Assembly (NCBI RefSeq): GCF_014237455.1
Contig: NZ_JABZFL010000051.1
Location: 124,001-188,000, forward strand
Source of the DNA: Desulfobacula sp.
GTDB taxonomy: Bacteria > Desulfobacterota > Desulfobacteria > Desulfobacterales > Desulfobacteraceae
DNA: 64,000 nucleotides
Direction of reading: 5' to 3'
Made by a program: the position numbers and the translations under genes. Position 1 is the stretch's first letter; every line of letters starts with the position of its first letter. Shown here piece after piece: positions 1 to 64,000 of this stretch. The notes beneath the pieces are model-generated. The model was not told where the DNA came from. It ran no database searches and saw nothing but the letters and a program-made list of their open reading frames with translations.

Positions 1-768
1 AAATACGGGTGTTGTTTTATCAGTGAAACTGCATAAGCAGGCCAAAATGGCCGCTGCCAAAGACCCGACACCTGCTTGTAAAAAAACATGTGTTGGCCAT
101 ATTTCCTGTTCCTGGTAAAGACATTCAGTTATCAATGTGAAATAACCCTGCATAATATATGTCGGTACTTTCTCATATCCGGCCCATGAGGTATCCTGTA
201 ACAAAATCCACCCATTATCTTTTGCCATCTTTTCAGCATAAAGAACCGTATCATCGTAATTTTGATTTATAATTGATGCCTCAGCTCCGAACTGCTTTAT
301 TGCATTTAAGCGTGCCAAAGAGGAACCCTCAGGCAGATACACAACAGCTTTGCAGCCAAATTTTTCCGCTGTCCAGGCGACCGCCCTGCCATGGTTACCA
401 TCTGTTGCAGTCGCAAATGTGATTTTTTGAAATTTAAATTTTTCAGATACGATTCTCTCAAAAGTCAATTCATCGTCACTCAAATTCAATTTATTTCCCA
501 GAACCTTGGCAATAGCATAACTGGCGCCCAAAACCTTAAATGCATTTAAATCAAAGCGGTGGCTTTCATCTTTGACGAACAATCTATCAATTCCAAGTTT
601 ATCCGCAAGTGAAGATAACCGGATAAGCGGTGTCGGCTTATAGTTGGGAAGGCTTTTATGAAAATTAACAACACGCATGGCTATCTTGTCATTAGCAAAA
701 TTAAATAATGACGGATCATACTTGTGTTGTGTGTCATTCAACTGACAGGAAATATTTCGACCCTTCAT
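1..768 (-). CDS. dpaL: Diaminopropionate ammonia-lyase, C-terminus cut off by window edge
   Basis: PLP-dependent fold-II enzyme that would convert 2,3-diaminopropionate to pyruvate and ammonia. Reading leftward from the ATG at 766-768, the frame is open for 256 codons and leaves the window at base 1. Visible motifs are KDESHRFDLNAFKVLG (about residues 66-81), with the Schiff-base lysine near residue 78, and ATDGNHGRAVAW, the phosphate/carboxylate-binding loop of this family. Family members are about 400 residues, so roughly a third is missing. It is read in the same direction as the next genes but separated from them by 59 bases. Family assignment is strong; substrate is inferred from family. 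Confidence 0.85.
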   Translation of the reverse strand, partial: MKGRNISCQLNDTQHKYDPSLFNFANDKIAMRVVNFHKSLPNYKPTPLIRLSSLADKLGIDRLFVKDESHRFDLNAFKVLGASYAIAKVLGNKLNLSDDELTFERIVSEKFKFQKITFATATDGNHGRAVAWTAEKFGCKAVVYLPEGSSLARLNAIKQFGAEASIINQNYDDTVLYAEKMAKDNGWILLQDTSWAGYEKVPTYIMQGYFTLITECLYQEQEIWPTHVFLQAGVGSLAAAILACLCSFTDKTTPVF

Positions 769-827
769 TGTAAATCCTTATTATCTAAGAGTTTGTTATA
801 GCTGTTTGAGCCACTTTTTCTATGAAT

Positions 828-1253
828 TCAAGCCAGGCTGATTTTTTCCATATATATATGTTCAATATTTACTTCCGTATAAGGATCACCATAGACAGAA
901 AAGCCCAATTTTTTGTAAAACCCCACAGCATGTTTTTGAGCACCAAGATAGATTCTTTTCATCCCTCTGTTTTCTGCCTCTTTGACTAACGATAGAACCA
1001 TTTTTGCACCCAGTCCCTGTCCTCGATAGTCCTTCAGCACTGCCAGTCTGCCAATATGCCCGTCCTTGAGCATGCGGCCTGTACCCGCATAATTTCCATT
1101 GCAGATGCTCAATACATGAACAGCATCACGGTCTTGACCATCAAAATCCATATCCGGGTCAATATGCTGCTCATCCGTGAATACGGCATTCCTTATATTC
1201 CTAATCCCGGGAGCATATTGCTCATCAAACTTAATAACGATGGTTTCTATCAT
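828..1253 (-). CDS. GNAT family N-acetyltransferase
   Basis: 141-residue acetyl-CoA-dependent N-acetyltransferase. The acetyl-CoA pyrophosphate-binding segment RGQGLGAKM lies near residues 77-85, after the beta-strand IGRLAVL, and the C-terminal motif AVGFYKKLGFSV is typical of the fold. Its ATG sits 2 bases after the stop of the SRPBCC gene, so the two are probably co-transcribed. The acceptor substrate cannot be read from the sequence. Confidence 0.85.
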   Translation of the reverse strand: MIETIVIKFDEQYAPGIRNIRNAVFTDEQHIDPDMDFDGQDRDAVHVLSICNGNYAGTGRMLKDGHIGRLAVLKDYRGQGLGAKMVLSLVKEAENRGMKRIYLGAQKHAVGFYKKLGFSVYGDPYTEVNIEHIYMEKISLA

Positions 1254-1255
1254 TG

Positions 1256-1711
1256 TTAAATGCTGGACCCTTGTGCTTCGGATAATTTTTTCAGTTTCAT
1301 TAACATCCCCTCGACCATCTTTTCAGCTGTCCGCTGACCTAATACACCCAGAACTTTACCAATGATTCCAAAAGGCATTCCAACATCTTCAACAAAATAA
1401 AATATTGTACCAGATTTATCAGCCTCTATTTTCCATTGGATCTCATAATTTTTTACATTTACCCCGGATGTCATTCTAAGAGTCAATCTTTTGTTTTCAT
1501 TCCAAATTACAGCTTCGAAATTTATTTTTCTGAGCGACCCTGGTACTTTCTCCTCAACGTAGTAGGTCGCCCCTACTCCTGAATGAGTTTCGCTTGTGTA
1601 TTCACATTTTTTAAAACTATCAAACCACAACACGATTTTTGTGGGATCGATTAAAAATGGCCAAATTTTTTCCGGAGATGCTGAAATTTTAATTGTTTTT
1701 TCAACCTTCAT
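1256..1711 (-). CDS. SRPBCC / polyketide-cyclase-like lipid-binding fold protein
   Basis: 151-residue single-domain protein with the START/Bet v1-like layout: an N-terminal strand starting MKVEKTIKISASPEKIWPFLIDP, long central strands, and a C-terminal helix (about 118-145) rich in Lys, Met and Leu. Such proteins bind hydrophobic ligands in a cavity. No catalytic residues are recognisable. It lies directly upstream of the GNAT gene in the same direction. Function unknown. Confidence 0.8.
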   Translation of the reverse strand: MKVEKTIKISASPEKIWPFLIDPTKIVLWFDSFKKCEYTSETHSGVGATYYVEEKVPGSLRKINFEAVIWNENKRLTLRMTSGVNVKNYEIQWKIEADKSGTIFYFVEDVGMPFGIIGKVLGVLGQRTAEKMVEGMLMKLKKLSEAQGSSI

Positions 1712-1841
1712 ATCCCTTCCCCCTTTTCAATTATTTTGTTCAACGAACCGGATAACTTGCCGGGCGATAACCTAAAAAACTGTTTATATCATTAATTTAT
1801 TTGGAATGACTCTATAATCTCGATCAAGTTCAGCCGGGTGG

Positions 1842-2597
1842 TTAAAAAGCATTTATTATGTCATTGAAATCAATTGGAATTCTGCTCAATGCAAATTCCT
1901 TTTTTTTCTTCTTAGCTTTCACGTACTTCATATCAGGACCAAGAATACGTGCGATCGCTTTGCGTTCATTAATACTCATATTACAACCAAAAATAATACA
2001 AGAAATTGGTGCGGGTAGTGGAACTAATATGTCAGCAAACTCACGACGAGCGATTAGACGCCACTCTTTCTCGTATCCCCAATGAGGGGATTTAGACGTT
2101 GCAATCTTTGTAAAAGATTCAGAGTTCTCAAGTTGTTGAGGAGTAAAAGATAGTACCTGATTGTCGAAATTATAGATTACTGGCGCACAGGAGTCCCACA
2201 TGCCTAAATAATTATCCTCTTTGCGTTCAAATTCAATACAAAATCCAGTGTGGCCCTGACTATAATGTGACCACATCAGAATATCGTCATTAACTTCGCT
2301 AAAACAAATGACAGGCATTTCTTTTACGTCGTTTTTTGCATTTTCGAGAGATGTTCGATCAATTGGTATTCCTCCAATAGAATCTTGTGTTAAATCAAAG
2401 TGGAATTCGAAAGGGTCATTCAACGATTTGGCTTTTGGGCACCAAATCTGTTTGTTTATCAGGATTGATAACGAACGCTCACTATAAGATACGTACTTGT
2501 AGAGCTTGGAAATCCCGACTTGACCACAGGAAGGGCATTGAAGCCTTCTTCGAAAAAATTCTGTTTTGCAGTTTGAGCAGTTTATGATTGGTTCCAT
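1842..2597 (-). CDS. DUF2971 protein with N-terminal zinc ribbon
   Basis: 251 residues. The N-terminus carries two CxxC knuckles (CSNC near 7-10 and CPSC near 21-24), a small zinc ribbon. The rest matches DUF2971, with the hallmark MWSHYSQGHTGFCIEFE near residues 107-123 and KEWRLIAR further on. DUF2971 proteins often occur in defence-like or accessory contexts, but no defence partner is next to this one. The gene stands alone: 130 bases to the next gene on the left, 254 on the right. Function unknown. Confidence 0.75.
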   Translation of the reverse strand: MEPIINCSNCKTEFFRRRLQCPSCGQVGISKLYKYVSYSERSLSILINKQIWCPKAKSLNDPFEFHFDLTQDSIGGIPIDRTSLENAKNDVKEMPVICFSEVNDDILMWSHYSQGHTGFCIEFERKEDNYLGMWDSCAPVIYNFDNQVLSFTPQQLENSESFTKIATSKSPHWGYEKEWRLIARREFADILVPLPAPISCIIFGCNMSINERKAIARILGPDMKYVKAKKKKKEFALSRIPIDFNDIINAF

Positions 2598-2851
2598 GTT
2601 GTGATCCTCAGTAGTCCGTGCTTTCTAACAAGTAATTATGCGGTTGTCCGCATATGATTCATTCTGGAAAATATTAACATACAGAGACCCCGATGAAAAA
2701 AAACACCTCTTGATTTCCAGGGCTCGGACACAGCTCCGCTCTGTCGATTACTATATCACTAGTCAAGATATCTGTGAGAAAGCAATTTTTTATATCCCTT
2801 CATCTATATAAAAGGATGTCGGGAAAATCAATCGGGACAACCCCCTGGTTG

Positions 2852-3829
2852 TCATAAAATCTTATTTTTAACATTCACCGTAAGATACATGTCCCCTTTT
2901 ATTCCATCTGGAACGGATTTGCCCATTCCGGAAAGCCTTAATCGGGTTCCATGTTTCACCCCTGAAGGAATTTTAACCTTGTACAGGGGTTTATAAAATC
3001 CCCAGGGGATCGTCACCATTTTATTTGTACCGGCAATGGCCTCCATGGATGTAATATCAATATTTCCATAAAGATCCGGACTGTCCGGACTGCCGGATGC
3101 AACAATCATTTGAAGCCTTGGGGTGTGCTTTTTAGCGGTAAATTGACTGATCTTCTGTTTTGTGCCTGTTTTTGGCAGTTTTTTGTTCAGCTTGACCAAC
3201 ACAAGCCCTGCTATAAATCCGCCAATATGTGCCCACCAGGCAATACCCGACCCGGCATTTGCGCCGGCCGCATTAAAAAACTGGATTAAAAACCAGACCC
3301 CGAGAAAAATAAACGCGGGGATTTCAACAAACAAGGGTATGATAATAATGGGAATAATGGTTAAAATCCGTGATTTCGGATACAGCAGAAAATAGGCGCC
3401 CATAACACCGGCAATGGCCCCACTGGCACCAATGGTCGGCACCATGGAGACGGGATTCAAAAAAAAGTGGAACAGGCCTGAAATAATGCCGCAAATCAAA
3501 TAAAACCCTAAGAATCTTAAGGAACCGAAATGGTCTTCAACATTGTCTCCAAAAATATACAGTGTCCACATGTTTCCAATGAAATGTAAAAACCCGCCAT
3601 GCAAAAACATATAGGAGAAAATGGAAAACAGGTGATTGCCTGTTGAAAAATGCCTGGACATTTCATGGACTGTATATTTGGCCGGAACCAACCCGTAATA
3701 GTAAAAAAAGACTTCATTATTTAATCCGGTTTGAATCTGCAGAATAAATACCAGCAGATTAATTCCCATGAGGAGATAAGTCACAACAGGAAAACAATTA
3801 GATGGCTGGTTGTCTCGAATGGGTATCAT
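2852..3829 (-). CDS. Rhomboid intramembrane serine protease with DnaJ-C-like C-terminal domain
   Basis: 325 residues. Residues 1-215 form a rhomboid protease with about six membrane segments. Catalytic Ser136 is in GASGA and His201 in AHIGG, and the HFIGNMW segment near 82-88 is conserved in the family. After a linker, residues about 250-325 resemble the DnaJ C-terminal substrate-binding domain (DLYGNIDIT, then KVKIPSGVKHGTRLRLSGMG and GDMYLTVNV). The start overlaps the upstream gene's stop by 4 bases (ATGA), implying translational coupling. The DnaJ-like tail may recognise or deliver substrates; that role is inference. Confidence 0.85.
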   Translation of the reverse strand: MIPIRDNQPSNCFPVVTYLLMGINLLVFILQIQTGLNNEVFFYYYGLVPAKYTVHEMSRHFSTGNHLFSIFSYMFLHGGFLHFIGNMWTLYIFGDNVEDHFGSLRFLGFYLICGIISGLFHFFLNPVSMVPTIGASGAIAGVMGAYFLLYPKSRILTIIPIIIIPLFVEIPAFIFLGVWFLIQFFNAAGANAGSGIAWWAHIGGFIAGLVLVKLNKKLPKTGTKQKISQFTAKKHTPRLQMIVASGSPDSPDLYGNIDITSMEAIAGTNKMVTIPWGFYKPLYKVKIPSGVKHGTRLRLSGMGKSVPDGIKGDMYLTVNVKNKIL

Positions 3830-4644
3830 TTAATCATCCTCAATAGATGATCTGTTTCAAGATATTGTTTAAACTGTTTTAAAATCTCCATAACCGCATC
3901 TTCAATGGTACACTTGTCATCTTTCATTTTAATGGAACACTCTTTTAAAAGGGATTGATTCCCTCTGTCAAACCCCACACGCTGCCTGACATATTCCAGC
4001 AGTGTAAAATAGAGCATATGAATATTGTCGCGTTCAAGTTTTGCAATAAATATTCTGGTTTTCAGCGGCAAATCGTCACACAGCAAACCAATGGATTCTT
4101 CCAGGGTTTGAGGAAAGTCCTCTTTAACAGGACAGGAAGGTATATATTTTTTCAACCCCCTATCCTTCCGCGTATCTAAAAAGAGAAGATAGAGCATGAT
4201 TTCGAGAACCGTTTTAACATCCATGTAAATCCCGGGATGATGGCTCAATCTGGGGCCTGCCACATTCAAGGTTTGGATATTATTTTCCATTATAAAAGAT
4301 TTTAAAATCATGGATGCTTCAAATTCTTCTGTATTTAACAGATCAATATAACAATTCGGCCTGTCGATAAATTCTGCAAAACTCTGGGTAAGCTTTGATC
4401 CCCCGGTAAGTCTGCCGCGGGAAATAATCACGGTACCATGGGAATCAAGGATATTCTGCTCTGTTCTGGCTTTGTAATCTGCCGTATCCATTTCATTTAA
4501 TTGATATTTTGCCGGCAAGGGTCCTTTTTCCGTTTTGCGACCTTTTGGAAGCCATCCGCCATGTTCAATATTGAATTTAATGGCAACGTCAAGTGCTGCC
4601 CTGTCTGCACCGGTCTGTCCGCCTGAAATTATTTTTTTCAACAT
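3826..4644 (-). CDS. Putative molybdenum carrier (MoCo-carrier / YpsA-like Rossmann fold) protein
   Basis: 272 residues. The N-terminus SGGQTGADRAALD (about 7-19) is the nucleotide-binding signature of the 'putative molybdenum carrier' family, followed by GGWLPKGRKTEKGPLP. The canonical domain is about 150 residues. The remaining C-terminal stretch of some 110 residues is helical and charged and I do not recognise it; it may be an appended regulatory domain. It is translationally coupled to the rhomboid gene. Cofactor binding is inferred from family naming only. Confidence 0.75.
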   Translation of the reverse strand: MLKKIISGGQTGADRAALDVAIKFNIEHGGWLPKGRKTEKGPLPAKYQLNEMDTADYKARTEQNILDSHGTVIISRGRLTGGSKLTQSFAEFIDRPNCYIDLLNTEEFEASMILKSFIMENNIQTLNVAGPRLSHHPGIYMDVKTVLEIMLYLLFLDTRKDRGLKKYIPSCPVKEDFPQTLEESIGLLCDDLPLKTRIFIAKLERDNIHMLYFTLLEYVRQRVGFDRGNQSLLKECSIKMKDDKCTIEDAVMEILKQFKQYLETDHLLRMIK

Positions 4645-4748
4645 TTTAATCGTATCATCACCTAAAAAAAAAATCCTTTTATATCATAACAGTAAGGGGT
4701 ATAACTTCAATACTATTTTATCATTTAGCATAATTTGACCAGGGGTCT

Positions 4749-5333
4749 ATGAACATACCGTCTAAAAGAGAGTGTTTTAAACTGATAAAAAAAATGAAAA
4801 TGATGGGTCATATTATCGACCACTCTATCATGGTTTCCAATATTGCACTGTTTATCTGTCTAAAGCTTAAAAAACATTCTCCTGATCTTAATATCCGGCT
4901 GGTAACGTCTGCAGCGCTGCTTCACGATATAACAAAAACCAGAAGCTTTGATACAAAAGAGAGCCATTCCGAAACCGGGGGCCTGATGTTAACTGAACTG
5001 GGATATCCCGAAGTAGGAGACATCGTACGACAACATGTCATTCTGGATTCTTATGAAACCGATTCTCCGGTTTCAGAGCAGGAAATAGTCAATTATTCCG
5101 ATAAAAGGGTATTGCATGACAAGGTGGTGCCGTTGAAAAAAAGACTTGAATACATCAAATTACGATACGGAACCGGGAAAGAGTTTAAGGACCGTCTTCA
5201 GAACATGTGGGCAACCACAGTGGATCTGGAAAATAAAATTTTTTGCCGCCTTGATATAACCCCCGGCCAATTATCTGAATGTATGACACAAGAAATTAAA
5301 ATGGGAGATTATAATGGGCCGGAAAATATTTAG
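4749..5333 (+). CDS. HD-domain phosphohydrolase
   Basis: 194 residues. The metal-binding HD doublet is in ALLHDITKTRSF (about residues 54-65), with a preceding His in MGHIIDHS and a following His in DIVRQHV, matching the HDIG-type small HD family that hydrolyses phosphate esters or nucleotides. The end of the gene overlaps the start of pgi by 20 bases, so the two are co-transcribed. Substrate unknown. Confidence 0.8.
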   Translation: MNIPSKRECFKLIKKMKMMGHIIDHSIMVSNIALFICLKLKKHSPDLNIRLVTSAALLHDITKTRSFDTKESHSETGGLMLTELGYPEVGDIVRQHVILDSYETDSPVSEQEIVNYSDKRVLHDKVVPLKKRLEYIKLRYGTGKEFKDRLQNMWATTVDLENKIFCRLDITPGQLSECMTQEIKMGDYNGPENI

Positions 5334-6936
5334 CGCCTGTAACGCCTGTCAAAATCTAAACCGTCTTTCAAAAACCTTTGAGGACAAAAAATTTCATTTA
5401 AAAAATCTGATTCAAGATAAGGACAGACTTGAAAATTTCTCATTAAAACTGGAAGGATTTTTCTATGATTTTTCCAAACAAAGAGTAGATGATACGTTGC
5501 TCAATGAATTATTTGACCTTGCCAGAGAAACCAGGGCAAAAGAGTCATTTTCAAAAATGGTGTCCGGCAAAATCGTTAATGTAACTGAAAATAGAGCTGC
5601 CCTTCATACTGCCGCAAGAGACTTTACCCATGACTCTATCGTATTGGATGATCTGGATGTCATTTCGGAAATCAAGCGTGTGAATAAACAGATAGACTCT
5701 TTTTCCAAAAAAGTTCATGATAACGACCTGAAAGGGTCTACGGGAAAATCTTTTACCGATGCGGTTGTCATAGGAATCGGCGGCTCTTATCTTGGGTGCG
5801 AATTTGTTTACACTGCATTAAAACATAGTATTGACCCGGTTATTAATCTTCATTTTTTACCCAATGTGGATATTGATAATTTTGGGCAGGTCATTAAAGG
5901 CATTGACCCTGAAACCTGTCTTTGGATTGTTATTTCAAAATCATATACCACAACCGAAACCATGGCCAACCTTAACCAGGCCCTGTTATTTTTAAAGAAT
6001 AATCACCTTGATCCTTTAAACCATCTTGTGACTATTACAGCCAAGGACAGCCCTGGTGATGATTCCTCAAACTCTGGTTTAGGTGCTTTTCATCTGTTTG
6101 ATTTTATTGGTGGCAGGTATTCTGTGACCTCTGCAGTCGGAGGACTTCCGTTAAGTCTTGCCTTTGGATTTGATGTTTTCACCCGTTTTCTGAAAGGCTG
6201 TCATGATATGGATTTACATGCCTTAAACGCCCCGGAGGAAAAAAACATTCCTTTGACAGCAGCTTTGATCAGCATATGGAATTCCAATTTTTTACACTAT
6301 CCGGCTCAGGCAATTATTCCCTATTGCAGTGCCTTGTCCAAACTTGCACCTCATGTACAGCAGCTGTATATGGAAAGTCTTGGTAAGGGAGTAACATCTG
6401 ACGGCAAAATGACTGATCATCAAACCGGGGTTATTGTTTTTGGCGAGCCCGGGACCAACGCACAGCATTCATTTTTCCAGTTTGCCCATCAGGGAAGTCC
6501 GTTTCCCATAGAATTTGTCGGGGTTGTAAAACCGGTTTATAATAAGGATCAGGCTAAATTAGAAGGGGTTTATAATCACCAGGAATTATGGGCCAATATG
6601 ATTGCACAGGCTCAGGCCCTGGCCATTGGAAAGGATGATGATAACAAAGCAAAATATTTCACAGGGAACAGACCTTCTTCCACCCTCCTCATCAATGAGC
6701 TGACACCTGAAAGTATGGGGTTGCTCCTGGCTTTCTATGAGGCAAAAACCATATATGAAGGATTTATACTCGGCGTGAATCCGTTTGATCAATTCGGTGT
6801 TGAACTGGGAAAAGTGCTTGCTTCTGATATCCGGGATCAAATCAGAAAAAAAAATGATGATGAAACGACTGATTTTAATTCCCTTGATCCCGCAACAAAA
6901 TTTTATCTTGATACCTTATTTAAAGGATCATTATAA
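5314..6936 (+). CDS. pgi: Glucose-6-phosphate isomerase
   Basis: 540-residue cytosolic enzyme interconverting glucose-6-phosphate and fructose-6-phosphate. The sugar-phosphate (SIS) domain is evident in VVIGIGGSYLGCEF (about 146-159), VISKSYTTTETMAN, and GGRYSVTSAVGGLP, all hallmark stretches of the family. Length is normal. The start at 5314 lies inside the end of the HD gene and has a GGGAG ribosome site; an internal start would remove N-terminal helix only. Its 3' end overlaps the convergent fabH by 6 bases. Confidence 0.93.
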   Translation: MGRKIFSACNACQNLNRLSKTFEDKKFHLKNLIQDKDRLENFSLKLEGFFYDFSKQRVDDTLLNELFDLARETRAKESFSKMVSGKIVNVTENRAALHTAARDFTHDSIVLDDLDVISEIKRVNKQIDSFSKKVHDNDLKGSTGKSFTDAVVIGIGGSYLGCEFVYTALKHSIDPVINLHFLPNVDIDNFGQVIKGIDPETCLWIVISKSYTTTETMANLNQALLFLKNNHLDPLNHLVTITAKDSPGDDSSNSGLGAFHLFDFIGGRYSVTSAVGGLPLSLAFGFDVFTRFLKGCHDMDLHALNAPEEKNIPLTAALISIWNSNFLHYPAQAIIPYCSALSKLAPHVQQLYMESLGKGVTSDGKMTDHQTGVIVFGEPGTNAQHSFFQFAHQGSPFPIEFVGVVKPVYNKDQAKLEGVYNHQELWANMIAQAQALAIGKDDDNKAKYFTGNRPSSTLLINELTPESMGLLLAFYEAKTIYEGFILGVNPFDQFGVELGKVLASDIRDQIRKKNDDETTDFNSLDPATKFYLDTLFKGSL

Positions 6937-7944
6937 AAACTTATAAATCACACTGCCCCAGGTAAGACCGGCACCAAGACCCGTGAAAATAACGACATCA
7001 CCGGATTTGCCAATACGTCCCTGTTCCATTGCTTCATGAAATGCAAGCGGAATACTTGCTGCGGTGGTATTTCCATATTTTTGAATATTATGGAATATTT
7101 TATCATTATCTAATTTTAAAAATTGTCCCATGGCTTGATTAATTCTCATATTGGCCTGGTGCGGGACAATCAAATCAATTTCATCAAGACCCATTTGTGC
7201 TTTTTCAAGAGATTCTTTTATAACCCTTGGCATCATCCTGACAGCTTTTTTAAATATGGCCGGACCATCCATGACAGGATAGTATCTTGCATCATTGATT
7301 GGCACATCTGGCGGCAGTCGCACAGGAAGTCTTGATGCAGGAAGTTCAACCGTTAAGGCCTCGGCAAAATTGCCATCTGCATGAAGTGCAGAAGCAAGCA
7401 CACCAGCCTTTTTTTCAGTTTCAACGCCTTCAATGCAAACTGCTGCTGCCCCATCACCGAATATAACCGTAACATCCCGCCCTCTGGTGGATTTGTCAAG
7501 GCCTGAAGAGTGTACCTCTGCACCCACCAGAAGAATTTTATTGGCCAAGCCTGTTTTTATATAGGCATCTGCTGTGGCAAGACCGTAAAGAAATCCCGTA
7601 CACTGCTGCCGGATATCTAATGCAGGCGTAGAGTTGAGCCCCAGCTTTGCCTGTAGCAGACATCCTGAACCCGGAAACATGATATCAGGGCTCAGTGTTG
7701 CAAAAATGATAAAATCAAGATCTTCAGGCTCCCATCCGGCATTGTCCAGGGCTGTTTTAGATGCTTCAAATCCCAAATCAGACGAACCGGTTACACCCTC
7801 CTCATCAATCCAGTATCTTTGCTCGATCCCCGTCCTTTGTTTTATCCATTCATCCGAGGTATCTAATATTTTTTCAAGATCATGGTTGGTAATGACGTTA
7901 GGCGGTACAAACATCCCACTGCTTTTTATGATGCTTTTCTTCAT
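6931..7944 (-). CDS. fabH: 3-oxoacyl-ACP synthase III (KAS III)
   Basis: 337-residue thiolase-fold condensing enzyme that would start fatty-acid synthesis by joining acyl-CoA to malonyl-ACP. The catalytic triad is visible: Cys115 in QQCTGFLYG, His in VPHQANMRI and Asn in YGNTTAASIP. It stands alone, convergent with pgi and divergent from livK, so it is not inside a fab operon here. A role in a secondary acyl-condensation pathway cannot be excluded. Confidence 0.88.
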   Translation of the reverse strand: MKKSIIKSSGMFVPPNVITNHDLEKILDTSDEWIKQRTGIEQRYWIDEEGVTGSSDLGFEASKTALDNAGWEPEDLDFIIFATLSPDIMFPGSGCLLQAKLGLNSTPALDIRQQCTGFLYGLATADAYIKTGLANKILLVGAEVHSSGLDKSTRGRDVTVIFGDGAAAVCIEGVETEKKAGVLASALHADGNFAEALTVELPASRLPVRLPPDVPINDARYYPVMDGPAIFKKAVRMMPRVIKESLEKAQMGLDEIDLIVPHQANMRINQAMGQFLKLDNDKIFHNIQKYGNTTAASIPLAFHEAMEQGRIGKSGDVVIFTGLGAGLTWGSVIYKFL

Positions 7945-8100
7945 TGAGTTTTCCTTAATTAAGAATTATCAGATTGATAATATGTCCTGTCCTGCTGTAT
8001 TATGCCTGTTTATAATATTAATTTTTTAATTAGGCAAGAGCCTTGAATAAAATTAAAAAACGACATGGATATTATAGTTATTAATTTTGTGTAATTATCC

Positions 8101-8129
8101 TTTACTTAACCTGTATTTTTAAATATAAA
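8101..8129 (+). promoter_or_regulatory. Candidate sigma-70-type promoter of liv operon
   Basis: TTTACT (8101-8106), 17 bases, then TATAAA (8124-8129), about 75 bases before livK. The -35 matches consensus at four of six positions and the -10 at five. No operator-like palindrome is obvious nearby. Confidence 0.35.
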
Positions 8130-8203
8130 TTAAGCTCGTGTGTGTTTTAAAAGCGTATTCCATGAGGCTTTTAAAAAATAAATTAATATTTAAAGGAGGT
8201 AAC

Positions 8204-9379
8204 ATGAAAAAGCTTGCTTGTTTAGTGGTTGTAGCCTTTGCCTTTGCCATGGTATTTTCACCATCGGCATTCAGTGCAAGAAAAACGATTATCAAAATTG
8301 GTATTAATGCCCCTATGACCGGAGATATCCCAAAGGTTGGGGAAGGTTCCAAATATGCCGCACTGTTATGGCTTGAGGACATTGAAAAAGCCGGTGGACT
8401 TGAAGTCGGCGGCAAAAAATTTGAAGTTGAACTTGTTATTGAAGATAATGAATCCAAAGCAGAATCAGCTGTCAAAGCAAATACCAAAATGATCACCCAG
8501 GATGATGTTCTTGCCATTATTGGTCCTCAGTCCTCCAAACAGGCAGTTCCTGCCGGTGAAGTTGCCAACAAGTATAAAACCGTTATGATCAGCCCCTGGT
8601 CCACCAATCCTGCAACCACTCTTGACAGACCCTATGTATTTCGCGGCTGTTTCCTTGATCCGTTCCAGGGTCCTGTTGTAGCCAACTTTATTACGGATGA
8701 ATTCGCGTTTACAAAAGCGGCTGTTCTTTATGATGTTGCCTCTGATTATCCCAAAGGACTGGCTGAAGTGTTTAAAGCCGCATGGGAGAAAAAACATGGT
8801 GCAGGCTCTGTTGTTGCTTACCAAAGCTTTACAACAAAAGACACGGATTTTTCTTCTCAGTTAACTCAGATTGTTAAATCAGGTGCCGAAGTTCTTTTTA
8901 CCCCCCAGTATTATAATGAAGTTCCTCTTATCGTTCGACAGGCAAAAGAACTTGGATGGAAAGGTCCCATCGTCGGATCTGACTCCTGGGGATCTGCTGA
9001 AACAGTAGAACTTTGTGGTGAACCCTGTTATGGGCTTTATTTTTCATCCCACTATGCAGCAGCCGGCGCCAAAGGCGCAACAAAAGCATTTATCGACAGA
9101 TATACTGACAATTACGGATATATTCCCGACGATGTAGCCGCCCTTACATGGGATGCACTTCAGCTTGCCCAGCAGGCCATTCAGGATGCTGGTAAAATTA
9201 CCGGGAAAATTGAAAAAGACAGGACAGCAGTTAAAGATGCCCTTACAAAAATCAAAAATTTTGCAGGCATTACAGGGAACATGACCTTTACCCCGGAAGG
9301 TGATCCCATCAAATGCGCTGTTATTGTGAAAATCAATGATAACGGTGAATATGAATTTTACAAATCCAGTTGTCCTTAA
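8204..9379 (+). CDS. livK: Branched-chain amino-acid ABC transporter substrate-binding protein
   Basis: 391-residue periplasmic binding protein of the Leu/Ile/Val family. I chose the ATG at 8204: it is preceded by a strong AAAGGAGG site 5 bases away and starts a clean Sec signal peptide (MKKLACLVVVAFAFAMVFSPSAFS), cleaved before ARKT. The open frame extends 22 codons further upstream without a good ribosome site. The mature part starts IKIGINAPMTGDIPKVG, the canonical lobe-I opening. First gene of livKHMGF; the ligand could be another aliphatic amino acid or amide. Confidence 0.9.
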   Translation: MKKLACLVVVAFAFAMVFSPSAFSARKTIIKIGINAPMTGDIPKVGEGSKYAALLWLEDIEKAGGLEVGGKKFEVELVIEDNESKAESAVKANTKMITQDDVLAIIGPQSSKQAVPAGEVANKYKTVMISPWSTNPATTLDRPYVFRGCFLDPFQGPVVANFITDEFAFTKAAVLYDVASDYPKGLAEVFKAAWEKKHGAGSVVAYQSFTTKDTDFSSQLTQIVKSGAEVLFTPQYYNEVPLIVRQAKELGWKGPIVGSDSWGSAETVELCGEPCYGLYFSSHYAAAGAKGATKAFIDRYTDNYGYIPDDVAALTWDALQLAQQAIQDAGKITGKIEKDRTAVKDALTKIKNFAGITGNMTFTPEGDPIKCAVIVKINDNGEYEFYKSSCP

Positions 9380-9409
9380 TCGGTCAAATGGTATCGTTTA
9401 AGTAATCAT

Positions 9410-9444
9410 ATGACTGCCATGCAACTTGTGTGCATGGCAGTCAT
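9410..9444 (+). repeat. Intercistronic stem-loop between livK and livH
   Basis: Perfect 14-bp inverted repeat (9410-9423 with 9431-9444), 7-base loop, no following T-run. Probably protects livK mRNA or partially terminates, allowing more binding protein than permease. Similar hairpins follow the binding-protein genes at 36124 and 39465. Confidence 0.75.
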
Positions 9445-9469
9445 AACTCTATAGAACAGGAGCTGGTGA

Positions 9470-10405
9470 ATGGAAGCTTTGATAGAATTAGGTCAATTTA
9501 TTCTTCAAAACCTGATAAATGCACTCCAGAGAGGCAGTTTTTATGCAGTGATATCCATTGGTTATTCAATGGTATACGGTGTTTTAATGCTCTTTAATTT
9601 TGCCCATGGCGATATTTTTATGGTGGCCACATATATCGGCTTTGGGATTGCAACACTCTTCCTTGCATTGTTTACAGGGTTTCTACCCGGTCCCCTTATC
9701 TTCCTTGCCACAGTCGTTGTTACCATGTTTCTGGCATCCTGGGTCGGCGTTTTTGTTGAAGTTGCAGGATACAGACCTTTAAGATCCGCACCCCGTGCAT
9801 CAGCAGCCATTACAGGTTTGATGATCGGCATTATCTTTGAGACCGGTATTTTAATCTTGCTGGGTGCTAAAAGATTGAATTTTCCACCATTGATGGAATC
9901 TATTTCCTACAATGTCGGTGGTATCTATTTTACAAATGTAAAAGTGATGATTATTATCATATCACTTCTTTTAATGGTTGCCCTTCATACATTCATCCAG
10001 AAAACAAAATGGGGAATGGCCATGAGGGCAATGTCATATGATTTTCTTGCCGTTCCATTGATGGGGGTATCCATAAATATTATTGCACCCTTAACTTTTG
10101 CAGTGGGTGCAGGCCTGGCCGCAGTTGCCGGAATTCTTTATGGACAAGCCTATCCGATTCTGGATCCTTATATGGGTGTCATCCTTGGATGGAAGGCATT
10201 TGTTGCGGCTATTCTTGGTGGTAGGGGCTCCATTAAGGGCGCAGCCCTTGCCGGATACCTTATAGGATTTATCGAGATATTTGTTGCCACTATTTTTCCA
10301 TCAACCCTAAGAGATCTTATTGCCTATTCCATTATTCTTCTTATCCTGACATTCAGACCCAGGGGATTCTTTGGAATGGAACACAGCACAAAATTAAGGC
10401 TTTAA
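9470..10405 (+). CDS. livH: Branched-chain amino-acid ABC transporter permease
   Basis: 311-residue inner-membrane permease, about eight hydrophobic segments. Family signatures include NFAHGDIFMVATYIG (about 43-57), and the coupling-helix region GWKAFVAAILGGRGSIKGA near 240-258, which docks with the ATPases. Pairs with LivM to form the transmembrane channel. Confidence 0.92.
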   Translation: MEALIELGQFILQNLINALQRGSFYAVISIGYSMVYGVLMLFNFAHGDIFMVATYIGFGIATLFLALFTGFLPGPLIFLATVVVTMFLASWVGVFVEVAGYRPLRSAPRASAAITGLMIGIIFETGILILLGAKRLNFPPLMESISYNVGGIYFTNVKVMIIIISLLLMVALHTFIQKTKWGMAMRAMSYDFLAVPLMGVSINIIAPLTFAVGAGLAAVAGILYGQAYPILDPYMGVILGWKAFVAAILGGRGSIKGAALAGYLIGFIEIFVATIFPSTLRDLIAYSIILLILTFRPRGFFGMEHSTKLRL

Positions 10406-10437
10406 TTTTTTAACTTCAATAGATACAGGAAAGTTAC

Positions 10438-11712
10438 ATGGAAATAGCAAGAAAATTTAAAAATATGTTTTCTACAGTGCCGATGCTGGGATGGCTGCTG
10501 GGTATATTTACCGCTGTACTCATAGAATATTACTGGGGTTATGATTATATCTCATATTATCTGGGATTACCCAAAATACCGGTTTTATTCGGCGCTCTGA
10601 TTGTGCTTAAGGATCCAATGATGATACCCGGTGTGATTGGGTATGATCTTATCGTTTATGTTATTCCGATTCTTTTGATTGCAAAAGCAAGCATTTTTTT
10701 CACCAATCCTATAGCAGCCATCCTGGAAAAAACACCTCTGTGGATGTCAGCCATTATTCATCTGATTTTTTTCTATGGCGTGCTTCATCTATGGGCTGGA
10801 ATCAATGATTACAGGGTACTTGTTGTTAAGCTGACTCTGATTTCCATCATCTTAACCATCAGTATCAATGTGATTAATGGGTACCAGGGAGAATTTTCCT
10901 GTTCCCATCCCGGATTCATGGCTATAGGAGCCTATATTTCCTCAATCATAACACTATATTTTTTTGTTAATGACAAAACCTTTGGTGCCGCTGTTTTATC
11001 CCAGGGTCTGGGTCCATGGCTATTTCCCTTTGCTCTTATATTAGGTGGCATTGGAGCATCACTTGCTTCGCTGCTGGTAGCGATCCCTTCTTTTAGAACC
11101 AGGGGGGATTATCTGGCCATTATCTCCCTTGCATTTATGTTTATTATAAAGAGTGCTATTGAAAACCTCAATGTCATTGGCGGGGCCAGGGGAATGGGAG
11201 GGCAGCCCGATTATGCGCCCCTGCCCATCATCTTTATCTGGACCATGCTGTGCATCTGGGTGGTCCACAATTTTGTCACCTCTATCATGGGAAAAGCATT
11301 AAATGCTGTCAGGGATGATGAAGCCGCTTCGGAATCCATGACAGTTAAAACCCGGAAAACAAAAATGACCGCTTTTATGTTCGGTGCATTCTGGGCAGGC
11401 ATTGCAGGGGGATTGTTTGCCCATGTACTGGCCTATATCAATCCGGGTATGTTCAGCATAAACAGACTTGCCGAAATACTTGCCATGGTTTATTTTGGCG
11501 GTCTTAATTCTATTATTGGTTCCATTGTCGGGGCTGTCAGTATCAATGTTTTGGGCGAAGCCTTAAGGCCGCTTGAACTCTTTAAATGGATTATTATTCC
11601 TTTAATTTTAATTTTGGTGATGATTTTCCGTCCATACGGCCTGATTTCCTTTAAAGAGATCAACGCCAAAAGATTATTGAGAGCTAAACATAAAAGAGAA
11701 CAAGGAGCTTAA
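10438..11712 (+). CDS. livM: Branched-chain amino-acid ABC transporter permease
   Basis: 424-residue membrane permease, the length class of E. coli LivM (long N-terminal extension of about 110 residues with extra membrane helices). The core begins around VINGYQGEFSCSHPGFMAIGAY and contains the coupling motif AVRDDEAASESMTV near 290-303. Forms a heterodimer with LivH. The stop is 5 bases before livG. Confidence 0.9.
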   Translation: MEIARKFKNMFSTVPMLGWLLGIFTAVLIEYYWGYDYISYYLGLPKIPVLFGALIVLKDPMMIPGVIGYDLIVYVIPILLIAKASIFFTNPIAAILEKTPLWMSAIIHLIFFYGVLHLWAGINDYRVLVVKLTLISIILTISINVINGYQGEFSCSHPGFMAIGAYISSIITLYFFVNDKTFGAAVLSQGLGPWLFPFALILGGIGASLASLLVAIPSFRTRGDYLAIISLAFMFIIKSAIENLNVIGGARGMGGQPDYAPLPIIFIWTMLCIWVVHNFVTSIMGKALNAVRDDEAASESMTVKTRKTKMTAFMFGAFWAGIAGGLFAHVLAYINPGMFSINRLAEILAMVYFGGLNSIIGSIVGAVSINVLGEALRPLELFKWIIIPLILILVMIFRPYGLISFKEINAKRLLRAKHKREQGA

Positions 11713-11717
11713 AACCC

Positions 11718-12491
11718 ATGTCTGCATTGCTCAATGTAAATAAAATGACACATTATTTTGGCGGCCTTAGAGCGGTACATAATTATAATTTAAATATCGA
11801 ACCCCGACAGATCACAGGACTTATCGGCCCTAACGGTGCAGGAAAGACAACCATATTTAATCTGATTACAGGCGTGTATACGCCGACAGAAGGCTCCATT
11901 ACCCTTGAAAACGAGAATATCAAAGGGCTTGAAACCAATGAAATTGCTGCCAAAGGATTGGGCAGAACATTTCAAAACCTTGCGTTGTGGCGACATATGA
12001 ATGTTCTGGATCATATTAAAATGGCCCATTATTCACAATTAAACTATGGGCTGATCGGAGCATTTTTTAATACTCCCAAATGCAGGCAGCAGGAAACCCG
12101 GATTGAAGAAAACTCCTATCACCTGCTTGAATTATTTGATATCAAACAGCATGCAGATCAAATAGTTACTAACTTGCCTTATGGGGCACAACGACGGGTA
12201 GAAATGGCAAGGGCCATGGCAACCAACCCGAAAATTCTTTTCCTTGATGAACCCACCGCAGGCATGACACCTGACGAACTGGGCCAAATGATTAAAATTA
12301 TCCGCCGGGTCCACCAGGATTTTAAAGTGGCCATCTTTCTGATTGAACACAGGATGAAATTTGTAATGGAATTGTGCCAGTATATTCAAACCCTGGTATT
12401 TGGAGAACTCATTGCAGAGGGACCACCCGAAGAAATTCAGAATAATCCCCAGGTTATTGAGGCTTATCTTGGCAAGGAGGATCTTACCTGA
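11718..12491 (+). CDS. livG: Branched-chain amino-acid ABC transporter ATPase
   Basis: 257-residue cytoplasmic ATPase. Walker A GPNGAGKTT (about 37-45), signature LPYGAQRRVEMARA in place of LSGGQ, as is usual in LivG, and Walker B ILFLDEPTAG. Its stop overlaps the livF start by one base (TGATG), indicating coupled translation. Confidence 0.92.
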   Translation: MSALLNVNKMTHYFGGLRAVHNYNLNIEPRQITGLIGPNGAGKTTIFNLITGVYTPTEGSITLENENIKGLETNEIAAKGLGRTFQNLALWRHMNVLDHIKMAHYSQLNYGLIGAFFNTPKCRQQETRIEENSYHLLELFDIKQHADQIVTNLPYGAQRRVEMARAMATNPKILFLDEPTAGMTPDELGQMIKIIRRVHQDFKVAIFLIEHRMKFVMELCQYIQTLVFGELIAEGPPEEIQNNPQVIEAYLGKEDLT

Positions 12492-13204
12492 TGCAGCTAA
12501 AAGTTAAAAATTTAAAGGTTTCTTACGGAAATATCAAGGCGCTTCACGGAATTGACTTTAGTGTTGAAGCGGGTGAAATTCTAACCATTATCGGTGCCAA
12601 TGGTGCCGGGAAAAGCACTACTTTAAGGGCAATTTCCAGGATGATTCCAGCTGAGCCTGGATCTGTTCTTGAGTTTGAAGGAGAAGATCTTCTTAAATAC
12701 AGTACGGATAAAGTTGTCTCAAAATTAGGCATATCTCATGTACCCGAAGGAAGGAGAGTCTTTGGAAACCTTACGGTAACAGAAAATCTTGCCCTTGCCT
12801 GCTTTGCCAGAAAAGACACTGATCAGATCAACAGGGACAAAAAATGGGTGTTTGATCTATTTCCAAGGCTTAATGAGCGAAAAGACCAGCTTGCAGGGAC
12901 TCTGTCCGGTGGTGAGCAGCAGATGCTGGCTGTTGGAAGAGGTTACATGAGCGGTCGCAAAATCATGCTCTTAGATGAGCCCTCCATGGGGTTGGCCCCG
13001 ATTCTCATGATGGAAATGTTTGATGCGTTAAGAGAAATCAATAAGCTAGGTACCACAATTTTACTGGTTGAACAGAACGCCCGGCTTGCCTTGAAATTCG
13101 CCCAGAGGGGTTATGTAATAGAGAATGGTTCTCTTGTCCTTAAAGGGCCTTCAGATGAATTGCTCAATAACCCGGATGTTAAAAAGGCGTACCTGGGGGC
13201 TTAA
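12491..13204 (+). CDS. livF: Branched-chain amino-acid ABC transporter ATPase
   Basis: 237-residue cytoplasmic ATPase partnering LivG. Walker A GANGAGKST (about 34-42), signature LSGGEQQMLAVGRG and Walker B IMLLDEPSMGLAP are all intact. Last gene of the operon; a terminator follows within 15 bases. Confidence 0.92.
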   Translation: MQLKVKNLKVSYGNIKALHGIDFSVEAGEILTIIGANGAGKSTTLRAISRMIPAEPGSVLEFEGEDLLKYSTDKVVSKLGISHVPEGRRVFGNLTVTENLALACFARKDTDQINRDKKWVFDLFPRLNERKDQLAGTLSGGEQQMLAVGRGYMSGRKIMLLDEPSMGLAPILMMEMFDALREINKLGTTILLVEQNARLALKFAQRGYVIENGSLVLKGPSDELLNNPDVKKAYLGA

Positions 13205-13216
13205 ACCAAACCGATA

Positions 13217-13260
13217 AAAAGCCTTGCCAAAACTTTCCATCAAGGCTTTTGCTCTTTTTT
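13217..13260 (+). terminator. Rho-independent terminator of liv operon
   Basis: AAAAGCCTTG (13217-13226) pairs with CAAGGCTTTT (13241-13250), 14-base loop, followed by GCTCTTTTTT. It lies between the convergent livF and sigma-54 regulator 1 genes. Confidence 0.85.
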
Positions 13261-13264
13261 CATT

Positions 13265-14674
13265 TTAGGGCTTTTGCAATGGGATGCCCCATTTTTTCAT
13301 GTATTTCCACACTGAGGTTCGGCTTTTTTGAATTCGTCGACCCACTTCTGCCTTATTCCAATTACACTCTTCGAGCAATTTTAAAAGATCCAATTTTGTT
13401 AGCTTCGCAACTTTTTCAGTAGTGTACGAATTGGTTGAAATCAAATTAGTAACAGGAGGAACACCTTCCAGGGTCACATGGTTTTCTCTGATCTCCATTG
13501 GCAGGTCTTTGAGTTCAATCTGGTTAGAATTACAGATCACAAATGCATGTTCAATGGCATTTTCAAGTTCCCTTATATTCCCGGGCCATAAATGTTCCAT
13601 CAATCGCTTCATCCCTTGTGTATCAACCTTCTCTATGGATTTATTCTCTCTTTTATTTCCTTTTTTAATAAAATGACTGACAAGTATTGGGATGTCTCCA
13701 CGGCGTTTTCTTAAGGATGGAACATTAATGGGGAAAACCTTTAATCGATAAAACAGATCTTCTCTGAAATTACCCTGCTGAGTCAGGTCATAAAGATTTT
13801 TATGGGTCGCGGCAATAATTCTGATATCTATCTTTCTTTTCTTTGAGTCCCCTACCCTTTCAATCTCTCTTTCCTGGAGGACTCTTAGCAGTTTTATCTG
13901 CATATATGGGGTCAATTCTCCAATTTCATCAAGAAAAACAGTCCCGCCGTCAGCCTCCTCAAATCTGCCTTTTCGATCTTTGTGAGCCCCTGTAAAGGCC
14001 CCTTTAACATGGCCGAAGAGTTCACTTTCAAGCAAGGTTTCAGAAAGGGCGGAACAATTCACCGTAATCAAAGGGCTTGAGGAACCGGCACCTATATAAT
14101 GAATGGCCTTGGCAACCAGTTCTTTTCCCGTCCCGCTTTCACCCTGGATCAGCACTGTGGCCCGACTGTTTGCTACAGCCTGTATAGCATCAAACACATT
14201 CTGCATTACAGCACTTTTCCCGATAATACTCCCAAGCCGGTAAGTTTTTTTAAGTTCCCTTTGAGCCTCATCAGCCGTTTTTTTAATTTTTTTTAATTCA
14301 GTCAGGTCTGTAATCGTTTCAACAATTCCTAAAATCTGATCATTATCATCACGGGCAAGCCTTGCATTTTTTATTACGGCAATATTGTGTCCGTTCTTGT
14401 GCTTGACAAAACATTCTTTGGCTTCTGTTTTTCCATGCTTCATTACACCGCATTTATTAATATTGGCCGGACACTCTTTACCGAAACACCGGCTGCATTC
14501 AATCAAACTACAGGTATCGCCAACAGCTTCCTGTTCAGAATAGCCTGTGATTTTTTCCATTGACTTGTTCCAGGATGTAATGATGCCCTGGTCATCCAAA
14601 GTGAAAAGACCTTCTGCCATCGTATCAAGAATCTGGTTTAAAAAATTAACATTCCATAATTGATGGGTTTCCAT
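13265..14674 (-). CDS. Sigma-54 activator 1: cysteine-rich PAS, AAA+, Fis-type HTH
   Basis: 469-residue bacterial enhancer-binding protein. An N-terminal PAS domain (about 8-130) carries a cysteine cluster at residues 55, 60, 63, 68, 75 and 88. The AAA+ domain has Walker A GESGTGKE, the sigma-54-contacting GAFTGA loop and Walker B GGTVFLDEIGE. The C-terminal Fis-like HTH ends in TSVWKYMKKWGIPLQ, nearly the same recognition region as regulator 3 ([14 protein letters not shown]). GTAACG elements lie just upstream of its own start, so autoregulation is likely. The cysteines suggest redox, metal or Fe-S sensing; that is inference. Confidence 0.9.
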   Translation of the reverse strand: METHQLWNVNFLNQILDTMAEGLFTLDDQGIITSWNKSMEKITGYSEQEAVGDTCSLIECSRCFGKECPANINKCGVMKHGKTEAKECFVKHKNGHNIAVIKNARLARDDNDQILGIVETITDLTELKKIKKTADEAQRELKKTYRLGSIIGKSAVMQNVFDAIQAVANSRATVLIQGESGTGKELVAKAIHYIGAGSSSPLITVNCSALSETLLESELFGHVKGAFTGAHKDRKGRFEEADGGTVFLDEIGELTPYMQIKLLRVLQEREIERVGDSKKRKIDIRIIAATHKNLYDLTQQGNFREDLFYRLKVFPINVPSLRKRRGDIPILVSHFIKKGNKRENKSIEKVDTQGMKRLMEHLWPGNIRELENAIEHAFVICNSNQIELKDLPMEIRENHVTLEGVPPVTNLISTNSYTTEKVAKLTKLDLLKLLEECNWNKAEVGRRIQKSRTSVWKYMKKWGIPLQKP

Positions 14675-14689
14675 ATCTTATCCTTTTGT

Positions 14690-14731
14690 GTAACGCATTT
14701 TGCCCTAACCACAAAGAATAGGTAACGTTAC
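14690..14731 (-). promoter_or_regulatory. GTAACG operator elements in front of regulator 1
   Basis: GTAACG at 14690-14695 and a perfect palindrome GTAACGTTAC at 14722-14731, within 60 bases of the regulator start codon at 14674. The same core recurs at 15095-15136 and 48080-48141. The position suits autorepression by regulator 1. Confidence 0.55.
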
Positions 14732-14833
14732 TATTATAATCAATACCAGGAAAATTTTTAAACACTATGAGTTATCCTTAGGCATCTTTTTTTGAATTTT
14801 TTTCTTGTCTGTCACCTGACAGGCATCTCTCAT

Positions 14834-14923
14834 TCAGGTAGATATCCCCATTTTAGGCAGGATATAAACCTGTACCAGGATATAAATACCTATGAAAATA
14901 AAAACGTAAATCATTTCTTTCAT
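14834..14923 (-). CDS. 29-residue single-span membrane protein
   Basis: Short ORF starting ATG at 14923 and ending TGA at 14834-14836. A GAGG ribosome site sits 6 bases upstream. The product is one hydrophobic helix (YVFIFIGIYILVQVYIL) flanked by Lys-Glu at the N-terminus and PKMGIST at the C-terminus. The leader of regulator 1 lies close by. No function can be assigned. The good ribosome site and uninterrupted helix argue that it is real despite its size. Confidence 0.5.
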   Translation of the reverse strand: MKEMIYVFIFIGIYILVQVYILPKMGIST

Positions 14924-15094
14924 GTGTACCTCATTCGTTTTAGTTTAATTTTATAATTGAAAATACGACAATTGCACAATTTTGCTGATTTTATCCAAAT
15001 TTACAAAATTTATCAAATTTTTATTATAGCAAGGGTTGTGCCATCTATATATTTCCATTGTCTATATACTATATATGATATGAGTTTTGTCAAA

Positions 15095-15136
15095 AAATCG
15101 TTACAAACCGAAACCGTTTCAATAAAGTAACGTTCC
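15095..15136 (+). promoter_or_regulatory. Upstream activating sites for sigma-54 activator (thioredoxin operon)
   Basis: AAATCGTTAC (15095-15104) and GTAACGTTCC (15127-15136) are divergent copies of one core separated by 22 bases. The proximal copy begins 119 bp before the -24 GG at 15246. The rest of 14924-15317 is AT-rich and without other recognised features. Confidence 0.6.
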
Positions 15137-15244
15137 CTTTTTTAATTACAATCATATAGCATTAATATATTTTGAAGATTTATATTATTTTACCTTTAAT
15201 TTTCAATGAGTTAGCATGTTTTTTATAGGGAAGAAAGTAATGCG

Positions 15245-15260
15245 TGGCATACTTTTTGAT
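15245..15260 (+). promoter_or_regulatory. Candidate sigma-54 promoter of thioredoxin-ASKHA operon
   Basis: TGGCAT-N5-TTGA: GG at 15246-15247, ten bases, then GA at 15258-15259, where consensus has GC. One mismatch in the -12 element. Transcription would start near 15270, 48 bases before the thioredoxin gene. Confidence 0.5.
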
Positions 15261-15317
15261 TATAATAAATTTTCATAATAGTTATTTTATCAAATCATCT
15301 ATGGAGATTAACTAAAA

Positions 15318-15617
15318 ATGGGTATAGATCAATTCCAGGAAACTTTAAAAAATGGTGTTACGCTCATGGATTTTAATGCAACCTGGTGCGCTCCTTGTAA
15401 AGCACAGGAACCTATCATCAAAAAACTGATGAATACATATCAAAACCGTGCATCTATCATTGAAATCAATATCGACGAACACAGAACATTGGCTACAAAA
15501 TACAGTGTCCAAAGTATCCCTACACTAATTCTTTTCAAGGATGGCAAAGAGATTAAGAGGTTTGTGGGTCTTCAATCCGAAATCACCATTGCGAAAAGCC
15601 TGGATGACGTGATATAG
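15318..15617 (+). CDS. Thioredoxin-family protein
   Basis: 99-residue cytosolic thioredoxin fold with active site WCAPC (about residues 22-26) and the cis-proline stretch SIPTLILFKDG. No signal peptide. CAPC differs from the classical CGPC, which would shift the redox potential. First gene of the sigma-54-controlled operon with an ASKHA activator 33 bases downstream, so it may supply or regulate thiols for that protein; this is inference. Confidence 0.88.
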   Translation: MGIDQFQETLKNGVTLMDFNATWCAPCKAQEPIIKKLMNTYQNRASIIEINIDEHRTLATKYSVQSIPTLILFKDGKEIKRFVGLQSEITIAKSLDDVI

Positions 15618-15650
15618 AACTTGAGCAATTAAAAAAACCGGAGGTTCTAA

Positions 15651-17738
15651 ATGGGCAAATGTATCAATCATCCTGATCGAGAAACCAGTTATATCTGTAT
15701 GAAGCATAATATTTATCTCTGCGAGGAATGTCTGGAGTGTCGTGATCCCGATATCTATTGCAAGTTCAGACCCTCCTGCCCGATTCATTTTATTACGAAA
15801 AAAGGGTTTGACTCTTCAAAAGAAGAAGCTGTTAAGGAAGAACCTGTTAAAGAAGAATGTATCGTCACCTTCGAACCAGGGGGGAAAAAAGTTGCCGTCA
15901 CCCCAGGGACAAATTTATTGGAAGCCTCCCAAAAAGCAGATATTTACATCAATGCTTCCTGCAATGGTAAGGGGTCCTGTGGGAAATGCAAACTGGTCAT
16001 ACAATCCGGGAAAATTGATTCTGAAAAAACATTGCTTTTAAGTGACAAAGAAAAAGAAAAGGGATATGTCCTTGCCTGCCAATCAAAAATTTCTGAAGAT
16101 ATCATAGTCAAAATTCCGGAAGAGACAATCGAAAAAAAATTAAAAGCGGCCGGAATGGGAGAGGCAGCCACCAAAAAACTTTCAGGGCTTGTAGAAAAAA
16201 TAGAACCGATTGTAGAAAAAATCCCCTTTCAGCTTGATTTGCCGACACTGGAGGATACTGTCAGTGATCTTGACCGGTTGAAACGACAGCTTAAAAAACT
16301 TGGATATGACACCTCCAAAATGAATATTAATATCAGGGTAATGCGTCAACTGACAGAGTCGGTCAGGGACGATGACTGGAAGGTCGTGGCTTCCTTACTA
16401 TGGAAAAAATGCTCTTCGGAAATCGTTGATGTCAGCCCGGCCCATGATCGAAAAAAATCTCTTGGCATGGCTGTGGATCTGGGAACAACCTCAATTGTTG
16501 TCTATATTGTGGATATGGCTGATGGTGCCGTACTAAGTGCTGCATCGGGTCATAACAGACAGGCCGCATGTGGTGATGACGTCATCAACCGTATTGTGTG
16601 CTCTGAAAAAGACGGTGTAAAAAAACTAAAAAAAATGGCGATTTCCACTATCAATAATTTAACAAAACAGGCCTTGGACTCAACCGATGCAAACCATAAA
16701 CAGATTGAAAGTATTGTTATATCCGGCAATACAACCATGACCCACCTGCTGCTTGGAATCGAAGCAAAATATATTAGAAGAGAGCCGTATATTCCAACTG
16801 TTTCTGAATTCCCGATTATTAAAGCCAGTGAAATCGGATTAAAGGCTGCATTTTATGCGGGTGTTTTTGTGATGCCGGGACCTGCCAGCTATGTGGGTGG
16901 GGATATTGTGTCGGGTGTACTATATACAGGGTTCCATCAGTTTGAAGATATTACCCTTTTCATTGATATTGGAACAAATGGAGAAATTGTCCTGGGTAAT
17001 AATGAATTTCTTATGACCGCAGCCTGTTCTGCAGGTCCTGCTTTTGAAGGCGGAGGTATCAGGTGGGGCATGCGTGCAGAGGATGGGGCTATTGAAAAGA
17101 TTACCCTTGACCCTGAAACGTTTGACCCTGACTATTTAACCGTAGAAAATAAGCCGGCCCGGGGAATTTGCGGGTCTGGCATGATAGATCTCTTGTCTGA
17201 AATGCTTTTAAAAAAAGTCATTGGTCAGGATGGAAAATTCCAGATTGAACTCAATCACCCAAGATTTACCCTGTTCAACGAAGAACCCGCTTTTATTATT
17301 GAATCTGCAGACAATATTGACTCAGAAGAAGATATTATTTTTACTCAGTCAGATATAAAGAGTCTGATTCTAAGCAAAGCTGCCGTATATGCAGGATTCA
17401 GCATCCTTCTTGAACAGGTTGGGATGGATTTTTCTTCTATCGGCCAGATGATTATCACCGGGGGATTTGGGCAATTCCTCGACATTGAAAAGGCAATAAC
17501 CATAGGATTGCTCCCGGATATTGAAAGAAAAAAATTCAAATATATGGGAAACAGCTCCATTGCAGGTGCCTATATGGCACTTCTTTCCAATACTTATCGC
17601 CAACAGGCCATCGCTATTTCAAATACAATGACATATCTTGATTTTTCAAGTAATAATGACTTTATGGAAGAGTTCACAAGAGCCCAGTTCCTACCTCATA
17701 CCGATGCAGACTTATTTCCAAGCGTTCACACAAAATAA
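15651..17738 (+). CDS. Ferredoxin-ASKHA protein (corrinoid-protein reductive activator-like, DUF4445)
   Basis: 695 residues. Residues 1-47 contain a dense Cys/His cluster (CINH, ICMKH, CEECLEC, CKFRPSCPIH) resembling a B-box-type zinc finger. A [2Fe-2S] ferredoxin domain follows (about 65-150), with CNGKGSCGKC and a later ACQSK. The C-terminal ASKHA ATPase begins MAVDLGTTSIVVYIVD and includes DIGTNGEIVLG and GGFGQFLDIEKA. RamA/RACo relatives use ATP to drive reduction of Co(II) corrinoids. No corrinoid methyltransferase is encoded in the window, so the partner is elsewhere or different. The zinc-finger extension is unusual. Confidence 0.85.
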   Translation: MGKCINHPDRETSYICMKHNIYLCEECLECRDPDIYCKFRPSCPIHFITKKGFDSSKEEAVKEEPVKEECIVTFEPGGKKVAVTPGTNLLEASQKADIYINASCNGKGSCGKCKLVIQSGKIDSEKTLLLSDKEKEKGYVLACQSKISEDIIVKIPEETIEKKLKAAGMGEAATKKLSGLVEKIEPIVEKIPFQLDLPTLEDTVSDLDRLKRQLKKLGYDTSKMNINIRVMRQLTESVRDDDWKVVASLLWKKCSSEIVDVSPAHDRKKSLGMAVDLGTTSIVVYIVDMADGAVLSAASGHNRQAACGDDVINRIVCSEKDGVKKLKKMAISTINNLTKQALDSTDANHKQIESIVISGNTTMTHLLLGIEAKYIRREPYIPTVSEFPIIKASEIGLKAAFYAGVFVMPGPASYVGGDIVSGVLYTGFHQFEDITLFIDIGTNGEIVLGNNEFLMTAACSAGPAFEGGGIRWGMRAEDGAIEKITLDPETFDPDYLTVENKPARGICGSGMIDLLSEMLLKKVIGQDGKFQIELNHPRFTLFNEEPAFIIESADNIDSEEDIIFTQSDIKSLILSKAAVYAGFSILLEQVGMDFSSIGQMIITGGFGQFLDIEKAITIGLLPDIERKKFKYMGNSSIAGAYMALLSNTYRQQAIAISNTMTYLDFSSNNDFMEEFTRAQFLPHTDADLFPSVHTK

Positions 17739-17756
17739 ACCAACAAAGGAATTGAT

Positions 17757-19037
17757 GTGATGCTCAAATTTTTGTCACTCATACAAAAGAATCTTGTATG
17801 GGCCATCCCGACCTCCATGATAGTCGGATTAATCTACGGATATCTGTTTAACGCAACGCCTTTGAAACAATTCATTATTCCGGTAACATTTATCATGGTC
17901 TACCCCATGATGGTGACATTAAATGTGAAAACCATCTTTAAAGGACATGACTTTAAACTTCAACTGGTAACCCAGATCATCAATTTCATATTTGTTCCTT
18001 TGCTTGTATTTTTTATTGGAAAAATATTTTTATCGGGTGAAGCACCCAAGTTTGCTCTCTGGGCTGTTGGACTCTTTTTGATAGGTGTTCTGCCAACATC
18101 AGGAATGACCATTTCCTGGACCGGATTTGCCAAAGGCAATAAGGAAGCTGCCATTAAAATGGTTGTATTCGGACTCGTGATCGGCTCTCTTGCGGCTCCG
18201 ATTTTTACCAAAGTGTTTATGGGTGCGACCATAGAAGTAAACATGCTTCATATGTTCAAACAGATTGCTATTTTCGTATTTTTTCCTTTATTTGTGGGCC
18301 TTTTAACCCAGGCTGTTGGAATGAAAAAATATGGCAAAAAACTATGGAATGAAAAAATTAAACCCAAATTTCCTCCATTTTCTGCCCTTGGAGTCGTCTT
18401 AATAGCATTTCTTGCCATGTCGCTTAAAGCAAAACATATCATTGCCAATCCCGGTGATATCATCATTATTCTAATCCCTTTGACTGTCTTTTATCTCATA
18501 TCATATATTTTATTAACAATAGTCGGCAGGTTTTTCTTTTCAAGAGAAGATGCTGTTGCCATGGTTTTCGGGGTTGTTATGCGTGATTTATCCATCGCCC
18601 TTGCCATTGCCATGACAGCCTTTGGAAAACAGGGAATGACCATTGCACTTTTGATTGCCCTTGCCTATATCATCCAGATTCAGAGTGCGGCATGGTATGT
18701 AAAATTTGTAAATTATATGTTTGGCGCGCCCAGGGCAAAAGAGAAAAAAACCGCTGAATTTAGAATAGATGAAAAAATAAAAAATCCTGAATTTGAAAAA
18801 AATGTTTCCATGACAATTGATATAAAAAAGATACTTTTTGCAACGGATCTATCTGAAACTGCCCGACATGCTGTTAAATATGCCTGTAGCATTGGAAATA
18901 AATATAACGCCCAGGTTCATGTCATCCATGTTGTTCCGGATGTGCTGGATGAATACTCTTCCGGGACAGGGATTAATGGGATGAATTTAACCGGAAAAAT
19001 ATTGACACTGCAAAGAAAATTATCCAGGAAAGAATGA
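17757..19037 (+). CDS. BASS/ACR3-superfamily permease fused to UspA domain, frameshifted
   Basis: 426 residues in this frame. Residues 1-320 are a ten-helix permease of the bile-acid/arsenite transporter superfamily (for example GVLPTSGMTISWTGFAKG), lacking the cysteine motif of classical Acr3. From about 355 a universal-stress domain begins (KKILFATDLSETARHAVKYA) but breaks off after the run of five A at 18995-18999. The missing half lies in the +1-shifted frame ending at 19279. One extra A would restore a continuous 507-residue protein. Either a sequencing error, a mutation or frameshifting. Transported substrate unknown. Confidence 0.75.
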   Translation: MMLKFLSLIQKNLVWAIPTSMIVGLIYGYLFNATPLKQFIIPVTFIMVYPMMVTLNVKTIFKGHDFKLQLVTQIINFIFVPLLVFFIGKIFLSGEAPKFALWAVGLFLIGVLPTSGMTISWTGFAKGNKEAAIKMVVFGLVIGSLAAPIFTKVFMGATIEVNMLHMFKQIAIFVFFPLFVGLLTQAVGMKKYGKKLWNEKIKPKFPPFSALGVVLIAFLAMSLKAKHIIANPGDIIIILIPLTVFYLISYILLTIVGRFFFSREDAVAMVFGVVMRDLSIALAIAMTAFGKQGMTIALLIALAYIIQIQSAAWYVKFVNYMFGAPRAKEKKTAEFRIDEKIKNPEFEKNVSMTIDIKKILFATDLSETARHAVKYACSIGNKYNAQVHVIHVVPDVLDEYSSGTGINGMNLTGKILTLQRKLSRKE

Positions 19038-19279
19038 AACTAACATCACAAAAAGTTCTTGAACAAATGCCCCATTGTCCACTCTCAGAAAATCGAACGA
19101 TTGTTACAGCAGGCAACCCGGTTAATGAAATCGTAAAAACTGCACAAAATAACAATTTCGATATGATTATCATGGGAACCCACGGACATGGTAAATTTGA
19201 AGAGGTGGTGTTGGGAAGTACTGCCAGCGGTGTTATTCTTAAATCAAAAGTGCCGGTGCTTGTGGCACGGCCATCCTAG
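19034..19279 (+). pseudogene. C-terminal half of the UspA domain, separated by a frameshift
   Basis: 81 residues from the ATG at 19034, containing the UspA ATP-binding signature MGTHGHGKFEEVVLGSTAS and ending VPVLVARP. Upstream in the same frame the reading NIDTAKKIIQER continues the Usp fold back to the A-run at 18995-18999. It therefore belongs to the preceding gene rather than being independent, although the ATGA overlap could permit reinitiation. Confidence 0.7.
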
Positions 19280-19325
19280 GAAAACCGCCAGATAATACTA
19301 AACTGATAATACAAATAAAGCGGTA

Positions 19326-19368
19326 AAAAAATGCTGTAAGGAATAATTTATTCCTTACAGCATTTTTT
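19326..19368 (+). terminator. Strong Rho-independent terminator
   Basis: Long inverted repeat 19326-19346 / 19348-19368 around the core ATGCTGTAAGGAA, ending in a run of seven T. Ends the thioredoxin-ASKHA-permease operon before the DUF134 promoter. Confidence 0.85.
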
Positions 19369-19436
19369 TGGTCATTTGACCATAATTCTGCTTGACATGT
19401 TTTCTTATCAGTATTATTATTATGGTCAAATGACCA
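19369..19436 (+). promoter_or_regulatory. DUF134-gene promoter flanked by two TGGTCA palindromic operators
   Basis: Operators TGGTCATTTGACCA (19369-19382) and TGGTCAAATGACCA (19423-19436) bracket a near-ideal sigma-70 promoter: TTGACA (19392-19397), 17 bases, TATTAT (19415-19420). One operator sits upstream of -35, the other at about the transcription start. This is the layout of an autorepressed gene, and the DUF134 protein 60 bases downstream is the obvious candidate. Confidence 0.75.
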
Positions 19437-19496
19437 AAATAATAAATAATTACCTTCGGCTAAATGGATGGAGCAAATTTAAATAAAGGAAATAAC

Positions 19497-19898
19497 ATGA
19501 CCCGACCTAAAAGACCAAGATGTATCAGATCCCATCCGATTATCAAAGAATTCAGACCTGAGGGTGTTGAAGAAAGAGGAGAAGTCACCCTCTCCCTTGA
19601 AGAGTTTGAGGCCATCCGCCATATTGATTTTGAAGGACTGGATCAGAGCCGAGCAGCAGAAATCATGAACGTATCCCGGCAAACATTTGGAAGGATTCTT
19701 AAAGCCGGCCGGTTCAACCTGTCAAACGCCCTTGTGAACGCATATCGTCTCAAAGTGGAAGGCGGCTGTTATTTGATTACCGGCAATGGATCCGATTATG
19801 GACGCCATGGTCGTGGAAGGGGATATGGAAGAAGAGGCAGGGGGCCGGGCACAGGCAGAGGAAAAGGCCAAGGTAACGGGCTTGATAAAGGAAAATAA
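19497..19898 (+). CDS. DUF134 DNA-binding protein
   Basis: 133 residues from the ATG at 19497 (ribosome site AAAGGA); an in-frame start 33 bases earlier lacks one. The DUF134 core is seen in RPRCIRSHPIIKEFRPEG and LEEFEAIRHIDFEGLDQSRAAEIM. The HTH AAEIMNVSRQTFGRILKAGR (about 64-83) resembles a sigma-factor region-4 helix. The C-terminus is Gly/Arg-rich low complexity, possibly nucleic-acid binding. In related genomes DUF134 genes neighbour NifB/NifX-like and DUF5320 genes; here only DUF5320 is present. Confidence 0.85.
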   Translation: MTRPKRPRCIRSHPIIKEFRPEGVEERGEVTLSLEEFEAIRHIDFEGLDQSRAAEIMNVSRQTFGRILKAGRFNLSNALVNAYRLKVEGGCYLITGNGSDYGRHGRGRGYGRRGRGPGTGRGKGQGNGLDKGK

Positions 19899-19981
19899 GT
19901 AAATCAGGATTTTTAATTATGGCAGTAAAACTATTTTACCAATATGCTGCCACAGTACTATAAACAAAAGGAGGCAAAATT

Positions 19982-20284
19982 ATGCCAGGATTTAATCAAA
20001 GAGGCCCTATGAATGAAGGAGCCATGACAGGAAGAGGAAGAGGAAACTGTACTGGTGCTGTCGATCCCGATCAGGGATTTACAGGAAGAAACGATAGAGG
20101 ATACGGTATGGGAATGGGCAGACAACGCGGCAGGAGAGGCTGTCAGACACCCGGCTTCGGGAAAGGCTATGGCCAAACCGAGTCTGTCAATCAGAACACA
20201 TTGCAAAATAGCGTGGATATGCTGAAAGCGGAACTTGCGGCAGTTAAAAAAAAGTTGCAAGACCTATCTGAATCCGGAAAATAA
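19982..20284 (+). CDS. DUF5320 protein
   Basis: 100 residues. The N-terminal half is Gly/Arg/Met-rich with the family opening MPGFNQRGPMNEGAMTGRG and a Cys shortly after. The C-terminal 35 residues form a predicted coiled coil (NSVDMLKAELAAVKKKLQDL). Preceded by AAAGGAGG. Follows the DUF134 gene by 83 bases and is probably co-regulated. Function unknown. Confidence 0.8.
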   Translation: MPGFNQRGPMNEGAMTGRGRGNCTGAVDPDQGFTGRNDRGYGMGMGRQRGRRGCQTPGFGKGYGQTESVNQNTLQNSVDMLKAELAAVKKKLQDLSESGK

Positions 20285-20305
20285 TTCAAGAAAAGACCAT
20301 TTAAA

Positions 20306-20353
20306 AAGGAGCTGAATAATAAGGTGACGCTTAATAATCAGCTCCTTCTTCCA
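20306..20353 (+). terminator. Stem-loop terminator between DUF5320 and flavodoxin genes
   Basis: AAGGAGCTGA (20306-20315) pairs with TCAGCTCCTT (20338-20347), 22-base loop, then CTTCCATTTTT. Serves convergent genes. Confidence 0.6.
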
Positions 20354-20356
20354 TTT

Positions 20357-20836
20357 TTACAATTCAGTAATCATTTTCCTTAAAGCGGATAAGTCCTCTT
20401 CATTGGGATGTCCGACAGCATGAGCTGCATCACCAATCCATACAGGGGGTTCAGGTTTTTGTTTCACTTTTTCCAATACTTTTGGATTGACCTCTCCCTG
20501 ACAGGTAAAAACACCTTTTATCTTGACATCATTTTTAAGACCAATGGCGTGATCTATTGCATTTTTAACATGGTTGGATCCTGCTGCCGCACCATGTGTC
20601 GCAAACAGGAAAAGACTATTGTCCTTTATCACTTTTTTTGCCAAATACTCACTGATTTTCGGATCGGGTTTGCCCGCCATCAGCCAGAACCCCACTGCGG
20701 TTAAATCGTACCCTTCAGTAGAAGGCGCCTCATCAACAGGGAAGATATCCTTTTCTCCCTCCAGGCTTTCATAAATTGCTTCTGCAAGTTTTTTCGTATT
20801 TTTTGTCTGACTGGAATAAACAATCAATGATTTCAT
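20357..20836 (-). CDS. Flavodoxin-family protein
   Basis: 159-residue FMN-binding fold: phosphate loop SSQTKNTKKLA (about 8-18) matching T/SxTxNT, followed by the AVGFWLMAGKPD and FATHGAAAGSNH segments of the second and third flavin loops. One-electron carrier or flavoprotein; partner unknown. Similar to small flavodoxins such as those associated with bilirubin reductases, but no such reductase is nearby. Confidence 0.85.
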   Translation of the reverse strand: MKSLIVYSSQTKNTKKLAEAIYESLEGEKDIFPVDEAPSTEGYDLTAVGFWLMAGKPDPKISEYLAKKVIKDNSLFLFATHGAAAGSNHVKNAIDHAIGLKNDVKIKGVFTCQGEVNPKVLEKVKQKPEPPVWIGDAAHAVGHPNEEDLSALRKMITEL

Positions 20837-20945
20837 TTATTTTTCTCCATTTTAGTTATTATCGTTTGGGAAAATCCCAGAAAGTATAGAGGAGCAAAAT
20901 ATATACCAATAATAACTTTAATCACTAAAAAACCACAAACTTTGT

Positions 20946-22274
20946 TTAAAAATAATATTGAACGGATAGGATGATCTTGGCTTTGTTTATTTTCTCACCA
21001 TATTCGGTTTTGCTTTCACCTAGAAGAAATGCAGTTTTAAATTCCAAAGTTAAGTTGGTCAGTGGAGAATACGTCATCTGGGGTGTTATGGAAGCGCTTT
21101 GATCGTTCATGTTATAAATAAAAGTGATTGCCGGCACAAAATATAAAATATCAAAGGGATCTTTTTGAGAAATTTTTAAATACAGGTAGTCTCTCATGGC
21201 AGCCTGTTGATTATAATAAGGTGAGTATGTTTTGCTCGTGGAAATTAATGTTTTGTCTGATGTATTTGAAAACTGCTCAAACCCTCTTTCAATCAATGAG
21301 AAATAATTTTCATATTCCCGGGGCGAATATCCTTGTCCGTTCCGATAATATTCTAATATATAGGTTGTGTCTTGACTGGAAAGGTACCGCAGACCTAATA
21401 GAAAATTAAAGGCCGTGTATTCCTGCACACTGGTATTTCCATCAGCATCAATAATATATTGATGATAGTCTTTAACCAAAGCCGCATCCCCATGAATTTC
21501 AAGCGAGGGGGTAAGATTTTTAGAAAAATCAATCCCAACGCGGTCATCCATATTATCACTGAGTAAAAACATGAAATCAACATCCGTATCAAAGGCAAAA
21601 AAATAAAATTTCGCCCCCCAGATGAGCTCATCTTTTGGACCTATCTCATGATTAATATCCCTGTTAACCGGCATGAAAACAGGTGTTATAGCAATTGTCT
21701 GCAAAACACCTTCCATGCTCTTGATATAATCAGCGCTCAAGGAATAATAGCCTTCCAATGTTGCATCAGGATCATCAAGATCTTTGGGCCTGGAAAAGAA
21801 TGCAGAAGGGCTGAAGGCATATCCCTTTCCCCATTTATGCACTTTTTTGCCTGCATCAAAAGCCCACGAAAAAGAAGGCTGAAAAGAGATATAAGTCTCT
21901 TCAACCTTTCTTTCAGATTCAAAATTTTCATCGTCGTTATAATAGAAAAGGCCGTTGAAACGGCCATATAATTTAATAAAGTCCTTCTGGTACTGGCCCT
22001 CAATTGTTAAATCAAGATCTGTCTGCCAGGCTGTGTCTTCCTTTTTTTCATCCAGATATTTTTGTTTAAATAAGAGTGCGTTTCTATCAAAAAATCTTAT
22101 GGTTTCTTTTATTTCAATATCAGCATTTATCGAATATGGTTTTTTTTTAACTTCCTCAATTTTAAACTCAAGATCCAGATCAATCAGGCTGTTATCAGTA
22201 TTTTGTGAAAATGCTGTTCCATAGAACAAAACTATCATAAACCAGGCGGTTAAAAGGACAAAAACATGTCTCAT
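20946..22274 (-). CDS. Outer-membrane beta-barrel protein of a Lol-like export operon
   Basis: 442 residues with an N-terminal signal peptide ending at AFS-QNTDN. The sequence alternates polar and aromatic residues, as in a beta-barrel, and ends in QYYF, a BAM-type C-terminal phenylalanine. Aromatic girdles such as NGLFYYNDD and GYYSLSADY support this. It starts 2 bases after the LolA-like gene ends, so both belong to one four-gene operon with an ABC exporter. May be the outer-membrane acceptor for the exported lipid or lipoprotein; that is inference. Confidence 0.75.
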   Translation of the reverse strand: MRHVFVLLTAWFMIVLFYGTAFSQNTDNSLIDLDLEFKIEEVKKKPYSINADIEIKETIRFFDRNALLFKQKYLDEKKEDTAWQTDLDLTIEGQYQKDFIKLYGRFNGLFYYNDDENFESERKVEETYISFQPSFSWAFDAGKKVHKWGKGYAFSPSAFFSRPKDLDDPDATLEGYYSLSADYIKSMEGVLQTIAITPVFMPVNRDINHEIGPKDELIWGAKFYFFAFDTDVDFMFLLSDNMDDRVGIDFSKNLTPSLEIHGDAALVKDYHQYIIDADGNTSVQEYTAFNFLLGLRYLSSQDTTYILEYYRNGQGYSPREYENYFSLIERGFEQFSNTSDKTLISTSKTYSPYYNQQAAMRDYLYLKISQKDPFDILYFVPAITFIYNMNDQSASITPQMTYSPLTNLTLEFKTAFLLGESKTEYGEKINKAKIILSVQYYF

Positions 22275-22276
22275 TA

Positions 22277-23008
22277 TTATCGCAGCCCATCAATTTTATG
22301 CATATAATTCAAGCTGAATATTTCATCGGCAAGGTCTCTTTTTTTAACATTTGCAAATACAATATAAGATTTATAATCCTTATATAAAGGACTGTCAGTT
22401 TCAATAAGTGAGGGCCGGACAACGCCATTACCAAAGTCTTTAATGTTTTTAAAATAAAGGTTTTTTATTAACATTCCTGATGCGGCATAACACTCAATCT
22501 TATAGGGAAGCAGTTTCTCAGAATCAATGGACATGGTAACAGTTTCATATGCAACATTCTTTAATTTCGCCTTTAAATAGAGTGTGTATCCGTTATCTAT
22601 TGTTTCTATTTTTTCACAATTGTATTCAGCACTGTAATCCACCCGCATAATATCAGAATTATTAAAAACCCCGCCTGTTACAGATTGAAGGCTTGTTATT
22701 CTGATTGGTTTTCCAACATTTGGAATATATAACCACATGTTGTCCCCGATACGCAGGGTACTTCTTCCCTTTTCACTGGCAGGTGAAAGGAAAACCGATG
22801 CTATTTTGTCTTTACCTTTTTTTATGGAAAACATGACAAATTCTTTTTTAGTGCCATCCGGCTCTATATTTATCAGCTTTCTGTACATTTCAAAACTTTC
22901 AGGGTTTAAATTTCGATCGACTTGTTTGAGAATTTCATTTCCATCCAGGGCAAATGCCGGTATTGCCGAAAACAGACCCAGCAAAATAATTATAAATATT
23001 TTTTTCAT
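22277..23008 (-). CDS. LolA-like outer-membrane lipoprotein-sorting protein
   Basis: 243 residues, signal peptide ending IPAFA-LDGNE. The body (KGKDKIASVFLSPASEKGRSTLRIGDNMWLYIPNVGKPIRI) is characteristic of the LolA-like family (outer membrane lipoprotein-sorting), which shields hydrophobic ligands in the periplasm. Operon context with a FtsX/MacB-type ABC pair fits a lipid or lipoprotein shuttle distinct from the housekeeping Lol system. Confidence 0.8.
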   Translation of the reverse strand: MKKIFIIILLGLFSAIPAFALDGNEILKQVDRNLNPESFEMYRKLINIEPDGTKKEFVMFSIKKGKDKIASVFLSPASEKGRSTLRIGDNMWLYIPNVGKPIRITSLQSVTGGVFNNSDIMRVDYSAEYNCEKIETIDNGYTLYLKAKLKNVAYETVTMSIDSEKLLPYKIECYAASGMLIKNLYFKNIKDFGNGVVRPSLIETDSPLYKDYKSYIVFANVKKRDLADEIFSLNYMHKIDGLR

Positions 23009-23077
23009 TTTTTTATACCTTTCTTATGCCTGGACGAAAACCTGAAAATTGGCGGTTTTCCGTCGGCATCAATTAAG

Positions 23078-24331
23078 TTAAACATGTCCCAATGCATCAA
23101 CCGGCTCCATTCTTGAGGCTTTATAGGCGGGCTGCAAACTGGCAAAAACAGAAATAAACAGAACAATGCAGGAAACCCATAAAAGCTCGGTTATATTCAC
23201 TGAGGGAGCCAGTAGCAAATTATCCTGGCGGCCAAAGGCAAAGCTGATTTTATAAATATTTAATAAAAATATACCGGATAATCCAATGACATTGCCGACA
23301 ATTGTACTGATAAGCCCTAATAAAAGACCTTCTGCAAGAAAAAGGCTCATGATCCTGCCGGGAGACGTCCCGATTGCCGACATGGTTCCAATTTCTCTGA
23401 CACGCTCATAAACAGACATCATCATAACATTTAGAATACTGATTAATACGATGGCAATCATGATAATTTTCATTGTAATGGTCATAAAATCTATCATTTT
23501 AGCGATATTAGAAAACGGAGAAAGCTTATCCCATGTATGAATTTCAAATTCCGGCATTCCTTTTTTATTTATAACGCCTGCTAATTTTGAAGAGACCGCT
23601 GCATATACGTTATCAAGTTTGTCAAAATCATGTAATCGAATGGCCACCTCAATTATTTCGGGCTTATCCATCCGCAACAGTTCCTGGGCATCTTTTATAT
23701 GCATATACCCTTCTTTTCCCTGGGGGCCCAAGATACTCTCAATAATACCGGCAATGGTAAAGTTCAACCCGTTCACACTGCCGTCTTTGTTGTTTGCAAC
23801 CAGAACTATTGGATCGCCGATTTTGAGTTTCATCCCTTTGGCCAGCTTTTCCGGGATAATCACCTCACCCGGATTTAACAATACCCCGGGGTCTCTATTT
23901 TTAGCAAATGTCATCCGGCTCCCCACATCCGGACAGACCAGCACTTCTTTTTCAGGGCTTATGGCATTCAATCGGATATTGGTCGTATCGGTAAAGTTGC
24001 TTAACATGGCATTGAGTTTGATTCGGGGGGCCCAGGCTGATATTTCACTATGACTTGAAAGCAATTGTTCAATTTTCTTGTATCGTTTAGTATCCAACGT
24101 CAGATTTAACGGCATGGTATCAATTGAAGAAACATATCCTTTTTTATGGATTTGCATTTGTGACAGGTTTGAATCCGTGATTTGTCCTATCATCATGGTT
24201 TTAAAAGAACCAGCAAGACCGGAAAATAAAATTACAAGCACAATACCAAGGGTAATCAAAAGAGAGGTTAACAGGGTTCTTCGTTTATATCTTAAAAGAT
24301 TACGAAGCGCGATTTTAAATATTCGAGTCAT
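23078..24331 (-). CDS. ABC transporter permease, LolC/MacB (FtsX) family
   Basis: 417 residues. One N-terminal membrane helix (LLITLGIVLVILFSGLAG), a large periplasmic MacB-type domain, then three C-terminal helices (about 290-410) with the FtsX-like stretch VYERVREIGTMSAIGTSPGRI. Such proteins act by mechanotransmission rather than transport through a channel. Partner of the ATPase at 24349. Confidence 0.85.
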   Translation of the reverse strand: MTRIFKIALRNLLRYKRRTLLTSLLITLGIVLVILFSGLAGSFKTMMIGQITDSNLSQMQIHKKGYVSSIDTMPLNLTLDTKRYKKIEQLLSSHSEISAWAPRIKLNAMLSNFTDTTNIRLNAISPEKEVLVCPDVGSRMTFAKNRDPGVLLNPGEVIIPEKLAKGMKLKIGDPIVLVANNKDGSVNGLNFTIAGIIESILGPQGKEGYMHIKDAQELLRMDKPEIIEVAIRLHDFDKLDNVYAAVSSKLAGVINKKGMPEFEIHTWDKLSPFSNIAKMIDFMTITMKIIMIAIVLISILNVMMMSVYERVREIGTMSAIGTSPGRIMSLFLAEGLLLGLISTIVGNVIGLSGIFLLNIYKISFAFGRQDNLLLAPSVNITELLWVSCIVLFISVFASLQPAYKASRMEPVDALGHV

Positions 24332-24348
24332 TTTATTTCTCCTTTTGC

Positions 24349-25020
24349 TTATGAAAGCTTCCCGTCAACAAGTGTATGTGTAATTTCGGCCTCTTCCATA
24401 ATTCGGGGATCATGGGTGGAAAATATAAAAGTGGTTCCAAGCTTGTCTTTCATCTCCCGCATCAAACGAATCACATTGATGGAAGATGTCTTGTCAAGGT
24501 TTGCCGTGGGTTCATCAGCCATTACCAGTTTGGGTTGCGTGATCAGAGCCCTTGCCACAGCAATCCTCTGTTTTTGTCCCCCGGACAATTGATCGGGAAA
24601 TTTATCTTTTTGATTCAGCATACCCACAGAATCAAGAACAGTGAGAATCATTTCTTTTCTTTTTTCCTGAGGTTCGTTTTTAATCATAACAAGAGGGTAT
24701 TCTATATTCTCGTAAGCCGTCAATACCGGGAAAAGGTTGAAGGACTGGAAAATAAATCCGATTACATCTCCCCGAAATGCGGCCCGCTTTTGACGGTTAA
24801 AGCTGTCAACCTGTTTACCGTCAACAAGAATCTTTCCCCAGGTAGGCATATCAAGACACCCAATCATATTTAACATGGTCGTCTTACCACTCCCTGACGG
24901 GCCCACAAAAGAAACAAAGGCTGATTTTTCTATGGACAGGTTAATATCACTTAAAGCCTTAACCTCAACTTCACCTGTCTGGTATATTTTTGAAACATTT
25001 TCGATTTGAACTAGAGGCAT
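24349..25020 (-). CDS. ABC transporter ATPase, LolD/MacB family
   Basis: 223 residues: Walker A GPSGSGKTT (about 40-48), signature LSGGQKQRIAVARAL, Walker B LVMADEPTANLD, and the LolD/MacB-type start MPLVQIENVSKIYQTGEVEVKAL. First gene of the leftward four-gene exporter operon. The 389 bases upstream (25021-25409) are AT-rich; apart from a 13-bp inverted repeat I see no gene there. Confidence 0.88.
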   Translation of the reverse strand: MPLVQIENVSKIYQTGEVEVKALSDINLSIEKSAFVSFVGPSGSGKTTMLNMIGCLDMPTWGKILVDGKQVDSFNRQKRAAFRGDVIGFIFQSFNLFPVLTAYENIEYPLVMIKNEPQEKRKEMILTVLDSVGMLNQKDKFPDQLSGGQKQRIAVARALITQPKLVMADEPTANLDKTSSINVIRLMREMKDKLGTTFIFSTHDPRIMEEAEITHTLVDGKLS

Positions 25021-25345
25021 AACCGTCTCCTTTGAAATATAAAATCCGTTATAATACCCTTTTTTCTAACTTAATTTTATGTGTTGATTAATATTTTAAA
25101 CTAAAGCAAAAGATATGCCATTCAAGATAACAATATCATAAGATATTGAAATAAAAAATAATATTTATTCTATTATAAGAAGTAAAATTTTAAATTTATA
25201 ATAACTGGATACTTTCTATACAAAATTTTATATCCATCTGTATACAAACTACCCAATCACATATGGCATTCTATAGCAAAATTATTGGAATTTCCATATA
25301 TTTTTAGAGTCAAGGAAGGAGAATAATGCGGCTGTCTTGTGGAGA

Positions 25346-25381
25346 CCTGATATACCAGGTAAAAATTGCTGGTATATCAGG
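25346..25381. repeat. 13-bp perfect inverted repeat
   Basis: CCTGATATACCAG (25346-25358) and CTGGTATATCAGG (25369-25381) with a 10-base loop, 29 bases beyond the cytochrome stop codon. No T-run on either side, so it may be an mRNA 3'-end stabiliser or an operator rather than a terminator. Confidence 0.55.
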
Positions 25382-25409
25382 CTTAAGGCAAAACAAACAA
25401 ATTAATTAT

Positions 25410-27431
25410 TTATTCGTGTTTTTCATATCCCATGGGCAGTTTAGTAAAACGACCGCCGTGAATAACGGGATCACCCTTATATCCCAGTTTTTTAAAATTA
25501 ATATAATCGGTTTTATTGATCAAATGCTCGACATCTCTTCCTTGAGATTTCATATAGGAAAAATCTGTCCCCTTATGGGCAATATTTTTGAAATCAACAT
25601 TGCGATTATCTTGATGACAACGATTACAGGTTTTATCCCCTTTAAGGCTTTCATGGCACTGGACACAGGACAAGGACATCTCCTTTGGCATTACCTCATG
25701 ATCCAGACGCCAGTACATCCAGGTCTCTTTCCATTTATATGAGCCGCTGTAGTCAAGACCGACCGCATCCATACCATCCTGAAAGGCTTTCTCCCAGTCA
25801 AAGTGTTTCCAGTAGGCAGTGCTGTCTTCCTTATTGCGTGGCCAGAGATGGGGAACAAGGAAATAATCATGGTCCGCATCAACCGCCTGGATTCCACCCA
25901 TCATTTTAAAGGGGGTAATTTTGGAACCCGGATCATTTATGGATCCTACCGGTTCTGTAAGGTTAATAGTATCTGCATTAATATTAACCTTGTCACCAAT
26001 GAAAATGCGATTCATATAGCCTGAACTCCATGCATAATTGGGAACTGCCGATTCTTCCCATTTAAACTCACCCTTTTTCTTGTTATAATCGGGCTTGCCG
26101 TATTTATCTTTTTTGGGCTTGCGTTTCTTATCCCCTGCCTTGGACCAGTCCCACCATGTCTTGGTGGGTTTGCATTTTCCATAGACTGGTGCGTGACAGA
26201 CATTACAGTCAAGGGTTTTGGCATGCTTGTTTAAATGGTGATCCAAAAGACTGCCGCAATAATGGGGTTCATCTGAATGACATTGCTGGCAGGTTACCTC
26301 ACCCTCGGCAACCGGTACGGATGAACTTCTTCCTGCTATCTTGTGGTTCCTTGTTGTATGACATTCTGTACAGGTAAAATCATATCCCCCCATGTGAACA
26401 TCACAGTTCCGGTTGGGTTCCAGCAATTGCCTTGACATATCCGCATGCTTCACCGCATCCCCGCCACCGCCATTAAAATGGCATGAACCGCAGCTGGCAC
26501 GGCTTGAATGGCCTACATTTTCTGCAACCAGTTTCAGGTCAACATCTTTTTTGGGCATTCCTGCTCCCGGAGGGTCTTTCTTATACTTGCCAGTGGTATC
26601 ATGGCAGACTAAACAGTCCATTTTTGTCTTATCGGTAAAATCAAAAGAATCATCTTTCCATCCATATCCTGCATGACAGCTTGTGCAACGAGCCTCGTTG
26701 CTTATGGGGCTAATTCAGTAGTTGTTCAGGGCTGTCGTGCCCTTACCGTGCATGATATCCTTTCGATGACCCGTTGTATAGGGTGATGGGCCTTTCCACA
26801 ACCAGTGGGCTGTGGTCAGCATATCTTCTGCCTGGGTATCATGACACCGCAGACATTCGGCAGTCACCTGAAACACATCGGCATTATCCGGCAGTTTGAC
26901 CAGCTCTTTATGATCCGGCACGTTTTGCAAATGACATCCCTTGCAATCTGTTGGACCTTTGGCTTTTTGCTGGTGGCATTCCATACACTGCTGATGGTAG
27001 GCCGCTTTAAGGCCGATTCTCTCTGGATGATCCGGATTAAAGGAGTCCTGGTGACAGGCTGAACATCTTGTCGTTTCCAGCTCATTTTCATCTTTTGGCC
27101 GAAAATGATGGCACTTGCTACAGTCATTGGTAAGATTTGCATGCCGTTTATGGGAGAACCTGACAGGCTCGTAATGGTCTTCTCTTTTTTTAATAATGGG
27201 GCTGTCTAAAAGGAAATAGGCCTCTGTCACATCCTTTAAAGATATGCCGGCATCCATTAAAGATATCCTTCGATGAATTTGGCTGACATCATTGTATTCT
27301 TTAATAAACGGAACTACCTGTTTTGCCCTTTCCTTTGCTTTCTCCTGATCCGGCGCTTTCCAGACCTCTGCCCCGCACAGGGCAGTCGTCAGGATCACCA
27401 GACCTGCGAAGAAAATAATCTTCTTTATCAT
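25410..27431 (-). CDS. Selenocysteine-containing 13-haem cytochrome c (cytochrome c3-like + octahaem tetrathionate-reductase family)
   Basis: 673 residues when the in-frame TGA (26715-26717) is read as residue 239. Signal peptide, then a class-III cytochrome-like domain (about 90-170) with CSKCH, CSACH, CMECH and CKGCH. CLRCH (193-197) and HWLWKGPS open the octahaem-family part, followed by TGA, CTSCH, CLVCH, CGSCH, CTECH, CQQCH, CNVCH, CVQCH and CNRCH: 13 CxxCH in all. Read as a stop, the TGA separates the two halves, and the second has no ribosome site and loses CTSCH. From memory, relatives have Cys at this position, so Sec-for-Cys fits. Start overlaps the HybB-like gene by 4 bases. Periplasmic; terminal reductase or oxidase for a sulfur or nitrogen oxyanion is inferred. 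Confidence 0.8.
26685..26701 (-). promoter_or_regulatory. Candidate SECIS element downstream of in-frame UGA
   Basis: In the leftward mRNA, GCAACG (26701-26696) pairs with CGUUGC (26690-26685) around loop AGGCU. The loop starts 20 nt after the UGA (19 intervening bases), and has G at its second position, matching the general layout of bacterial SECIS elements (short stem, G-bearing apical loop). The loop resembles the AGGUCU loop of E. coli fdhF. Confidence 0.7.
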
Positions 27432-28630
27432 GACGATACCTCCTTAGATTCCTGTAAAACAGGCAGATAGGTCACAGCGACTCTATACACAAACATCAAC
27501 GTTGCGATCAGTCCTAAAGTGACAAAAATTTCGCCGGGTGCAGGGAAATATCCATTTTCAGTCAACGGCGGTTTGTACCCTACAATGAACACATTAACCC
27601 TGTTTAAAATCACACCAAAAACAATCAAAGCTGCCGCTGTAAAAATGCCTTTTCTTGACTCTCTTATTTTTTGAAAAAGCAGCATCACCCATGGTACAAT
27701 TATACCCAAAAGCATTTCTACGATAAACGAATTGGTCTGGTGGGTTCCATCCAGAAGATACACATAGGTTCCCCTGAAAAACATGTCTCCGAGTTTGAGA
27801 AACATGTAGGTTCCCAAAAGAAAAATGGTAATCCGTGTTAAGGGGGTAAGAAAGCTCATCTCGGAATCAAGCTTGAAAGAAGAAGTGGCAATGGTCGTTT
27901 CAAAAACTACCATGGGATAGCCTACGGCAAAGGCGGATGTCAAAAACAAAAGAGGCAGTATGGGAGTATACCATAATGGATGCAATTTAGTCGGAGCTAC
28001 CAGCATGAGCGATCCCAGGCTGGATTGATGCATGCAGGACAACACAACCCCTAATATAATGAATATCCACATGATTTTACCGATAATGGCATCACCAACT
28101 TTTAAAATCATGTCTACCAGACCATTGAATGCGGATAATATACCCGGAAGGTTCACCCTGCCTTTGAATTGTTCCGCAACAATGGGAAAAAATTCAAAAT
28201 AAAGTACATGAAGATAAACCATGACACACATGGCCACCTCAAAAAGTACTGAATTTGTATTCCAGTTAAATATAGGTTTCCAGATGGCCCAGGAACGTCC
28301 GATATCCACCAGAAGACCTAAGACAACAAAGGTATACCCTAAGACAGCCGTTAAAAGAGCCGGCCGTGTAATGGGTTCATAATAATGTTTACCTGCAATA
28401 TGGGCCAGAGCAGCAGTGGTAAACCCGCCTGCAGCTAGAGCAACACCAGTTGCCACATCCACACCCACCCAGAGCCCCCAGGGTCTGGCATTGCTCAGGT
28501 TGGTGACATAGCCAATACCGCCGGTAAATCTGGCAATAATGGAAACAGCGCCAGCTATCATAAAGACCAGCAGTACAAGGACTCCAGGAGTCCAGAATTT
28601 TTTATTTAAAGGACTTGCTTTATGTTCCAT
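27428..28630 (-). CDS. HybB/NrfD-family quinone-interacting membrane subunit
   Basis: 400 residues, about ten transmembrane helices. Family features include ARPWGLWVGVDVATGVALAAGGF near 46-68 and PLLFLTSAFAVGYPMVVFE. NrfD-type subunits bind quinone and pass electrons to or from a ferredoxin-like partner. It overlaps the upstream HybA-like gene by one base and the cytochrome by four, so the three proteins are made together. It probably links the quinone pool to the periplasmic multihaem cytochrome. Confidence 0.88.
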   Translation of the reverse strand: MEHKASPLNKKFWTPGVLVLLVFMIAGAVSIIARFTGGIGYVTNLSNARPWGLWVGVDVATGVALAAGGFTTAALAHIAGKHYYEPITRPALLTAVLGYTFVVLGLLVDIGRSWAIWKPIFNWNTNSVLFEVAMCVMVYLHVLYFEFFPIVAEQFKGRVNLPGILSAFNGLVDMILKVGDAIIGKIMWIFIILGVVLSCMHQSSLGSLMLVAPTKLHPLWYTPILPLLFLTSAFAVGYPMVVFETTIATSSFKLDSEMSFLTPLTRITIFLLGTYMFLKLGDMFFRGTYVYLLDGTHQTNSFIVEMLLGIIVPWVMLLFQKIRESRKGIFTAAALIVFGVILNRVNVFIVGYKPPLTENGYFPAPGEIFVTLGLIATLMFVYRVAVTYLPVLQESKEVSS

Positions 28631-29544
28631 CAGGCACCTCCTTTATCTTCTGGTGTTTCCCCAGTTTTATTTGATTTATACATGAATGCTCCCAGAACGC
28701 TGAAAAGTGCAATCGGTGACCACAGATAACTGAACAGCGAATGCTGTATGGTTTCAGAAAGTTTGGGTAAAGGGTTCTCCGGCAACACGGGCAGGTTTAC
28801 TTTTTCAAATGGCACAGATGCAATATATAGCCATGAGGTTCCCCCCACCTCTTTTTCACCATACACATGATCAATATACTTGCCGGGGTTTTCCTTGAGT
28901 CTTTTTTTAGCCAGTTTTAAAATTGTCTCTCTTTTTCCAAAGGTCAGGGCTTCCGTTGGACAAATAGTTGCACACCCTGGAAGACCGCCTTTCTCGGATA
29001 TCCTGTCATAGCAGAATGTACATTTCATCACCCGGGGAGTAATCGGATCATGGTACTCATAGGCGGGTATTTCAAACGGACAGGCTACCATGCAATATCG
29101 ACAGCCAATACATTTGGTGACATCATATTTGACACTACCATTCTCTTCCTTGGTTAATGCCCCCACAATGCAGGCGGACACACAGGCCGGATCCTGACAA
29201 TGCATGCATTGAACTTTGGCATAGGCCGGAGCCGGTTTGTTACACTCATCGATTTTACCTGTAAAGTACCGGTTTACCACTGTAAAAGCTTTATGATCCG
29301 GCCTTCTGTTTTTTTCAAAAATAGTACAATTACAATTGGGCCTTTCCGGAGCCGGAAGGCTGTTCACCTCACTACAGGCATGTTCACATTTACGGCAGCC
29401 AACACACCGGGTCAGATCCACAAGGCATCCTAAAGGATCTGGCGGCGCCTTTGACTCCCATGCACTGGCAGATGAGGGCAGTGCTGCGGCAGATGCACCG
29501 GCTGCTCCCATGAATTTAAAAAAATTCCGTCTACTAAGTTGCAT
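28630..29544 (-). CDS. HybA/DsrO-like periplasmic four-cluster ferredoxin with Tat signal
   Basis: 304 residues. Tat signal SRRNFFKF (4-11), then four [4Fe-4S]-type motif groups: [37 protein letters not shown] and CTFC with GCATIC. A single membrane helix near the C-terminus ([12 protein letters not shown]) anchors it, as in HybA. Electron wire between the NrfD-like subunit and the cytochrome. No hydrogenase or molybdopterin subunit is in the operon. Confidence 0.88.
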
Positions 29545-29578
29545 TTTACCTCCTTTTTATATTCAACATCTAACTGAT

Positions 29579-29815
29579 TTAAAGTCTTGACCCTTTTTTA
29601 ATCCCAAGGCAGATACAACCCGCCATCTTCTTTTTGTAGACCACTTCATCACGGGACCGCCTGATAATCATAATCAGATCCTGTACCACATCAACATCCG
29701 CCAGCATAACTTCCAAAACATCCCCTTTTTCCATAGATTTAAGGCAGCTTTTGCATTTGAAAAGATTAAGAGGTGAAATCACTCCCTTAAGATCTAATAC
29801 AATTTTTGATGCCAT
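29579..29815 (-). CDS. TusA-like protein lacking the catalytic cysteine
   Basis: 78 residues with the TusA/SirA two-layer fold pattern (VLDLKGVISPLNLFKCKSCLKSMEKGDVLEV). The canonical CPxP active-site cysteine is replaced by serine (ISPL), though KCKSC shortly after and CICLG near the end supply other cysteines. It starts the leftward cytochrome operon with a GGGAGG ribosome site. Probably not a standard persulfide carrier; may bind rather than transfer sulfur, or use the shifted cysteines. Family assignment moderate. Confidence 0.65.
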   Translation of the reverse strand: MASKIVLDLKGVISPLNLFKCKSCLKSMEKGDVLEVMLADVDVVQDLIMIIRRSRDEVVYKKKMAGCICLGIKKGSRL

Positions 29816-29858
29816 TCAGCCTCCCGTTATTAAATTATAAAATTATAGGTAATAATGT

Positions 29859-29876
29859 TTGCAACAGGTGTGCCGG
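29859..29876 (-). promoter_or_regulatory. Sigma-54 promoter of the cytochrome operon
   Basis: On the minus strand CGGCACA-CCTG-TTGCA: GG at 29874-29873, ten bases, GC at 29862-29861, a near-perfect -24/-12 element. Start site expected near 29850, 35 bases before the TusA-like gene. Confidence 0.75.
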
Positions 29877-29950
29877 AGATATCATAAAAATAAAAATGTA
29901 TATAACTCACTGGTTTTACATAAAATAATTAATTTTCAACTTTGGGTTGA

Positions 29951-30026
29951 CTGTTTAGAAATTAAATAGTATTTAAACAATCGTTTAAACATCAACATTA
30001 TTTTAATAGTTGTTTAAACGATTAAA
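29951..30026. promoter_or_regulatory. GTTTAAAC upstream activating sites beside regulator 2
   Basis: Palindromic GTTTAAAC at 29983-29990 and 30012-30019, a TTTAAAC half-copy at 29972-29978, and related CTGTTTAG (29951-29958) and TTAAACAG (30022-30029). They lie about 80-145 bp upstream of the -24 element at 29874 and immediately before the regulator gene at 30049, so they can serve both activation and autocontrol. Confidence 0.6.
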
Positions 30027-30048
30027 CAGACATTTGAGAGGAAAGCGT

Positions 30049-31449
30049 ATGAATGAACATGAAATGAATATCTTCTGGAAAAAAATAGTGAATACCATTA
30101 ACGATGGACTGATGTTTATCGGCCCCGAAGGTTCCCTTTTAATGGTTAATAAAGCCTTTGAAACGCTTACCGGGTATACGTCAAAAGAAGCCATCGGCAT
30201 GTCCTGCGAAATATTAGATTGTGACGCCTGTGAAAAAATCATGCAGACAGATAAAAAAACTGCATGGTGTAAGTTGTTTGAAGAAGGCCAGCAGGACATG
30301 AAAAAATGCCGCTGTCTTATCAAATGCAAAGATGGAACTTTCTTGCCGATTTTAAAAAATGCATCCGTACTATGGGATGAAGACCAGACAGCACTTGGTG
30401 TTGTGGAAACTTTAACCGATATTTCTGAACTTACCAAACTGGATGAAAAAGTTCATATTCTTTCCAGGCAATGCGACAAGGAAAATGACTTTTGGGGCTT
30501 GGTGGGCAAATCCCCTGAAATGCAGAATATGTTTGAAATGATAAGAAAAGCTGCTCAAAGCAATGCCCCTGTTATTATTCTCGGCGAAAGCGGAACCGGT
30601 AAAGAATTGGTGGCCAATGCCATCCACCTGTGTGGTTCAAGAAAAAATGGGGCTTTTATTCAACTCAATTGTGCTGCATTGAATGAAGCGGTCCTGGAAA
30701 GCGAATTGTTCGGCCATGCCAAGGGCGCATTTACAGGGGCTTACAGCAACCGGATCGGCCGATTTGAAGCCGCCAATCATGGAGATTTCTTTCTGGATGA
30801 AATCGGTGATATTCCATTGTCTATTCAGACAAAACTTTTAAGGGTCCTTGAGTCGGGCCAATTTGAAAGAGTGGGAGATATTTCACCGATCAAAGTTGAT
30901 GTACGAATCATCACAGCCACAAACAGAGATCTTGATGAGTTGATAGATAAAAATGAATTTCGACAGGATTTGCTTTTCAGAATTAACGTCATCCCGATAC
31001 ACCTGCCGCCTTTAAGAGACAGAAAAGAAGATATCCCTTTATTAATTAATTCTTTTATTCATCGTTTAAATATGCAAACCGGTAAAACAATAAATGGTTT
31101 AGCCCATGATACCATGGAAGCGTTCATGGATTACCACTGGCCGGGCAATATCAGAGAACTTAAAAATGCAATGGAGTATTCTTTTGTTACCACTGAGGGG
31201 CCCCTTATCCAATTAGACCATTTGCCCAAGAAGATCGGTACGGCACAAAAAGCACCCCTTTCTCCCGTCCTTCAATTAACTGCAGACGAGGCCTTGCCCA
31301 GTGAAAAATTACAATTAATCGAAGCACTCAAACAGACAAACGGCAACCAGACAAAGGCGGCAAAAATTCTTAATATCAACAGGGTAACCGTTTGGAACCG
31401 TATGAGAAAATACGGTCTTGATCTTAAAAAAATCTTGTCGGTACACTAG
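30049..31449 (+). CDS. Sigma-54 activator 2: cysteine-rich PAS, AAA+, Fis-type HTH
   Basis: 466 residues from the ATG at 30049 (GAGAGGAAA ribosome site); an upstream TTG at 30010 would lie inside the operator repeats and is rejected. The PAS domain carries cysteines near 53, 58, 61, 74, 87, 89 and 93. AAA+ motifs [14 protein letters not shown] and GDFFLDEIGD are intact. The HTH (TKAAKILNINRVTVWNRMRKYGLDL) differs from regulators 1 and 3, matching a different DNA element. It is divergent from the cytochrome operon it probably activates, and its 3' end overlaps the convergent ASKHA gene by 26 bases. Confidence 0.9.
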   Translation: MNEHEMNIFWKKIVNTINDGLMFIGPEGSLLMVNKAFETLTGYTSKEAIGMSCEILDCDACEKIMQTDKKTAWCKLFEEGQQDMKKCRCLIKCKDGTFLPILKNASVLWDEDQTALGVVETLTDISELTKLDEKVHILSRQCDKENDFWGLVGKSPEMQNMFEMIRKAAQSNAPVIILGESGTGKELVANAIHLCGSRKNGAFIQLNCAALNEAVLESELFGHAKGAFTGAYSNRIGRFEAANHGDFFLDEIGDIPLSIQTKLLRVLESGQFERVGDISPIKVDVRIITATNRDLDELIDKNEFRQDLLFRINVIPIHLPPLRDRKEDIPLLINSFIHRLNMQTGKTINGLAHDTMEAFMDYHWPGNIRELKNAMEYSFVTTEGPLIQLDHLPKKIGTAQKAPLSPVLQLTADEALPSEKLQLIEALKQTNGNQTKAAKILNINRVTVWNRMRKYGLDLKKILSVH

Positions 31450-32998
31450 GAAAACTTAGCTTTTTAACAAAAACATCTTGAAAATTTTGGTTACAGGCAA
31501 GATCCACAACTATAACCTTATTTGCTATCTGTATCGCTTTATCAAGAAAAGCATTATCACACAGAGCCATAATGGCTCCGGCTCCGGCTGAGTTCCCTGC
31601 AACTTCTACCCTGTTCAGATCCATGGCCGGGATCATTCCCAGGGTCATCATATCCTTTTTATCAAGAAATGATCCAAAAGCTCCGGCAATAATAATTTTT
31701 TCAGGTTCATCAAGCCCTGCTTCCTTTAGAAGAAATTCAATCCCTGTAATCAATGCCCCTTTACCCAACTGGACAGAGCGGATATCCTTCTGACTGATAA
31801 AGATTGCAGAGCCATCCTGAGAAGAATCTTCCGGAACGATAATATATTGCTTATTCTTATTTTGGAACGCACCGCCCGGGTCTATGATCTTTTTTTGACA
31901 AAACTGGGTCACAGCACTGATAACACCGGTTCCACAAATTCCAGACGGCTTCAAGCCGGAAGAATTCGACGGGTTGATAATGGTGTATTGGGGCAAGTCT
32001 TCCAGGTTTTTTATTTGAACCGTATTGATGGCACCCGGGATTGCCTGCATCCCACAGGACAGGGTTGCACCTTCAAATGCCGGGCCGGTTGCACAGGATG
32101 TCGCAAAAAATTGGTCTTTTCCTTTCAGCATCAATTCCCCGTTGGTACCCAGATCCACAAGCAGGGTTCCATCCGGTTGATTTTCAAGATCAACTGCCAG
32201 GGTTGCACTAAGGATATCTCCTCCGATAAAACCGGATACCTGGGGCAGCAGTTGAATTGAAAAATCTTTTATTTTAAAGCCCAGATCATTGGATTGGATT
32301 TTTTTTGCTTTATAAAAAGCCGGCTGGTAAGGAGAAACTCCAATGGATTTTGGATCCACACCTGCAAATATATGGATCATGGTTGGATTACCCACCGTCA
32401 CCATTTGAGAAATCATCTCCTCTTTAAGATCAAGGGATGCTAAAAGTTCTTTGATCCCCCACTCTATTGCCTTGACAACCAGTTTCTGCAAATGTCCAAG
32501 ATTTTTTTCTTCCTGGCCGATAGCACTGATCCGACTCATAACATCATCCCCATACAGAGCCTGGGGATTTTTTACGGCCAGCGAAGAAAGCACCCTGCCT
32601 TTAGTTGTGTTGCAAAAGTATACGGCAATGGTTGTTGTACCAAGATCCACGGCAATGCCATAGCTATCTTTACCGTTCACATTTTTAAACCTGTCCTTGA
32701 ATGCTTCAGGAAAGGAGACTGCCGCTTTACTGATAATATGGGATGACAGCATGGATGATTCCGGGATCTCAATTGAAATATCATCTGAAATGATGACTTG
32801 ACAGGCTTCTTTAAATTCACTATCCCCGTTTTCTGCAACAACCTTGACCTGGCATTTTTTGCAGACACCTTTACCGCCGCAATCAGATCTCAAAAAAATG
32901 CTTTTATTCATGAGTGATTCCATCAGAGTTCTTTCGGGTCTTGCTTCAATTCGCCTGCCATGAGGGAAGAGGTGAATATAGCATTTCTTATTTGACAT
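31424..32998 (-). CDS. Ferredoxin-ASKHA protein (corrinoid-protein reductive activator-like, DUF4445)
   Basis: 524 residues. N-terminal [2Fe-2S] domain with CGGKGVCKKC near 40-49 and a later ACQV; then the linker and ASKHA ATPase domain starting GIAVDLGTTTIAVYFCN, with LLVDLGTNGELMLKG and IIAGAFGSFLDKKD. Shorter than the paralogue at 15651, lacking the zinc-finger-like N-terminus. It lies 26 bases downstream of the aap ATPase gene in the same direction, so it may be the last gene of that operon. Activated partner unknown. Confidence 0.85.
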   Translation of the reverse strand: MSNKKCYIHLFPHGRRIEARPERTLMESLMNKSIFLRSDCGGKGVCKKCQVKVVAENGDSEFKEACQVIISDDISIEIPESSMLSSHIISKAAVSFPEAFKDRFKNVNGKDSYGIAVDLGTTTIAVYFCNTTKGRVLSSLAVKNPQALYGDDVMSRISAIGQEEKNLGHLQKLVVKAIEWGIKELLASLDLKEEMISQMVTVGNPTMIHIFAGVDPKSIGVSPYQPAFYKAKKIQSNDLGFKIKDFSIQLLPQVSGFIGGDILSATLAVDLENQPDGTLLVDLGTNGELMLKGKDQFFATSCATGPAFEGATLSCGMQAIPGAINTVQIKNLEDLPQYTIINPSNSSGLKPSGICGTGVISAVTQFCQKKIIDPGGAFQNKNKQYIIVPEDSSQDGSAIFISQKDIRSVQLGKGALITGIEFLLKEAGLDEPEKIIIAGAFGSFLDKKDMMTLGMIPAMDLNRVEVAGNSAGAGAIMALCDNAFLDKAIQIANKVIVVDLACNQNFQDVFVKKLSFPSVPTRFF

Positions 32999-33024
32999 TT
33001 GGATTCCTTAATCTGTCTTCTTGT

Positions 33025-33768
33025 TTAAATAATTTGACTTAAAAATTTTTGAGTTCTGTCATATTTCGGGCTGGTGAAAAATGTTTCGGGATTGTTTTCT
33101 TCCACGATTTCACCTTGATCCATGAAGAGTATTCTATTGGCAACCTGTTTTGCAAATCCCATCTCATGGGTAACACAGATCATGGTCATGCCGTCATGGG
33201 CAAGCTGCCTGATGACATCAAGCACTTCTTTTACCATTTCCGGGTCCAGCGCAGATGTGGGTTCATCAAACAGCATAATTTTAGGATTCATGCACAGGGC
33301 TCTTGCAATTGCCACCCGCTGCTGCTGGCCACCGGAAAGCTGGCCCGGCATTTTAAATGCCTGGTCGTGAATTTGTACCCGCTTAAGAAGTGCCATGGCA
33401 GTTTCTTCTGCCTTTTTCCTGGGCATTTTGAGAATCCAGGCAGGGGCCAGTGTAAGGTTTTCAAGAACCGTCAGATGGGGGAAAAGATCAAAATCCTGAA
33501 ACACCATTCCCACTTCTTTGCGGACACTGGCAATATTTTTCATTTTGCCTGTCAGCTCTGTTCCTGCTACAATAATTTTTCCTTTTTGATGTTCTTCAAT
33601 TCTGTTTATGCAACGGATAAGCGTTGATTTTCCTGATCCTGAGGGGCCGCATATGACAATAATTTCACCCTTGTGTACCGTCATATTTATATTCTTGAGG
33701 ACATGAAAATTATCAAACCATTTGTTTAAATTTGTAATTTCAATAATGGGAATGTTCTGTTGATTCAT
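33025..33768 (-). CDS. aapP: Polar amino-acid ABC transporter ATPase
   Basis: 247 residues of the GlnQ/AapP family: Walker [10 protein letters not shown] (about 38-46), signature [15 protein letters not shown], Walker [17 protein letters not shown]-loop CVTHEMGFA. Completes the aapJQMP set. Confidence 0.9.
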
Positions 33769-33781
33769 TTAATTTCTCCAA

Positions 33782-34894
33782 TTATGACCATTGATTGCGA
33801 TGCTCAATGGATTTGCCATACTGGCTCATGGAAAAACAGATAATCCAGTAAATTAGCGCGCAAAAAACATAGGCTTCTGCATCATATCCAAGCCATTCAG
33901 GGTCTTGTGCAGAGGCTTTGATCATTCCTAAAAAATCAAGCAGTCCGACGATGATTACAAGAGATGTATCTTTGAAGAGCGCAACACAGCGACCGATGAG
34001 AGATGGGATAACATGACGAAGGGCCTGGGGCAGAACAATAAAATAAGTGATTGTCCAGTTTTTAAGCCCTATAGAAGCGGCAGCTTCGATCTGCCCTTGA
34101 GAAATGGCCTGGAGTCCTCCCCTTACCACTTCCGCAATATAGGCGGATGAAAATAATATGATACCGATCTGCACTCGTAAGAGGTTGTTGATGTTCATTC
34201 CCCGGGGCAGAAAAATAGGCAGCATGACAGAGGCCATGAATAGGATGGTAATCAGGGGAACGCCTCGTATGGATTCAATAATACCGATACACAGGGATTT
34301 TACGATGACCATGTTTGATCGTCGGCCAAGGGCCAGCAGTATGCCAAGGGGTATGGACATGATAATACCAATGGCAGCAAGCCCTGTACTCAACATCAGG
34401 CCGCCCCATAAGGATTGTTCTACGATTTCAAGGCCTATCCCGCCATTGATCAGAAAAAATAACGGCAAGGGCAAAAAGAACCAGAGCGCAATCAAAAGTC
34501 TGGTCTGAAGTCTTCTAAGGGCGGTTAACACACAGACGACACCAAAGATGACAAAGGCCAGGATCGGGCGCCACAATAATTCTTGAGGGTATAGCCCAAC
34601 CATCAGCACCCTGAATTTTACAAAAATAAAGGTCCAGCAGGCACCTGTTTTTGGGGTGGGATCTGGCGTAGAAGAAAGTGACCAGGTGGCATCGATAATT
34701 GTCCAGGAGATCAGCGGGGGAACGGCTTTCCATAAAAAGAGAAGTGCTGCAAATGTGAGCAAAGAATTAATTTTACTACTAAAAAGATTACCTTTAAGCC
34801 AGCCGATAATACCGACAGATTCCAGGGGTGCAGGAAGGTCAGGCATGGGTTTAAAAACATGCAATTCTTTGCTGGCATCAGGTGATATTGTCAT
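33782..34894 (-). CDS. aapM: General L-amino-acid ABC transporter permease
   Basis: 370 residues from the ATG at 34894, 2 bases after the aapQ stop; the open frame extends upstream into aapQ but that part is not expected to be translated. Long AapM-type permease with the EAA-loop SIGLKNWTITYFIVLPQALRHVIP that docks with AapP. About eight membrane helices. Confidence 0.85.
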   Translation of the reverse strand: MTISPDASKELHVFKPMPDLPAPLESVGIIGWLKGNLFSSKINSLLTFAALLFLWKAVPPLISWTIIDATWSLSSTPDPTPKTGACWTFIFVKFRVLMVGLYPQELLWRPILAFVIFGVVCVLTALRRLQTRLLIALWFFLPLPLFFLINGGIGLEIVEQSLWGGLMLSTGLAAIGIIMSIPLGILLALGRRSNMVIVKSLCIGIIESIRGVPLITILFMASVMLPIFLPRGMNINNLLRVQIGIILFSSAYIAEVVRGGLQAISQGQIEAAASIGLKNWTITYFIVLPQALRHVIPSLIGRCVALFKDTSLVIIVGLLDFLGMIKASAQDPEWLGYDAEAYVFCALIYWIICFSMSQYGKSIEHRNQWS

Positions 34895-34896
34895 GT

Positions 34897-36057
34897 TTAC
34901 CTGCCAATGTGCTGAACTCTTGCATTCAGCCAGTTCATGATTATTGATACGATCAGGTTGATCGTCATATAAACCCCCATCCACATGGCAATGACTTCTA
35001 TTGCCTGGTCATTCTGACCAATAATGGTACCGCCGATGGAGACCATGTCAGGATAGCCGATAGCAACTGCAAGAGAGCTGTTTTTAACCAGGCTTGTATA
35101 ATCATTGGTAGTGGCAGGAATAATCACCCGCAGCGCCTGGGGTAAAATGACCTTTCTCATGGTAAGACCGGCCGGCAATCCAAGGGCCTTGGATGAATTA
35201 ATCTGGCCTGTGGCCACCGACTGAATGCCGCTTCTGACATTTTCACCAATAAAGGCGGCTGTGTATAATACCAGTCCTGTCATCAGGGCTGAAAATTCAG
35301 GACGGATGACTAAGCCGCCTGTAAAATTAAACCCTTTTAACACAGCAAATTCCCATGCCAGGGGGCCGCCGGTCACCCACCATGCAATGGCAGGAATTGT
35401 TACCATGGCAGTCACGCCTATGGTAAATGAAGGAATAATCCGACCCGTCTCCCGGTGAAGCCGGGTTGCATACCAGTGAATTAAAAATGCCGCAACAATG
35501 CCTGTCAGAACCGCCAGGCAAACAATTAAAAAACCTGATTCAGGTATGGGTCTGGGAAGGTAGATTCCCCTGTTGTTCAAAAAAAAACCTTGGAAGGGCA
35601 TCAGACTTTTTTTGGGAATCGGCAGTGCGGCAAGGGCAATGGAATAGGTGAAAAACAAGACGAGAAGTAAAGGAACATTTCTTAATACTTCAACATATAT
35701 CTCTGCAAGTTTTGATATAAGCCAGTTACCGGAAACCCTGGCAACACCGATTAAAATTCCTAACAATGTGGCAAGTATAATACCCAAAAAAGCAACATAA
35801 AGAGTATTGATAATTCCGATAAAAAAAGCAAAACCATAAGAGTCTGCCGGAGAGTATGGCAATAGAGAGTTGCTGATGGGCATCCCGGATTCCAAAGATA
35901 AAAAACCAAAGCCGGAAGCGATGTTACGGGCTTCAAGATTTGCCTGTGTGTTGACAAGCAGTCCGTGTGCGGCATAAAAAATTATGCCGATGACAGCTGC
36001 TTGAAGCGTCAAGGTTGTCATTGTGGATTTTGAAAATAAAAATACCGGTAGTTTCAA
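34897..36057 (-). CDS. aapQ: General L-amino-acid ABC transporter permease
   Basis: 386 residues, AapQ-type membrane protein with a conserved early helix block (IGIIFYAAHGLLVNTQANLEARNIASGFGFL) and the EAA-loop ALGLPAGLTMRKVILPQALRVIIP near 300-323. Forms a heterodimer with AapM. Confidence 0.88.
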   Translation of the reverse strand: MKLPVFLFSKSTMTTLTLQAAVIGIIFYAAHGLLVNTQANLEARNIASGFGFLSLESGMPISNSLLPYSPADSYGFAFFIGIINTLYVAFLGIILATLLGILIGVARVSGNWLISKLAEIYVEVLRNVPLLLVLFFTYSIALAALPIPKKSLMPFQGFFLNNRGIYLPRPIPESGFLIVCLAVLTGIVAAFLIHWYATRLHRETGRIIPSFTIGVTAMVTIPAIAWWVTGGPLAWEFAVLKGFNFTGGLVIRPEFSALMTGLVLYTAAFIGENVRSGIQSVATGQINSSKALGLPAGLTMRKVILPQALRVIIPATTNDYTSLVKNSSLAVAIGYPDMVSIGGTIIGQNDQAIEVIAMWMGVYMTINLIVSIIMNWLNARVQHIGR

Positions 36058-36123
36058 AGCGCTGCCTTACCCAAAATTTTTTATATCTGATACAAGCCTG
36101 TTTTAGATAGTTTTAGTTATGAA

Positions 36124-36149
36124 ACAGGGGGGCATATCAGCCCCCCTGT
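36124..36149 (-). repeat. GC-rich stem-loop between aapJ and aapQ
   Basis: ACAGGGGGG (36124-36132) and CCCCCCTGT (36141-36149) pair perfectly around an 8-base loop. Placed after the binding-protein gene, like the hairpins in the other two amino-acid transporter operons. Confidence 0.7.
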
Positions 36150-36169
36150 AATGTGTTAAACGTAAAAAA

Positions 36170-37183
36170 TTATCGGATAGGCAATGCGTATTGAAGTCCA
36201 CCCTGGGTCCATAATTTATTGACACCCCGGGGAATGTTCAGCTTAGTTGAGGGCCCGAAATGACGGTCATAAATTTCACCATAGTTGCCTACAGCCTGAA
36301 TTGCCCGAACCAGCCAGTCTGCGTCAAGCCCGAGATAGCTGCCGGTATCGCCTGATTTGCCAAGCATGCGCTGAACTACAGGATTGTTGGATGTTTCTTT
36401 CTTTTCCAGAACATTGGCAGCGGTAATGCCATTCTCTTCAGCCGCGATGAGTCCATTGATGACCCAGGTGACAATATCTTTCCACTGATTGTCTCCATGT
36501 CGAACCAGAGGCGCCAGGGGTTCCTTTGAAATGACTTCCGGCATGATCTGGTGGTCTTCGGGTTTGGCAAGAGTGGTTCTCAGAGAAGCAAGCTGGCTTA
36601 CGTCTGTTGTAAAACAATCACATCGGCCTGTGGCATAGGCATTGAGAGCCTCTTTTTTACCATCAAAAACAAGGGCTTCGATTTTAAGCCCATTGGCCCT
36701 TGCAAAATCAGCAAGATTGAGTTCGGATGTGGTGCCGGCTGTCACACATACGGTAGCACCATCAATTTTTGTTGCCGAGTCCACACCTAAAGATTTGGAA
36801 ATCATGAATCCCTGGCCGTCATAAAAAACAATTTTAGTGAAATCAACACCTTGTTTTGCATCTCTTTTCAAAGTCCATGTGGTTGTTCTGGAAGTTAAGT
36901 CTACCTGGCCGGAAGATACGGCAATAATTTTTTGTTTGGATGCCAAAGAAACAAATTTTATTTTTTGTGGATCTGACAAAACAGCGGCGGCCACAGCCCT
37001 TGCCATATCAACATCAAACCCTTTCCACTGTCCTGTGGAATCGGGAATTGAAAAACCCGGAACACCTTCACTGATACCACAAGTTAGAAATCCTTTTTTC
37101 TGGATATCTTCAAGCGTACCGGACCAGACTGTAGAAACCATCATAATAAATGATAAAGCCGTAATAACCATTAATTTTTTCAA
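36170..37183 (-). CDS. aapJ: General L-amino-acid ABC transporter substrate-binding protein
   Basis: 337 residues if translation starts at the TTG at 37183, which has a GGGGG ribosome site 7 bases upstream and begins a good signal peptide (LKKLMVITALSFIMMVSTVWSG). The open frame continues over 100 codons upstream but without such features. The mature part has AapJ hallmarks: GVPGFSIPDSTGQWKGFDVDMARA and a C-terminal NYGEIYDRHFG. Confidence 0.88.
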   Translation of the reverse strand: MKKLMVITALSFIMMVSTVWSGTLEDIQKKGFLTCGISEGVPGFSIPDSTGQWKGFDVDMARAVAAAVLSDPQKIKFVSLASKQKIIAVSSGQVDLTSRTTTWTLKRDAKQGVDFTKIVFYDGQGFMISKSLGVDSATKIDGATVCVTAGTTSELNLADFARANGLKIEALVFDGKKEALNAYATGRCDCFTTDVSQLASLRTTLAKPEDHQIMPEVISKEPLAPLVRHGDNQWKDIVTWVINGLIAAEENGITAANVLEKKETSNNPVVQRMLGKSGDTGSYLGLDADWLVRAIQAVGNYGEIYDRHFGPSTKLNIPRGVNKLWTQGGLQYALPIR

Positions 37184-37228
37184 ATTATCGCCCCCTTTTT
37201 TTAAGTTAATAAGCAAAACTGTGAATTT

Positions 37229-37258
37229 AGAATAAGAACTTTTTTCTTGTCTTGTCAA
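37229..37258 (-). promoter_or_regulatory. Candidate promoter of aap operon
   Basis: Minus-strand TTGACA (37258-37253), 18-base spacer, TATTCT (37234-37229), about 46 bases before the aapJ start. Confidence 0.45.
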
Positions 37259-37410
37259 GGAAAGTATGGGAAAAATATCATCCCTTTCAGTATTCGCCAG
37301 TTTAGATAAAAAATGCTTGACAAAAAAATAACAATTATCAATGTATACAGTAACGCATACAGACTTTGCCCTACAGCGTATAAAATAAAAAAATCCAAAA
37401 AGAGGAAACC

Positions 37411-38586
37411 ATGAAAATTCTTGTTCTTGGCGGATGCGGCATTCAGGGAAGAACCGCCTTATGCGATCTGGCATCAGATTCGCATGTTTCACAAATTATC
37501 TGCGCAGATATCCGGTTTGACGAATTATCAAAGATTAGCGACTTTATGGATATGGAAAAAATTACCACTGCCAGAATTGATGCCCAAAACAGATCAGATC
37601 TCTTGAACCTGTATAAAAAAGTGGATGTGGTCATTGACCTTCTGCCAAAAGACTTTAAGACCCATGTCAATGAGGCAGCACTGGAAGCGAAGGTTCCTGT
37701 GGTGAACACCAATTATATGTATGACACAAAAGTTCTGGACAAAGCGGCAAAAGAAGCCGGAATTGCCATCATGCCCGAGTGCGGTCTGGACCCTGGAATA
37801 GACCTTGTGATTTATGGAGATGCGCAAACCCGGTTTGACAGCCTGTCATCGATTAAATCCTATTGCGGTGGATTCCCGGAAAGAAAGGCCTGCACCAATC
37901 CCATGAATTACAAGCTGTCCTGGATCTGGCGGGGGGTCTTGAGCTCCACCATGCGGGATGGAAGGATCATCAAGGATCGGCAGATTATTGCAATCCCCAG
38001 TGCCAGACAACATGATGAATCCTTTGTCCATGAAATCGAATTCCCGGACCTTGGTACCCTGGAGGCTATTCCCAACGGGGATGCGGTTTTCTTCACTGAT
38101 CGCATGGGCCTGACAAAAACGATTGTTAACACGGGCAGGTATTCCCTTAGATGGCCCGGATGGAGTGCTTTCTGGCGGCCTCTCAAGGCATTGGGATTTT
38201 TAAGTGAAGACCCGGTTAAGGGCCTTGACGGCACCGTATCACCAATGGATTTCATGGACAAACATTTAGGCCCCCAACTGGCCTATCAGGATGACGAAAA
38301 AGATCTTGTCGCCATGATCAATATTTTTGAAGGTATAAAAGACAATAAAAAAATTCGCTTTACCTCCAGCATGCTCATTGAGCGCGATCTTGAAACAGGA
38401 ATCATGGCTATGAGTAAAGGTGTGGGCTATACCGCAGCCATTGCCGCCAGGATGATTGTCAGAGGCGATATCAAAGAAAAAGGAGTCCTGTCTCCAATGA
38501 ATCATATCCCTGTTGAAAAATTCATGAACGAGTTAAAGAAAAGAGGAATACAGATTAAAGAGGAAACCACAATTCTTGAAGAATAA
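37411..38586 (+). CDS. Saccharopine-dehydrogenase-family oxidoreductase
   Basis: 391 residues. Rossmann nucleotide site ILVLGGCGIQGRTALCDL (about 3-20) and the family stretch MPECGLDPGIDLVIYGDA near 127-144. Related enzymes are saccharopine reductases and lysine 6-dehydrogenase, acting on amino-acid derived imines with NAD(P). Divergent from the aap operon and upstream of another amino-acid transporter, so it likely acts on an imported amino acid. Substrate not determinable. Confidence 0.8.
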   Translation: MKILVLGGCGIQGRTALCDLASDSHVSQIICADIRFDELSKISDFMDMEKITTARIDAQNRSDLLNLYKKVDVVIDLLPKDFKTHVNEAALEAKVPVVNTNYMYDTKVLDKAAKEAGIAIMPECGLDPGIDLVIYGDAQTRFDSLSSIKSYCGGFPERKACTNPMNYKLSWIWRGVLSSTMRDGRIIKDRQIIAIPSARQHDESFVHEIEFPDLGTLEAIPNGDAVFFTDRMGLTKTIVNTGRYSLRWPGWSAFWRPLKALGFLSEDPVKGLDGTVSPMDFMDKHLGPQLAYQDDEKDLVAMINIFEGIKDNKKIRFTSSMLIERDLETGIMAMSKGVGYTAAIAARMIVRGDIKEKGVLSPMNHIPVEKFMNELKKRGIQIKEETTILEE

Positions 38587-38636
38587 ATAAAAAGGCCGTG
38601 GTTTAATATTAATAATCGTATAATGAGGAGAAAAAA

Positions 38637-39431
38637 ATGAAAAAACTTGTATTAATGCTTTTTGCCGTGTCTTTGGCCGTCTTTTTTACCGGAATCTGTT
38701 CTGCCGGAACCCTGAGCGAAATTGTGAAAAGGGGAGAACTTCGTGTGGCAGTACAGTCTGGTGCGCCACCCTATGCTTTCATTGGTAAAGACGGACATGC
38801 CGGTGCCATGGTCGATTTTACCAAGGGAATGGCAGAGGGTATGGGTGTTAAACTAAAGGTTCTGGATTTTGACTGGGACGGCCTGATCCCTGCTCTGTTG
38901 TCCGGCAAAGCCGACATCCTGGCTGCCGACATGACACCTACTTTGAAACGGGCGTTAAAAATTTCTTTTGCTGACCCCTGGATTGAAGTACAACCTTGCG
39001 TCTTTACCAAAAACGGCGCCAGCTATAAGGTACTTGAAGATGTGAATAAACCCGAGGTAACCGTGGGCGTTCTTTTAGGATCCACCGGTGAAACCATTGC
39101 TAAAAAATACCTGCCCAAAGCCAAGATTAAATCCTATAAGGGCGGTGGCAGGATGATTGTTCAGGCGCTGTTGGCCGGACATGTAGATGCCGGCGTTAAT
39201 GATGACTTGGCGGTTCTCACTGTTCTCCCGGATTATCCACCCAACTCTGTTCGTCTTTTAGACAAACGTTTGGGCCAGGGTAAAGATCCTCTTGCCTTTG
39301 CCGTCCGTCATGATTCTGTAAATCTTTTACAGTGGGTCAACCTGTACTTTGGAACCATCCGATCCAGTGGCGACTATGATAAAACTATTTCATACTGGCT
39401 TAAAGGCACTGAGTGGAAAAAAGATTATTAG
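38637..39431 (+). CDS. Polar amino-acid ABC transporter substrate-binding protein
   Basis: 264 residues, signal peptide ending GICSA-GTLSE, then the type-II binding-protein core (RGELRVAVQSGAPPYAFIGKDG, and GLIPALLSGKADILAADMTPT). The arginine-glutamine-type fold binds an amino acid; the ligand cannot be read. First transporter gene after the saccharopine-dehydrogenase-like gene, GGAG ribosome site. Confidence 0.88.
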   Translation: MKKLVLMLFAVSLAVFFTGICSAGTLSEIVKRGELRVAVQSGAPPYAFIGKDGHAGAMVDFTKGMAEGMGVKLKVLDFDWDGLIPALLSGKADILAADMTPTLKRALKISFADPWIEVQPCVFTKNGASYKVLEDVNKPEVTVGVLLGSTGETIAKKYLPKAKIKSYKGGGRMIVQALLAGHVDAGVNDDLAVLTVLPDYPPNSVRLLDKRLGQGKDPLAFAVRHDSVNLLQWVNLYFGTIRSSGDYDKTISYWLKGTEWKKDY

Positions 39432-39464
39432 AGTGTAAATAAAATCAAATAATGGTGTGCATCT

Positions 39465-39492
39465 TTTATTATGGGTGCGCACCCATAATAAA
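39465..39492 (+). repeat. Perfect 28-bp palindrome between binding-protein and permease genes
   Basis: TTTATTATGGGTGC (39465-39478) followed directly by its reverse complement (39479-39492). Ends 2 bases before the permease ATG. Forms a hairpin in mRNA that could damp permease translation or protect the upstream message. Confidence 0.75.
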
Positions 39493-39494
39493 GA

Positions 39495-40175
39495 ATGGAT
39501 AATACCATGCTGACTGATTTTAATTTCAGAGTTATATGGGAGTATATGCCCCTGTTTCTAACCGGGGTCAGAGCCACTGCTTTCATTGCCGCTGTATCCA
39601 TCACCCTTGCCCTTATAACCGGAATCATTGCCTGTGCATGCAGGATTTCGGGCATCAAGATTTTAAAGTATCCTGCCATAGCCTATATTGAGCTTATCCG
39701 GTCCACCCCCCTTCTGGTCCAGATTTATTTTCTCTATTTCGGGCTTCCCACTTTGGGCGTAAGAGTTCCTGAACTGCAGACCGGAATCCTGGCTTTGATG
39801 CTCAATTCAGGTGCTTATATTGCAGAAATTATCCGGGCAGGAATCAATTCTGTGGATGAGGGGCATATCGAGGCTGGGATTTCCTCCGGCTTGAACTATG
39901 TCCAAAGGATGCGATTTATCATTTTACCCCAGGCGCTGGGAGTTACCATTCCACCGCTGTTAGGCCAAAATATTGTCCTGGTCAAAGATTCAGCCCTGCT
40001 ATCCCTGATATCTGTCGTGGAATTAACCCGATCTGGTCAGACAATGACATCCGAGCGGTTCATGCCCGCAGAAGCATTTTTAACAGTGGCTTTTTTCTAT
40101 ATGTGCATTTATTTCTGCTTAAAGACTTTCGCAGACTGGTCCCAGCGAAAACTGATTTTCAGGGAGGTATATTGA
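39495..40175 (+). CDS. Polar amino-acid ABC transporter permease
   Basis: 226 residues, HisM/GlnP type with about five membrane helices and the family blocks YIELIRSTPLLVQIYFLYFG and the EAA loop GISSGLNYVQRMRFIILPQAL. One base separates its stop from the next permease start. Confidence 0.9.
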   Translation: MDNTMLTDFNFRVIWEYMPLFLTGVRATAFIAAVSITLALITGIIACACRISGIKILKYPAIAYIELIRSTPLLVQIYFLYFGLPTLGVRVPELQTGILALMLNSGAYIAEIIRAGINSVDEGHIEAGISSGLNYVQRMRFIILPQALGVTIPPLLGQNIVLVKDSALLSLISVVELTRSGQTMTSERFMPAEAFLTVAFFYMCIYFCLKTFADWSQRKLIFREVY

Positions 40176-40176
40176 T

Positions 40177-40830
40177 ATGATGGCATTTTATTTTGGCCAA
40201 CTCGTTGAAATCTTCCCATTCTTTTTAAAAGGGTTATGGATGACCAGTAAGATCGCCTTTATCAGCCTTGTTTCATGTACCCTGATTGGTTTGGTCCTGG
40301 GAATTTTCAGATCCAGTAATAGTATTATTTTAAGACATCTCGTAGGAGTCTATGTCGCTTTTGTAAGAGGAACTCCTTTTGTGGTTCAGATTTTTATTAT
40401 CTTTTTTATTTTCCCGGAATGGGGAATTCAATTGGAAGCTTTCTCTGCAGCCCTTCTTGCTATGGCCATCATGGGCTCTGCCTTTATCTGCGAAATTGTG
40501 GCCGGCGGGATAGCTGCCATTCCCAAGGGCCAATGGGAGGCGGCAGCTTCCTCCGGGCTTACCAATCTTCAGCAGCTTCGCCTGATCGTCATCCCCCAGG
40601 CCATGAAAATAATTTTACCCCCGTTAGTGGGCCAGTATGTCCTGCTGATTAAAGACACCTCTGTTGTATCGGTAATAGGTGTCATGGACCTGACCCGGGT
40701 GGGGTGGGTGACCGTTGTGAGGATTCCCGAGGGACTTATGGTATTTACACTGGTCGGTGCACTCTATTTTATGATCTCATATCCCCTGATTCTGCTCTCC
40801 AATTATCTGGAACGAAGAATGGCGGTTTAA
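40177..40830 (+). CDS. Polar amino-acid ABC transporter permease
   Basis: 217 residues, paralogue of the preceding permease: VAFVRGTPFVVQIFIIFF and EAA loop ASSGLTNLQQLRLIVIPQAM. The pair form the membrane channel. Confidence 0.9.
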   Translation: MMAFYFGQLVEIFPFFLKGLWMTSKIAFISLVSCTLIGLVLGIFRSSNSIILRHLVGVYVAFVRGTPFVVQIFIIFFIFPEWGIQLEAFSAALLAMAIMGSAFICEIVAGGIAAIPKGQWEAAASSGLTNLQQLRLIVIPQAMKIILPPLVGQYVLLIKDTSVVSVIGVMDLTRVGWVTVVRIPEGLMVFTLVGALYFMISYPLILLSNYLERRMAV

Positions 40831-40854
40831 TAATATGGAAGGACTTAAAGAAAC

Positions 40855-41583
40855 ATGATTGAATTTAAAAATGTGAACAAATGGTTTGGAAAGCTCCATG
40901 TATTGAATGATATCAACCTTACAATACCCAAAGGCGAGGTGTTGGTCATCTGTGGCCCCAGTGGCTCTGGAAAATCTACCCTGATCCGGTGCATCAACCG
41001 GCTCGAGCCCATCCAGAAAGGTAAGATTATTGTCAACGATGTTCCTGTCCATGATAAAGCCACCAACCTGACAAAACTTCGGGCCGACATTGGATTTGTC
41101 TTTCAGCAATTTCACCTTTATCCCCATATGACAGTATTAGAGAATGTCATGCTGGCACCGGTGAATGTGAAAAAAATTGCCAAGTCTAAAGCTGAAAAAA
41201 TTGCCATGAAAAAGCTGGAACAGGTGGGCCTGACTGAGAAATCTGGTGTGCACCCGGCCCAGTTGTCCGGTGGTCAGCAGCAGCGTGTAGCCATTGCCAG
41301 GGGGCTTGCCATGTCTCCTAAAATCATGTTGTTTGATGAGCCCACCTCTGCACTGGATCCGGAAATGATTGGTGAGGTCCTAGATGTTATGGTCAATCTG
41401 GTATCCGAGGGCATGACCATGTGTGTGGTCACCCATGAAATGGGATTTGCTAAAAAAGTGGCAAACCGGGTTCTTTTTATGGATGAAGGAGCGATTGTTG
41501 AAACCGGTACACCTGATAAATTTTTTGACAACCCGAAAACCGATCGGGCAGCCAATTTTATTAGCATGATTCTGACCCATTAA
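40855..41583 (+). CDS. Polar amino-acid ABC transporter ATPase
   Basis: 242 residues of the GlnQ family: Walker [10 protein letters not shown] (about 33-41), [15 protein letters not shown], Walker [24 protein letters not shown]. Close paralogue of the ATPase at 33025. Confidence 0.92.
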
Positions 41584-41590
41584 TACGAGA

Positions 41591-42298
41591 ATGAAAACTC
41601 CATTGATAGGTATTTTATGCTGGGAAGAAGGCTGCAGCCCTCGCGGCCTGGTACAACTTGAAGAACTTCCAGGTAACAGTACTAATCCGGAAACTTTTGA
41701 GTTCCCCGTAAAATATTCAAGAGTAAAGGGAGCAAATATCCATACAATTCTTGAAAATCCCTGCCAAGAAGTCCTGCAATCCATGATCACTGAAGCCCAC
41801 AAAATGGAAGAACAAGGAATTGAGGCAATTACAACGAGCTGTGGTTTTAACTCTATTTTTCAGAGAGAACGGGCTGACTCCATTAATATACCCGTGTTTA
41901 CATCCAGTCTAATGCAAATCCCGCTTGTGCAGAATATGCTGGGAAAACAACAGGCTATCGGCGTTATTACTGCCAAAAAATCTGCTCTTTCTGAACAACA
42001 TTTGAAAAATGCTGGAGTTAATAAACAGATGCCAATCCAGATCCAAGGCATGGAAGCCTGCACAGAATGGAATAAAATTTTTTCTTCACCTGATGAAGAT
42101 ATAGATATTTCTATGGTAGAAAATGATATTGTCTCCAGGGCATGCTCAATGATGGAATTGTCAGATATCGGAGCATTTGTATTGGAATGTACTGATCTTC
42201 CTCCTTTTTCCAATGCTGTTCGAAAAGCTACCGGTCGACCTGTCTTTGATTTTGTGACATTGACGAATTTTATATACCAAGGGATTAGAAACTGCTAA
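41591..42298 (+). CDS. Aspartate/glutamate racemase-family protein
   Basis: 235 residues. The two-cysteine racemase arrangement is visible: ITTSCGFNSIF (Cys near 86) and FVLECTDLPPF (Cys near 201), the pair of acid/base thiols that invert the alpha carbon. It could be an Asp/Glu/hydantoin-type racemase. Starts 8 bases after the ATPase gene and 44 bases before the desulfhydrase-like gene, supporting D-amino-acid handling after import. Confidence 0.78.
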   Translation: MKTPLIGILCWEEGCSPRGLVQLEELPGNSTNPETFEFPVKYSRVKGANIHTILENPCQEVLQSMITEAHKMEEQGIEAITTSCGFNSIFQRERADSINIPVFTSSLMQIPLVQNMLGKQQAIGVITAKKSALSEQHLKNAGVNKQMPIQIQGMEACTEWNKIFSSPDEDIDISMVENDIVSRACSMMELSDIGAFVLECTDLPPFSNAVRKATGRPVFDFVTLTNFIYQGIRNC

Positions 42299-42342
42299 TC
42301 TCATAAGTATAATACTGAACAACTTAAAAAAGGAGGAGCCTC

Positions 42343-43341
42343 ATGAAATTAGAAAGTCTGCCCCGTTTTCGTCTGGCTGAATTTCCAACACCGATTCATC
42401 ACCTTGAAACTCTTTCTAAGGCGTACAACGGGCCTGAGATCTACATGAAAAGGGATGATCTTACATCCCTTGGCATGGGGGGAAACAAAACCCGGAAACT
42501 GGAATTTCTTATTGGAGAAGCCCTGGAACAGAAGAAAGACACTCTGGTCACTGCCGGCGGGATTCAGTCCAATCATTGTCGCCTGACGGCTGCTGCCGCA
42601 AGAAAGGCCGGTCTTGACTGTCATCTGGTGTTAAACGGCACCCCGCCGGAGATTCCCAACGGCAATCTTCTGCTGGATAAAATTTTCAAGGCCAAGGTTT
42701 ATTTCTGCGACAGAAAAGATAGAGATAAAAGACTGTTCCAGGTGGCGGACGAATTGAAAACAGCTGGAAAGAAACCCTATGTTATTCCTGTGGGTGGTTC
42801 AAACAGCACTGGGTCTGTAGGCTATGTTAGTGCCATGCTGGAACTTTCCAGGCAGCTGGATGATATGGATATCACACCCGATGCCATTGTATTTGCAACC
42901 AGTTCCGGAGGCACCCAGACAGGTTTGACCCTGGGAGCAAAAATCACCGGATTCAACGGTGATATCCTGGGAATAAGCATTGACCAGACAAAGACTGGCC
43001 CTGATCCTTTCCCTCCTGTTCTGACCCAAATTGCGAACGCCACTGCTGAAAGGATCGGATCAAACATCTGGATGACGGAATCGGATTTTTCTCTTAATTG
43101 TGACTACCTGGGAGCAGGCTATGCTATGCCCGGGGATCTGGAATTCAATGCGATTCGAGATCTCGCACTCCATGAAGGAATCCTTTTAGGGCCGGTGTAC
43201 ACGGCCCGGGCCATGGGTGGTTTTCTGGACCTGATTCAAAAAGATTATTTTACAAAAGACCAGACCGTATTGTTCTGGCATACCGGCGGCACCCCTGAAC
43301 TGTTTGCCTGGGCAGACCAATGCAGGGATGCATTTGGATAG
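42343..43341 (+). CDS. D-cysteine desulfhydrase / L-cysteate sulfo-lyase-like PLP enzyme
   Basis: 332 residues, ACC-deaminase/DcyD subgroup. The PLP lysine lies in GMGGNKTRKLEFL (about 46-58), then GGIQSNHCR and FATSSGGTQTGLTLG. DcyD makes pyruvate, H2S and ammonia from D-cysteine; the close homologue CuyA makes sulfite from L-cysteate, valuable to a sulfite respirer. Sequence alone does not separate the two. Preceded by AAAGGAGGAG. End of the rightward operon. Confidence 0.8.
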   Translation: MKLESLPRFRLAEFPTPIHHLETLSKAYNGPEIYMKRDDLTSLGMGGNKTRKLEFLIGEALEQKKDTLVTAGGIQSNHCRLTAAAARKAGLDCHLVLNGTPPEIPNGNLLLDKIFKAKVYFCDRKDRDKRLFQVADELKTAGKKPYVIPVGGSNSTGSVGYVSAMLELSRQLDDMDITPDAIVFATSSGGTQTGLTLGAKITGFNGDILGISIDQTKTGPDPFPPVLTQIANATAERIGSNIWMTESDFSLNCDYLGAGYAMPGDLEFNAIRDLALHEGILLGPVYTARAMGGFLDLIQKDYFTKDQTVLFWHTGGTPELFAWADQCRDAFG

Positions 43342-43369
43342 CCCTATTTTTTTAAAAACAATTAGAAAA

Positions 43370-44710
43370 TTATATTTTTTTCACCAGTTGGTTGGCTGCT
43401 GTTAACAAAGGGTCCCAAACCGGTCCAAACGGGGGCGCATAGGCCAGATCCGTTTGGGAAAAATCCTCAACCGTCATTTTATTATGCAAAGCCACGGCAA
43501 TGGAATTAATCCTGTGGGCCACCCCTTCTTTTCCCACCATCTGAGCCCCCAGCAGGCGGCCGGTCTTTTTGTCTGCCGTCATATTGATGTGAATCGGCGT
43601 TGACCCCGGCTGTCCATGGGCTCGGGATCTTGTTTTAACGCTGTTTTCCACAGGCTCAAATCCTGCATCTGTTGCTTCTTTAAGATTCAACCCGGATCTG
43701 GCAACCTCAAGGGAAAAAACTTTGAAGACAGATGTGCCTGCAATACCTTGAAGACGGGTTTGAGTTCCGGTAACATTATCAGCAACGGCCCACCCTGCCC
43801 TGTTGGCTATCAATGCCAAAGGAATCCAGCATTTTTGATCTGTCACTACATGATATGTATCAGCGCAGTCTCCTGCCGCATAAATATCCTTATCTGATGT
43901 TTTCAAATACCTGTCCACAGCTATGGAATGAGAAATTCCCAGGTCAAGACCGGCTTCGTCCGCCATTTTGCTACAGGGTTTTACCCCCATTGCCACAAGG
44001 ACCATATCTGCCTCTAAGGTCAAATTTGCACATACAACTTGAACGCCGTTATCCAGGGACTCAATTTTCTGAATGGCATGCCCTGAATAGATATCGACAC
44101 CCTTATGAATTAGCTCATCGTAAATGACATCTGAAAGGCCGGGAGACAGCCAGGGCAGAAAAACAGGTCCCGGTTTAACCATACTCACTTTTACACCTCT
44201 TTTCTCAAAGGCTTCACACATTTCAAGAGCGATGTATCCCATCCCGATGATCACCGCTTTTTTGATTCTGTTCTCCCGGATATAAGATTTTATCTGTTTG
44301 CCCTGCTCAAGGCTTTTTAAGGACATCACCTGGGGCAGATCAAATCCCGGCAGTTCAGGAATCACAGGAGAGGCACCCGTTGCAATAAACAGCTTATCAT
44401 AATCAAAACTGAACGACTCCCCTCCAATGATTTTTCCGGACACCTTTTTTGCTGAACGGTCGATGGCCGTGGCTCTATGGCCTGTCAGAAGATTTATTTT
44501 ATTTTTTTCAATAAACACTTCAGCCCTTCTTACAACCAGTTTTTCCATATCCCTTTCTGGATCAGCAATATTATAGGGCATACCACAAGCACTGTAAGAA
44601 ACATCATGGGTTTGCTCTAATACAATAATATCAATATCTGGATTTTTTCTTTTTGCCCTGCTTGCAGCACTCATGCCTGCGGCATCACCACCAATAATCA
44701 CAAATTTCAT
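43370..44710 (-). CDS. CoA-disulfide-reductase-family FAD/NAD(P)H oxidoreductase
   Basis: 446 residues. FAD site IIGGDAAGMSAASRAKR (about 4-20), single redox-active Cys in SYSACGMPYNIADP (near 43), NAD(P) site AVIIGMGYIALEMCEAF, and DIYAAGDCADTYH. Family members reduce CoA disulfide, persulfide or polysulfide, or reduce oxygen to water. No rhodanese domain is fused. In this sulfur-rich setting a CoA-persulfide or polysulfide reductase role is plausible. Confidence 0.85.
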   Translation of the reverse strand: MKFVIIGGDAAGMSAASRAKRKNPDIDIIVLEQTHDVSYSACGMPYNIADPERDMEKLVVRRAEVFIEKNKINLLTGHRATAIDRSAKKVSGKIIGGESFSFDYDKLFIATGASPVIPELPGFDLPQVMSLKSLEQGKQIKSYIRENRIKKAVIIGMGYIALEMCEAFEKRGVKVSMVKPGPVFLPWLSPGLSDVIYDELIHKGVDIYSGHAIQKIESLDNGVQVVCANLTLEADMVLVAMGVKPCSKMADEAGLDLGISHSIAVDRYLKTSDKDIYAAGDCADTYHVVTDQKCWIPLALIANRAGWAVADNVTGTQTRLQGIAGTSVFKVFSLEVARSGLNLKEATDAGFEPVENSVKTRSRAHGQPGSTPIHINMTADKKTGRLLGAQMVGKEGVAHRINSIAVALHNKMTVEDFSQTDLAYAPPFGPVWDPLLTAANQLVKKI

Positions 44711-44777
44711 ACCGTCTCCATTTTTATTTGTATCCCTGTTTTAAATAGAACAGGTGTATATGTAATGGCATGGTAAA

Positions 44778-45440
44778 TTATATTGTTTTATTTTTCAATA
44801 CTTTCAATTGATCCATAAGCAGACCCTTAAACCGGTCCAGGGTTATGGGATAGGGTTGCATGGGAATCCCCATCCAGTCACAATACTCAAGAAATCCCTC
44901 TGGGTCTTCCTCCATATATTGATCCAGATATCCGATACCATCGAGAACAACGGCGCCCCCTGTATGTCTCGGAAAATTTTCATTGGCGATTGCTTTATCC
45001 CAGCCCTTGAAGACTTGTTTTTGATATTTTACCCAGCCTGGTGTCATAAACCAGACTGGTTCGCCGCCGGCAAGTTCATTTGTTATCTGTTTCATCTCAT
45101 CATCACTGGCAAGCATTCCCATGCAGTGAGTGGCCTCAACTCTGGCAACTTTCAACCCTTGTTCCTCGATAATTGTCTGCATTAACCGGGTTGGGTTATC
45201 TGGATTGACATAGCAATACTTTCCACCATAGACAACAACCACCCCATTGGAAACGGTCTTGGCTTTTTCTATAAATTTTATAAGTTGAGTTTCAAGTTCA
45301 GGAATATCCTGATGAAGTCCGGGTGTTGTATAAAAAATGTGCCGGGTATCAAGAAAACCTTCTTTTACAAGATGGTTGATTTCAGGGCTCATGGTTCCAC
45401 AGGCCACTATTGCAGTATCTTTAAATGATTGCTCTCCCAC
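44778..45440 (-). CDS. DUF1638 protein
   Basis: 220 residues from a GTG at 45440 with an AGGAGG ribosome site. Features: IVACGTMSPEINHL at the N-terminus, VVVYGGKYCYVNPDNPTR, VEATHCMGMLASDD and WFMTPGWVKYQ. DUF1638 proteins have been annotated near corrinoid methyltransferase genes; here two ASKHA activators exist elsewhere in the window but no methyltransferase. Function unknown. Probably co-transcribed with the two small genes upstream. Confidence 0.75.
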   Translation of the reverse strand: MGEQSFKDTAIVACGTMSPEINHLVKEGFLDTRHIFYTTPGLHQDIPELETQLIKFIEKAKTVSNGVVVVYGGKYCYVNPDNPTRLMQTIIEEQGLKVARVEATHCMGMLASDDEMKQITNELAGGEPVWFMTPGWVKYQKQVFKGWDKAIANENFPRHTGGAVVLDGIGYLDQYMEEDPEGFLEYCDWMGIPMQPYPITLDRFKGLLMDQLKVLKNKTI

Positions 45441-45462
45441 GATAACCTCCTAAATAACATAA

Positions 45463-45726
45463 TTAATCTGAATCACTGTTTAATTCACCTTCAGGGATAT
45501 CTTCATCGGGATGCCAGGTTACAAATTCGCCTGTTTCAAGCACATCATCGACAGCCACAGCTTTATCTGTCCAGACAATGCGAGTATTACACTCATAGAC
45601 TTTTCTTCCAAGTTTGTTTTGTCTTTGTATCAGAGCCTTGTCTGATCCATCCCTGGTTCCATGAACTGAAATAACTTTTTTTTTGATTTGATCCAAATTA
45701 TGATCATCATATATTAATGCATACAT
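45463..45726 (-). CDS. Hypothetical 87-residue acidic-tail protein
   Basis: Starts at ATG 45726 after AAGGAGG. No family recognised. N-terminal half basic, C-terminus acidic (PDEDIPEGELNSDSD). Lies 22 bases upstream of the DUF1638 gene in the same direction; a functional pair is possible. Confidence 0.6.
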   Translation of the reverse strand: MYALIYDDHNLDQIKKKVISVHGTRDGSDKALIQRQNKLGRKVYECNTRIVWTDKAVAVDDVLETGEFVTWHPDEDIPEGELNSDSD

Positions 45727-45824
45727 AAGTGGCCTCCTTATTTTTGCATGGTGCGTTGTCTTGAAAATCGATGGGTTAAAGTGCAGGCCCCAATAATTGC
45801 AGCCTACACTTCATATATTCAACA

Positions 45825-46139
45825 TCAGTTACCAAGAGTATCAGCGGTTGCTTCTTCTTTAAGATGCTCATTCCATTTTTCTCCCCAAAGGTCAGGAACA
45901 GTCTCTTCAACTTGAATAATGGAATCCCAGCTGATGCCGATTTCTGTAAAAATATTTTTAAGATCTTCTTCGCTTTGTGCCATCCAGATACAATAACGAA
46001 CCCCTTTGCCTTCATTGAAATATGTTCTTATCCATGTACCGGCTTCAACTTCGGCCAGTTTCCTCCAATTGGCCTGCACTTCGTTGCAATCGACACCAGG
46101 GGTGTTATGAACCATCATATATTTATTGAGTTTACTCAT
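45825..46139 (-). CDS. DUF4242-like small alpha/beta protein
   Basis: 104 residues from the ATG at 46139, which has a GGAG site 7 bases upstream; longer in-frame starts lack one. Pattern MMVHNTPGVDCNEVQANWRK, GVRYCIWMAQSEEDLKNIFTE resembles the DUF4242/nickel-binding small protein group (ferredoxin-like fold). Function unknown; first gene of the 46.1-44.8 kb leftward cluster. Confidence 0.6.
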   Translation of the reverse strand: MSKLNKYMMVHNTPGVDCNEVQANWRKLAEVEAGTWIRTYFNEGKGVRYCIWMAQSEEDLKNIFTEIGISWDSIIQVEETVPDLWGEKWNEHLKEEATADTLGN

Positions 46140-46186
46140 TGTCATTCTCCTTTTTATTAATTTTTTATTGTTTTTATTTTCCCAGC

Positions 46187-46198
46187 GAATGCGCATTC
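46187..46198. promoter_or_regulatory. 12-bp palindrome upstream of the leftward DUF cluster
   Basis: GAATGCGCATTC, 48 bases before the 46139 start. Candidate operator; single copy. Confidence 0.3.
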
Positions 46199-46333
46199 TA
46201 AAACTGAGTTGAAAACTATTATTTCAATAACTATGCCAGATATTGGACAAAATTATTTTCAAGTTTATAACCACCTATAATTGCAGATAAAAATTTTATA
46301 TTTACCCAATTTTTTTCACAAAAATATTAAATA

Positions 46334-46397
46334 TTGACAAAGGGTTGCCCTGTTACTTATGATGACACCCAGACAAAGTGGCGCCACCAGTGGCGCC
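46334..46397 (+). promoter_or_regulatory. Sigma-70 promoter of regulator 3 and GTGGCGCC repeat
   Basis: TTGACA (46334-46339), 18 bases, TATGAT (46358-46363). Downstream, GTGGCGCC occurs at 46378-46385 and 46390-46397 (12-base period), each containing the palindrome GGCGCC; they cover the expected transcript start and leader and could be an operator. Confidence 0.6.
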
Positions 46398-46423
46398 GAG
46401 ATCGAGTAAACAGGAGACCCTCC

Positions 46424-47830
46424 ATGAAAGATATAGAATTTGAAATAAAAAATAATGAATTTGTCAAATTACTGCTAGAATCCATTGGGGATGGTATTTT
46501 TGTGCTTGATACCCATGGAATGATCATTGCCTGGAATCCGGCCATGGAAAAAATAACCGGTTATTCTGCCGACGAAATAAAAGGACAGCCCTGTAAAATT
46601 CTGAATTTCAATCAGTGCTTTGATAAGGATTGTCCAACAGACATGAAAGATTGTGGTATTTTAACATATGGAAAGGTAGAACCCACAGAATGTTTATTGA
46701 GCCATAAAGAAGGGCATGCTCTCTGTGTAACTAAAAATGCCAGAGTGATAAAAAATAAGCAAAATAAAATTATTGGAATTGTTGAAGCGGTTACCGATTT
46801 AACAGAATTGAAAAATGCCCGCTTAAAAATGGAAGAGGCCACTCGCCGTCTCGGAGAATTAAATCGTCTGGGGGGTATTATTGCAAAAAGTCAGGTCATG
46901 CAAAATGTATTTACCTTTATTAAAGCCTCGGCAGCAAGTGATGCAACCATACTCGTTCAGGGAGAAAGCGGAACCGGGAAAGAACTTGTAGCAGGCGCGA
47001 TTCATTCCATCGGAGAACGAAGGGATAAGCCTTTAATAACCATAAATTGCAGTGCCCTTTCGGAATCACTGCTTGAAAGTGAGCTTTTCGGTCATGTAAA
47101 AGGTGCCTTTACCGGTGCCAGCCAGGACCGTATCGGACGATTTGAACAGGCGGACGGCGGCACTATATTTTTAGATGAAATAGGAGAGATTACGCCTTAC
47201 ATACAGGTAAAACTGCTTCGAGTTTTGCAGCAAAAAGAGATAGAACGGGTGGGTGAATCCAGAAAACGTAAAATTGATATTCGCATCATCACTGCCACAA
47301 ACAAAGATCTTAAATCCCGGGTAGATGCCGGACACTTTAGAGAGGATCTTTATTACCGGCTTAAAGTTTTTCCCATTTACCTGCCACCCTTGAGAAACAG
47401 GAAAGAAGATATCCCTCTTCTTGTCAACCACTTTATTAAAACAAACAATAAAAAATCGACAATTAAAGTAAAAGGAATTGCAAAAACAGCTTTAAAAGCG
47501 TTTATGGATTATGTATGGCCGGGGAATATAAGAGAATTAGCCAATGCCATTGAACATGCCTTTGTTTTATGTTCCGGCAGGCAAATTGATCTGTCCGACC
47601 TTCCCATTGAAATCAGGGAATCTGATATAATTTTCCAGCCTGTTGAACAAGAAAATGCTTTTGATAATAAAAAACCAAGTCAACAACTTTTTCCTTTGAC
47701 CAGGGAAAAATTGATTGAACTTCTCCATGACAGCGAATGGAATAAGGCTGAGGTGGCCAGACGTGTAAAATTAAGCCGGGCATCTATCTGGAAGTATATG
47801 AGAAAGTGGGACATACCACTTCAGCCTTGA
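46424..47830 (+). CDS. Sigma-54 activator 3: cysteine-rich PAS, AAA+, Fis-type HTH
   Basis: 468 residues from the ATG at 46424 (AGGAGA site); an upstream TTG would coincide with the -35 box and is rejected. PAS cysteines at 57, 65, 70, 77 and 90 match those of regulator 1. AAA+ motifs [14 protein letters not shown] and [11 protein letters not shown] are complete. The HTH ([22 protein letters not shown]) is nearly the same as regulator 1's, which fits shared GTAACG sites. Most likely activates the tusA-hdr-metVF run that begins 518 bases downstream. Confidence 0.9.
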
Positions 47831-47854
47831 ATAAATATGAGTTCACAGAAAAAA

Positions 47855-47894
47855 ATCCGGGACAGCTACTGGCGGTATTTAAGCTGCCCCGGAT
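47855..47894 (+). repeat. Stem-loop after regulator 3
   Basis: ATCCGGGACAGCT (47855-47867) pairs at 12 of 13 positions with 47882-47894, 14-base loop, no T-run. Possible Rho-assisted end of the regulator transcript. Confidence 0.5.
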
Positions 47895-47960
47895 GACGGT
47901 GAGGTGGTTAATCAGATTCTGGAGGTAAGTAAATGCTTACTTTATCTGATAACTGAAAAA

Positions 47961-48065
47961 TTAAAATGCATATTTAATGCCAACCTGTTCCATTACCATC
48001 AGTGACCCCGCCTTATCATTAAAGCCATACTGGTTTTGGGAAAATGTTTTTTTTATAAAACGGTT
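47961..48065 (-). pseudogene. Possible remnant of an outer-membrane protein C-terminus
   Basis: A 34-codon minus-strand frame bounded by stops encodes RFIKKTFSQNQYGFND, then KAGSLMVMEQ, then VGIKYAF and a stop. The alternating aromatic pattern and terminal Phe are those of porin-like barrels. There is no start codon with a ribosome site, so it looks like a decayed gene fragment. Chance is possible at this length. Confidence 0.35.
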
Positions 48066-48079
48066 TTATTCCATTCAAA

Positions 48080-48141
48080 GTAACGTCGTTCCCAATAAGT
48101 AGCGCAACCATAACGTTACTGTTTTGTTTTGGTAACGATTT
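48080..48141 (+). promoter_or_regulatory. Upstream activating sites for sigma-54 activator (tusA-hdr operon)
   Basis: Three GTAACG-core sites: GTAACGTCGTTCCC (48080-48093), ATAACGTTAC (48110-48119), GTAACGATTT (48132-48141). AACGTTAC and GTAACGATTT recur at 15095-15136 in reverse orientation with a spacer 10 bases longer, one helical turn. The proximal site begins 118 bp before the -24 GG. Confidence 0.65.
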
Positions 48142-48248
48142 GATACAAATACCAGCCCTTTTATTTCATCCATTAAAAAACAAAACCTCCTGAATTTACA
48201 GGCATTATGAATCACTGCCATTCTGTTTGTTTCCGACTTTGTCGGTTT

Positions 48249-48264
48249 TGGCACCAACCTTGCT
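48249..48264 (+). promoter_or_regulatory. Sigma-54 promoter of the tusA-hdr-metVF operon
   Basis: TGGCACC-AACC-TTGCT, with GG at 48250-48251, ten bases, GC at 48262-48263: a full-consensus -24/-12 element. Start site expected near 48275, about 73 bases before tusA. Confidence 0.8.
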
Positions 48265-48347
48265 CTTAGCTGATTATAAAAGAATAACACCGCATCTGAA
48301 TGTTTTTATTAAAGATGCATCACAAACCCTAAACGGAGGATAAAAAA

Positions 48348-48596
48348 ATGACAGATTTAAATTCAATTGAAGCTGCAAATCAGGTTGACGCAAGAGGAAG
48401 TGCATGTCCAGGACCCCTTCTTGAAGCAAAAAAAGGAATTGGCAAAGTTCAGGTTGGCCAGATTATTGAAATCCTGTCCAATGATTCCGGGACAAGAACT
48501 GATATCCCTGCCTGGGCTGGGAAAGTAGGACATGAATATCTCGGGTATCTTGAAGCTGACGGTTATGACAGGCACTTTGTAACTAGAAATAAATAG
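48348..48596 (+). CDS. TusA-family sulfur carrier protein
   Basis: 82 residues. The persulfide-bearing cysteine is present in RGSACPGPLLEAKKGI (Cys near 20, CPGP motif), followed by VGQIIEILSNDSGTRTDIPAWAGKVGHEYLGY, the standard TusA fold. First gene of the long Hdr run; in sulfur-metabolising organisms TusA, DsrE and Hdr-like proteins pass persulfide sulfur in relay. AACGGAGG ribosome site. Confidence 0.9.
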   Translation: MTDLNSIEAANQVDARGSACPGPLLEAKKGIGKVQVGQIIEILSNDSGTRTDIPAWAGKVGHEYLGYLEADGYDRHFVTRNK

Positions 48597-48606
48597 GCAG
48601 GTGGTT

Positions 48607-49026
48607 ATGTCACCCCAGGCAAAAAAACAAGAGAACAAAATTCTGATATTGGCCACAGAAACTTGTGCCTATCCTGGAGCAGATTCAGTGGGACAAGCCC
48701 ATTCGACTTACCCTTCAAATACTTATATTTTAAGAGTAAGGGCGCCTGTGCTTTTCCCTGAATCTTTTTATTTTGACTGCTTTAAAAAAGGGATAAGCGG
48801 CATCATTGTTATGTCCTGTGGTGAAGAATGTCCCTATGAAGGTGCTTTTACAGCTATGGCAAAAAAGTTGGACGGTGTTTATAAAAAGATGAAGGAAATG
48901 GAACTTGATCTAAAACGTCTTCGCCTGACAGCTATTTGTACGGTTTGTAATCGATCTTTTTTAAATGAGGTGAACCAAATGGACAAGTTAGTGCGTGAAC
49001 TGGGACCTCCTCAATTTAAAAAATAA
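48607..49026 (+). CDS. FlpD/MvhD-like hydrogenase iron-sulfur (delta) subunit
   Basis: 139 residues from the ATG at 48607 (a GTG 6 bases earlier is an alternative start). ILILATETCAYPGADSVGQAHSTYP and GIIVMSCGEECPYEGAF, then ICTVCNRSFL match the FlpD/MvhD family, which passes electrons to HdrA through a [2Fe-2S] centre. The N-terminal CxxC seen in many FlpD proteins is reduced to one Cys here. No hydrogenase or formate dehydrogenase subunit is nearby, so its electron donor is open. Confidence 0.78.
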   Translation: MSPQAKKQENKILILATETCAYPGADSVGQAHSTYPSNTYILRVRAPVLFPESFYFDCFKKGISGIIVMSCGEECPYEGAFTAMAKKLDGVYKKMKEMELDLKRLRLTAICTVCNRSFLNEVNQMDKLVRELGPPQFKK

Positions 49027-49063
49027 CAATTTTTAATCTATTTAGAGCAACAGACAAATTATC

Positions 49064-49092
49064 AGTTCACTGCCTCTTGCAGGCAGTGAACT
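49064..49092 (+). repeat. Intercistronic hairpin between flpD and hdrA
   Basis: AGTTCACTGCCT (49064-49075) and AGGCAGTGAACT (49081-49092), perfect 12-bp stem, 5-base loop, then an A-run. On this strand it is not an intrinsic terminator; possibly RNA processing or stability. Confidence 0.65.
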
Positions 49093-49120
49093 AAAAAAAA
49101 GAAATTTTTCAGGAGGATGT

Positions 49121-50428
49121 ATGGTCTCCACACACATAAAAAAATTTGATACACTTGTTGTAGGTGGCGGCATTGCCGGATTACAAACAGCTTTAGACCT
49201 TGGTGATCAAGGATATAAGGTTGCTATTGTGGAAAAAGATGCTTCTATCGGCGGCAAAATGATCCGGCTTTCAAAAGTATTCCCCACACTTGATTGCGCA
49301 AGCTGTATTACCACCCCTAAAATGTCAGCAGCTGCACATCATGAAAATATCACCCTGTTTACATATTGTAATTTGACCTCATTAGATCATGATACTTCCA
49401 GCGAAGCCCTGGGCGTTAAAGCTGTGATTATACAAAACCCAAGATATGTTGACCCGGATAAATGCATAGGGTGCAGGCAATGTGAGTATGTTTGCCCTAT
49501 ATATGTGTCAGATGAGGAGCAAGGAGGTTTAAGCGCTACAAAAGCAATTTCAATACCTTTTTCAAATGCAATACCTCAACTGCCGATAATGGATATAGAA
49601 AACTGCATGCTTTGCGGGCAATGTGAAAAAGTATGCCCTACAAATGCAATTGATTATTTTCAAAAGCCGGAAGAGTTTATAATTCTTGCAAAAACAGCCA
49701 TTATCACTACAGGATTTGAATTGCTTCCTAAGGAAGACAATTTCCAATACGGTAATGGCAAGATACCAAATGTTGTAGATTCTTTACAGATGGAAAGGCT
49801 CTTAGCTCCTCATGGACCCTATAACAGGGTATTGAGACCTTCAGACGGCATGGAACCTGATTCCATTGCCTATGTTCAATGTGCGGGTTCAAGAGATAAA
49901 AGCATGGGTGTTTCATACTGCTCAAGGGTATGCTGCATGTATGCCATAAAGCAGGCAATGCTGCTGTCAGGTTCTCTCCCGCTGGCTGATATCACTATTT
50001 ATTACATGGATATCAGGGCTTTTGGAAAAGGGTATGAACAATTTTATCAAAATGCAAAAGCCATGGGCATTGAGTTTATCAAAGGCAAGGTTGCAAAAAT
50101 TGATGAGGGTGAAAACGGAAGCGCAATAGTAAGGTATGAAAACCAGGATGGTTCAGGTATTGTAACAGCAAACCATGATCTGGTTGTTCTTTCCATGGGA
50201 ATGATTCCCGGTTGGAACCCAGAGCCCATTTGCCCTGTTTCCAAAGATTCCGATCACTTTATTACCTCAATAAAACCAAAAATATCCCCGGTACTTACTA
50301 ATATGAACGACTTTTTCGTGGCCGGAGCTGCAGCAGGACCCAAGGATATTGTGGACACCGTTACAGAATCAGGTTCAGCCGCTATGGAAGCTGCCAAATT
50401 CATGTCCAACAGCATTATGGAGAATTAA
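49121..50428 (+). CDS. HdrA-like flavoprotein, short form
   Basis: 435 residues. FAD site VVGGGIAGLQTALDLGDQGY (about 13-32), the HdrA cysteine pair LDCASCITTPKM, and two [4Fe-4S] motifs CIGCRQCEYVCP and CMLCGQCEKVCP, then SYCSRVCCMYAIKQAML. HdrA binds the bifurcating FAD in heterodisulfide-reductase complexes. It is shorter than methanogen HdrA, similar in size to QmoA, but QmoA as I recall lacks the ferredoxin motifs seen here. Followed 2 bases later by a second HdrA. Confidence 0.85.
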   Translation: MVSTHIKKFDTLVVGGGIAGLQTALDLGDQGYKVAIVEKDASIGGKMIRLSKVFPTLDCASCITTPKMSAAAHHENITLFTYCNLTSLDHDTSSEALGVKAVIIQNPRYVDPDKCIGCRQCEYVCPIYVSDEEQGGLSATKAISIPFSNAIPQLPIMDIENCMLCGQCEKVCPTNAIDYFQKPEEFIILAKTAIITTGFELLPKEDNFQYGNGKIPNVVDSLQMERLLAPHGPYNRVLRPSDGMEPDSIAYVQCAGSRDKSMGVSYCSRVCCMYAIKQAMLLSGSLPLADITIYYMDIRAFGKGYEQFYQNAKAMGIEFIKGKVAKIDEGENGSAIVRYENQDGSGIVTANHDLVVLSMGMIPGWNPEPICPVSKDSDHFITSIKPKISPVLTNMNDFFVAGAAAGPKDIVDTVTESGSAAMEAAKFMSNSIMEN

Positions 50429-50430
50429 AA

Positions 50431-52248
50431 ATGACTGAAAAAAATACAAATAAAACTCCAGATAATAAAAAAATCGGTGTCTATATATGTTATTGCGGTG
50501 GCAATATTTCTGACCATGTTGATGTTGAAGAAGTCAAAAAAAGAGCCGAAAAAATGCCGAATGTTGTTGTGGCCCGAACCAACATGTTCATGTGCTCAGA
50601 CCCTGGTCAGGAACTGATTATAAATGATTTAAAAAGCGGTAAGATTGACCGGGTGGTAGTGGCATCGTGTGCACCAAGCCTTCATGAAGCAACTTTCAGG
50701 GATGCAATTAAAAGAGCGGGTTCCAACCCGTTTATCTATGAACATGCCAATATCAGGGAACAGGTTTCCTGGGTCCATCAAGGTGATCCTGCTACTGATA
50801 AAGCTTCTGTCCTTGTTGCATCAGCTGCGGCCAAAGCAAAATTACTCAAGCCCCTTGATCCGGTCCGTGTTGAAGCCAAAAAGCATACAACAGTGATCGG
50901 AGGCGGCATTGCAGGGATTAAAACTGCAATTGATATTGCTCAAACAGGGATTAATGTAACACTTATTGAAAAATCATCAGTTCTAGGCGGGCAGCTGAAT
51001 AATCTTGACAAACTTGCTCCTTCCGGAGAAAAAGCATCAGAAGTTCTACAGGAACTTTTAGATCAGGTTTTAAACCATAAATCCATCACAATTCATACAG
51101 ATTGTAAAATTGAAGCGGTACAAGGATATGTGGGAAATTTCAGTCTGAGTATTTCAAAAAAATCCAATAATAAAATTGAAAAATTCAATATAGAGACCGG
51201 TGCTATTGTAATGGCAACAGGAGCTATCCCCTATATACCTTTTGATGGAGAATTCGGCTTTGGTCGGCATGAGCAAGTGATTACTCTTCAGAATTTGATT
51301 CAAATCTTAAAAGATAATAAATCAACAGGATCTATACTTGAGGTAAATGGTAAACGCATTAGAAATATTGTAATGATTCATTGTGTTGGCAGCCGCCAGA
51401 TACCTGGTATTCATCAACCTAAAGAAGATGGAAAGTTGAATGAATACTGTTCCAGAACATGTTGTGCTGCCATGTTGAACGCATCAAACCAGATTAGAGA
51501 AAATTTTCCTGCAACCAGTATTTATGAAATGTACAGAGATATCAGAACTTATGGCAGAGGGCAGGAAGAACTGTATACCCAGGCTTCTGCCAACAAAGTT
51601 GTTTTTATGCGATATGAAACAGATGCACAACCAGAGGTAAGCTTAACCAGTGGTTCTGATTACCCTTTTCAGGTCAAAGTTAAAGACAGCTTGACCTTTA
51701 ATGAAGAAATGGATGTTCCGGCAGATCTTGTTGTGCTTGCAACCGGTATCGAACCTGATGATGTTTCAGGCCTTGCCTCAATGATGAAGCTACCTATTGG
51801 AACAGATAAATTTCTTCTGGAAGTTCATCCAAAACTTAGACCTGTTGAATTTCCCATAACCGGAATTTTTCTTGCCGGTACCTGTCAGGCACCCATGGAT
51901 GCAGGCGAAGCATGTAATGCTGCGGGTGCAGCAGCTGTAAAAGCATCTGCTCTTTTAAGAAAAGGATTTATTGAACTTGATCCTTTTGTGGCAGAGGTCA
52001 ACCCTGATAAATGTCAGGGACACGGTGCCTGTATAGAAGCTTGCCTTAAAGAAGGTGCTTTAAACCTTGTGGAGGTAGAAAATGACGGTAAAACAGTCAA
52101 GAGAGCTCAGGTAACTGCTGCAATGTGTTTAGGCTGTGGTGCCTGTGCTGCGGTTTGTCCGGAAAAAGCCATTGATATAAATGGATGGGCATTAAAACAG
52201 TATGAAGACATGGTTGATGCTATTGTTTCAGACGGATTTGCTGTCTGA
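50431..52248 (+). CDS. hdrA: HdrA-like flavoprotein, long form
   Basis: 605 residues: an N-terminal thioredoxin-reductase-like stretch (VYICYCGGNISDHVDVEEV, SCAPSLHEATFRDA), FAD site VIGGGIAGIKTAIDIAQTGI (about 152-171), EYCSRTCCAAML, and C-terminal [4Fe-4S] motifs CQGHGACIEAC and CLGCGACAAVCP. This matches HdrA domain order. Having two HdrA-type proteins side by side suggests a dimer of unlike flavoproteins, as in Qmo or dual-HdrA bifurcating complexes. Confidence 0.88.
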   Translation: MTEKNTNKTPDNKKIGVYICYCGGNISDHVDVEEVKKRAEKMPNVVVARTNMFMCSDPGQELIINDLKSGKIDRVVVASCAPSLHEATFRDAIKRAGSNPFIYEHANIREQVSWVHQGDPATDKASVLVASAAAKAKLLKPLDPVRVEAKKHTTVIGGGIAGIKTAIDIAQTGINVTLIEKSSVLGGQLNNLDKLAPSGEKASEVLQELLDQVLNHKSITIHTDCKIEAVQGYVGNFSLSISKKSNNKIEKFNIETGAIVMATGAIPYIPFDGEFGFGRHEQVITLQNLIQILKDNKSTGSILEVNGKRIRNIVMIHCVGSRQIPGIHQPKEDGKLNEYCSRTCCAAMLNASNQIRENFPATSIYEMYRDIRTYGRGQEELYTQASANKVVFMRYETDAQPEVSLTSGSDYPFQVKVKDSLTFNEEMDVPADLVVLATGIEPDDVSGLASMMKLPIGTDKFLLEVHPKLRPVEFPITGIFLAGTCQAPMDAGEACNAAGAAAVKASALLRKGFIELDPFVAEVNPDKCQGHGACIEACLKEGALNLVEVENDGKTVKRAQVTAAMCLGCGACAAVCPEKAIDINGWALKQYEDMVDAIVSDGFAV

Positions 52249-52286
52249 TTGATTCACAAAACTTCTTTTAAATAGGAAGAAATATA

Positions 52287-52628
52287 ATGGAAAATAACGA
52301 TAAAGACAAAGGCGCAGATAAAGCCAAAGAGGCAAAAAAAGCAGCAATGAAAGAATTGCGTGCCCAAAGAAAGACTATGATAGCCGCTGCTTCAACGAAA
52401 ATGAAAGAACAGAAAAAAGATATTAAAGCGATAAAAAAAAATTTAAACGGTCAGACTGCAACCATTCCTGAAATTGCTGAAGCGATTGATATGCCAAAAG
52501 ATAAGACTCTCTGGTATATGGCAACCATGAAAAAATATGGTCAGATTGTAGAAGGTCCGAAAGAGGGCGTCTTTTTTAAATATTTTTTGAGTGAATCAGA
52601 CAAAACCCAAGAAAAAGCAGAGGTTTAA
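52287..52628 (+). CDS. Small winged-helix-like protein in the Hdr operon
   Basis: 113 residues. A lysine-rich helical N-terminus (about 1-55) precedes a winged-helix-like half (TIPEIAEAIDMPKDKTLWYMATMKKYGQIVEGPKEGVFFKYFL). Could be a DNA-binding regulator or, as with winged helices in some Hdr operons, a subunit linker. Its stop is 1 base before hdrC. Confidence 0.65.
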   Translation: MENNDKDKGADKAKEAKKAAMKELRAQRKTMIAAASTKMKEQKKDIKAIKKNLNGQTATIPEIAEAIDMPKDKTLWYMATMKKYGQIVEGPKEGVFFKYFLSESDKTQEKAEV

Positions 52629-52629
52629 C

Positions 52630-52932
52630 ATGAGTACTATAAACTTAGATTTTGCAGAAGAGTTGAAAGAGTATAGTGATGACAAGGCTCTTGAGTGTTT
52701 TAACTGCGGGACATGTGCAGCGATTTGCCCTCTTGTCCATGATAATTTTCCCAGAAGAATGATTCGATATGTTCAGGTGGGAGCCAGGGAGAAAATCCTT
52801 GAAAATTCCGATGAACTTTGGCGTTGCCTTCACTGTGGGCTTTGTACCCATACCTGTCCGAGAGAGGCTGACCCGGGTGAAATTATTCTTGGTCTGAAAC
52901 GATTTGTTGTTGCAAACTGGAGGAGGTCTTAA
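52630..52932 (+). CDS. hdrC: Heterodisulfide reductase subunit C
   Basis: 100 residues from the ATG at 52630. Two [4Fe-4S] motifs: CFNCGTCAAICPL (about 18-30) and CLHCGLCTHTCPREADPGE (about 62-80). Passes electrons between HdrA and HdrB. Start chosen because the upstream extension overlaps the previous gene. Confidence 0.9.
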   Translation: MSTINLDFAEELKEYSDDKALECFNCGTCAAICPLVHDNFPRRMIRYVQVGAREKILENSDELWRCLHCGLCTHTCPREADPGEIILGLKRFVVANWRRS

Positions 52933-52934
52933 AA

Positions 52935-53861
52935 ATGTTTAATCCCAGAGATATAATTGAAACCCTTGCCAACAATGTAAGACAGACAACAAGTCCTTTT
53001 GGCATCCCTAAATTTATGGTCAATAAATGGTACAAAGATGTCAACCTGCCTAAAGAAGGCGAATATATGCTGATTACAGGGCTGATGTATCAGTTTGCTC
53101 CGTTTATTGAAAAATCAACTCAATACCTTGAAAAATATGAGGGTACAAAAATGGCATCCCTTTTAAAATATGCCAGATATATGCCTGGATATCTTTCAGG
53201 TATTGGTCTTGCCATGATGACATCAGGAAAAGAGAAAAAAGATGCTGGGCAGCCCCTGAAAGACATTGCATTGCTTCTTAAAAAATCAAAGGTGAATTTT
53301 GCTTACAGACCTGATCTTGATAATTATTCAGGTATTCTTCTCTATGATATGGGTGACCAGAAAGGCTTTGTGGCACATGCAAAAAAAATTGCTCAAAAAT
53401 TGAAAGATGCAGGGGTAAAAAAAATCATTACTGTTGACCCACATACGGCATATGCCATAAAAGAGCTTTTTCCTAAATATACGGGAATCAGCTTTGAAGT
53501 AAAATCATATTTTGAACTTCTTGATCTTGGATCAAAAGATTTAGGTCTTGAGGTTACTATTCATGATCCATGTTTTTTCGGAAGATATCTTAAATTATCA
53601 GAAATACCAAGAAAAGTACTGGGCAATTTAGGGATCACTGAGTCCGAAATTAGAAATAAGGGTGAATTCACAAGTTGTTGCGGTGGACCTGCTGAGTCAA
53701 TTTCTCCAAGTCTTTCAAATGAAATTATGGAAAAAAGAGTTGAAGAACTTAAAGAACCTGGAAAACCAATTATTGCCTATTGCCCCATTTGCCTTGGGAA
53801 TCTTAAAAAATCCGGTGCCAAAGTCGAGGACTTAAGCACTCTACTTGTTAGACATATTTAA
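52935..53861 (+). CDS. hdrB: Heterodisulfide reductase subunit B (CCG-domain protein)
   Basis: 308 residues. The C-terminal CCG domain is intact: HDPCFFGRYLK, FTSCCGGPAESI and IAYCPICLGNLKKSG give the cysteines that bind the noncubane [4Fe-4S] cluster. The N-terminal half lacks a clear second CCG motif, so it has one rather than two catalytic cluster sites. Together with hdrC and hdrA it makes the disulfide- or persulfide-reducing core. Confidence 0.86.
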   Translation: MFNPRDIIETLANNVRQTTSPFGIPKFMVNKWYKDVNLPKEGEYMLITGLMYQFAPFIEKSTQYLEKYEGTKMASLLKYARYMPGYLSGIGLAMMTSGKEKKDAGQPLKDIALLLKKSKVNFAYRPDLDNYSGILLYDMGDQKGFVAHAKKIAQKLKDAGVKKIITVDPHTAYAIKELFPKYTGISFEVKSYFELLDLGSKDLGLEVTIHDPCFFGRYLKLSEIPRKVLGNLGITESEIRNKGEFTSCCGGPAESISPSLSNEIMEKRVEELKEPGKPIIAYCPICLGNLKKSGAKVEDLSTLLVRHI

Positions 53862-53904
53862 TTATTCAACCAAACTATAAAATATGAAATTGAAGGAGAA
53901 TCAA

Positions 53905-54279
53905 ATGGCTGAAAAAGTAGAAAAAATTGTTTACTTTTGTACTCATGGTGGAGAAGATTGTGAAAGAGCTTCCATCTGTTTTGCAATGGCGGGAGCTGCT
54001 CTTGCACTTGATATAGACACAACCGTAGCTCTTCAGGGAAAAGCTGTCTATCTTGCGCTAGAAGGCTATACAGCTCATGTGCCTGAAGTAGGAGGTTTTG
54101 CTCCTATATCAAAACTGGTCGGTGATTTTATGGAATTTGGCGGAAAACTTCTTGTATGCAAGCCGTGTATTGAAGAAAGAAAAATCGAAGACGAACGGCT
54201 CATTGAAGGAGCTGAGATTACTGCCGGTGGCACATTAAATTTGCTTGCATTGGAATCTGATGCGCATCTGGTTTACTAA
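53905..54279 (+). CDS. DsrE-family sulfur-transfer protein (copy 1)
   Basis: 124 residues from the ATG at 53905 (AAGGAG site); an earlier ATG at 53884 is inside the ribosome-site region. IVYFCTHGGEDCERASICFAMAGAAL and KLLVCKPCIEERK are the DsrE/TusD-like features, with CxxC at the position of the reactive cysteine. Likely receives persulfide sulfur from TusA. Confidence 0.8.
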   Translation: MAEKVEKIVYFCTHGGEDCERASICFAMAGAALALDIDTTVALQGKAVYLALEGYTAHVPEVGGFAPISKLVGDFMEFGGKLLVCKPCIEERKIEDERLIEGAEITAGGTLNLLALESDAHLVY

Positions 54280-54356
54280 ATTTTAATCTGGGTATGTACT
54301 AAAGATAAGTACATGCCCGGTATTTAAATAAATTTATAAAAAAGAGAGAATAAATA

Positions 54357-54731
54357 ATGTCTGAAAAACAACAAAAAATTCTATACATGTGTACATGTGG
54401 AGGAGAGGATGCAGAAAAGGCATCAATATGTATTGGCTTGGCAAATGCAGCTCTTGCTCTTGAAGAGGATGTTTCATTAGTTCTTATGGGCAAAAGTGTT
54501 TATCTGGCTCAGAAAGGATATGCCAACCATATTCACAAAGCTGGAGAGCGTGCTCCTTTAAAAAAACTTATGAGTGATTTTATGGAACTTGGCGGGAAAC
54601 TTCTTGTCTGTAAACCCTGTATAGAAGAAAGAAATATGGAATTATCAGATTTTATTGAAGGCGCAGAACTTGCTACTGGAACAACATTGAATATGGCTAT
54701 ATTAGAATCTGATAAACAATTAACTTTCTAA
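54357..54731 (+). CDS. DsrE-family sulfur-transfer protein (copy 2)
   Basis: 124 residues, same length as copy 1 and clearly a tandem duplicate: LYMCTCGGEDAEKASICIGLANAAL and LLVCKPCIEERNMELSDFIEGAE. The CKPC motif is conserved; the other cysteines differ (CTC here, CTH in copy 1). May form a heteromer with copy 1. Confidence 0.8.
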   Translation: MSEKQQKILYMCTCGGEDAEKASICIGLANAALALEEDVSLVLMGKSVYLAQKGYANHIHKAGERAPLKKLMSDFMELGGKLLVCKPCIEERNMELSDFIEGAELATGTTLNMAILESDKQLTF

Positions 54732-54763
54732 TAATAATTTTTATTTATGGAAAGGTGAAAAAA

Positions 54764-55480
54764 ATGAGCGACCTATCAAGTAACAAATCACCACACAGGA
54801 TAACAGATCTTATAGAGTCTATTCAAAATGGTGAGGATATCACATGTAACACCTTGTTTGAGATTGTTCCGGTTGATTTTGTCCATGGGAACATAGCATT
54901 TCAGGCTTACATTTTTCTTTGCAAATACTCTGGAGTTATTGGCTCCAAAAAGTATATTTTCAGGAAATGCTATGCCAGGGGATGCCCTAATAACTTATGC
55001 CCACACGTATCCCAGGCAGTTATGATTGCCAATCGATATTTGAAAAGAGATTATCAAAAGCTATTGAATGCGGGAATTAAACTTGAGGAAAAAATTTTCA
55101 GTCTTGAAGAAATGCTTGTCAAATATGACACAATTGAGCCGAAAAAAGATGAAACTACAGGTAGTATACTTACCATTCATGATTACATCAATATTGCAAA
55201 AGAAGGCAATAAAGTTGAAGTTGCAGTTAACCTTGAAATCATTCCGGCTGTTGAACATTTTGCAAATCAAAAAACTGAACAGACCTTTCTCATGGTTGAT
55301 TTTAATATCAAAACCCTGGGAAGAGACAGTCAGTTTCAAAGATGTCTTGCCTGTTTTCAGACTGATAATGAAGCCAAGGAAAAACCTGTTGCAACTAATA
55401 TCGCCAATGATCGTTTAAAATTGCTATTTCAAGAATTTGACGATGCAAAAGTTCAATATAAACCTGTTTTTTTTAATTAA
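54764..55480 (+). CDS. Unrecognised cysteine-motif protein between dsrE and metV
   Basis: 238 residues from the ATG at 54764 (AAAGG 8 bases upstream; an in-frame GTG at 54755 is weaker). I do not recognise a family. It has a possible metal or Fe-S motif, FRKCYARGCPNNLCPHVSQA (about 67-86), giving C-x4-C-x4-C-x-H, and CLACFQTD further on. The N-terminal helix precedes this cluster. Co-directional and tightly placed between the DsrE genes and metV, so a role in the same pathway is likely. Confidence 0.7.
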   Translation: MSDLSSNKSPHRITDLIESIQNGEDITCNTLFEIVPVDFVHGNIAFQAYIFLCKYSGVIGSKKYIFRKCYARGCPNNLCPHVSQAVMIANRYLKRDYQKLLNAGIKLEEKIFSLEEMLVKYDTIEPKKDETTGSILTIHDYINIAKEGNKVEVAVNLEIIPAVEHFANQKTEQTFLMVDFNIKTLGRDSQFQRCLACFQTDNEAKEKPVATNIANDRLKLLFQEFDDAKVQYKPVFFN

Positions 55481-55492
55481 GGAGGAGATAAC

Positions 55493-56212
55493 GTGCATGC
55501 AACCATTCAAAAACCAATAGGTGAAATAGTAAAGCATATTCAACCGGGTGAAAAAGTCTTTGTCGTCGGGTGTAATAATTGTGCCTGGAAATGCTATTCC
55601 GGCGGAGATGACGAAACCAAAATGATGGCAAAACGATTGACCGACAAAGGGATTGAGGTGACCGGATATACAGCGCCGGGCCCCAAGGGCATGTCCCTGT
55701 GCAAACTGGACCATACCCGTAAGGTACTTATGGAAGAACATGCAGATGAAGTTAAAAAAGCAGATTCTTTTCTTATCCTTGGGTGCGGGCAAGGTGTTCA
55801 CACTGTGATTGATGCAACAGACGGTGGAATGGTTCACCCCGGTTGTGACACCGTTTTCGGTGGAGAAACCGTTTCAGATACACATATTGAAGAGTATTGT
55901 TCTCTTTGCGGGGATTGTATCATTGAATTTACTGGTGGGCTGTGTCCCATGACTCTTTGTGCCAAACAATTGTTGAACGGGCCCTGCGGCGGTGCTGAAA
56001 ACGGGCATTGTGAAGTAGATCCGGACCGTCCATGCGGTTGGATACTGATTTACGAAAGACTTAAAAAACTGGGACGTCTCGAACTTCTTGATCCCTATCA
56101 ACCACCGAAAAAAAATTCAAAATGGAGCCGTCCACGAACCCTTGAGGTCAGCCCGACTGAAGCCACATTCTGTTCTATCGGTGGAAAGGTTACTGTCAGC
56201 AATCAGGATTAG
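55493..56212 (+). CDS. metV: Methylenetetrahydrofolate reductase zinc/Fe-S accessory subunit (MTHFR C-terminal family)
   Basis: 239 residues from a GTG at 55493 with AAGGAGGAG. N-terminal VVGCNNCAWKCYSGGDDET and C-terminal CSLCGDCIIEFTGGLCPMTLCAKQLLNGPCGG with CEVDPDRPCGW match MetV, the Fe-S partner of MetF in acetogens and related anaerobes. Lies directly before metF. Confidence 0.9.
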   Translation: MHATIQKPIGEIVKHIQPGEKVFVVGCNNCAWKCYSGGDDETKMMAKRLTDKGIEVTGYTAPGPKGMSLCKLDHTRKVLMEEHADEVKKADSFLILGCGQGVHTVIDATDGGMVHPGCDTVFGGETVSDTHIEEYCSLCGDCIIEFTGGLCPMTLCAKQLLNGPCGGAENGHCEVDPDRPCGWILIYERLKKLGRLELLDPYQPPKKNSKWSRPRTLEVSPTEATFCSIGGKVTVSNQD

Positions 56213-56271
56213 CCGGTAAAATAATCGTTTATAAACCCAAATACATATAAAAAATTCCAAGGAGTTCAACA

Positions 56272-57174
56272 ATGAAACTGACAACCTTATTTGATAAAGG
56301 CGAATTTGTTATTACCGGTGAAGTCGGGCCGATTAAAGGCGCCATTCACAGAGATAAGAGTATCGAGCCCAGCTGCGCCATCGAAGCGCTTCAATTGCAC
56401 CAGCATGTCCATGCCGTAAATGTGACCGATAACCAGTCTGCTGTCATGAGACTGGGGTCTCTTGCTGCAAGTGTCCGTTTGAAAGCAAATGGAGTCGAAC
56501 CGGTTTACCAGCTCACCTGCAGGGATCGGAATCGACTGGCATTGCAGTCTGATTTGCTTACTGCCTATTCTCTGGGTATCGACAATGTTTTGCTGTTAAC
56601 CGGAGACCATATCCAACTGGGGGATCACAAGGAAGCTAAACCTGTATTTGATCTTGATTCAGTTCAATTGATTGACATGGCAAAAGGTCTTAAAAGAGGC
56701 TATGATATTTCAGGAAGTCGGATTGAAAATTACCTTGATATGGCCTTTGGAGCAGTTGTTAATCCCAACTCCGACCCGATTGAACTGCAATTAATGAAAA
56801 TGAGAAAAAAAATTGATGCCGGAGCACAATTTTTCCAGACCCAGGCAGTTTATGATGTCAAATTATTTGAAAATTTTATGAAAAAAGCTGAAAAATTTAA
56901 TTGTCCCATACAGGTTGGGTTTGTTATTCTTAAAACCCCTCAAATGGGAAAATTTATGAATAAAAATGTGTCTGGTATCCACGTTCCGGATGAATGGATT
57001 GATGAAATCGGCTCGGTTGCCAAAGAAGATCAACGGAAAAAAGCTGCGGAAATGGCCGGCAAGTTTATCAAACAAGTTAAATCCATGGTACAGGGAGTCC
57101 ATATCATGCCCCTTGGCTGGACAGACATTGTTCCGGATATTCTTGAACATGCTGATATAAAACCAATTAAATAG
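56272..57174 (+). CDS. metF: 5,10-Methylenetetrahydrofolate reductase
   Basis: 300 residues, TIM-barrel MetF family: FVITGEVGPIKGAIHRD, HVHAVNVTDNQSA, YQLTCRDRNRLALQSDLL, LLLTGDH. Reduces methylene-THF to methyl-THF, the methyl branch of the Wood-Ljungdahl pathway. Adjacent metV and Hdr/FlpD genes point to an electron-bifurcating or ferredoxin-linked form. Confidence 0.92.
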   Translation: MKLTTLFDKGEFVITGEVGPIKGAIHRDKSIEPSCAIEALQLHQHVHAVNVTDNQSAVMRLGSLAASVRLKANGVEPVYQLTCRDRNRLALQSDLLTAYSLGIDNVLLLTGDHIQLGDHKEAKPVFDLDSVQLIDMAKGLKRGYDISGSRIENYLDMAFGAVVNPNSDPIELQLMKMRKKIDAGAQFFQTQAVYDVKLFENFMKKAEKFNCPIQVGFVILKTPQMGKFMNKNVSGIHVPDEWIDEIGSVAKEDQRKKAAEMAGKFIKQVKSMVQGVHIMPLGWTDIVPDILEHADIKPIK

Positions 57175-57222
57175 TTCATATGTATCTGTACACTCTATCT
57201 ATTTTATAAGGTAATTTTTAAA

Positions 57223-57921
57223 TTGTTTACTGAAACTATATCATACCAGGCAGCCCTCATTGCAGGGCTTCTTTCTTTTTTTTCGCCGTGTATTCTGCCA
57301 TTGATTCCAGCTTATTTTTCATTCATTACCGGTTTGTCCGTGGACGAATTAACAAAGGATTCAAAAAAAACAAGGCAAAAAGTCATCATCACTACCCTGG
57401 TTTATGTGTCAGGATTTTCATTCATATTTATCCTTCTGGGCGCATCTGCCTCATTCCTTGGCGGATTTGTTTCTCAATATACCTATATTCTCAGATATAT
57501 CGGGGGAGGAATCATTTTAATTTTAGGGCTCCATTTGCTTGGCATAATAAACATAAAAATCCTTAATTTTGAGAAAAGAGTCCATTATACAAAAAAACCC
57601 ATCCATCTTTTTGGAGTTTTTATCATTGGCATGGCTTTTGGTGCCGGGTGGAGTCCCTGTATCGGTCCTATGCTCGGCTCAATTCTCATTGTCGCAGGAA
57701 ACCAGGAAACCATAGTCCAGGGCATTCTGCTTTTAAGTGTTTATTCAGCAGGCCTTGCCCTGCCCTTTATTCTTCTTTCATTTTTTGTAAACAGGATATT
57801 TGAAATTATGAGGCATGCTGCAAAAGCACTGTTTTATATTAATAAAACAGCAGGGCTTTTTCTAGTTGTTCTGGGGATATTGTTAATAACAGACAAATTC
57901 AGAATACTGGCCGGTTTATAA
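57223..57921 (+). CDS. ccdA: CcdA-type cytochrome c biogenesis / thiol transporter protein
   Basis: 232 residues, six membrane helices, from a TTG at 57223. Conserved Cys-Pro pairs FFSPCILPLIPAY and GAGWSPCIGPMLG in the first and fourth helices carry reducing power across the membrane. Next gene encodes an exported thioredoxin, its natural partner. Confidence 0.88.
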   Translation: MFTETISYQAALIAGLLSFFSPCILPLIPAYFSFITGLSVDELTKDSKKTRQKVIITTLVYVSGFSFIFILLGASASFLGGFVSQYTYILRYIGGGIILILGLHLLGIINIKILNFEKRVHYTKKPIHLFGVFIIGMAFGAGWSPCIGPMLGSILIVAGNQETIVQGILLLSVYSAGLALPFILLSFFVNRIFEIMRHAAKALFYINKTAGLFLVVLGILLITDKFRILAGL

Positions 57922-57938
57922 AAAGGAATGGCTCAAAT

Positions 57939-58397
57939 ATGAAATTAAAGATAATGATGTTTATAATATTTATATCGTTATTACTGACTTTTCCCGTCCA
58001 GGCTTTTGCGCCGTCAGGAAAGATCAACTGGCAAACCTATGAACAGGGAGTTTCAATGGCCAAAAACCAGGGGAAAAAAATCTTCCTGTATTTTCATGCC
58101 GACTGGTGTAAATATTGTGTAAAAATGGGTATCACCACCTTCAAGGATTCACAGGTCATCGACTTGCTGAACAAACAATTTATTTCCATTCAAGTAGATT
58201 CTGAAAAACAAGAAAAGATTGCATACAGATATGGTATCAGGGGGCTTCCAAACTCGTGGTTTCTTAAAAAGGATGCCACACGGATAAACAGTCTGCCCGG
58301 ATATGTTGATGGTCCTGTTTTTGCTCTTATTTTAAAATATATTGGAACTGACAGTTTTCAAAAAATGAGTTTTCAGGAATTTACAAAAACCTTATAA
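57939..58397 (+). CDS. Exported thioredoxin-like protein
   Basis: 152 residues. Signal peptide ends PVQAFA; active site WCKYC (about residues 64-68) in FHADWCKYCVKMG, and GIRGLPNSWFLKKD. Periplasmic disulfide reductase that CcdA could keep reduced. Separated from ccdA by 17 bases. Confidence 0.85.
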   Translation: MKLKIMMFIIFISLLLTFPVQAFAPSGKINWQTYEQGVSMAKNQGKKIFLYFHADWCKYCVKMGITTFKDSQVIDLLNKQFISIQVDSEKQEKIAYRYGIRGLPNSWFLKKDATRINSLPGYVDGPVFALILKYIGTDSFQKMSFQEFTKTL

Positions 58398-58446
58398 CAA
58401 AGTTCATTATACGATTTAATCAGGCACATTTTTAAAAGAGAAAAAA

Positions 58447-59412
58447 ATGACGAATAAAATTTCACGAAGAGCCTTTTTAAAAGGCTCTATCACTGTTGCA
58501 GGATCTGTGGCAGCTTCTGCAACGGGCGTAAGTGCGGCAACCGCTTTGACAAAAGAGAAGAAAGAGCCTCTGGCCACTTTGATAGACATTTCAAAATGTA
58601 TTGGATGCGAAGAGTGTGTGTATGCCTGCCAGGAATCAAATGCAGACAAATACCCAAACCCTGAAAAACCATATCCTGAAATGTTTCCCAAACGGGTTCC
58701 TGTAGAGGACTGGTCACAAAAAAGAGATGTCACAGACAGGTTGACTCCCTATAACTGGCTTTATATCCAGCATGCCACTGCAAAAGTGGATGGAGAAGAA
58801 ATAGAACTGACCATTCCAAGACGCTGTATGCACTGTGACAATCCACCCTGTGTAAAACTTTGTCCATGGGGATCAGCAAAACAGGAGGACAACGGTCTTT
58901 CCAGAATTGATTCCGATCTGTGCCTTGGCGGTTCCAAATGTAAAACGGTCTGCCCATGGGATATTCCCCAGCGGCAGACAGGCACCGGACTCTATCTTAA
59001 GCTCTTACCCGCCCTTGCCGGAAACGGGGTTATGTATAAGTGTGACCGGTGTTATAACCTGCTTGAAAAAGGGGAAGTGCCGGCCTGTATAGAGTCCTGT
59101 CCGGAAGATGTCCAGACCATAGGACCCAGAAGTGAAATACTGGCAAAAGCCCATGCCCTTGCAAAAGAGATGAACGGTTATATCTATGGCGAACATGAAA
59201 ATGGCGGGACCAACACTATCTATGTATCTCCTGTCCCCTTTGACGAGTTAAATAATAATATTGAAAAAAGGGATGGACAGGCACATTTCGAAAAAGTTGA
59301 AAACAAAATGGCTTCTGGAAATAATATTGCAAAGGCCATGCTCATTGCCCCGCTGGCCGGAATCGCTGCGGCTGCGGGTAAATTTTACAAAGCCGCAAAG
59401 GAGGATGAATAA
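58447..59412 (+). CDS. Tat-exported four-cluster ferredoxin (DsrO/HybA-like)
   Basis: 321 residues. Tat signal SRRAFLKG (about 5-12), then CIGCEECVYAC, CMHCDNPPCVKLCP, CKTVCPWDIP and CDRCYNLLEKGEVPACIESCP, coordinating several [4Fe-4S] clusters. Coupled to the following membrane protein by a one-base overlap. Confidence 0.88.
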   Translation: MTNKISRRAFLKGSITVAGSVAASATGVSAATALTKEKKEPLATLIDISKCIGCEECVYACQESNADKYPNPEKPYPEMFPKRVPVEDWSQKRDVTDRLTPYNWLYIQHATAKVDGEEIELTIPRRCMHCDNPPCVKLCPWGSAKQEDNGLSRIDSDLCLGGSKCKTVCPWDIPQRQTGTGLYLKLLPALAGNGVMYKCDRCYNLLEKGEVPACIESCPEDVQTIGPRSEILAKAHALAKEMNGYIYGEHENGGTNTIYVSPVPFDELNNNIEKRDGQAHFEKVENKMASGNNIAKAMLIAPLAGIAAAAGKFYKAAKEDE

Positions 59413-59861
59413 TGAAAAAAATGAACATCCAGTCTTATATTTACGGAATCACTCTCTTTTTTATCACCCTGTCCGGTTTTGCACAGATGCCGATTTTTAA
59501 ACGATACTATATCGCTGATATCCCGGGACTGGGCTGGCTGGCCAATTTTTATATCACCCATTTGATGCATTACATTTTTGCAGGGATCTTCATCAGTTTG
59601 GTTGTATACTCAATTATCTATTTCATAATCTTCAAGAAGGGCTTTGGTCAGATCGCAAAAGACATGATTATCAGGATAATTATTTTTTCCGGATTAATTT
59701 TAACCGGTTCACTGCTGGTGATTAAAAATTTTTCAGGCACTCCTTTTCCTAACGGGATGATCATTATGCTTAATCTTTTACACCTTCTTTTTTGCATGGC
59801 GCTCATGATTTTTGGTTTTTATCAATTGATTAAAAGAAAAAAAGAATTATTATCTGGTTAG
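59412..59861 (+). CDS. Four-helix cytochrome b-like membrane anchor
   Basis: 149 residues with four hydrophobic segments. Histidines placed for haem b binding in the second and fourth (ITHLMHYIFAG, LLHLLFCMAL). With the preceding ferredoxin it likely forms a small quinone-linked electron-transfer module. Family not exactly known. Confidence 0.7.
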   Translation: MKKMNIQSYIYGITLFFITLSGFAQMPIFKRYYIADIPGLGWLANFYITHLMHYIFAGIFISLVVYSIIYFIIFKKGFGQIAKDMIIRIIIFSGLILTGSLLVIKNFSGTPFPNGMIIMLNLLHLLFCMALMIFGFYQLIKRKKELLSG

Positions 59862-59899
59862 TGCCATAATGATAACTATATGTGAGAGGGTATATCCCC

Positions 59900-60091
59900 A
59901 TGCCGATTTTTGAATATAAATGTAATCAATGTGAAAAAGAGTTTGAAAAATTAGTTTTTGCCGGTGAAGAAAACAATATTTCCTGCCCTGAATGCAAAAG
60001 CCTGAAGGTGGCTAAAAAAATGAGTGCGACAAGCTTTATGGGTAACAGTATGGGCAAGTGTGCAACAAGTTCACCCAAAGGCTTTTCGTGA
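59900..60091 (+). CDS. FmdB-family zinc-ribbon protein
   Basis: 63 residues from the ATG at 59900. MPIFEYKCNQCEKEFEKLV and CPECKS give the CxxC...CxxC zinc ribbon of the FmdB/regulatory family. End of the tusA-hdr run. Confidence 0.85.
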   Translation: MPIFEYKCNQCEKEFEKLVFAGEENNISCPECKSLKVAKKMSATSFMGNSMGKCATSSPKGFS

Positions 60092-60136
60092 GCTGGATAA
60101 GAGTTTCCTTCAGTTTGAAGGATAGCGTTTAAAAAA

Positions 60137-60170
60137 AATGGGCCGTGAAAATAAATTTTTCTGGCCCATT
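60137..60170 (+). terminator. Possible terminator after the Hdr operon
   Basis: AATGGGCC (60137-60144) pairs with GGCCCATT (60163-60170), 18-base loop, weak T-run. The remainder of 60092-60340 is AT-rich with no gene that I can see. Confidence 0.4.
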
Positions 60171-60340
60171 GATGTTTAATACCCCTGTCAAAAAAAACAC
60201 TGAATCAAGGTGTTGCCCGCCATAAAAAAAGATGATACAAATTCTAAAACACATATAAATCGAAAAAAGACCATCCTGCAATCAGGATTTTATTCGAATT
60301 ATTTCAAAAAATAAGTGGTTTAAAATAAGGGAGCGGTTTC

Positions 60341-61156
60341 TTGAAAAAAGTTATATTTCTAATTTTTTTATCTTTATCTTTCCATACCCTTGTGTTTGCA
60401 GAAACCGAAAAAGAACTGTTCGATAAGGGTGTCCGTCTTTTTAAACAAGGGCAGGCCCAGGAGGCCATTCATACCTTCTCAAAACTGATTGAAATCGCTC
60501 CCGGCAATGCAGATGCCTACAAAAACCGAGGGGTTTCTTATATGAAGCAAAAAAAATTTGATCTTGCAATTCAGGATTTTAAAAAAGCAAAAGAACTATT
60601 TCCTGAGCTGAAAGGACTGTATAGTAATCTCGGTGTAGCCTGGTATTATAAAGAAGAGTATGAGAAAGCCATTGAAAACTATAATATTGAAATCGAAATG
60701 GAACCTGAAAATCATGTGGCATATTTTAACCGGGCTTTGTGTTTTGGCAAGATGGGCAGAAACAAAAAAGCGTTTGATGATCTTTCAAAAACACTGGAGC
60801 TCAAGCCTGGTTTTCACTGGGCAACCCGCTATAAGGCCGATCTGCTTGCTCAACAGGAAGAAAAAAACACCAAAGCCGAAACCTCTAAAAAAGCTATTCA
60901 AAAAGACCCAGGTTCTATGTATGCCCTTCAGGCAGGCGCTTATCTCAACCCGGCAAATGCCAATAAAATGAAAACCAGATTGCGCAACAGCGGATTTGAT
61001 TCAAGAATACTGATTCTTAAAGATTCCAAAGGAAGGACCTGGTATCTGATAAGATCAGGAAACTATGCAACTCAAGATGACGCCCAAAAGGCTTCCTTAT
61101 CATTAAAGGATAAAGTTGGCCTCACCCCGATGATTCGTCCTTTCGACACCTGGTAA
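60341..61156 (+). CDS. TPR-repeat protein with SPOR domain
   Basis: 271 residues from a TTG at 60341. Signal peptide to about residue 20 (LVFAETEK), three to four TPR units (about 22-165, for example EAIHTFSKLIEIAPGNADAYKNRG), and a C-terminal SPOR domain (SMYALQAGAYLNPANANKMKTRLR... WYLIRSGNYATQ) that binds peptidoglycan at septal sites. Periplasmic. Confidence 0.85.
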   Translation: MKKVIFLIFLSLSFHTLVFAETEKELFDKGVRLFKQGQAQEAIHTFSKLIEIAPGNADAYKNRGVSYMKQKKFDLAIQDFKKAKELFPELKGLYSNLGVAWYYKEEYEKAIENYNIEIEMEPENHVAYFNRALCFGKMGRNKKAFDDLSKTLELKPGFHWATRYKADLLAQQEEKNTKAETSKKAIQKDPGSMYALQAGAYLNPANANKMKTRLRNSGFDSRILILKDSKGRTWYLIRSGNYATQDDAQKASLSLKDKVGLTPMIRPFDTW

Positions 61157-61161
61157 ACCCA

Positions 61162-62409
61162 TCATGCCTCTGCAAATCTGTTGACAGGAAATTCCCGGCA
61201 CAGCTTTAATACCCGATTTCTGACTTCTTTTACAACCGCCTTTTTTGCCGGGTTCATCATTGCCATATCCATGAGTTCAACAATTTTTCGTATCTGGGGT
61301 TCTCCCATTCCCCTGGCTGAAACAGCCCCGCTTCCCAGCCGGATACCGCTGACTTTTCCGAGGGTGGTCTCATCTTTGGGCACCACATTCCGATTCAGGA
61401 TAATCCCTGCCGACTCCAGGCAGTCTTCCGCAGATTTACCTGAAATACTCCTGGATGTCAGGTCAATTAACACCTGATGATTATCAGTCCCGCCGCTGAT
61501 AATATGGTAATCTTTTTCCATCAAGGCTTCGGCCATAATTCTGGCATTTTGAATGGTTTTTTTCTGGATGGAAACAAATTTTTCTTCCCGGGCAAGCTTG
61601 AAAATGAGCGCCTTTGCAGCGATAAGGTTGACAGCACTGGTTCCCTGGCATCCCGGGAACACGGCTTTATCTATTTTTTTCCCAAAAGTTTCTTTGCACA
61701 GAATTACCCCGCCTCTGCCCCCCATCATGGTTTTGTAACAGGTAAATGTGACAAAATCGCAATGAGGTACCGGGCTCGGGATTACTTTTGCTGCCACAAG
61801 ACCGGCCAGATGGGCCATATCTGCCAGGAGAAAGGCGGATACCTCCCCGGCAATTTGAGACATTTTTTCATAATCAATCAGCCTTGGATATGAACTGGCA
61901 CCGGCAACAATCATTCTGGGTTTAACGGAAAGAGCCATTTCTCGGACCCGGTCATAGTCAATCATTTCCGTTTCAGAATTTACCTTATAATGACTGAAAT
62001 CAAAACATTTACTGGTAATAGAGGCCTTATGCCCATGGGAAAGATGACCACCGTGGGGCAGGCTCATGGAGAGCACCCTGTCTCCTGTCTTCAGCACACT
62101 GAAATAGACTGCCAGATTGGCGGATGTGCCGCTGTGAGGCTGGACATTGATATATTCAGCCCCGAAAAGTGATTTGCCCCTTGTAATGGCCAGATTTTCG
62201 ACCTTGTCCACATGGATGCAGCCGGAATGAAACCGTTTCCCCGGATATCCTTCAATGGTTTTTGTATTGAACACTGACCCCATGATCTCCAGGATTGATT
62301 GAGGGGAATGATTCTCGGCAGCAATCAGGTTCAATGTGGTTTCAAGCCGGCTTTCTTCATTGATAACAAGCTTGGCCAGCTCCGGGTCGTCATTGGCTAA
62401 ATATAACAT
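61162..62409 (-). CDS. glyA: Serine hydroxymethyltransferase-like PLP enzyme (divergent)
   Basis: 415 residues, the usual GlyA length. NVQPHSGTSANLAVY, SLPHGGHLSHGH and DMAHLAGLVAAKVIPSPVPHCD are GlyA-like, but the PLP-lysine segment reads FTCYKTMMGGRGG rather than TTTHKTLRGPRGG, with Tyr in place of the conserved His, and FPGCQGTSAV in place of FPGIQGGPLMH. Lies upstream-to-downstream with lpd in the same direction, in a region of C1 metabolism. May be a paralogue with altered reaction, for example an aldolase. Confidence is for family, not for exact activity. Confidence 0.8.
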   Translation of the reverse strand: MLYLANDDPELAKLVINEESRLETTLNLIAAENHSPQSILEIMGSVFNTKTIEGYPGKRFHSGCIHVDKVENLAITRGKSLFGAEYINVQPHSGTSANLAVYFSVLKTGDRVLSMSLPHGGHLSHGHKASITSKCFDFSHYKVNSETEMIDYDRVREMALSVKPRMIVAGASSYPRLIDYEKMSQIAGEVSAFLLADMAHLAGLVAAKVIPSPVPHCDFVTFTCYKTMMGGRGGVILCKETFGKKIDKAVFPGCQGTSAVNLIAAKALIFKLAREEKFVSIQKKTIQNARIMAEALMEKDYHIISGGTDNHQVLIDLTSRSISGKSAEDCLESAGIILNRNVVPKDETTLGKVSGIRLGSGAVSARGMGEPQIRKIVELMDMAMMNPAKKAVVKEVRNRVLKLCREFPVNRFAEA

Positions 62410-62433
62410 AGGATAAGTCTTCTTTTTATGGGT

Positions 62434-63867
62434 TTAACCGTGAATCGGCGTGCCACATGCTTTTAAGGAAACTTCGCCCATGATCTCAGCCAGTGTGGGA
62501 TGCGCATGGATAGTATGGGCGATTTCCCTTGCAGTCAATCCTTTCTGGATGGCAAGAGTTGCTTCAGCAATAAGGTCTGTTGCATGGGCACCAATCAGAT
62601 GAACCCCAAGGATCTTATTGGATTCTTTTTCAACAATCATTTTTGCTGTTCCTGCCAGTTCATCTATGGCCTGGGCTTTCCCAAGGCTTCTGAAATTGAC
62701 ACTGAACGCTTCCACGTCATATCCTTTTTTCCTGGCTTCAGATTCACTCAATCCAACCGTACCGATTTCCGGCATGGTGAAGATGGCTCCCGGAATCACA
62801 TCATACTTCATGATACTTTTTTCACCCATGGCATTCTGGGCGGCTATTATTCCTTCATGGGAGGCCACATGGGCCAGCATTACCTTTTGAGGGCCGAGAA
62901 TATCGCCAATGGCATAAACGCCTTCCACGCTGGTTTCCAGCTGTTCATTGGCATCGATCCATCCCTGGGGAGTTGTTTTAAGGTCAATATTTTCCAGCCC
63001 TAAATCAGATGAAAGTGCCGATCTTCCAATACAGACCGCCATTTTTTCAGATTCGAACACAGTAATTTTTAATTTTTTGGGTTTTGGATTATCTGTAAAC
63101 GGGGAGAGTTCCAGATGGATGAAAATCTGATCATCTTTTATATCGGCAGATTTAACAATGGTATCACAAAAAACCGCTATCTTTCTTTTTTTCATTTCCC
63201 TTAACAACAATTTGGAACATTCCTCATCAACAGAAGGCAGGGGAAGCAGTCTTGACAGGGCCTCAACAATGGTCACCTTTGACCCCAAAGCTGAAAATAT
63301 AAATGCAAATTCACAACCGATCACCCCTCCCCCAACAATGACAATAGATTCAGGGATGTCATCCAATTGCAGGATGTCATTGGACGACAGGATATGATGA
63401 TGATCAAATGGAAAATCAGCAACATTTAAGGGTTTAGTTCCCGTGGCAAGAATAAGCTTGTCATAATCAAATTCTTTTTTATTCCCATCGTTAAATGCAA
63501 CCTCAACCATATTCAAAGATTTTATCACGGCTCTGCCCATTTCTACGGAAACGCCACTTTTTTTCAATAAAGAGGCAATCCCTTTTCTCTGGATCTCCAG
63601 AATCTTATTCTTTTTTTCCATCAAAGCTGTCATATCAGGGCTTACATTGCCTTGAACATTGATACCAAACTGACCCGCTTTTAGAAATTTAAGAAAAATA
63701 TCTGCTGAGTTTTTCATGATCTTTGAAGGGATACATCCAAAGTTCAGGCAGGTGCCACCAAGATTTTCCTTCTCAATCAGGGTTACATCTGCTCCCAATG
63801 CTGCTGCCCTGAGGGCGGCAACATATCCTCCCGGCCCTCCTCCAATGACAATAATTTTTGTTACCAT
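62434..63867 (-). CDS. lpdA: Dihydrolipoyl dehydrogenase
   Basis: 477 residues from the ATG at 63867 (GGAG site 8 bases upstream; a GTG two codons earlier is weaker). FAD site IIVIGGGPGGYVAALRAA (about 4-21), redox disulfide CLNFGCIPSKI, NAD site IVIVGGGVIGCEFAF, and the C-terminal HAHPTLAEI with the catalytic His-Glu. Partner of glycine cleavage or 2-oxoacid dehydrogenases; with the GlyA-like gene 24 bases downstream it could be part of glycine/C1 metabolism. Confidence 0.9.
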   Translation of the reverse strand: MVTKIIVIGGGPGGYVAALRAAALGADVTLIEKENLGGTCLNFGCIPSKIMKNSADIFLKFLKAGQFGINVQGNVSPDMTALMEKKNKILEIQRKGIASLLKKSGVSVEMGRAVIKSLNMVEVAFNDGNKKEFDYDKLILATGTKPLNVADFPFDHHHILSSNDILQLDDIPESIVIVGGGVIGCEFAFIFSALGSKVTIVEALSRLLPLPSVDEECSKLLLREMKKRKIAVFCDTIVKSADIKDDQIFIHLELSPFTDNPKPKKLKITVFESEKMAVCIGRSALSSDLGLENIDLKTTPQGWIDANEQLETSVEGVYAIGDILGPQKVMLAHVASHEGIIAAQNAMGEKSIMKYDVIPGAIFTMPEIGTVGLSESEARKKGYDVEAFSVNFRSLGKAQAIDELAGTAKMIVEKESNKILGVHLIGAHATDLIAEATLAIQKGLTAREIAHTIHAHPTLAEIMGEVSLKACGTPIHG

Positions 63868-64000
63868 ACACACGTCTCCGTCCTATTATTATTAAGGGCA
63901 TTCGAATAAATTTCCTGAATTTTGATCAAACAAATTTGATTTTTCATGAATTTCTTCAAATTTTATTTGACAATACCATTATTGCAAGGTATTTTCCAAT

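Follow-up and report, generated by a model that had tools for sequence, protein, structure and literature searches.

One gene or two on the minus strand

Two ORFs on the minus strand of the 64 kb window (the whole stretch of Desulfobacula sp. DNA that was analysed), at 27431-26715 (238 aa) and 26621-25410 (403 aa), raise the question of whether they are separate genes or one gene in which a TGA codon is read as an amino acid. The initial annotation had proposed to join them into a single, probable selenoprotein gene. Both ORFs lie in one common frame, and the sole interruption between them is the TGA at 26717-26715 (minus strand). Translation through this codon gave 673 aa with U at residue 239, confirming that the two frames can be read as one gene split by a TGA.

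In the read-through translation ISPISNEARCTSCHAGYGWK stands directly after the TGA. The haem motif CTSCH lies outside both halves when the ORFs are begun at ATG and, as had been proposed, is restored by read-through. The first ORF is preceded by a strong ribosome site, AAGGAGG at 27445-27439. The downstream half had been described as lacking such a site, and none was visible at the ATG at 26621, which is positioned inside a haem domain. Just three TGA codons in the 64 kb window are flanked on each side by over 100 open codons; the other two (24051 and 41862) are antisense to ordinary ORFs, and the window yielded no further convincing case of a gene split by TGA. The coordinates of the gene and its surroundings are collected in Table 1. 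A search with Rfam at the gathering threshold gave no match anywhere in the window. A sequencing error, named in the initial annotation as a possible source of the TGA, was ruled out by the recurrence of the same TGA in dozens of independent genomes.

Table 1. Features of the predicted selenoprotein locus (positions in the window).
Feature	Position	Strand	Remarks
13-haem OTR-family selenoprotein gene (predicted)	25410..27431	-	single gene, 673 codons
bSECIS-like hairpin GCAACG-AGGCU-CGUUGC	26685..26701	-	starts 14 nt after UGA; loop 26695-26691
CTSCH, catalytic haem II attachment motif, residues 249-253	26673..26687	-	second CXXCH of OTR core
In-frame TGA read as selenocysteine, U239 (predicted)	26715..26717	-	aligns with Cys64 of 1SP3 chain
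Lys328, equivalent of residue 153 of 1SP3 chain; in GGGGDAVKH	26448..26450	-	alignment; presumed haem II lysine ligand
HmcC/HybB-like NrfD-family membrane subunit, quinone side	27428..28630	-	PF03916; NF045714 E 2e-81, below cut-off
HmcB/HybA-like periplasmic 4Fe-4S protein	28630..29544	-	NF008134 above cut-off; NF045715 E 2.1e-101
TusA-like 78-aa protein, first gene of unit	29579..29815	-	PF01206, 33.2 bits (cut-off 28.6)
Sigma-54-type -24/-12 promoter motif GGCACACCTGTTGCA (predicted)	29860..29874	-	upstream of TusA-like gene; motif match
Divergent PAS/sigma-54 activator	30010..31449	+	PF00158, PF13426, PF02954

The read-through product resembles a 13-haem cytochrome

Residues 186-595 of the read-through protein matched the TIGR04315 profile of the octahaem tetrathionate reductase (OTR) family with 485.8 bits against a cut-off of 375, and the best PDB match was 1sp3, the Shewanella octahaem cytochrome (E 3.4e-118). 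An AlphaFold model of moderate confidence (pLDDT 65), which is haem-free, superposed on 1sp3 with a Z score of 29.4 and an rmsd of 3.2 over 414 aligned residues. We counted 13 CXXCH motifs: four in an N-terminal c3-like part, eight in the OTR core (approximately residues 173-595) and one at the C-terminus. PF02085 matched residues 84-167 and PF11783 residues 424-595; the N-terminal tetrahaem part also resembles the C-terminal part of HmcA. A signal peptide at the N-terminus was judged by eye. The 13 motifs, together with a TIGR04315 score above the cut-off, bear out the assignment to a 13-haem cytochrome of the octahaem family. The product is very probably a periplasmic 13-haem cytochrome of the OTR/TIGR04315 family in which UGA-239 is decoded as selenocysteine.

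Compared with OTR of Shewanella oneidensis (1SP3, TIGR04315), the octahaem core is 42% identical over 414 aligned residues, and the catalytic haem II motif, the GGGGDAVKH lysine and the surroundings of the Cys site are alike. The differences are the predicted Sec in place of Cys64, the extra N-terminal tetrahaem part, the C-terminal 13th haem and an HmcB-HmcC operon of its own.

The TGA occupies a near-invariant cysteine position

U239 stands 10 residues before CTSCH. In an alignment of 140 family members its column contained 75 Cys, 64 in-frame TGA and a single Thr; the cysteine predicted for OTR-family proteins at this position is thus found, as Cys64 of OTR among others, and Cys or Sec occupies the site in 139 of the 140 homologues. 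Lys328 is invariant in a 29-sequence alignment and matches Lys153, which we take to be the haem II lysine ligand of OTR. In OTR, catalysis takes place at haem II (PMC4484225), and a lysine serves as a ligand of the active-site haem (PMC12285233). Retention of Cys or Sec in all homologues but one, beside the catalytic haem motif, suggests that chemistry takes place at the site. The exception, L112, is alone in the family in having neither residue: its site holds Thr (NNTTIS), and it may have lost catalysis or changed substrate.

Two candidate SECIS hairpins are frozen at the codon level

The initial annotation had pointed to a hairpin after the UGA with the compact stem and G-containing apical loop of bacterial SECIS elements. 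Such a hairpin is present at 26701-26685, its apical loop beginning 20 nt after the UGA. Its folding energy, compared with shuffles, was unremarkable when taken alone (z -0.18). As folding energy was uninformative, we turned to constraint on codons. An 18 nt sequence, AGCAACGAG(G/T)CTCGTTGC, begins 13 nt after the TGA in 39 of 39 13-haem TGA genes, the one in the window included; the form also given as AGCAACGAG(G/T)CUCGUUGC is likewise the same in all 39. Only one loop base varies (AGGCU or AGUCU). It is this invariance across relatives that makes the hairpin more than a chance structure. In Cys homologues the corresponding third positions vary freely, and the hairpin is absent.

With three 8-haem genes added, the set carrying this type I hairpin comprised 42 genes. 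Among its 77 residue-invariant columns (Met and Trp left out), only five used a single codon: the TGA, Asn+6, Glu+7, Arg+9 and Cys+10, the last four of which lie in the hairpin. Most 8-haem Sec genes (24) carry a type II hairpin, CUGGUGC-AGGU-GCACCAG, at the same site, and there the single-codon columns were again the TGA and the hairpin codons. L113, L115 and L116 have a near relative of the type II hairpin. Within each type the stem is invariant, and hence no compensatory base change was seen. The hairpin is predicted to be a bacterial SECIS element acting on UGA-239.

The residue at +8 from the site follows the hairpin class: it is usually Pro in Cys homologues, Ala or Ser with type I and Cys with type II. 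Two Cys members nested inside the 13-haem Sec clade, from Desulfospira (L019) and Desulfobacter vibrioformis (L026), have Pro at +8 and neither hairpin nor TGA. We infer from this pattern that the hairpin dictates the +8 residue, the protein following the RNA. The type II/III Sec genes (L113, L115, L116, L120, L130-L142 and L144-L153) share an extra Cys at Sec+8 in the motif NWC(R/S)CTxCH; most Cys homologues have Pro at that position. This cysteine is possibly a selenenyl-sulfide partner of Sec or a side effect of the hairpin.

Selenium machinery and probable decoding of UGA-239

The search for selA, selB, selC and selD recommended by the initial annotation found all four: profiles recovered selB (346 bits), selA (597 bits) and selD (371 bits), and the genome has a tRNA-Sec (selC) with anticodon UCA. 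At a strict threshold tRNA-Sec was detected in 74 of 80 genomes with the family. Two of the six negative genomes carry TGA genes (G168 and G112), and both have selB above the cut-off. Close to its start, the selD gene of the Desulfobacula genome is interrupted in frame by a TGA (L097 1528-1530, G000:C37), which a GAUCCAGGGACGCUGGAUC hairpin follows; selD is thus probably itself a selenoprotein gene.

Might the TGA nevertheless be a genuine stop, the second ORF being a remnant or separately started (a pseudogene, a sequencing error or two subunits)? TGA normally terminates genes here, being the stop of 10 of the 37 genes in the window, which indicates that the code is otherwise standard, and ORF callers cut the gene at this codon. 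Termination is scarcely credible, however, when the TGA recurs with an open frame on both sides in 39 diverse 13-haem genes and many 8-haem genes, the hairpin codons are frozen, and the downstream frame, 55-92% conserved in relatives, begins inside a haem domain at an ATG that lacks a ribosome site. Read-through with insertion of another amino acid (Cys or Trp), via a suppressor tRNA or a changed code, would be compatible with the Cys found in homologues, since insertion of Cys would keep function. It is nonetheless very unlikely: many other genes end in TGA, the window has no second convincing TGA-split gene, and the frozen bSECIS-like hairpin is accompanied by a full Sec system with a UCA tRNA-Sec. 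We therefore retain selenocysteine as the preferred reading of UGA-239.

Distribution and exchange of Sec and Cys

An even draw of the phylum comprised 395 genomes. The family was encoded, at an E-value of 1e-60 or below, in 69 of them, 30 of which had a member with one in-frame TGA; its position was verified at the retrieved loci. A tree built without the columns of the site, and repeated with 63 rows, requires seven Sec/Cys changes, at least six of which are forced by the starred branches. A tree with all Sec rows in one clade was rejected (p-AU 2e-65), and with it a single origin of Sec; one clade for the 13-haem Sec rows was rejected as well (p-AU 3e-6). The groups in these tests were defined by the residue and not by the tree. 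Judged from these sequences, the lineage has swapped the site residue between sulfur and selenium several times, with at least six to seven switches. Parsimony alone gives no direction for each change. The two nested Cys members, L019 and L026, look like reversions. Their genomes (G397 and G399) keep tRNA-Sec, which indicates that Cys there was not a consequence of losing the Sec system.

A second, distant family member in the Desulfobacula genome (L154, G000:C99:2448-3749) has Cys at the site and lacks the N-terminal part and the HmcB/HmcC neighbours. Plasmid records contained distant 8-haem relatives only.

The gene lies in an Hmc-like operon

In all 13-haem loci with sufficient flanking sequence, whether of the Sec or the Cys form, HmcB- and HmcC-like genes lie directly upstream of the cytochrome gene. 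The 8-haem loci with long flanks are without them, save for weaker homologues downstream in L083. The N-terminus of the HmcB-like protein is twin-arginine-like (PF10518, weak). By synteny, the TusA-like gene heads the unit here and in 16 relatives, a subset of those examined. Similar sigma-54-type motifs precede hmcB in 11 relatives, and the PAS/sigma-54 activator, divergent in most relatives, is the probable regulator of the operon. Between the activator and the operon are repeated GTTTAAAC-type motifs (29930-30020), which are possible activator sites. The window also encodes two RACo-type corrinoid activation proteins (15651-17738 and 31424-32998).

Proposed mechanism and substrate

In the mechanism that we propose, SelA/B/C/D and the in-gene bacterial SECIS hairpin would decode UGA-239 as selenocysteine, and Sec would replace the near-invariant Cys ten residues ahead of the catalytic haem II motif. 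Electrons would pass from menaquinol to the HmcC-like membrane protein, then to the HmcB-like FeS protein, the N-terminal tetrahaem part and finally the octahaem core. In the core, attack by the selenolate on the substrate would form an adduct, to be reduced by haem II. The most likely substrate would be tetrathionate, polysulfide or another S-S compound, with nitrite or hydroxylamine possible. We infer the route and direction of electrons, the substrate and the Sec chemistry from the predicted components. An S-S compound is favoured because the family has tetrathionate activity and, weakly, because of the TusA-like neighbour; it is a tentative choice, held at somewhat less than even confidence, and tetrathionate reductase is used here as a family name.

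It is also possible, though we lean against it, that the selenoprotein serves chiefly to conduct electrons or to reduce nitrogen oxides, and that Sec would act in it as a redox relay or haem II ligand and not as an S-S nucleophile. OTR reduces nitrite and hydroxylamine besides tetrathionate (PMC4484225), the HmcBC partners resemble electron-transfer modules, and the haems are many. Conservation of Cys or Sec next to the catalytic haem motif, with one exception among 140 relatives, speaks against such a role, and the TusA-like gene found in a subset is a weak hint of sulfur. Returning to the selenolate mechanism, an unlikely but conceivable extension is that an encoded selenolate lies at, or even ligates, the catalytic haem, at a site that has switched between Cys and Sec six times or more and is served by two SECIS hairpins of separate origin, and that Cys+8 of the 27 type II/III genes could pair with Sec as a selenenyl-sulfide.

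The locus would connect multihaem respiratory enzymes of sulfate reducers with selenium biochemistry, within a family that has no settled physiological substrate. Close relatives differing at the site (Desulfocicer with Sec; Desulfospira and Desulfobacter vibrioformis with Cys) form a natural series for testing Sec beside a catalytic haem. Because mechanical ORF prediction cuts these genes in two, the catalytic motif is hidden, and the number of Sec forms in the family is probably underestimated.

Relation to known systems

The initial annotation knew of no described Sec version, a view that has to be corrected: a 2026 review tabulates TIGR04315 with one Sec, WP_331457571.1, as 'GenBank annotated' (PMC13188914). 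That entry concerns the same family, likewise with one Sec; it is a table line only, with no motif or analysis. The papers that we searched contained no 13-haem or Sec-containing cytochrome of this kind, although an earlier description may exist. The 13-haem HmcB/HmcC-linked operon, the two hairpins and the repeated Sec/Cys switching are apparently unreported. ExtKL of Geobacter (NF040886) is similar in having a predicted Sec in a c-type multihaem cytochrome; unlike the present protein, it has five haems, and it is a separate family in the PMC13188914 table.

With its HmcB- and HmcC-like genes, the upstream region recalls the Hmc complex of sulfate reducers (HmcA-HmcB-HmcC) and HybA-HybB, and the tetrahaem part at the N-terminus of the cytochrome has its match in the C-terminal part of HmcA. 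The cytochrome here is an OTR fusion, whereas the Hmc complex has the 16-haem HmcA. Scores fell below the Hmc equivalog cut-offs for HmcB (339 versus 420 bits), HmcC (274 versus 550) and HmcA (65 versus 400), so the operon is Hmc-like rather than Hmc.
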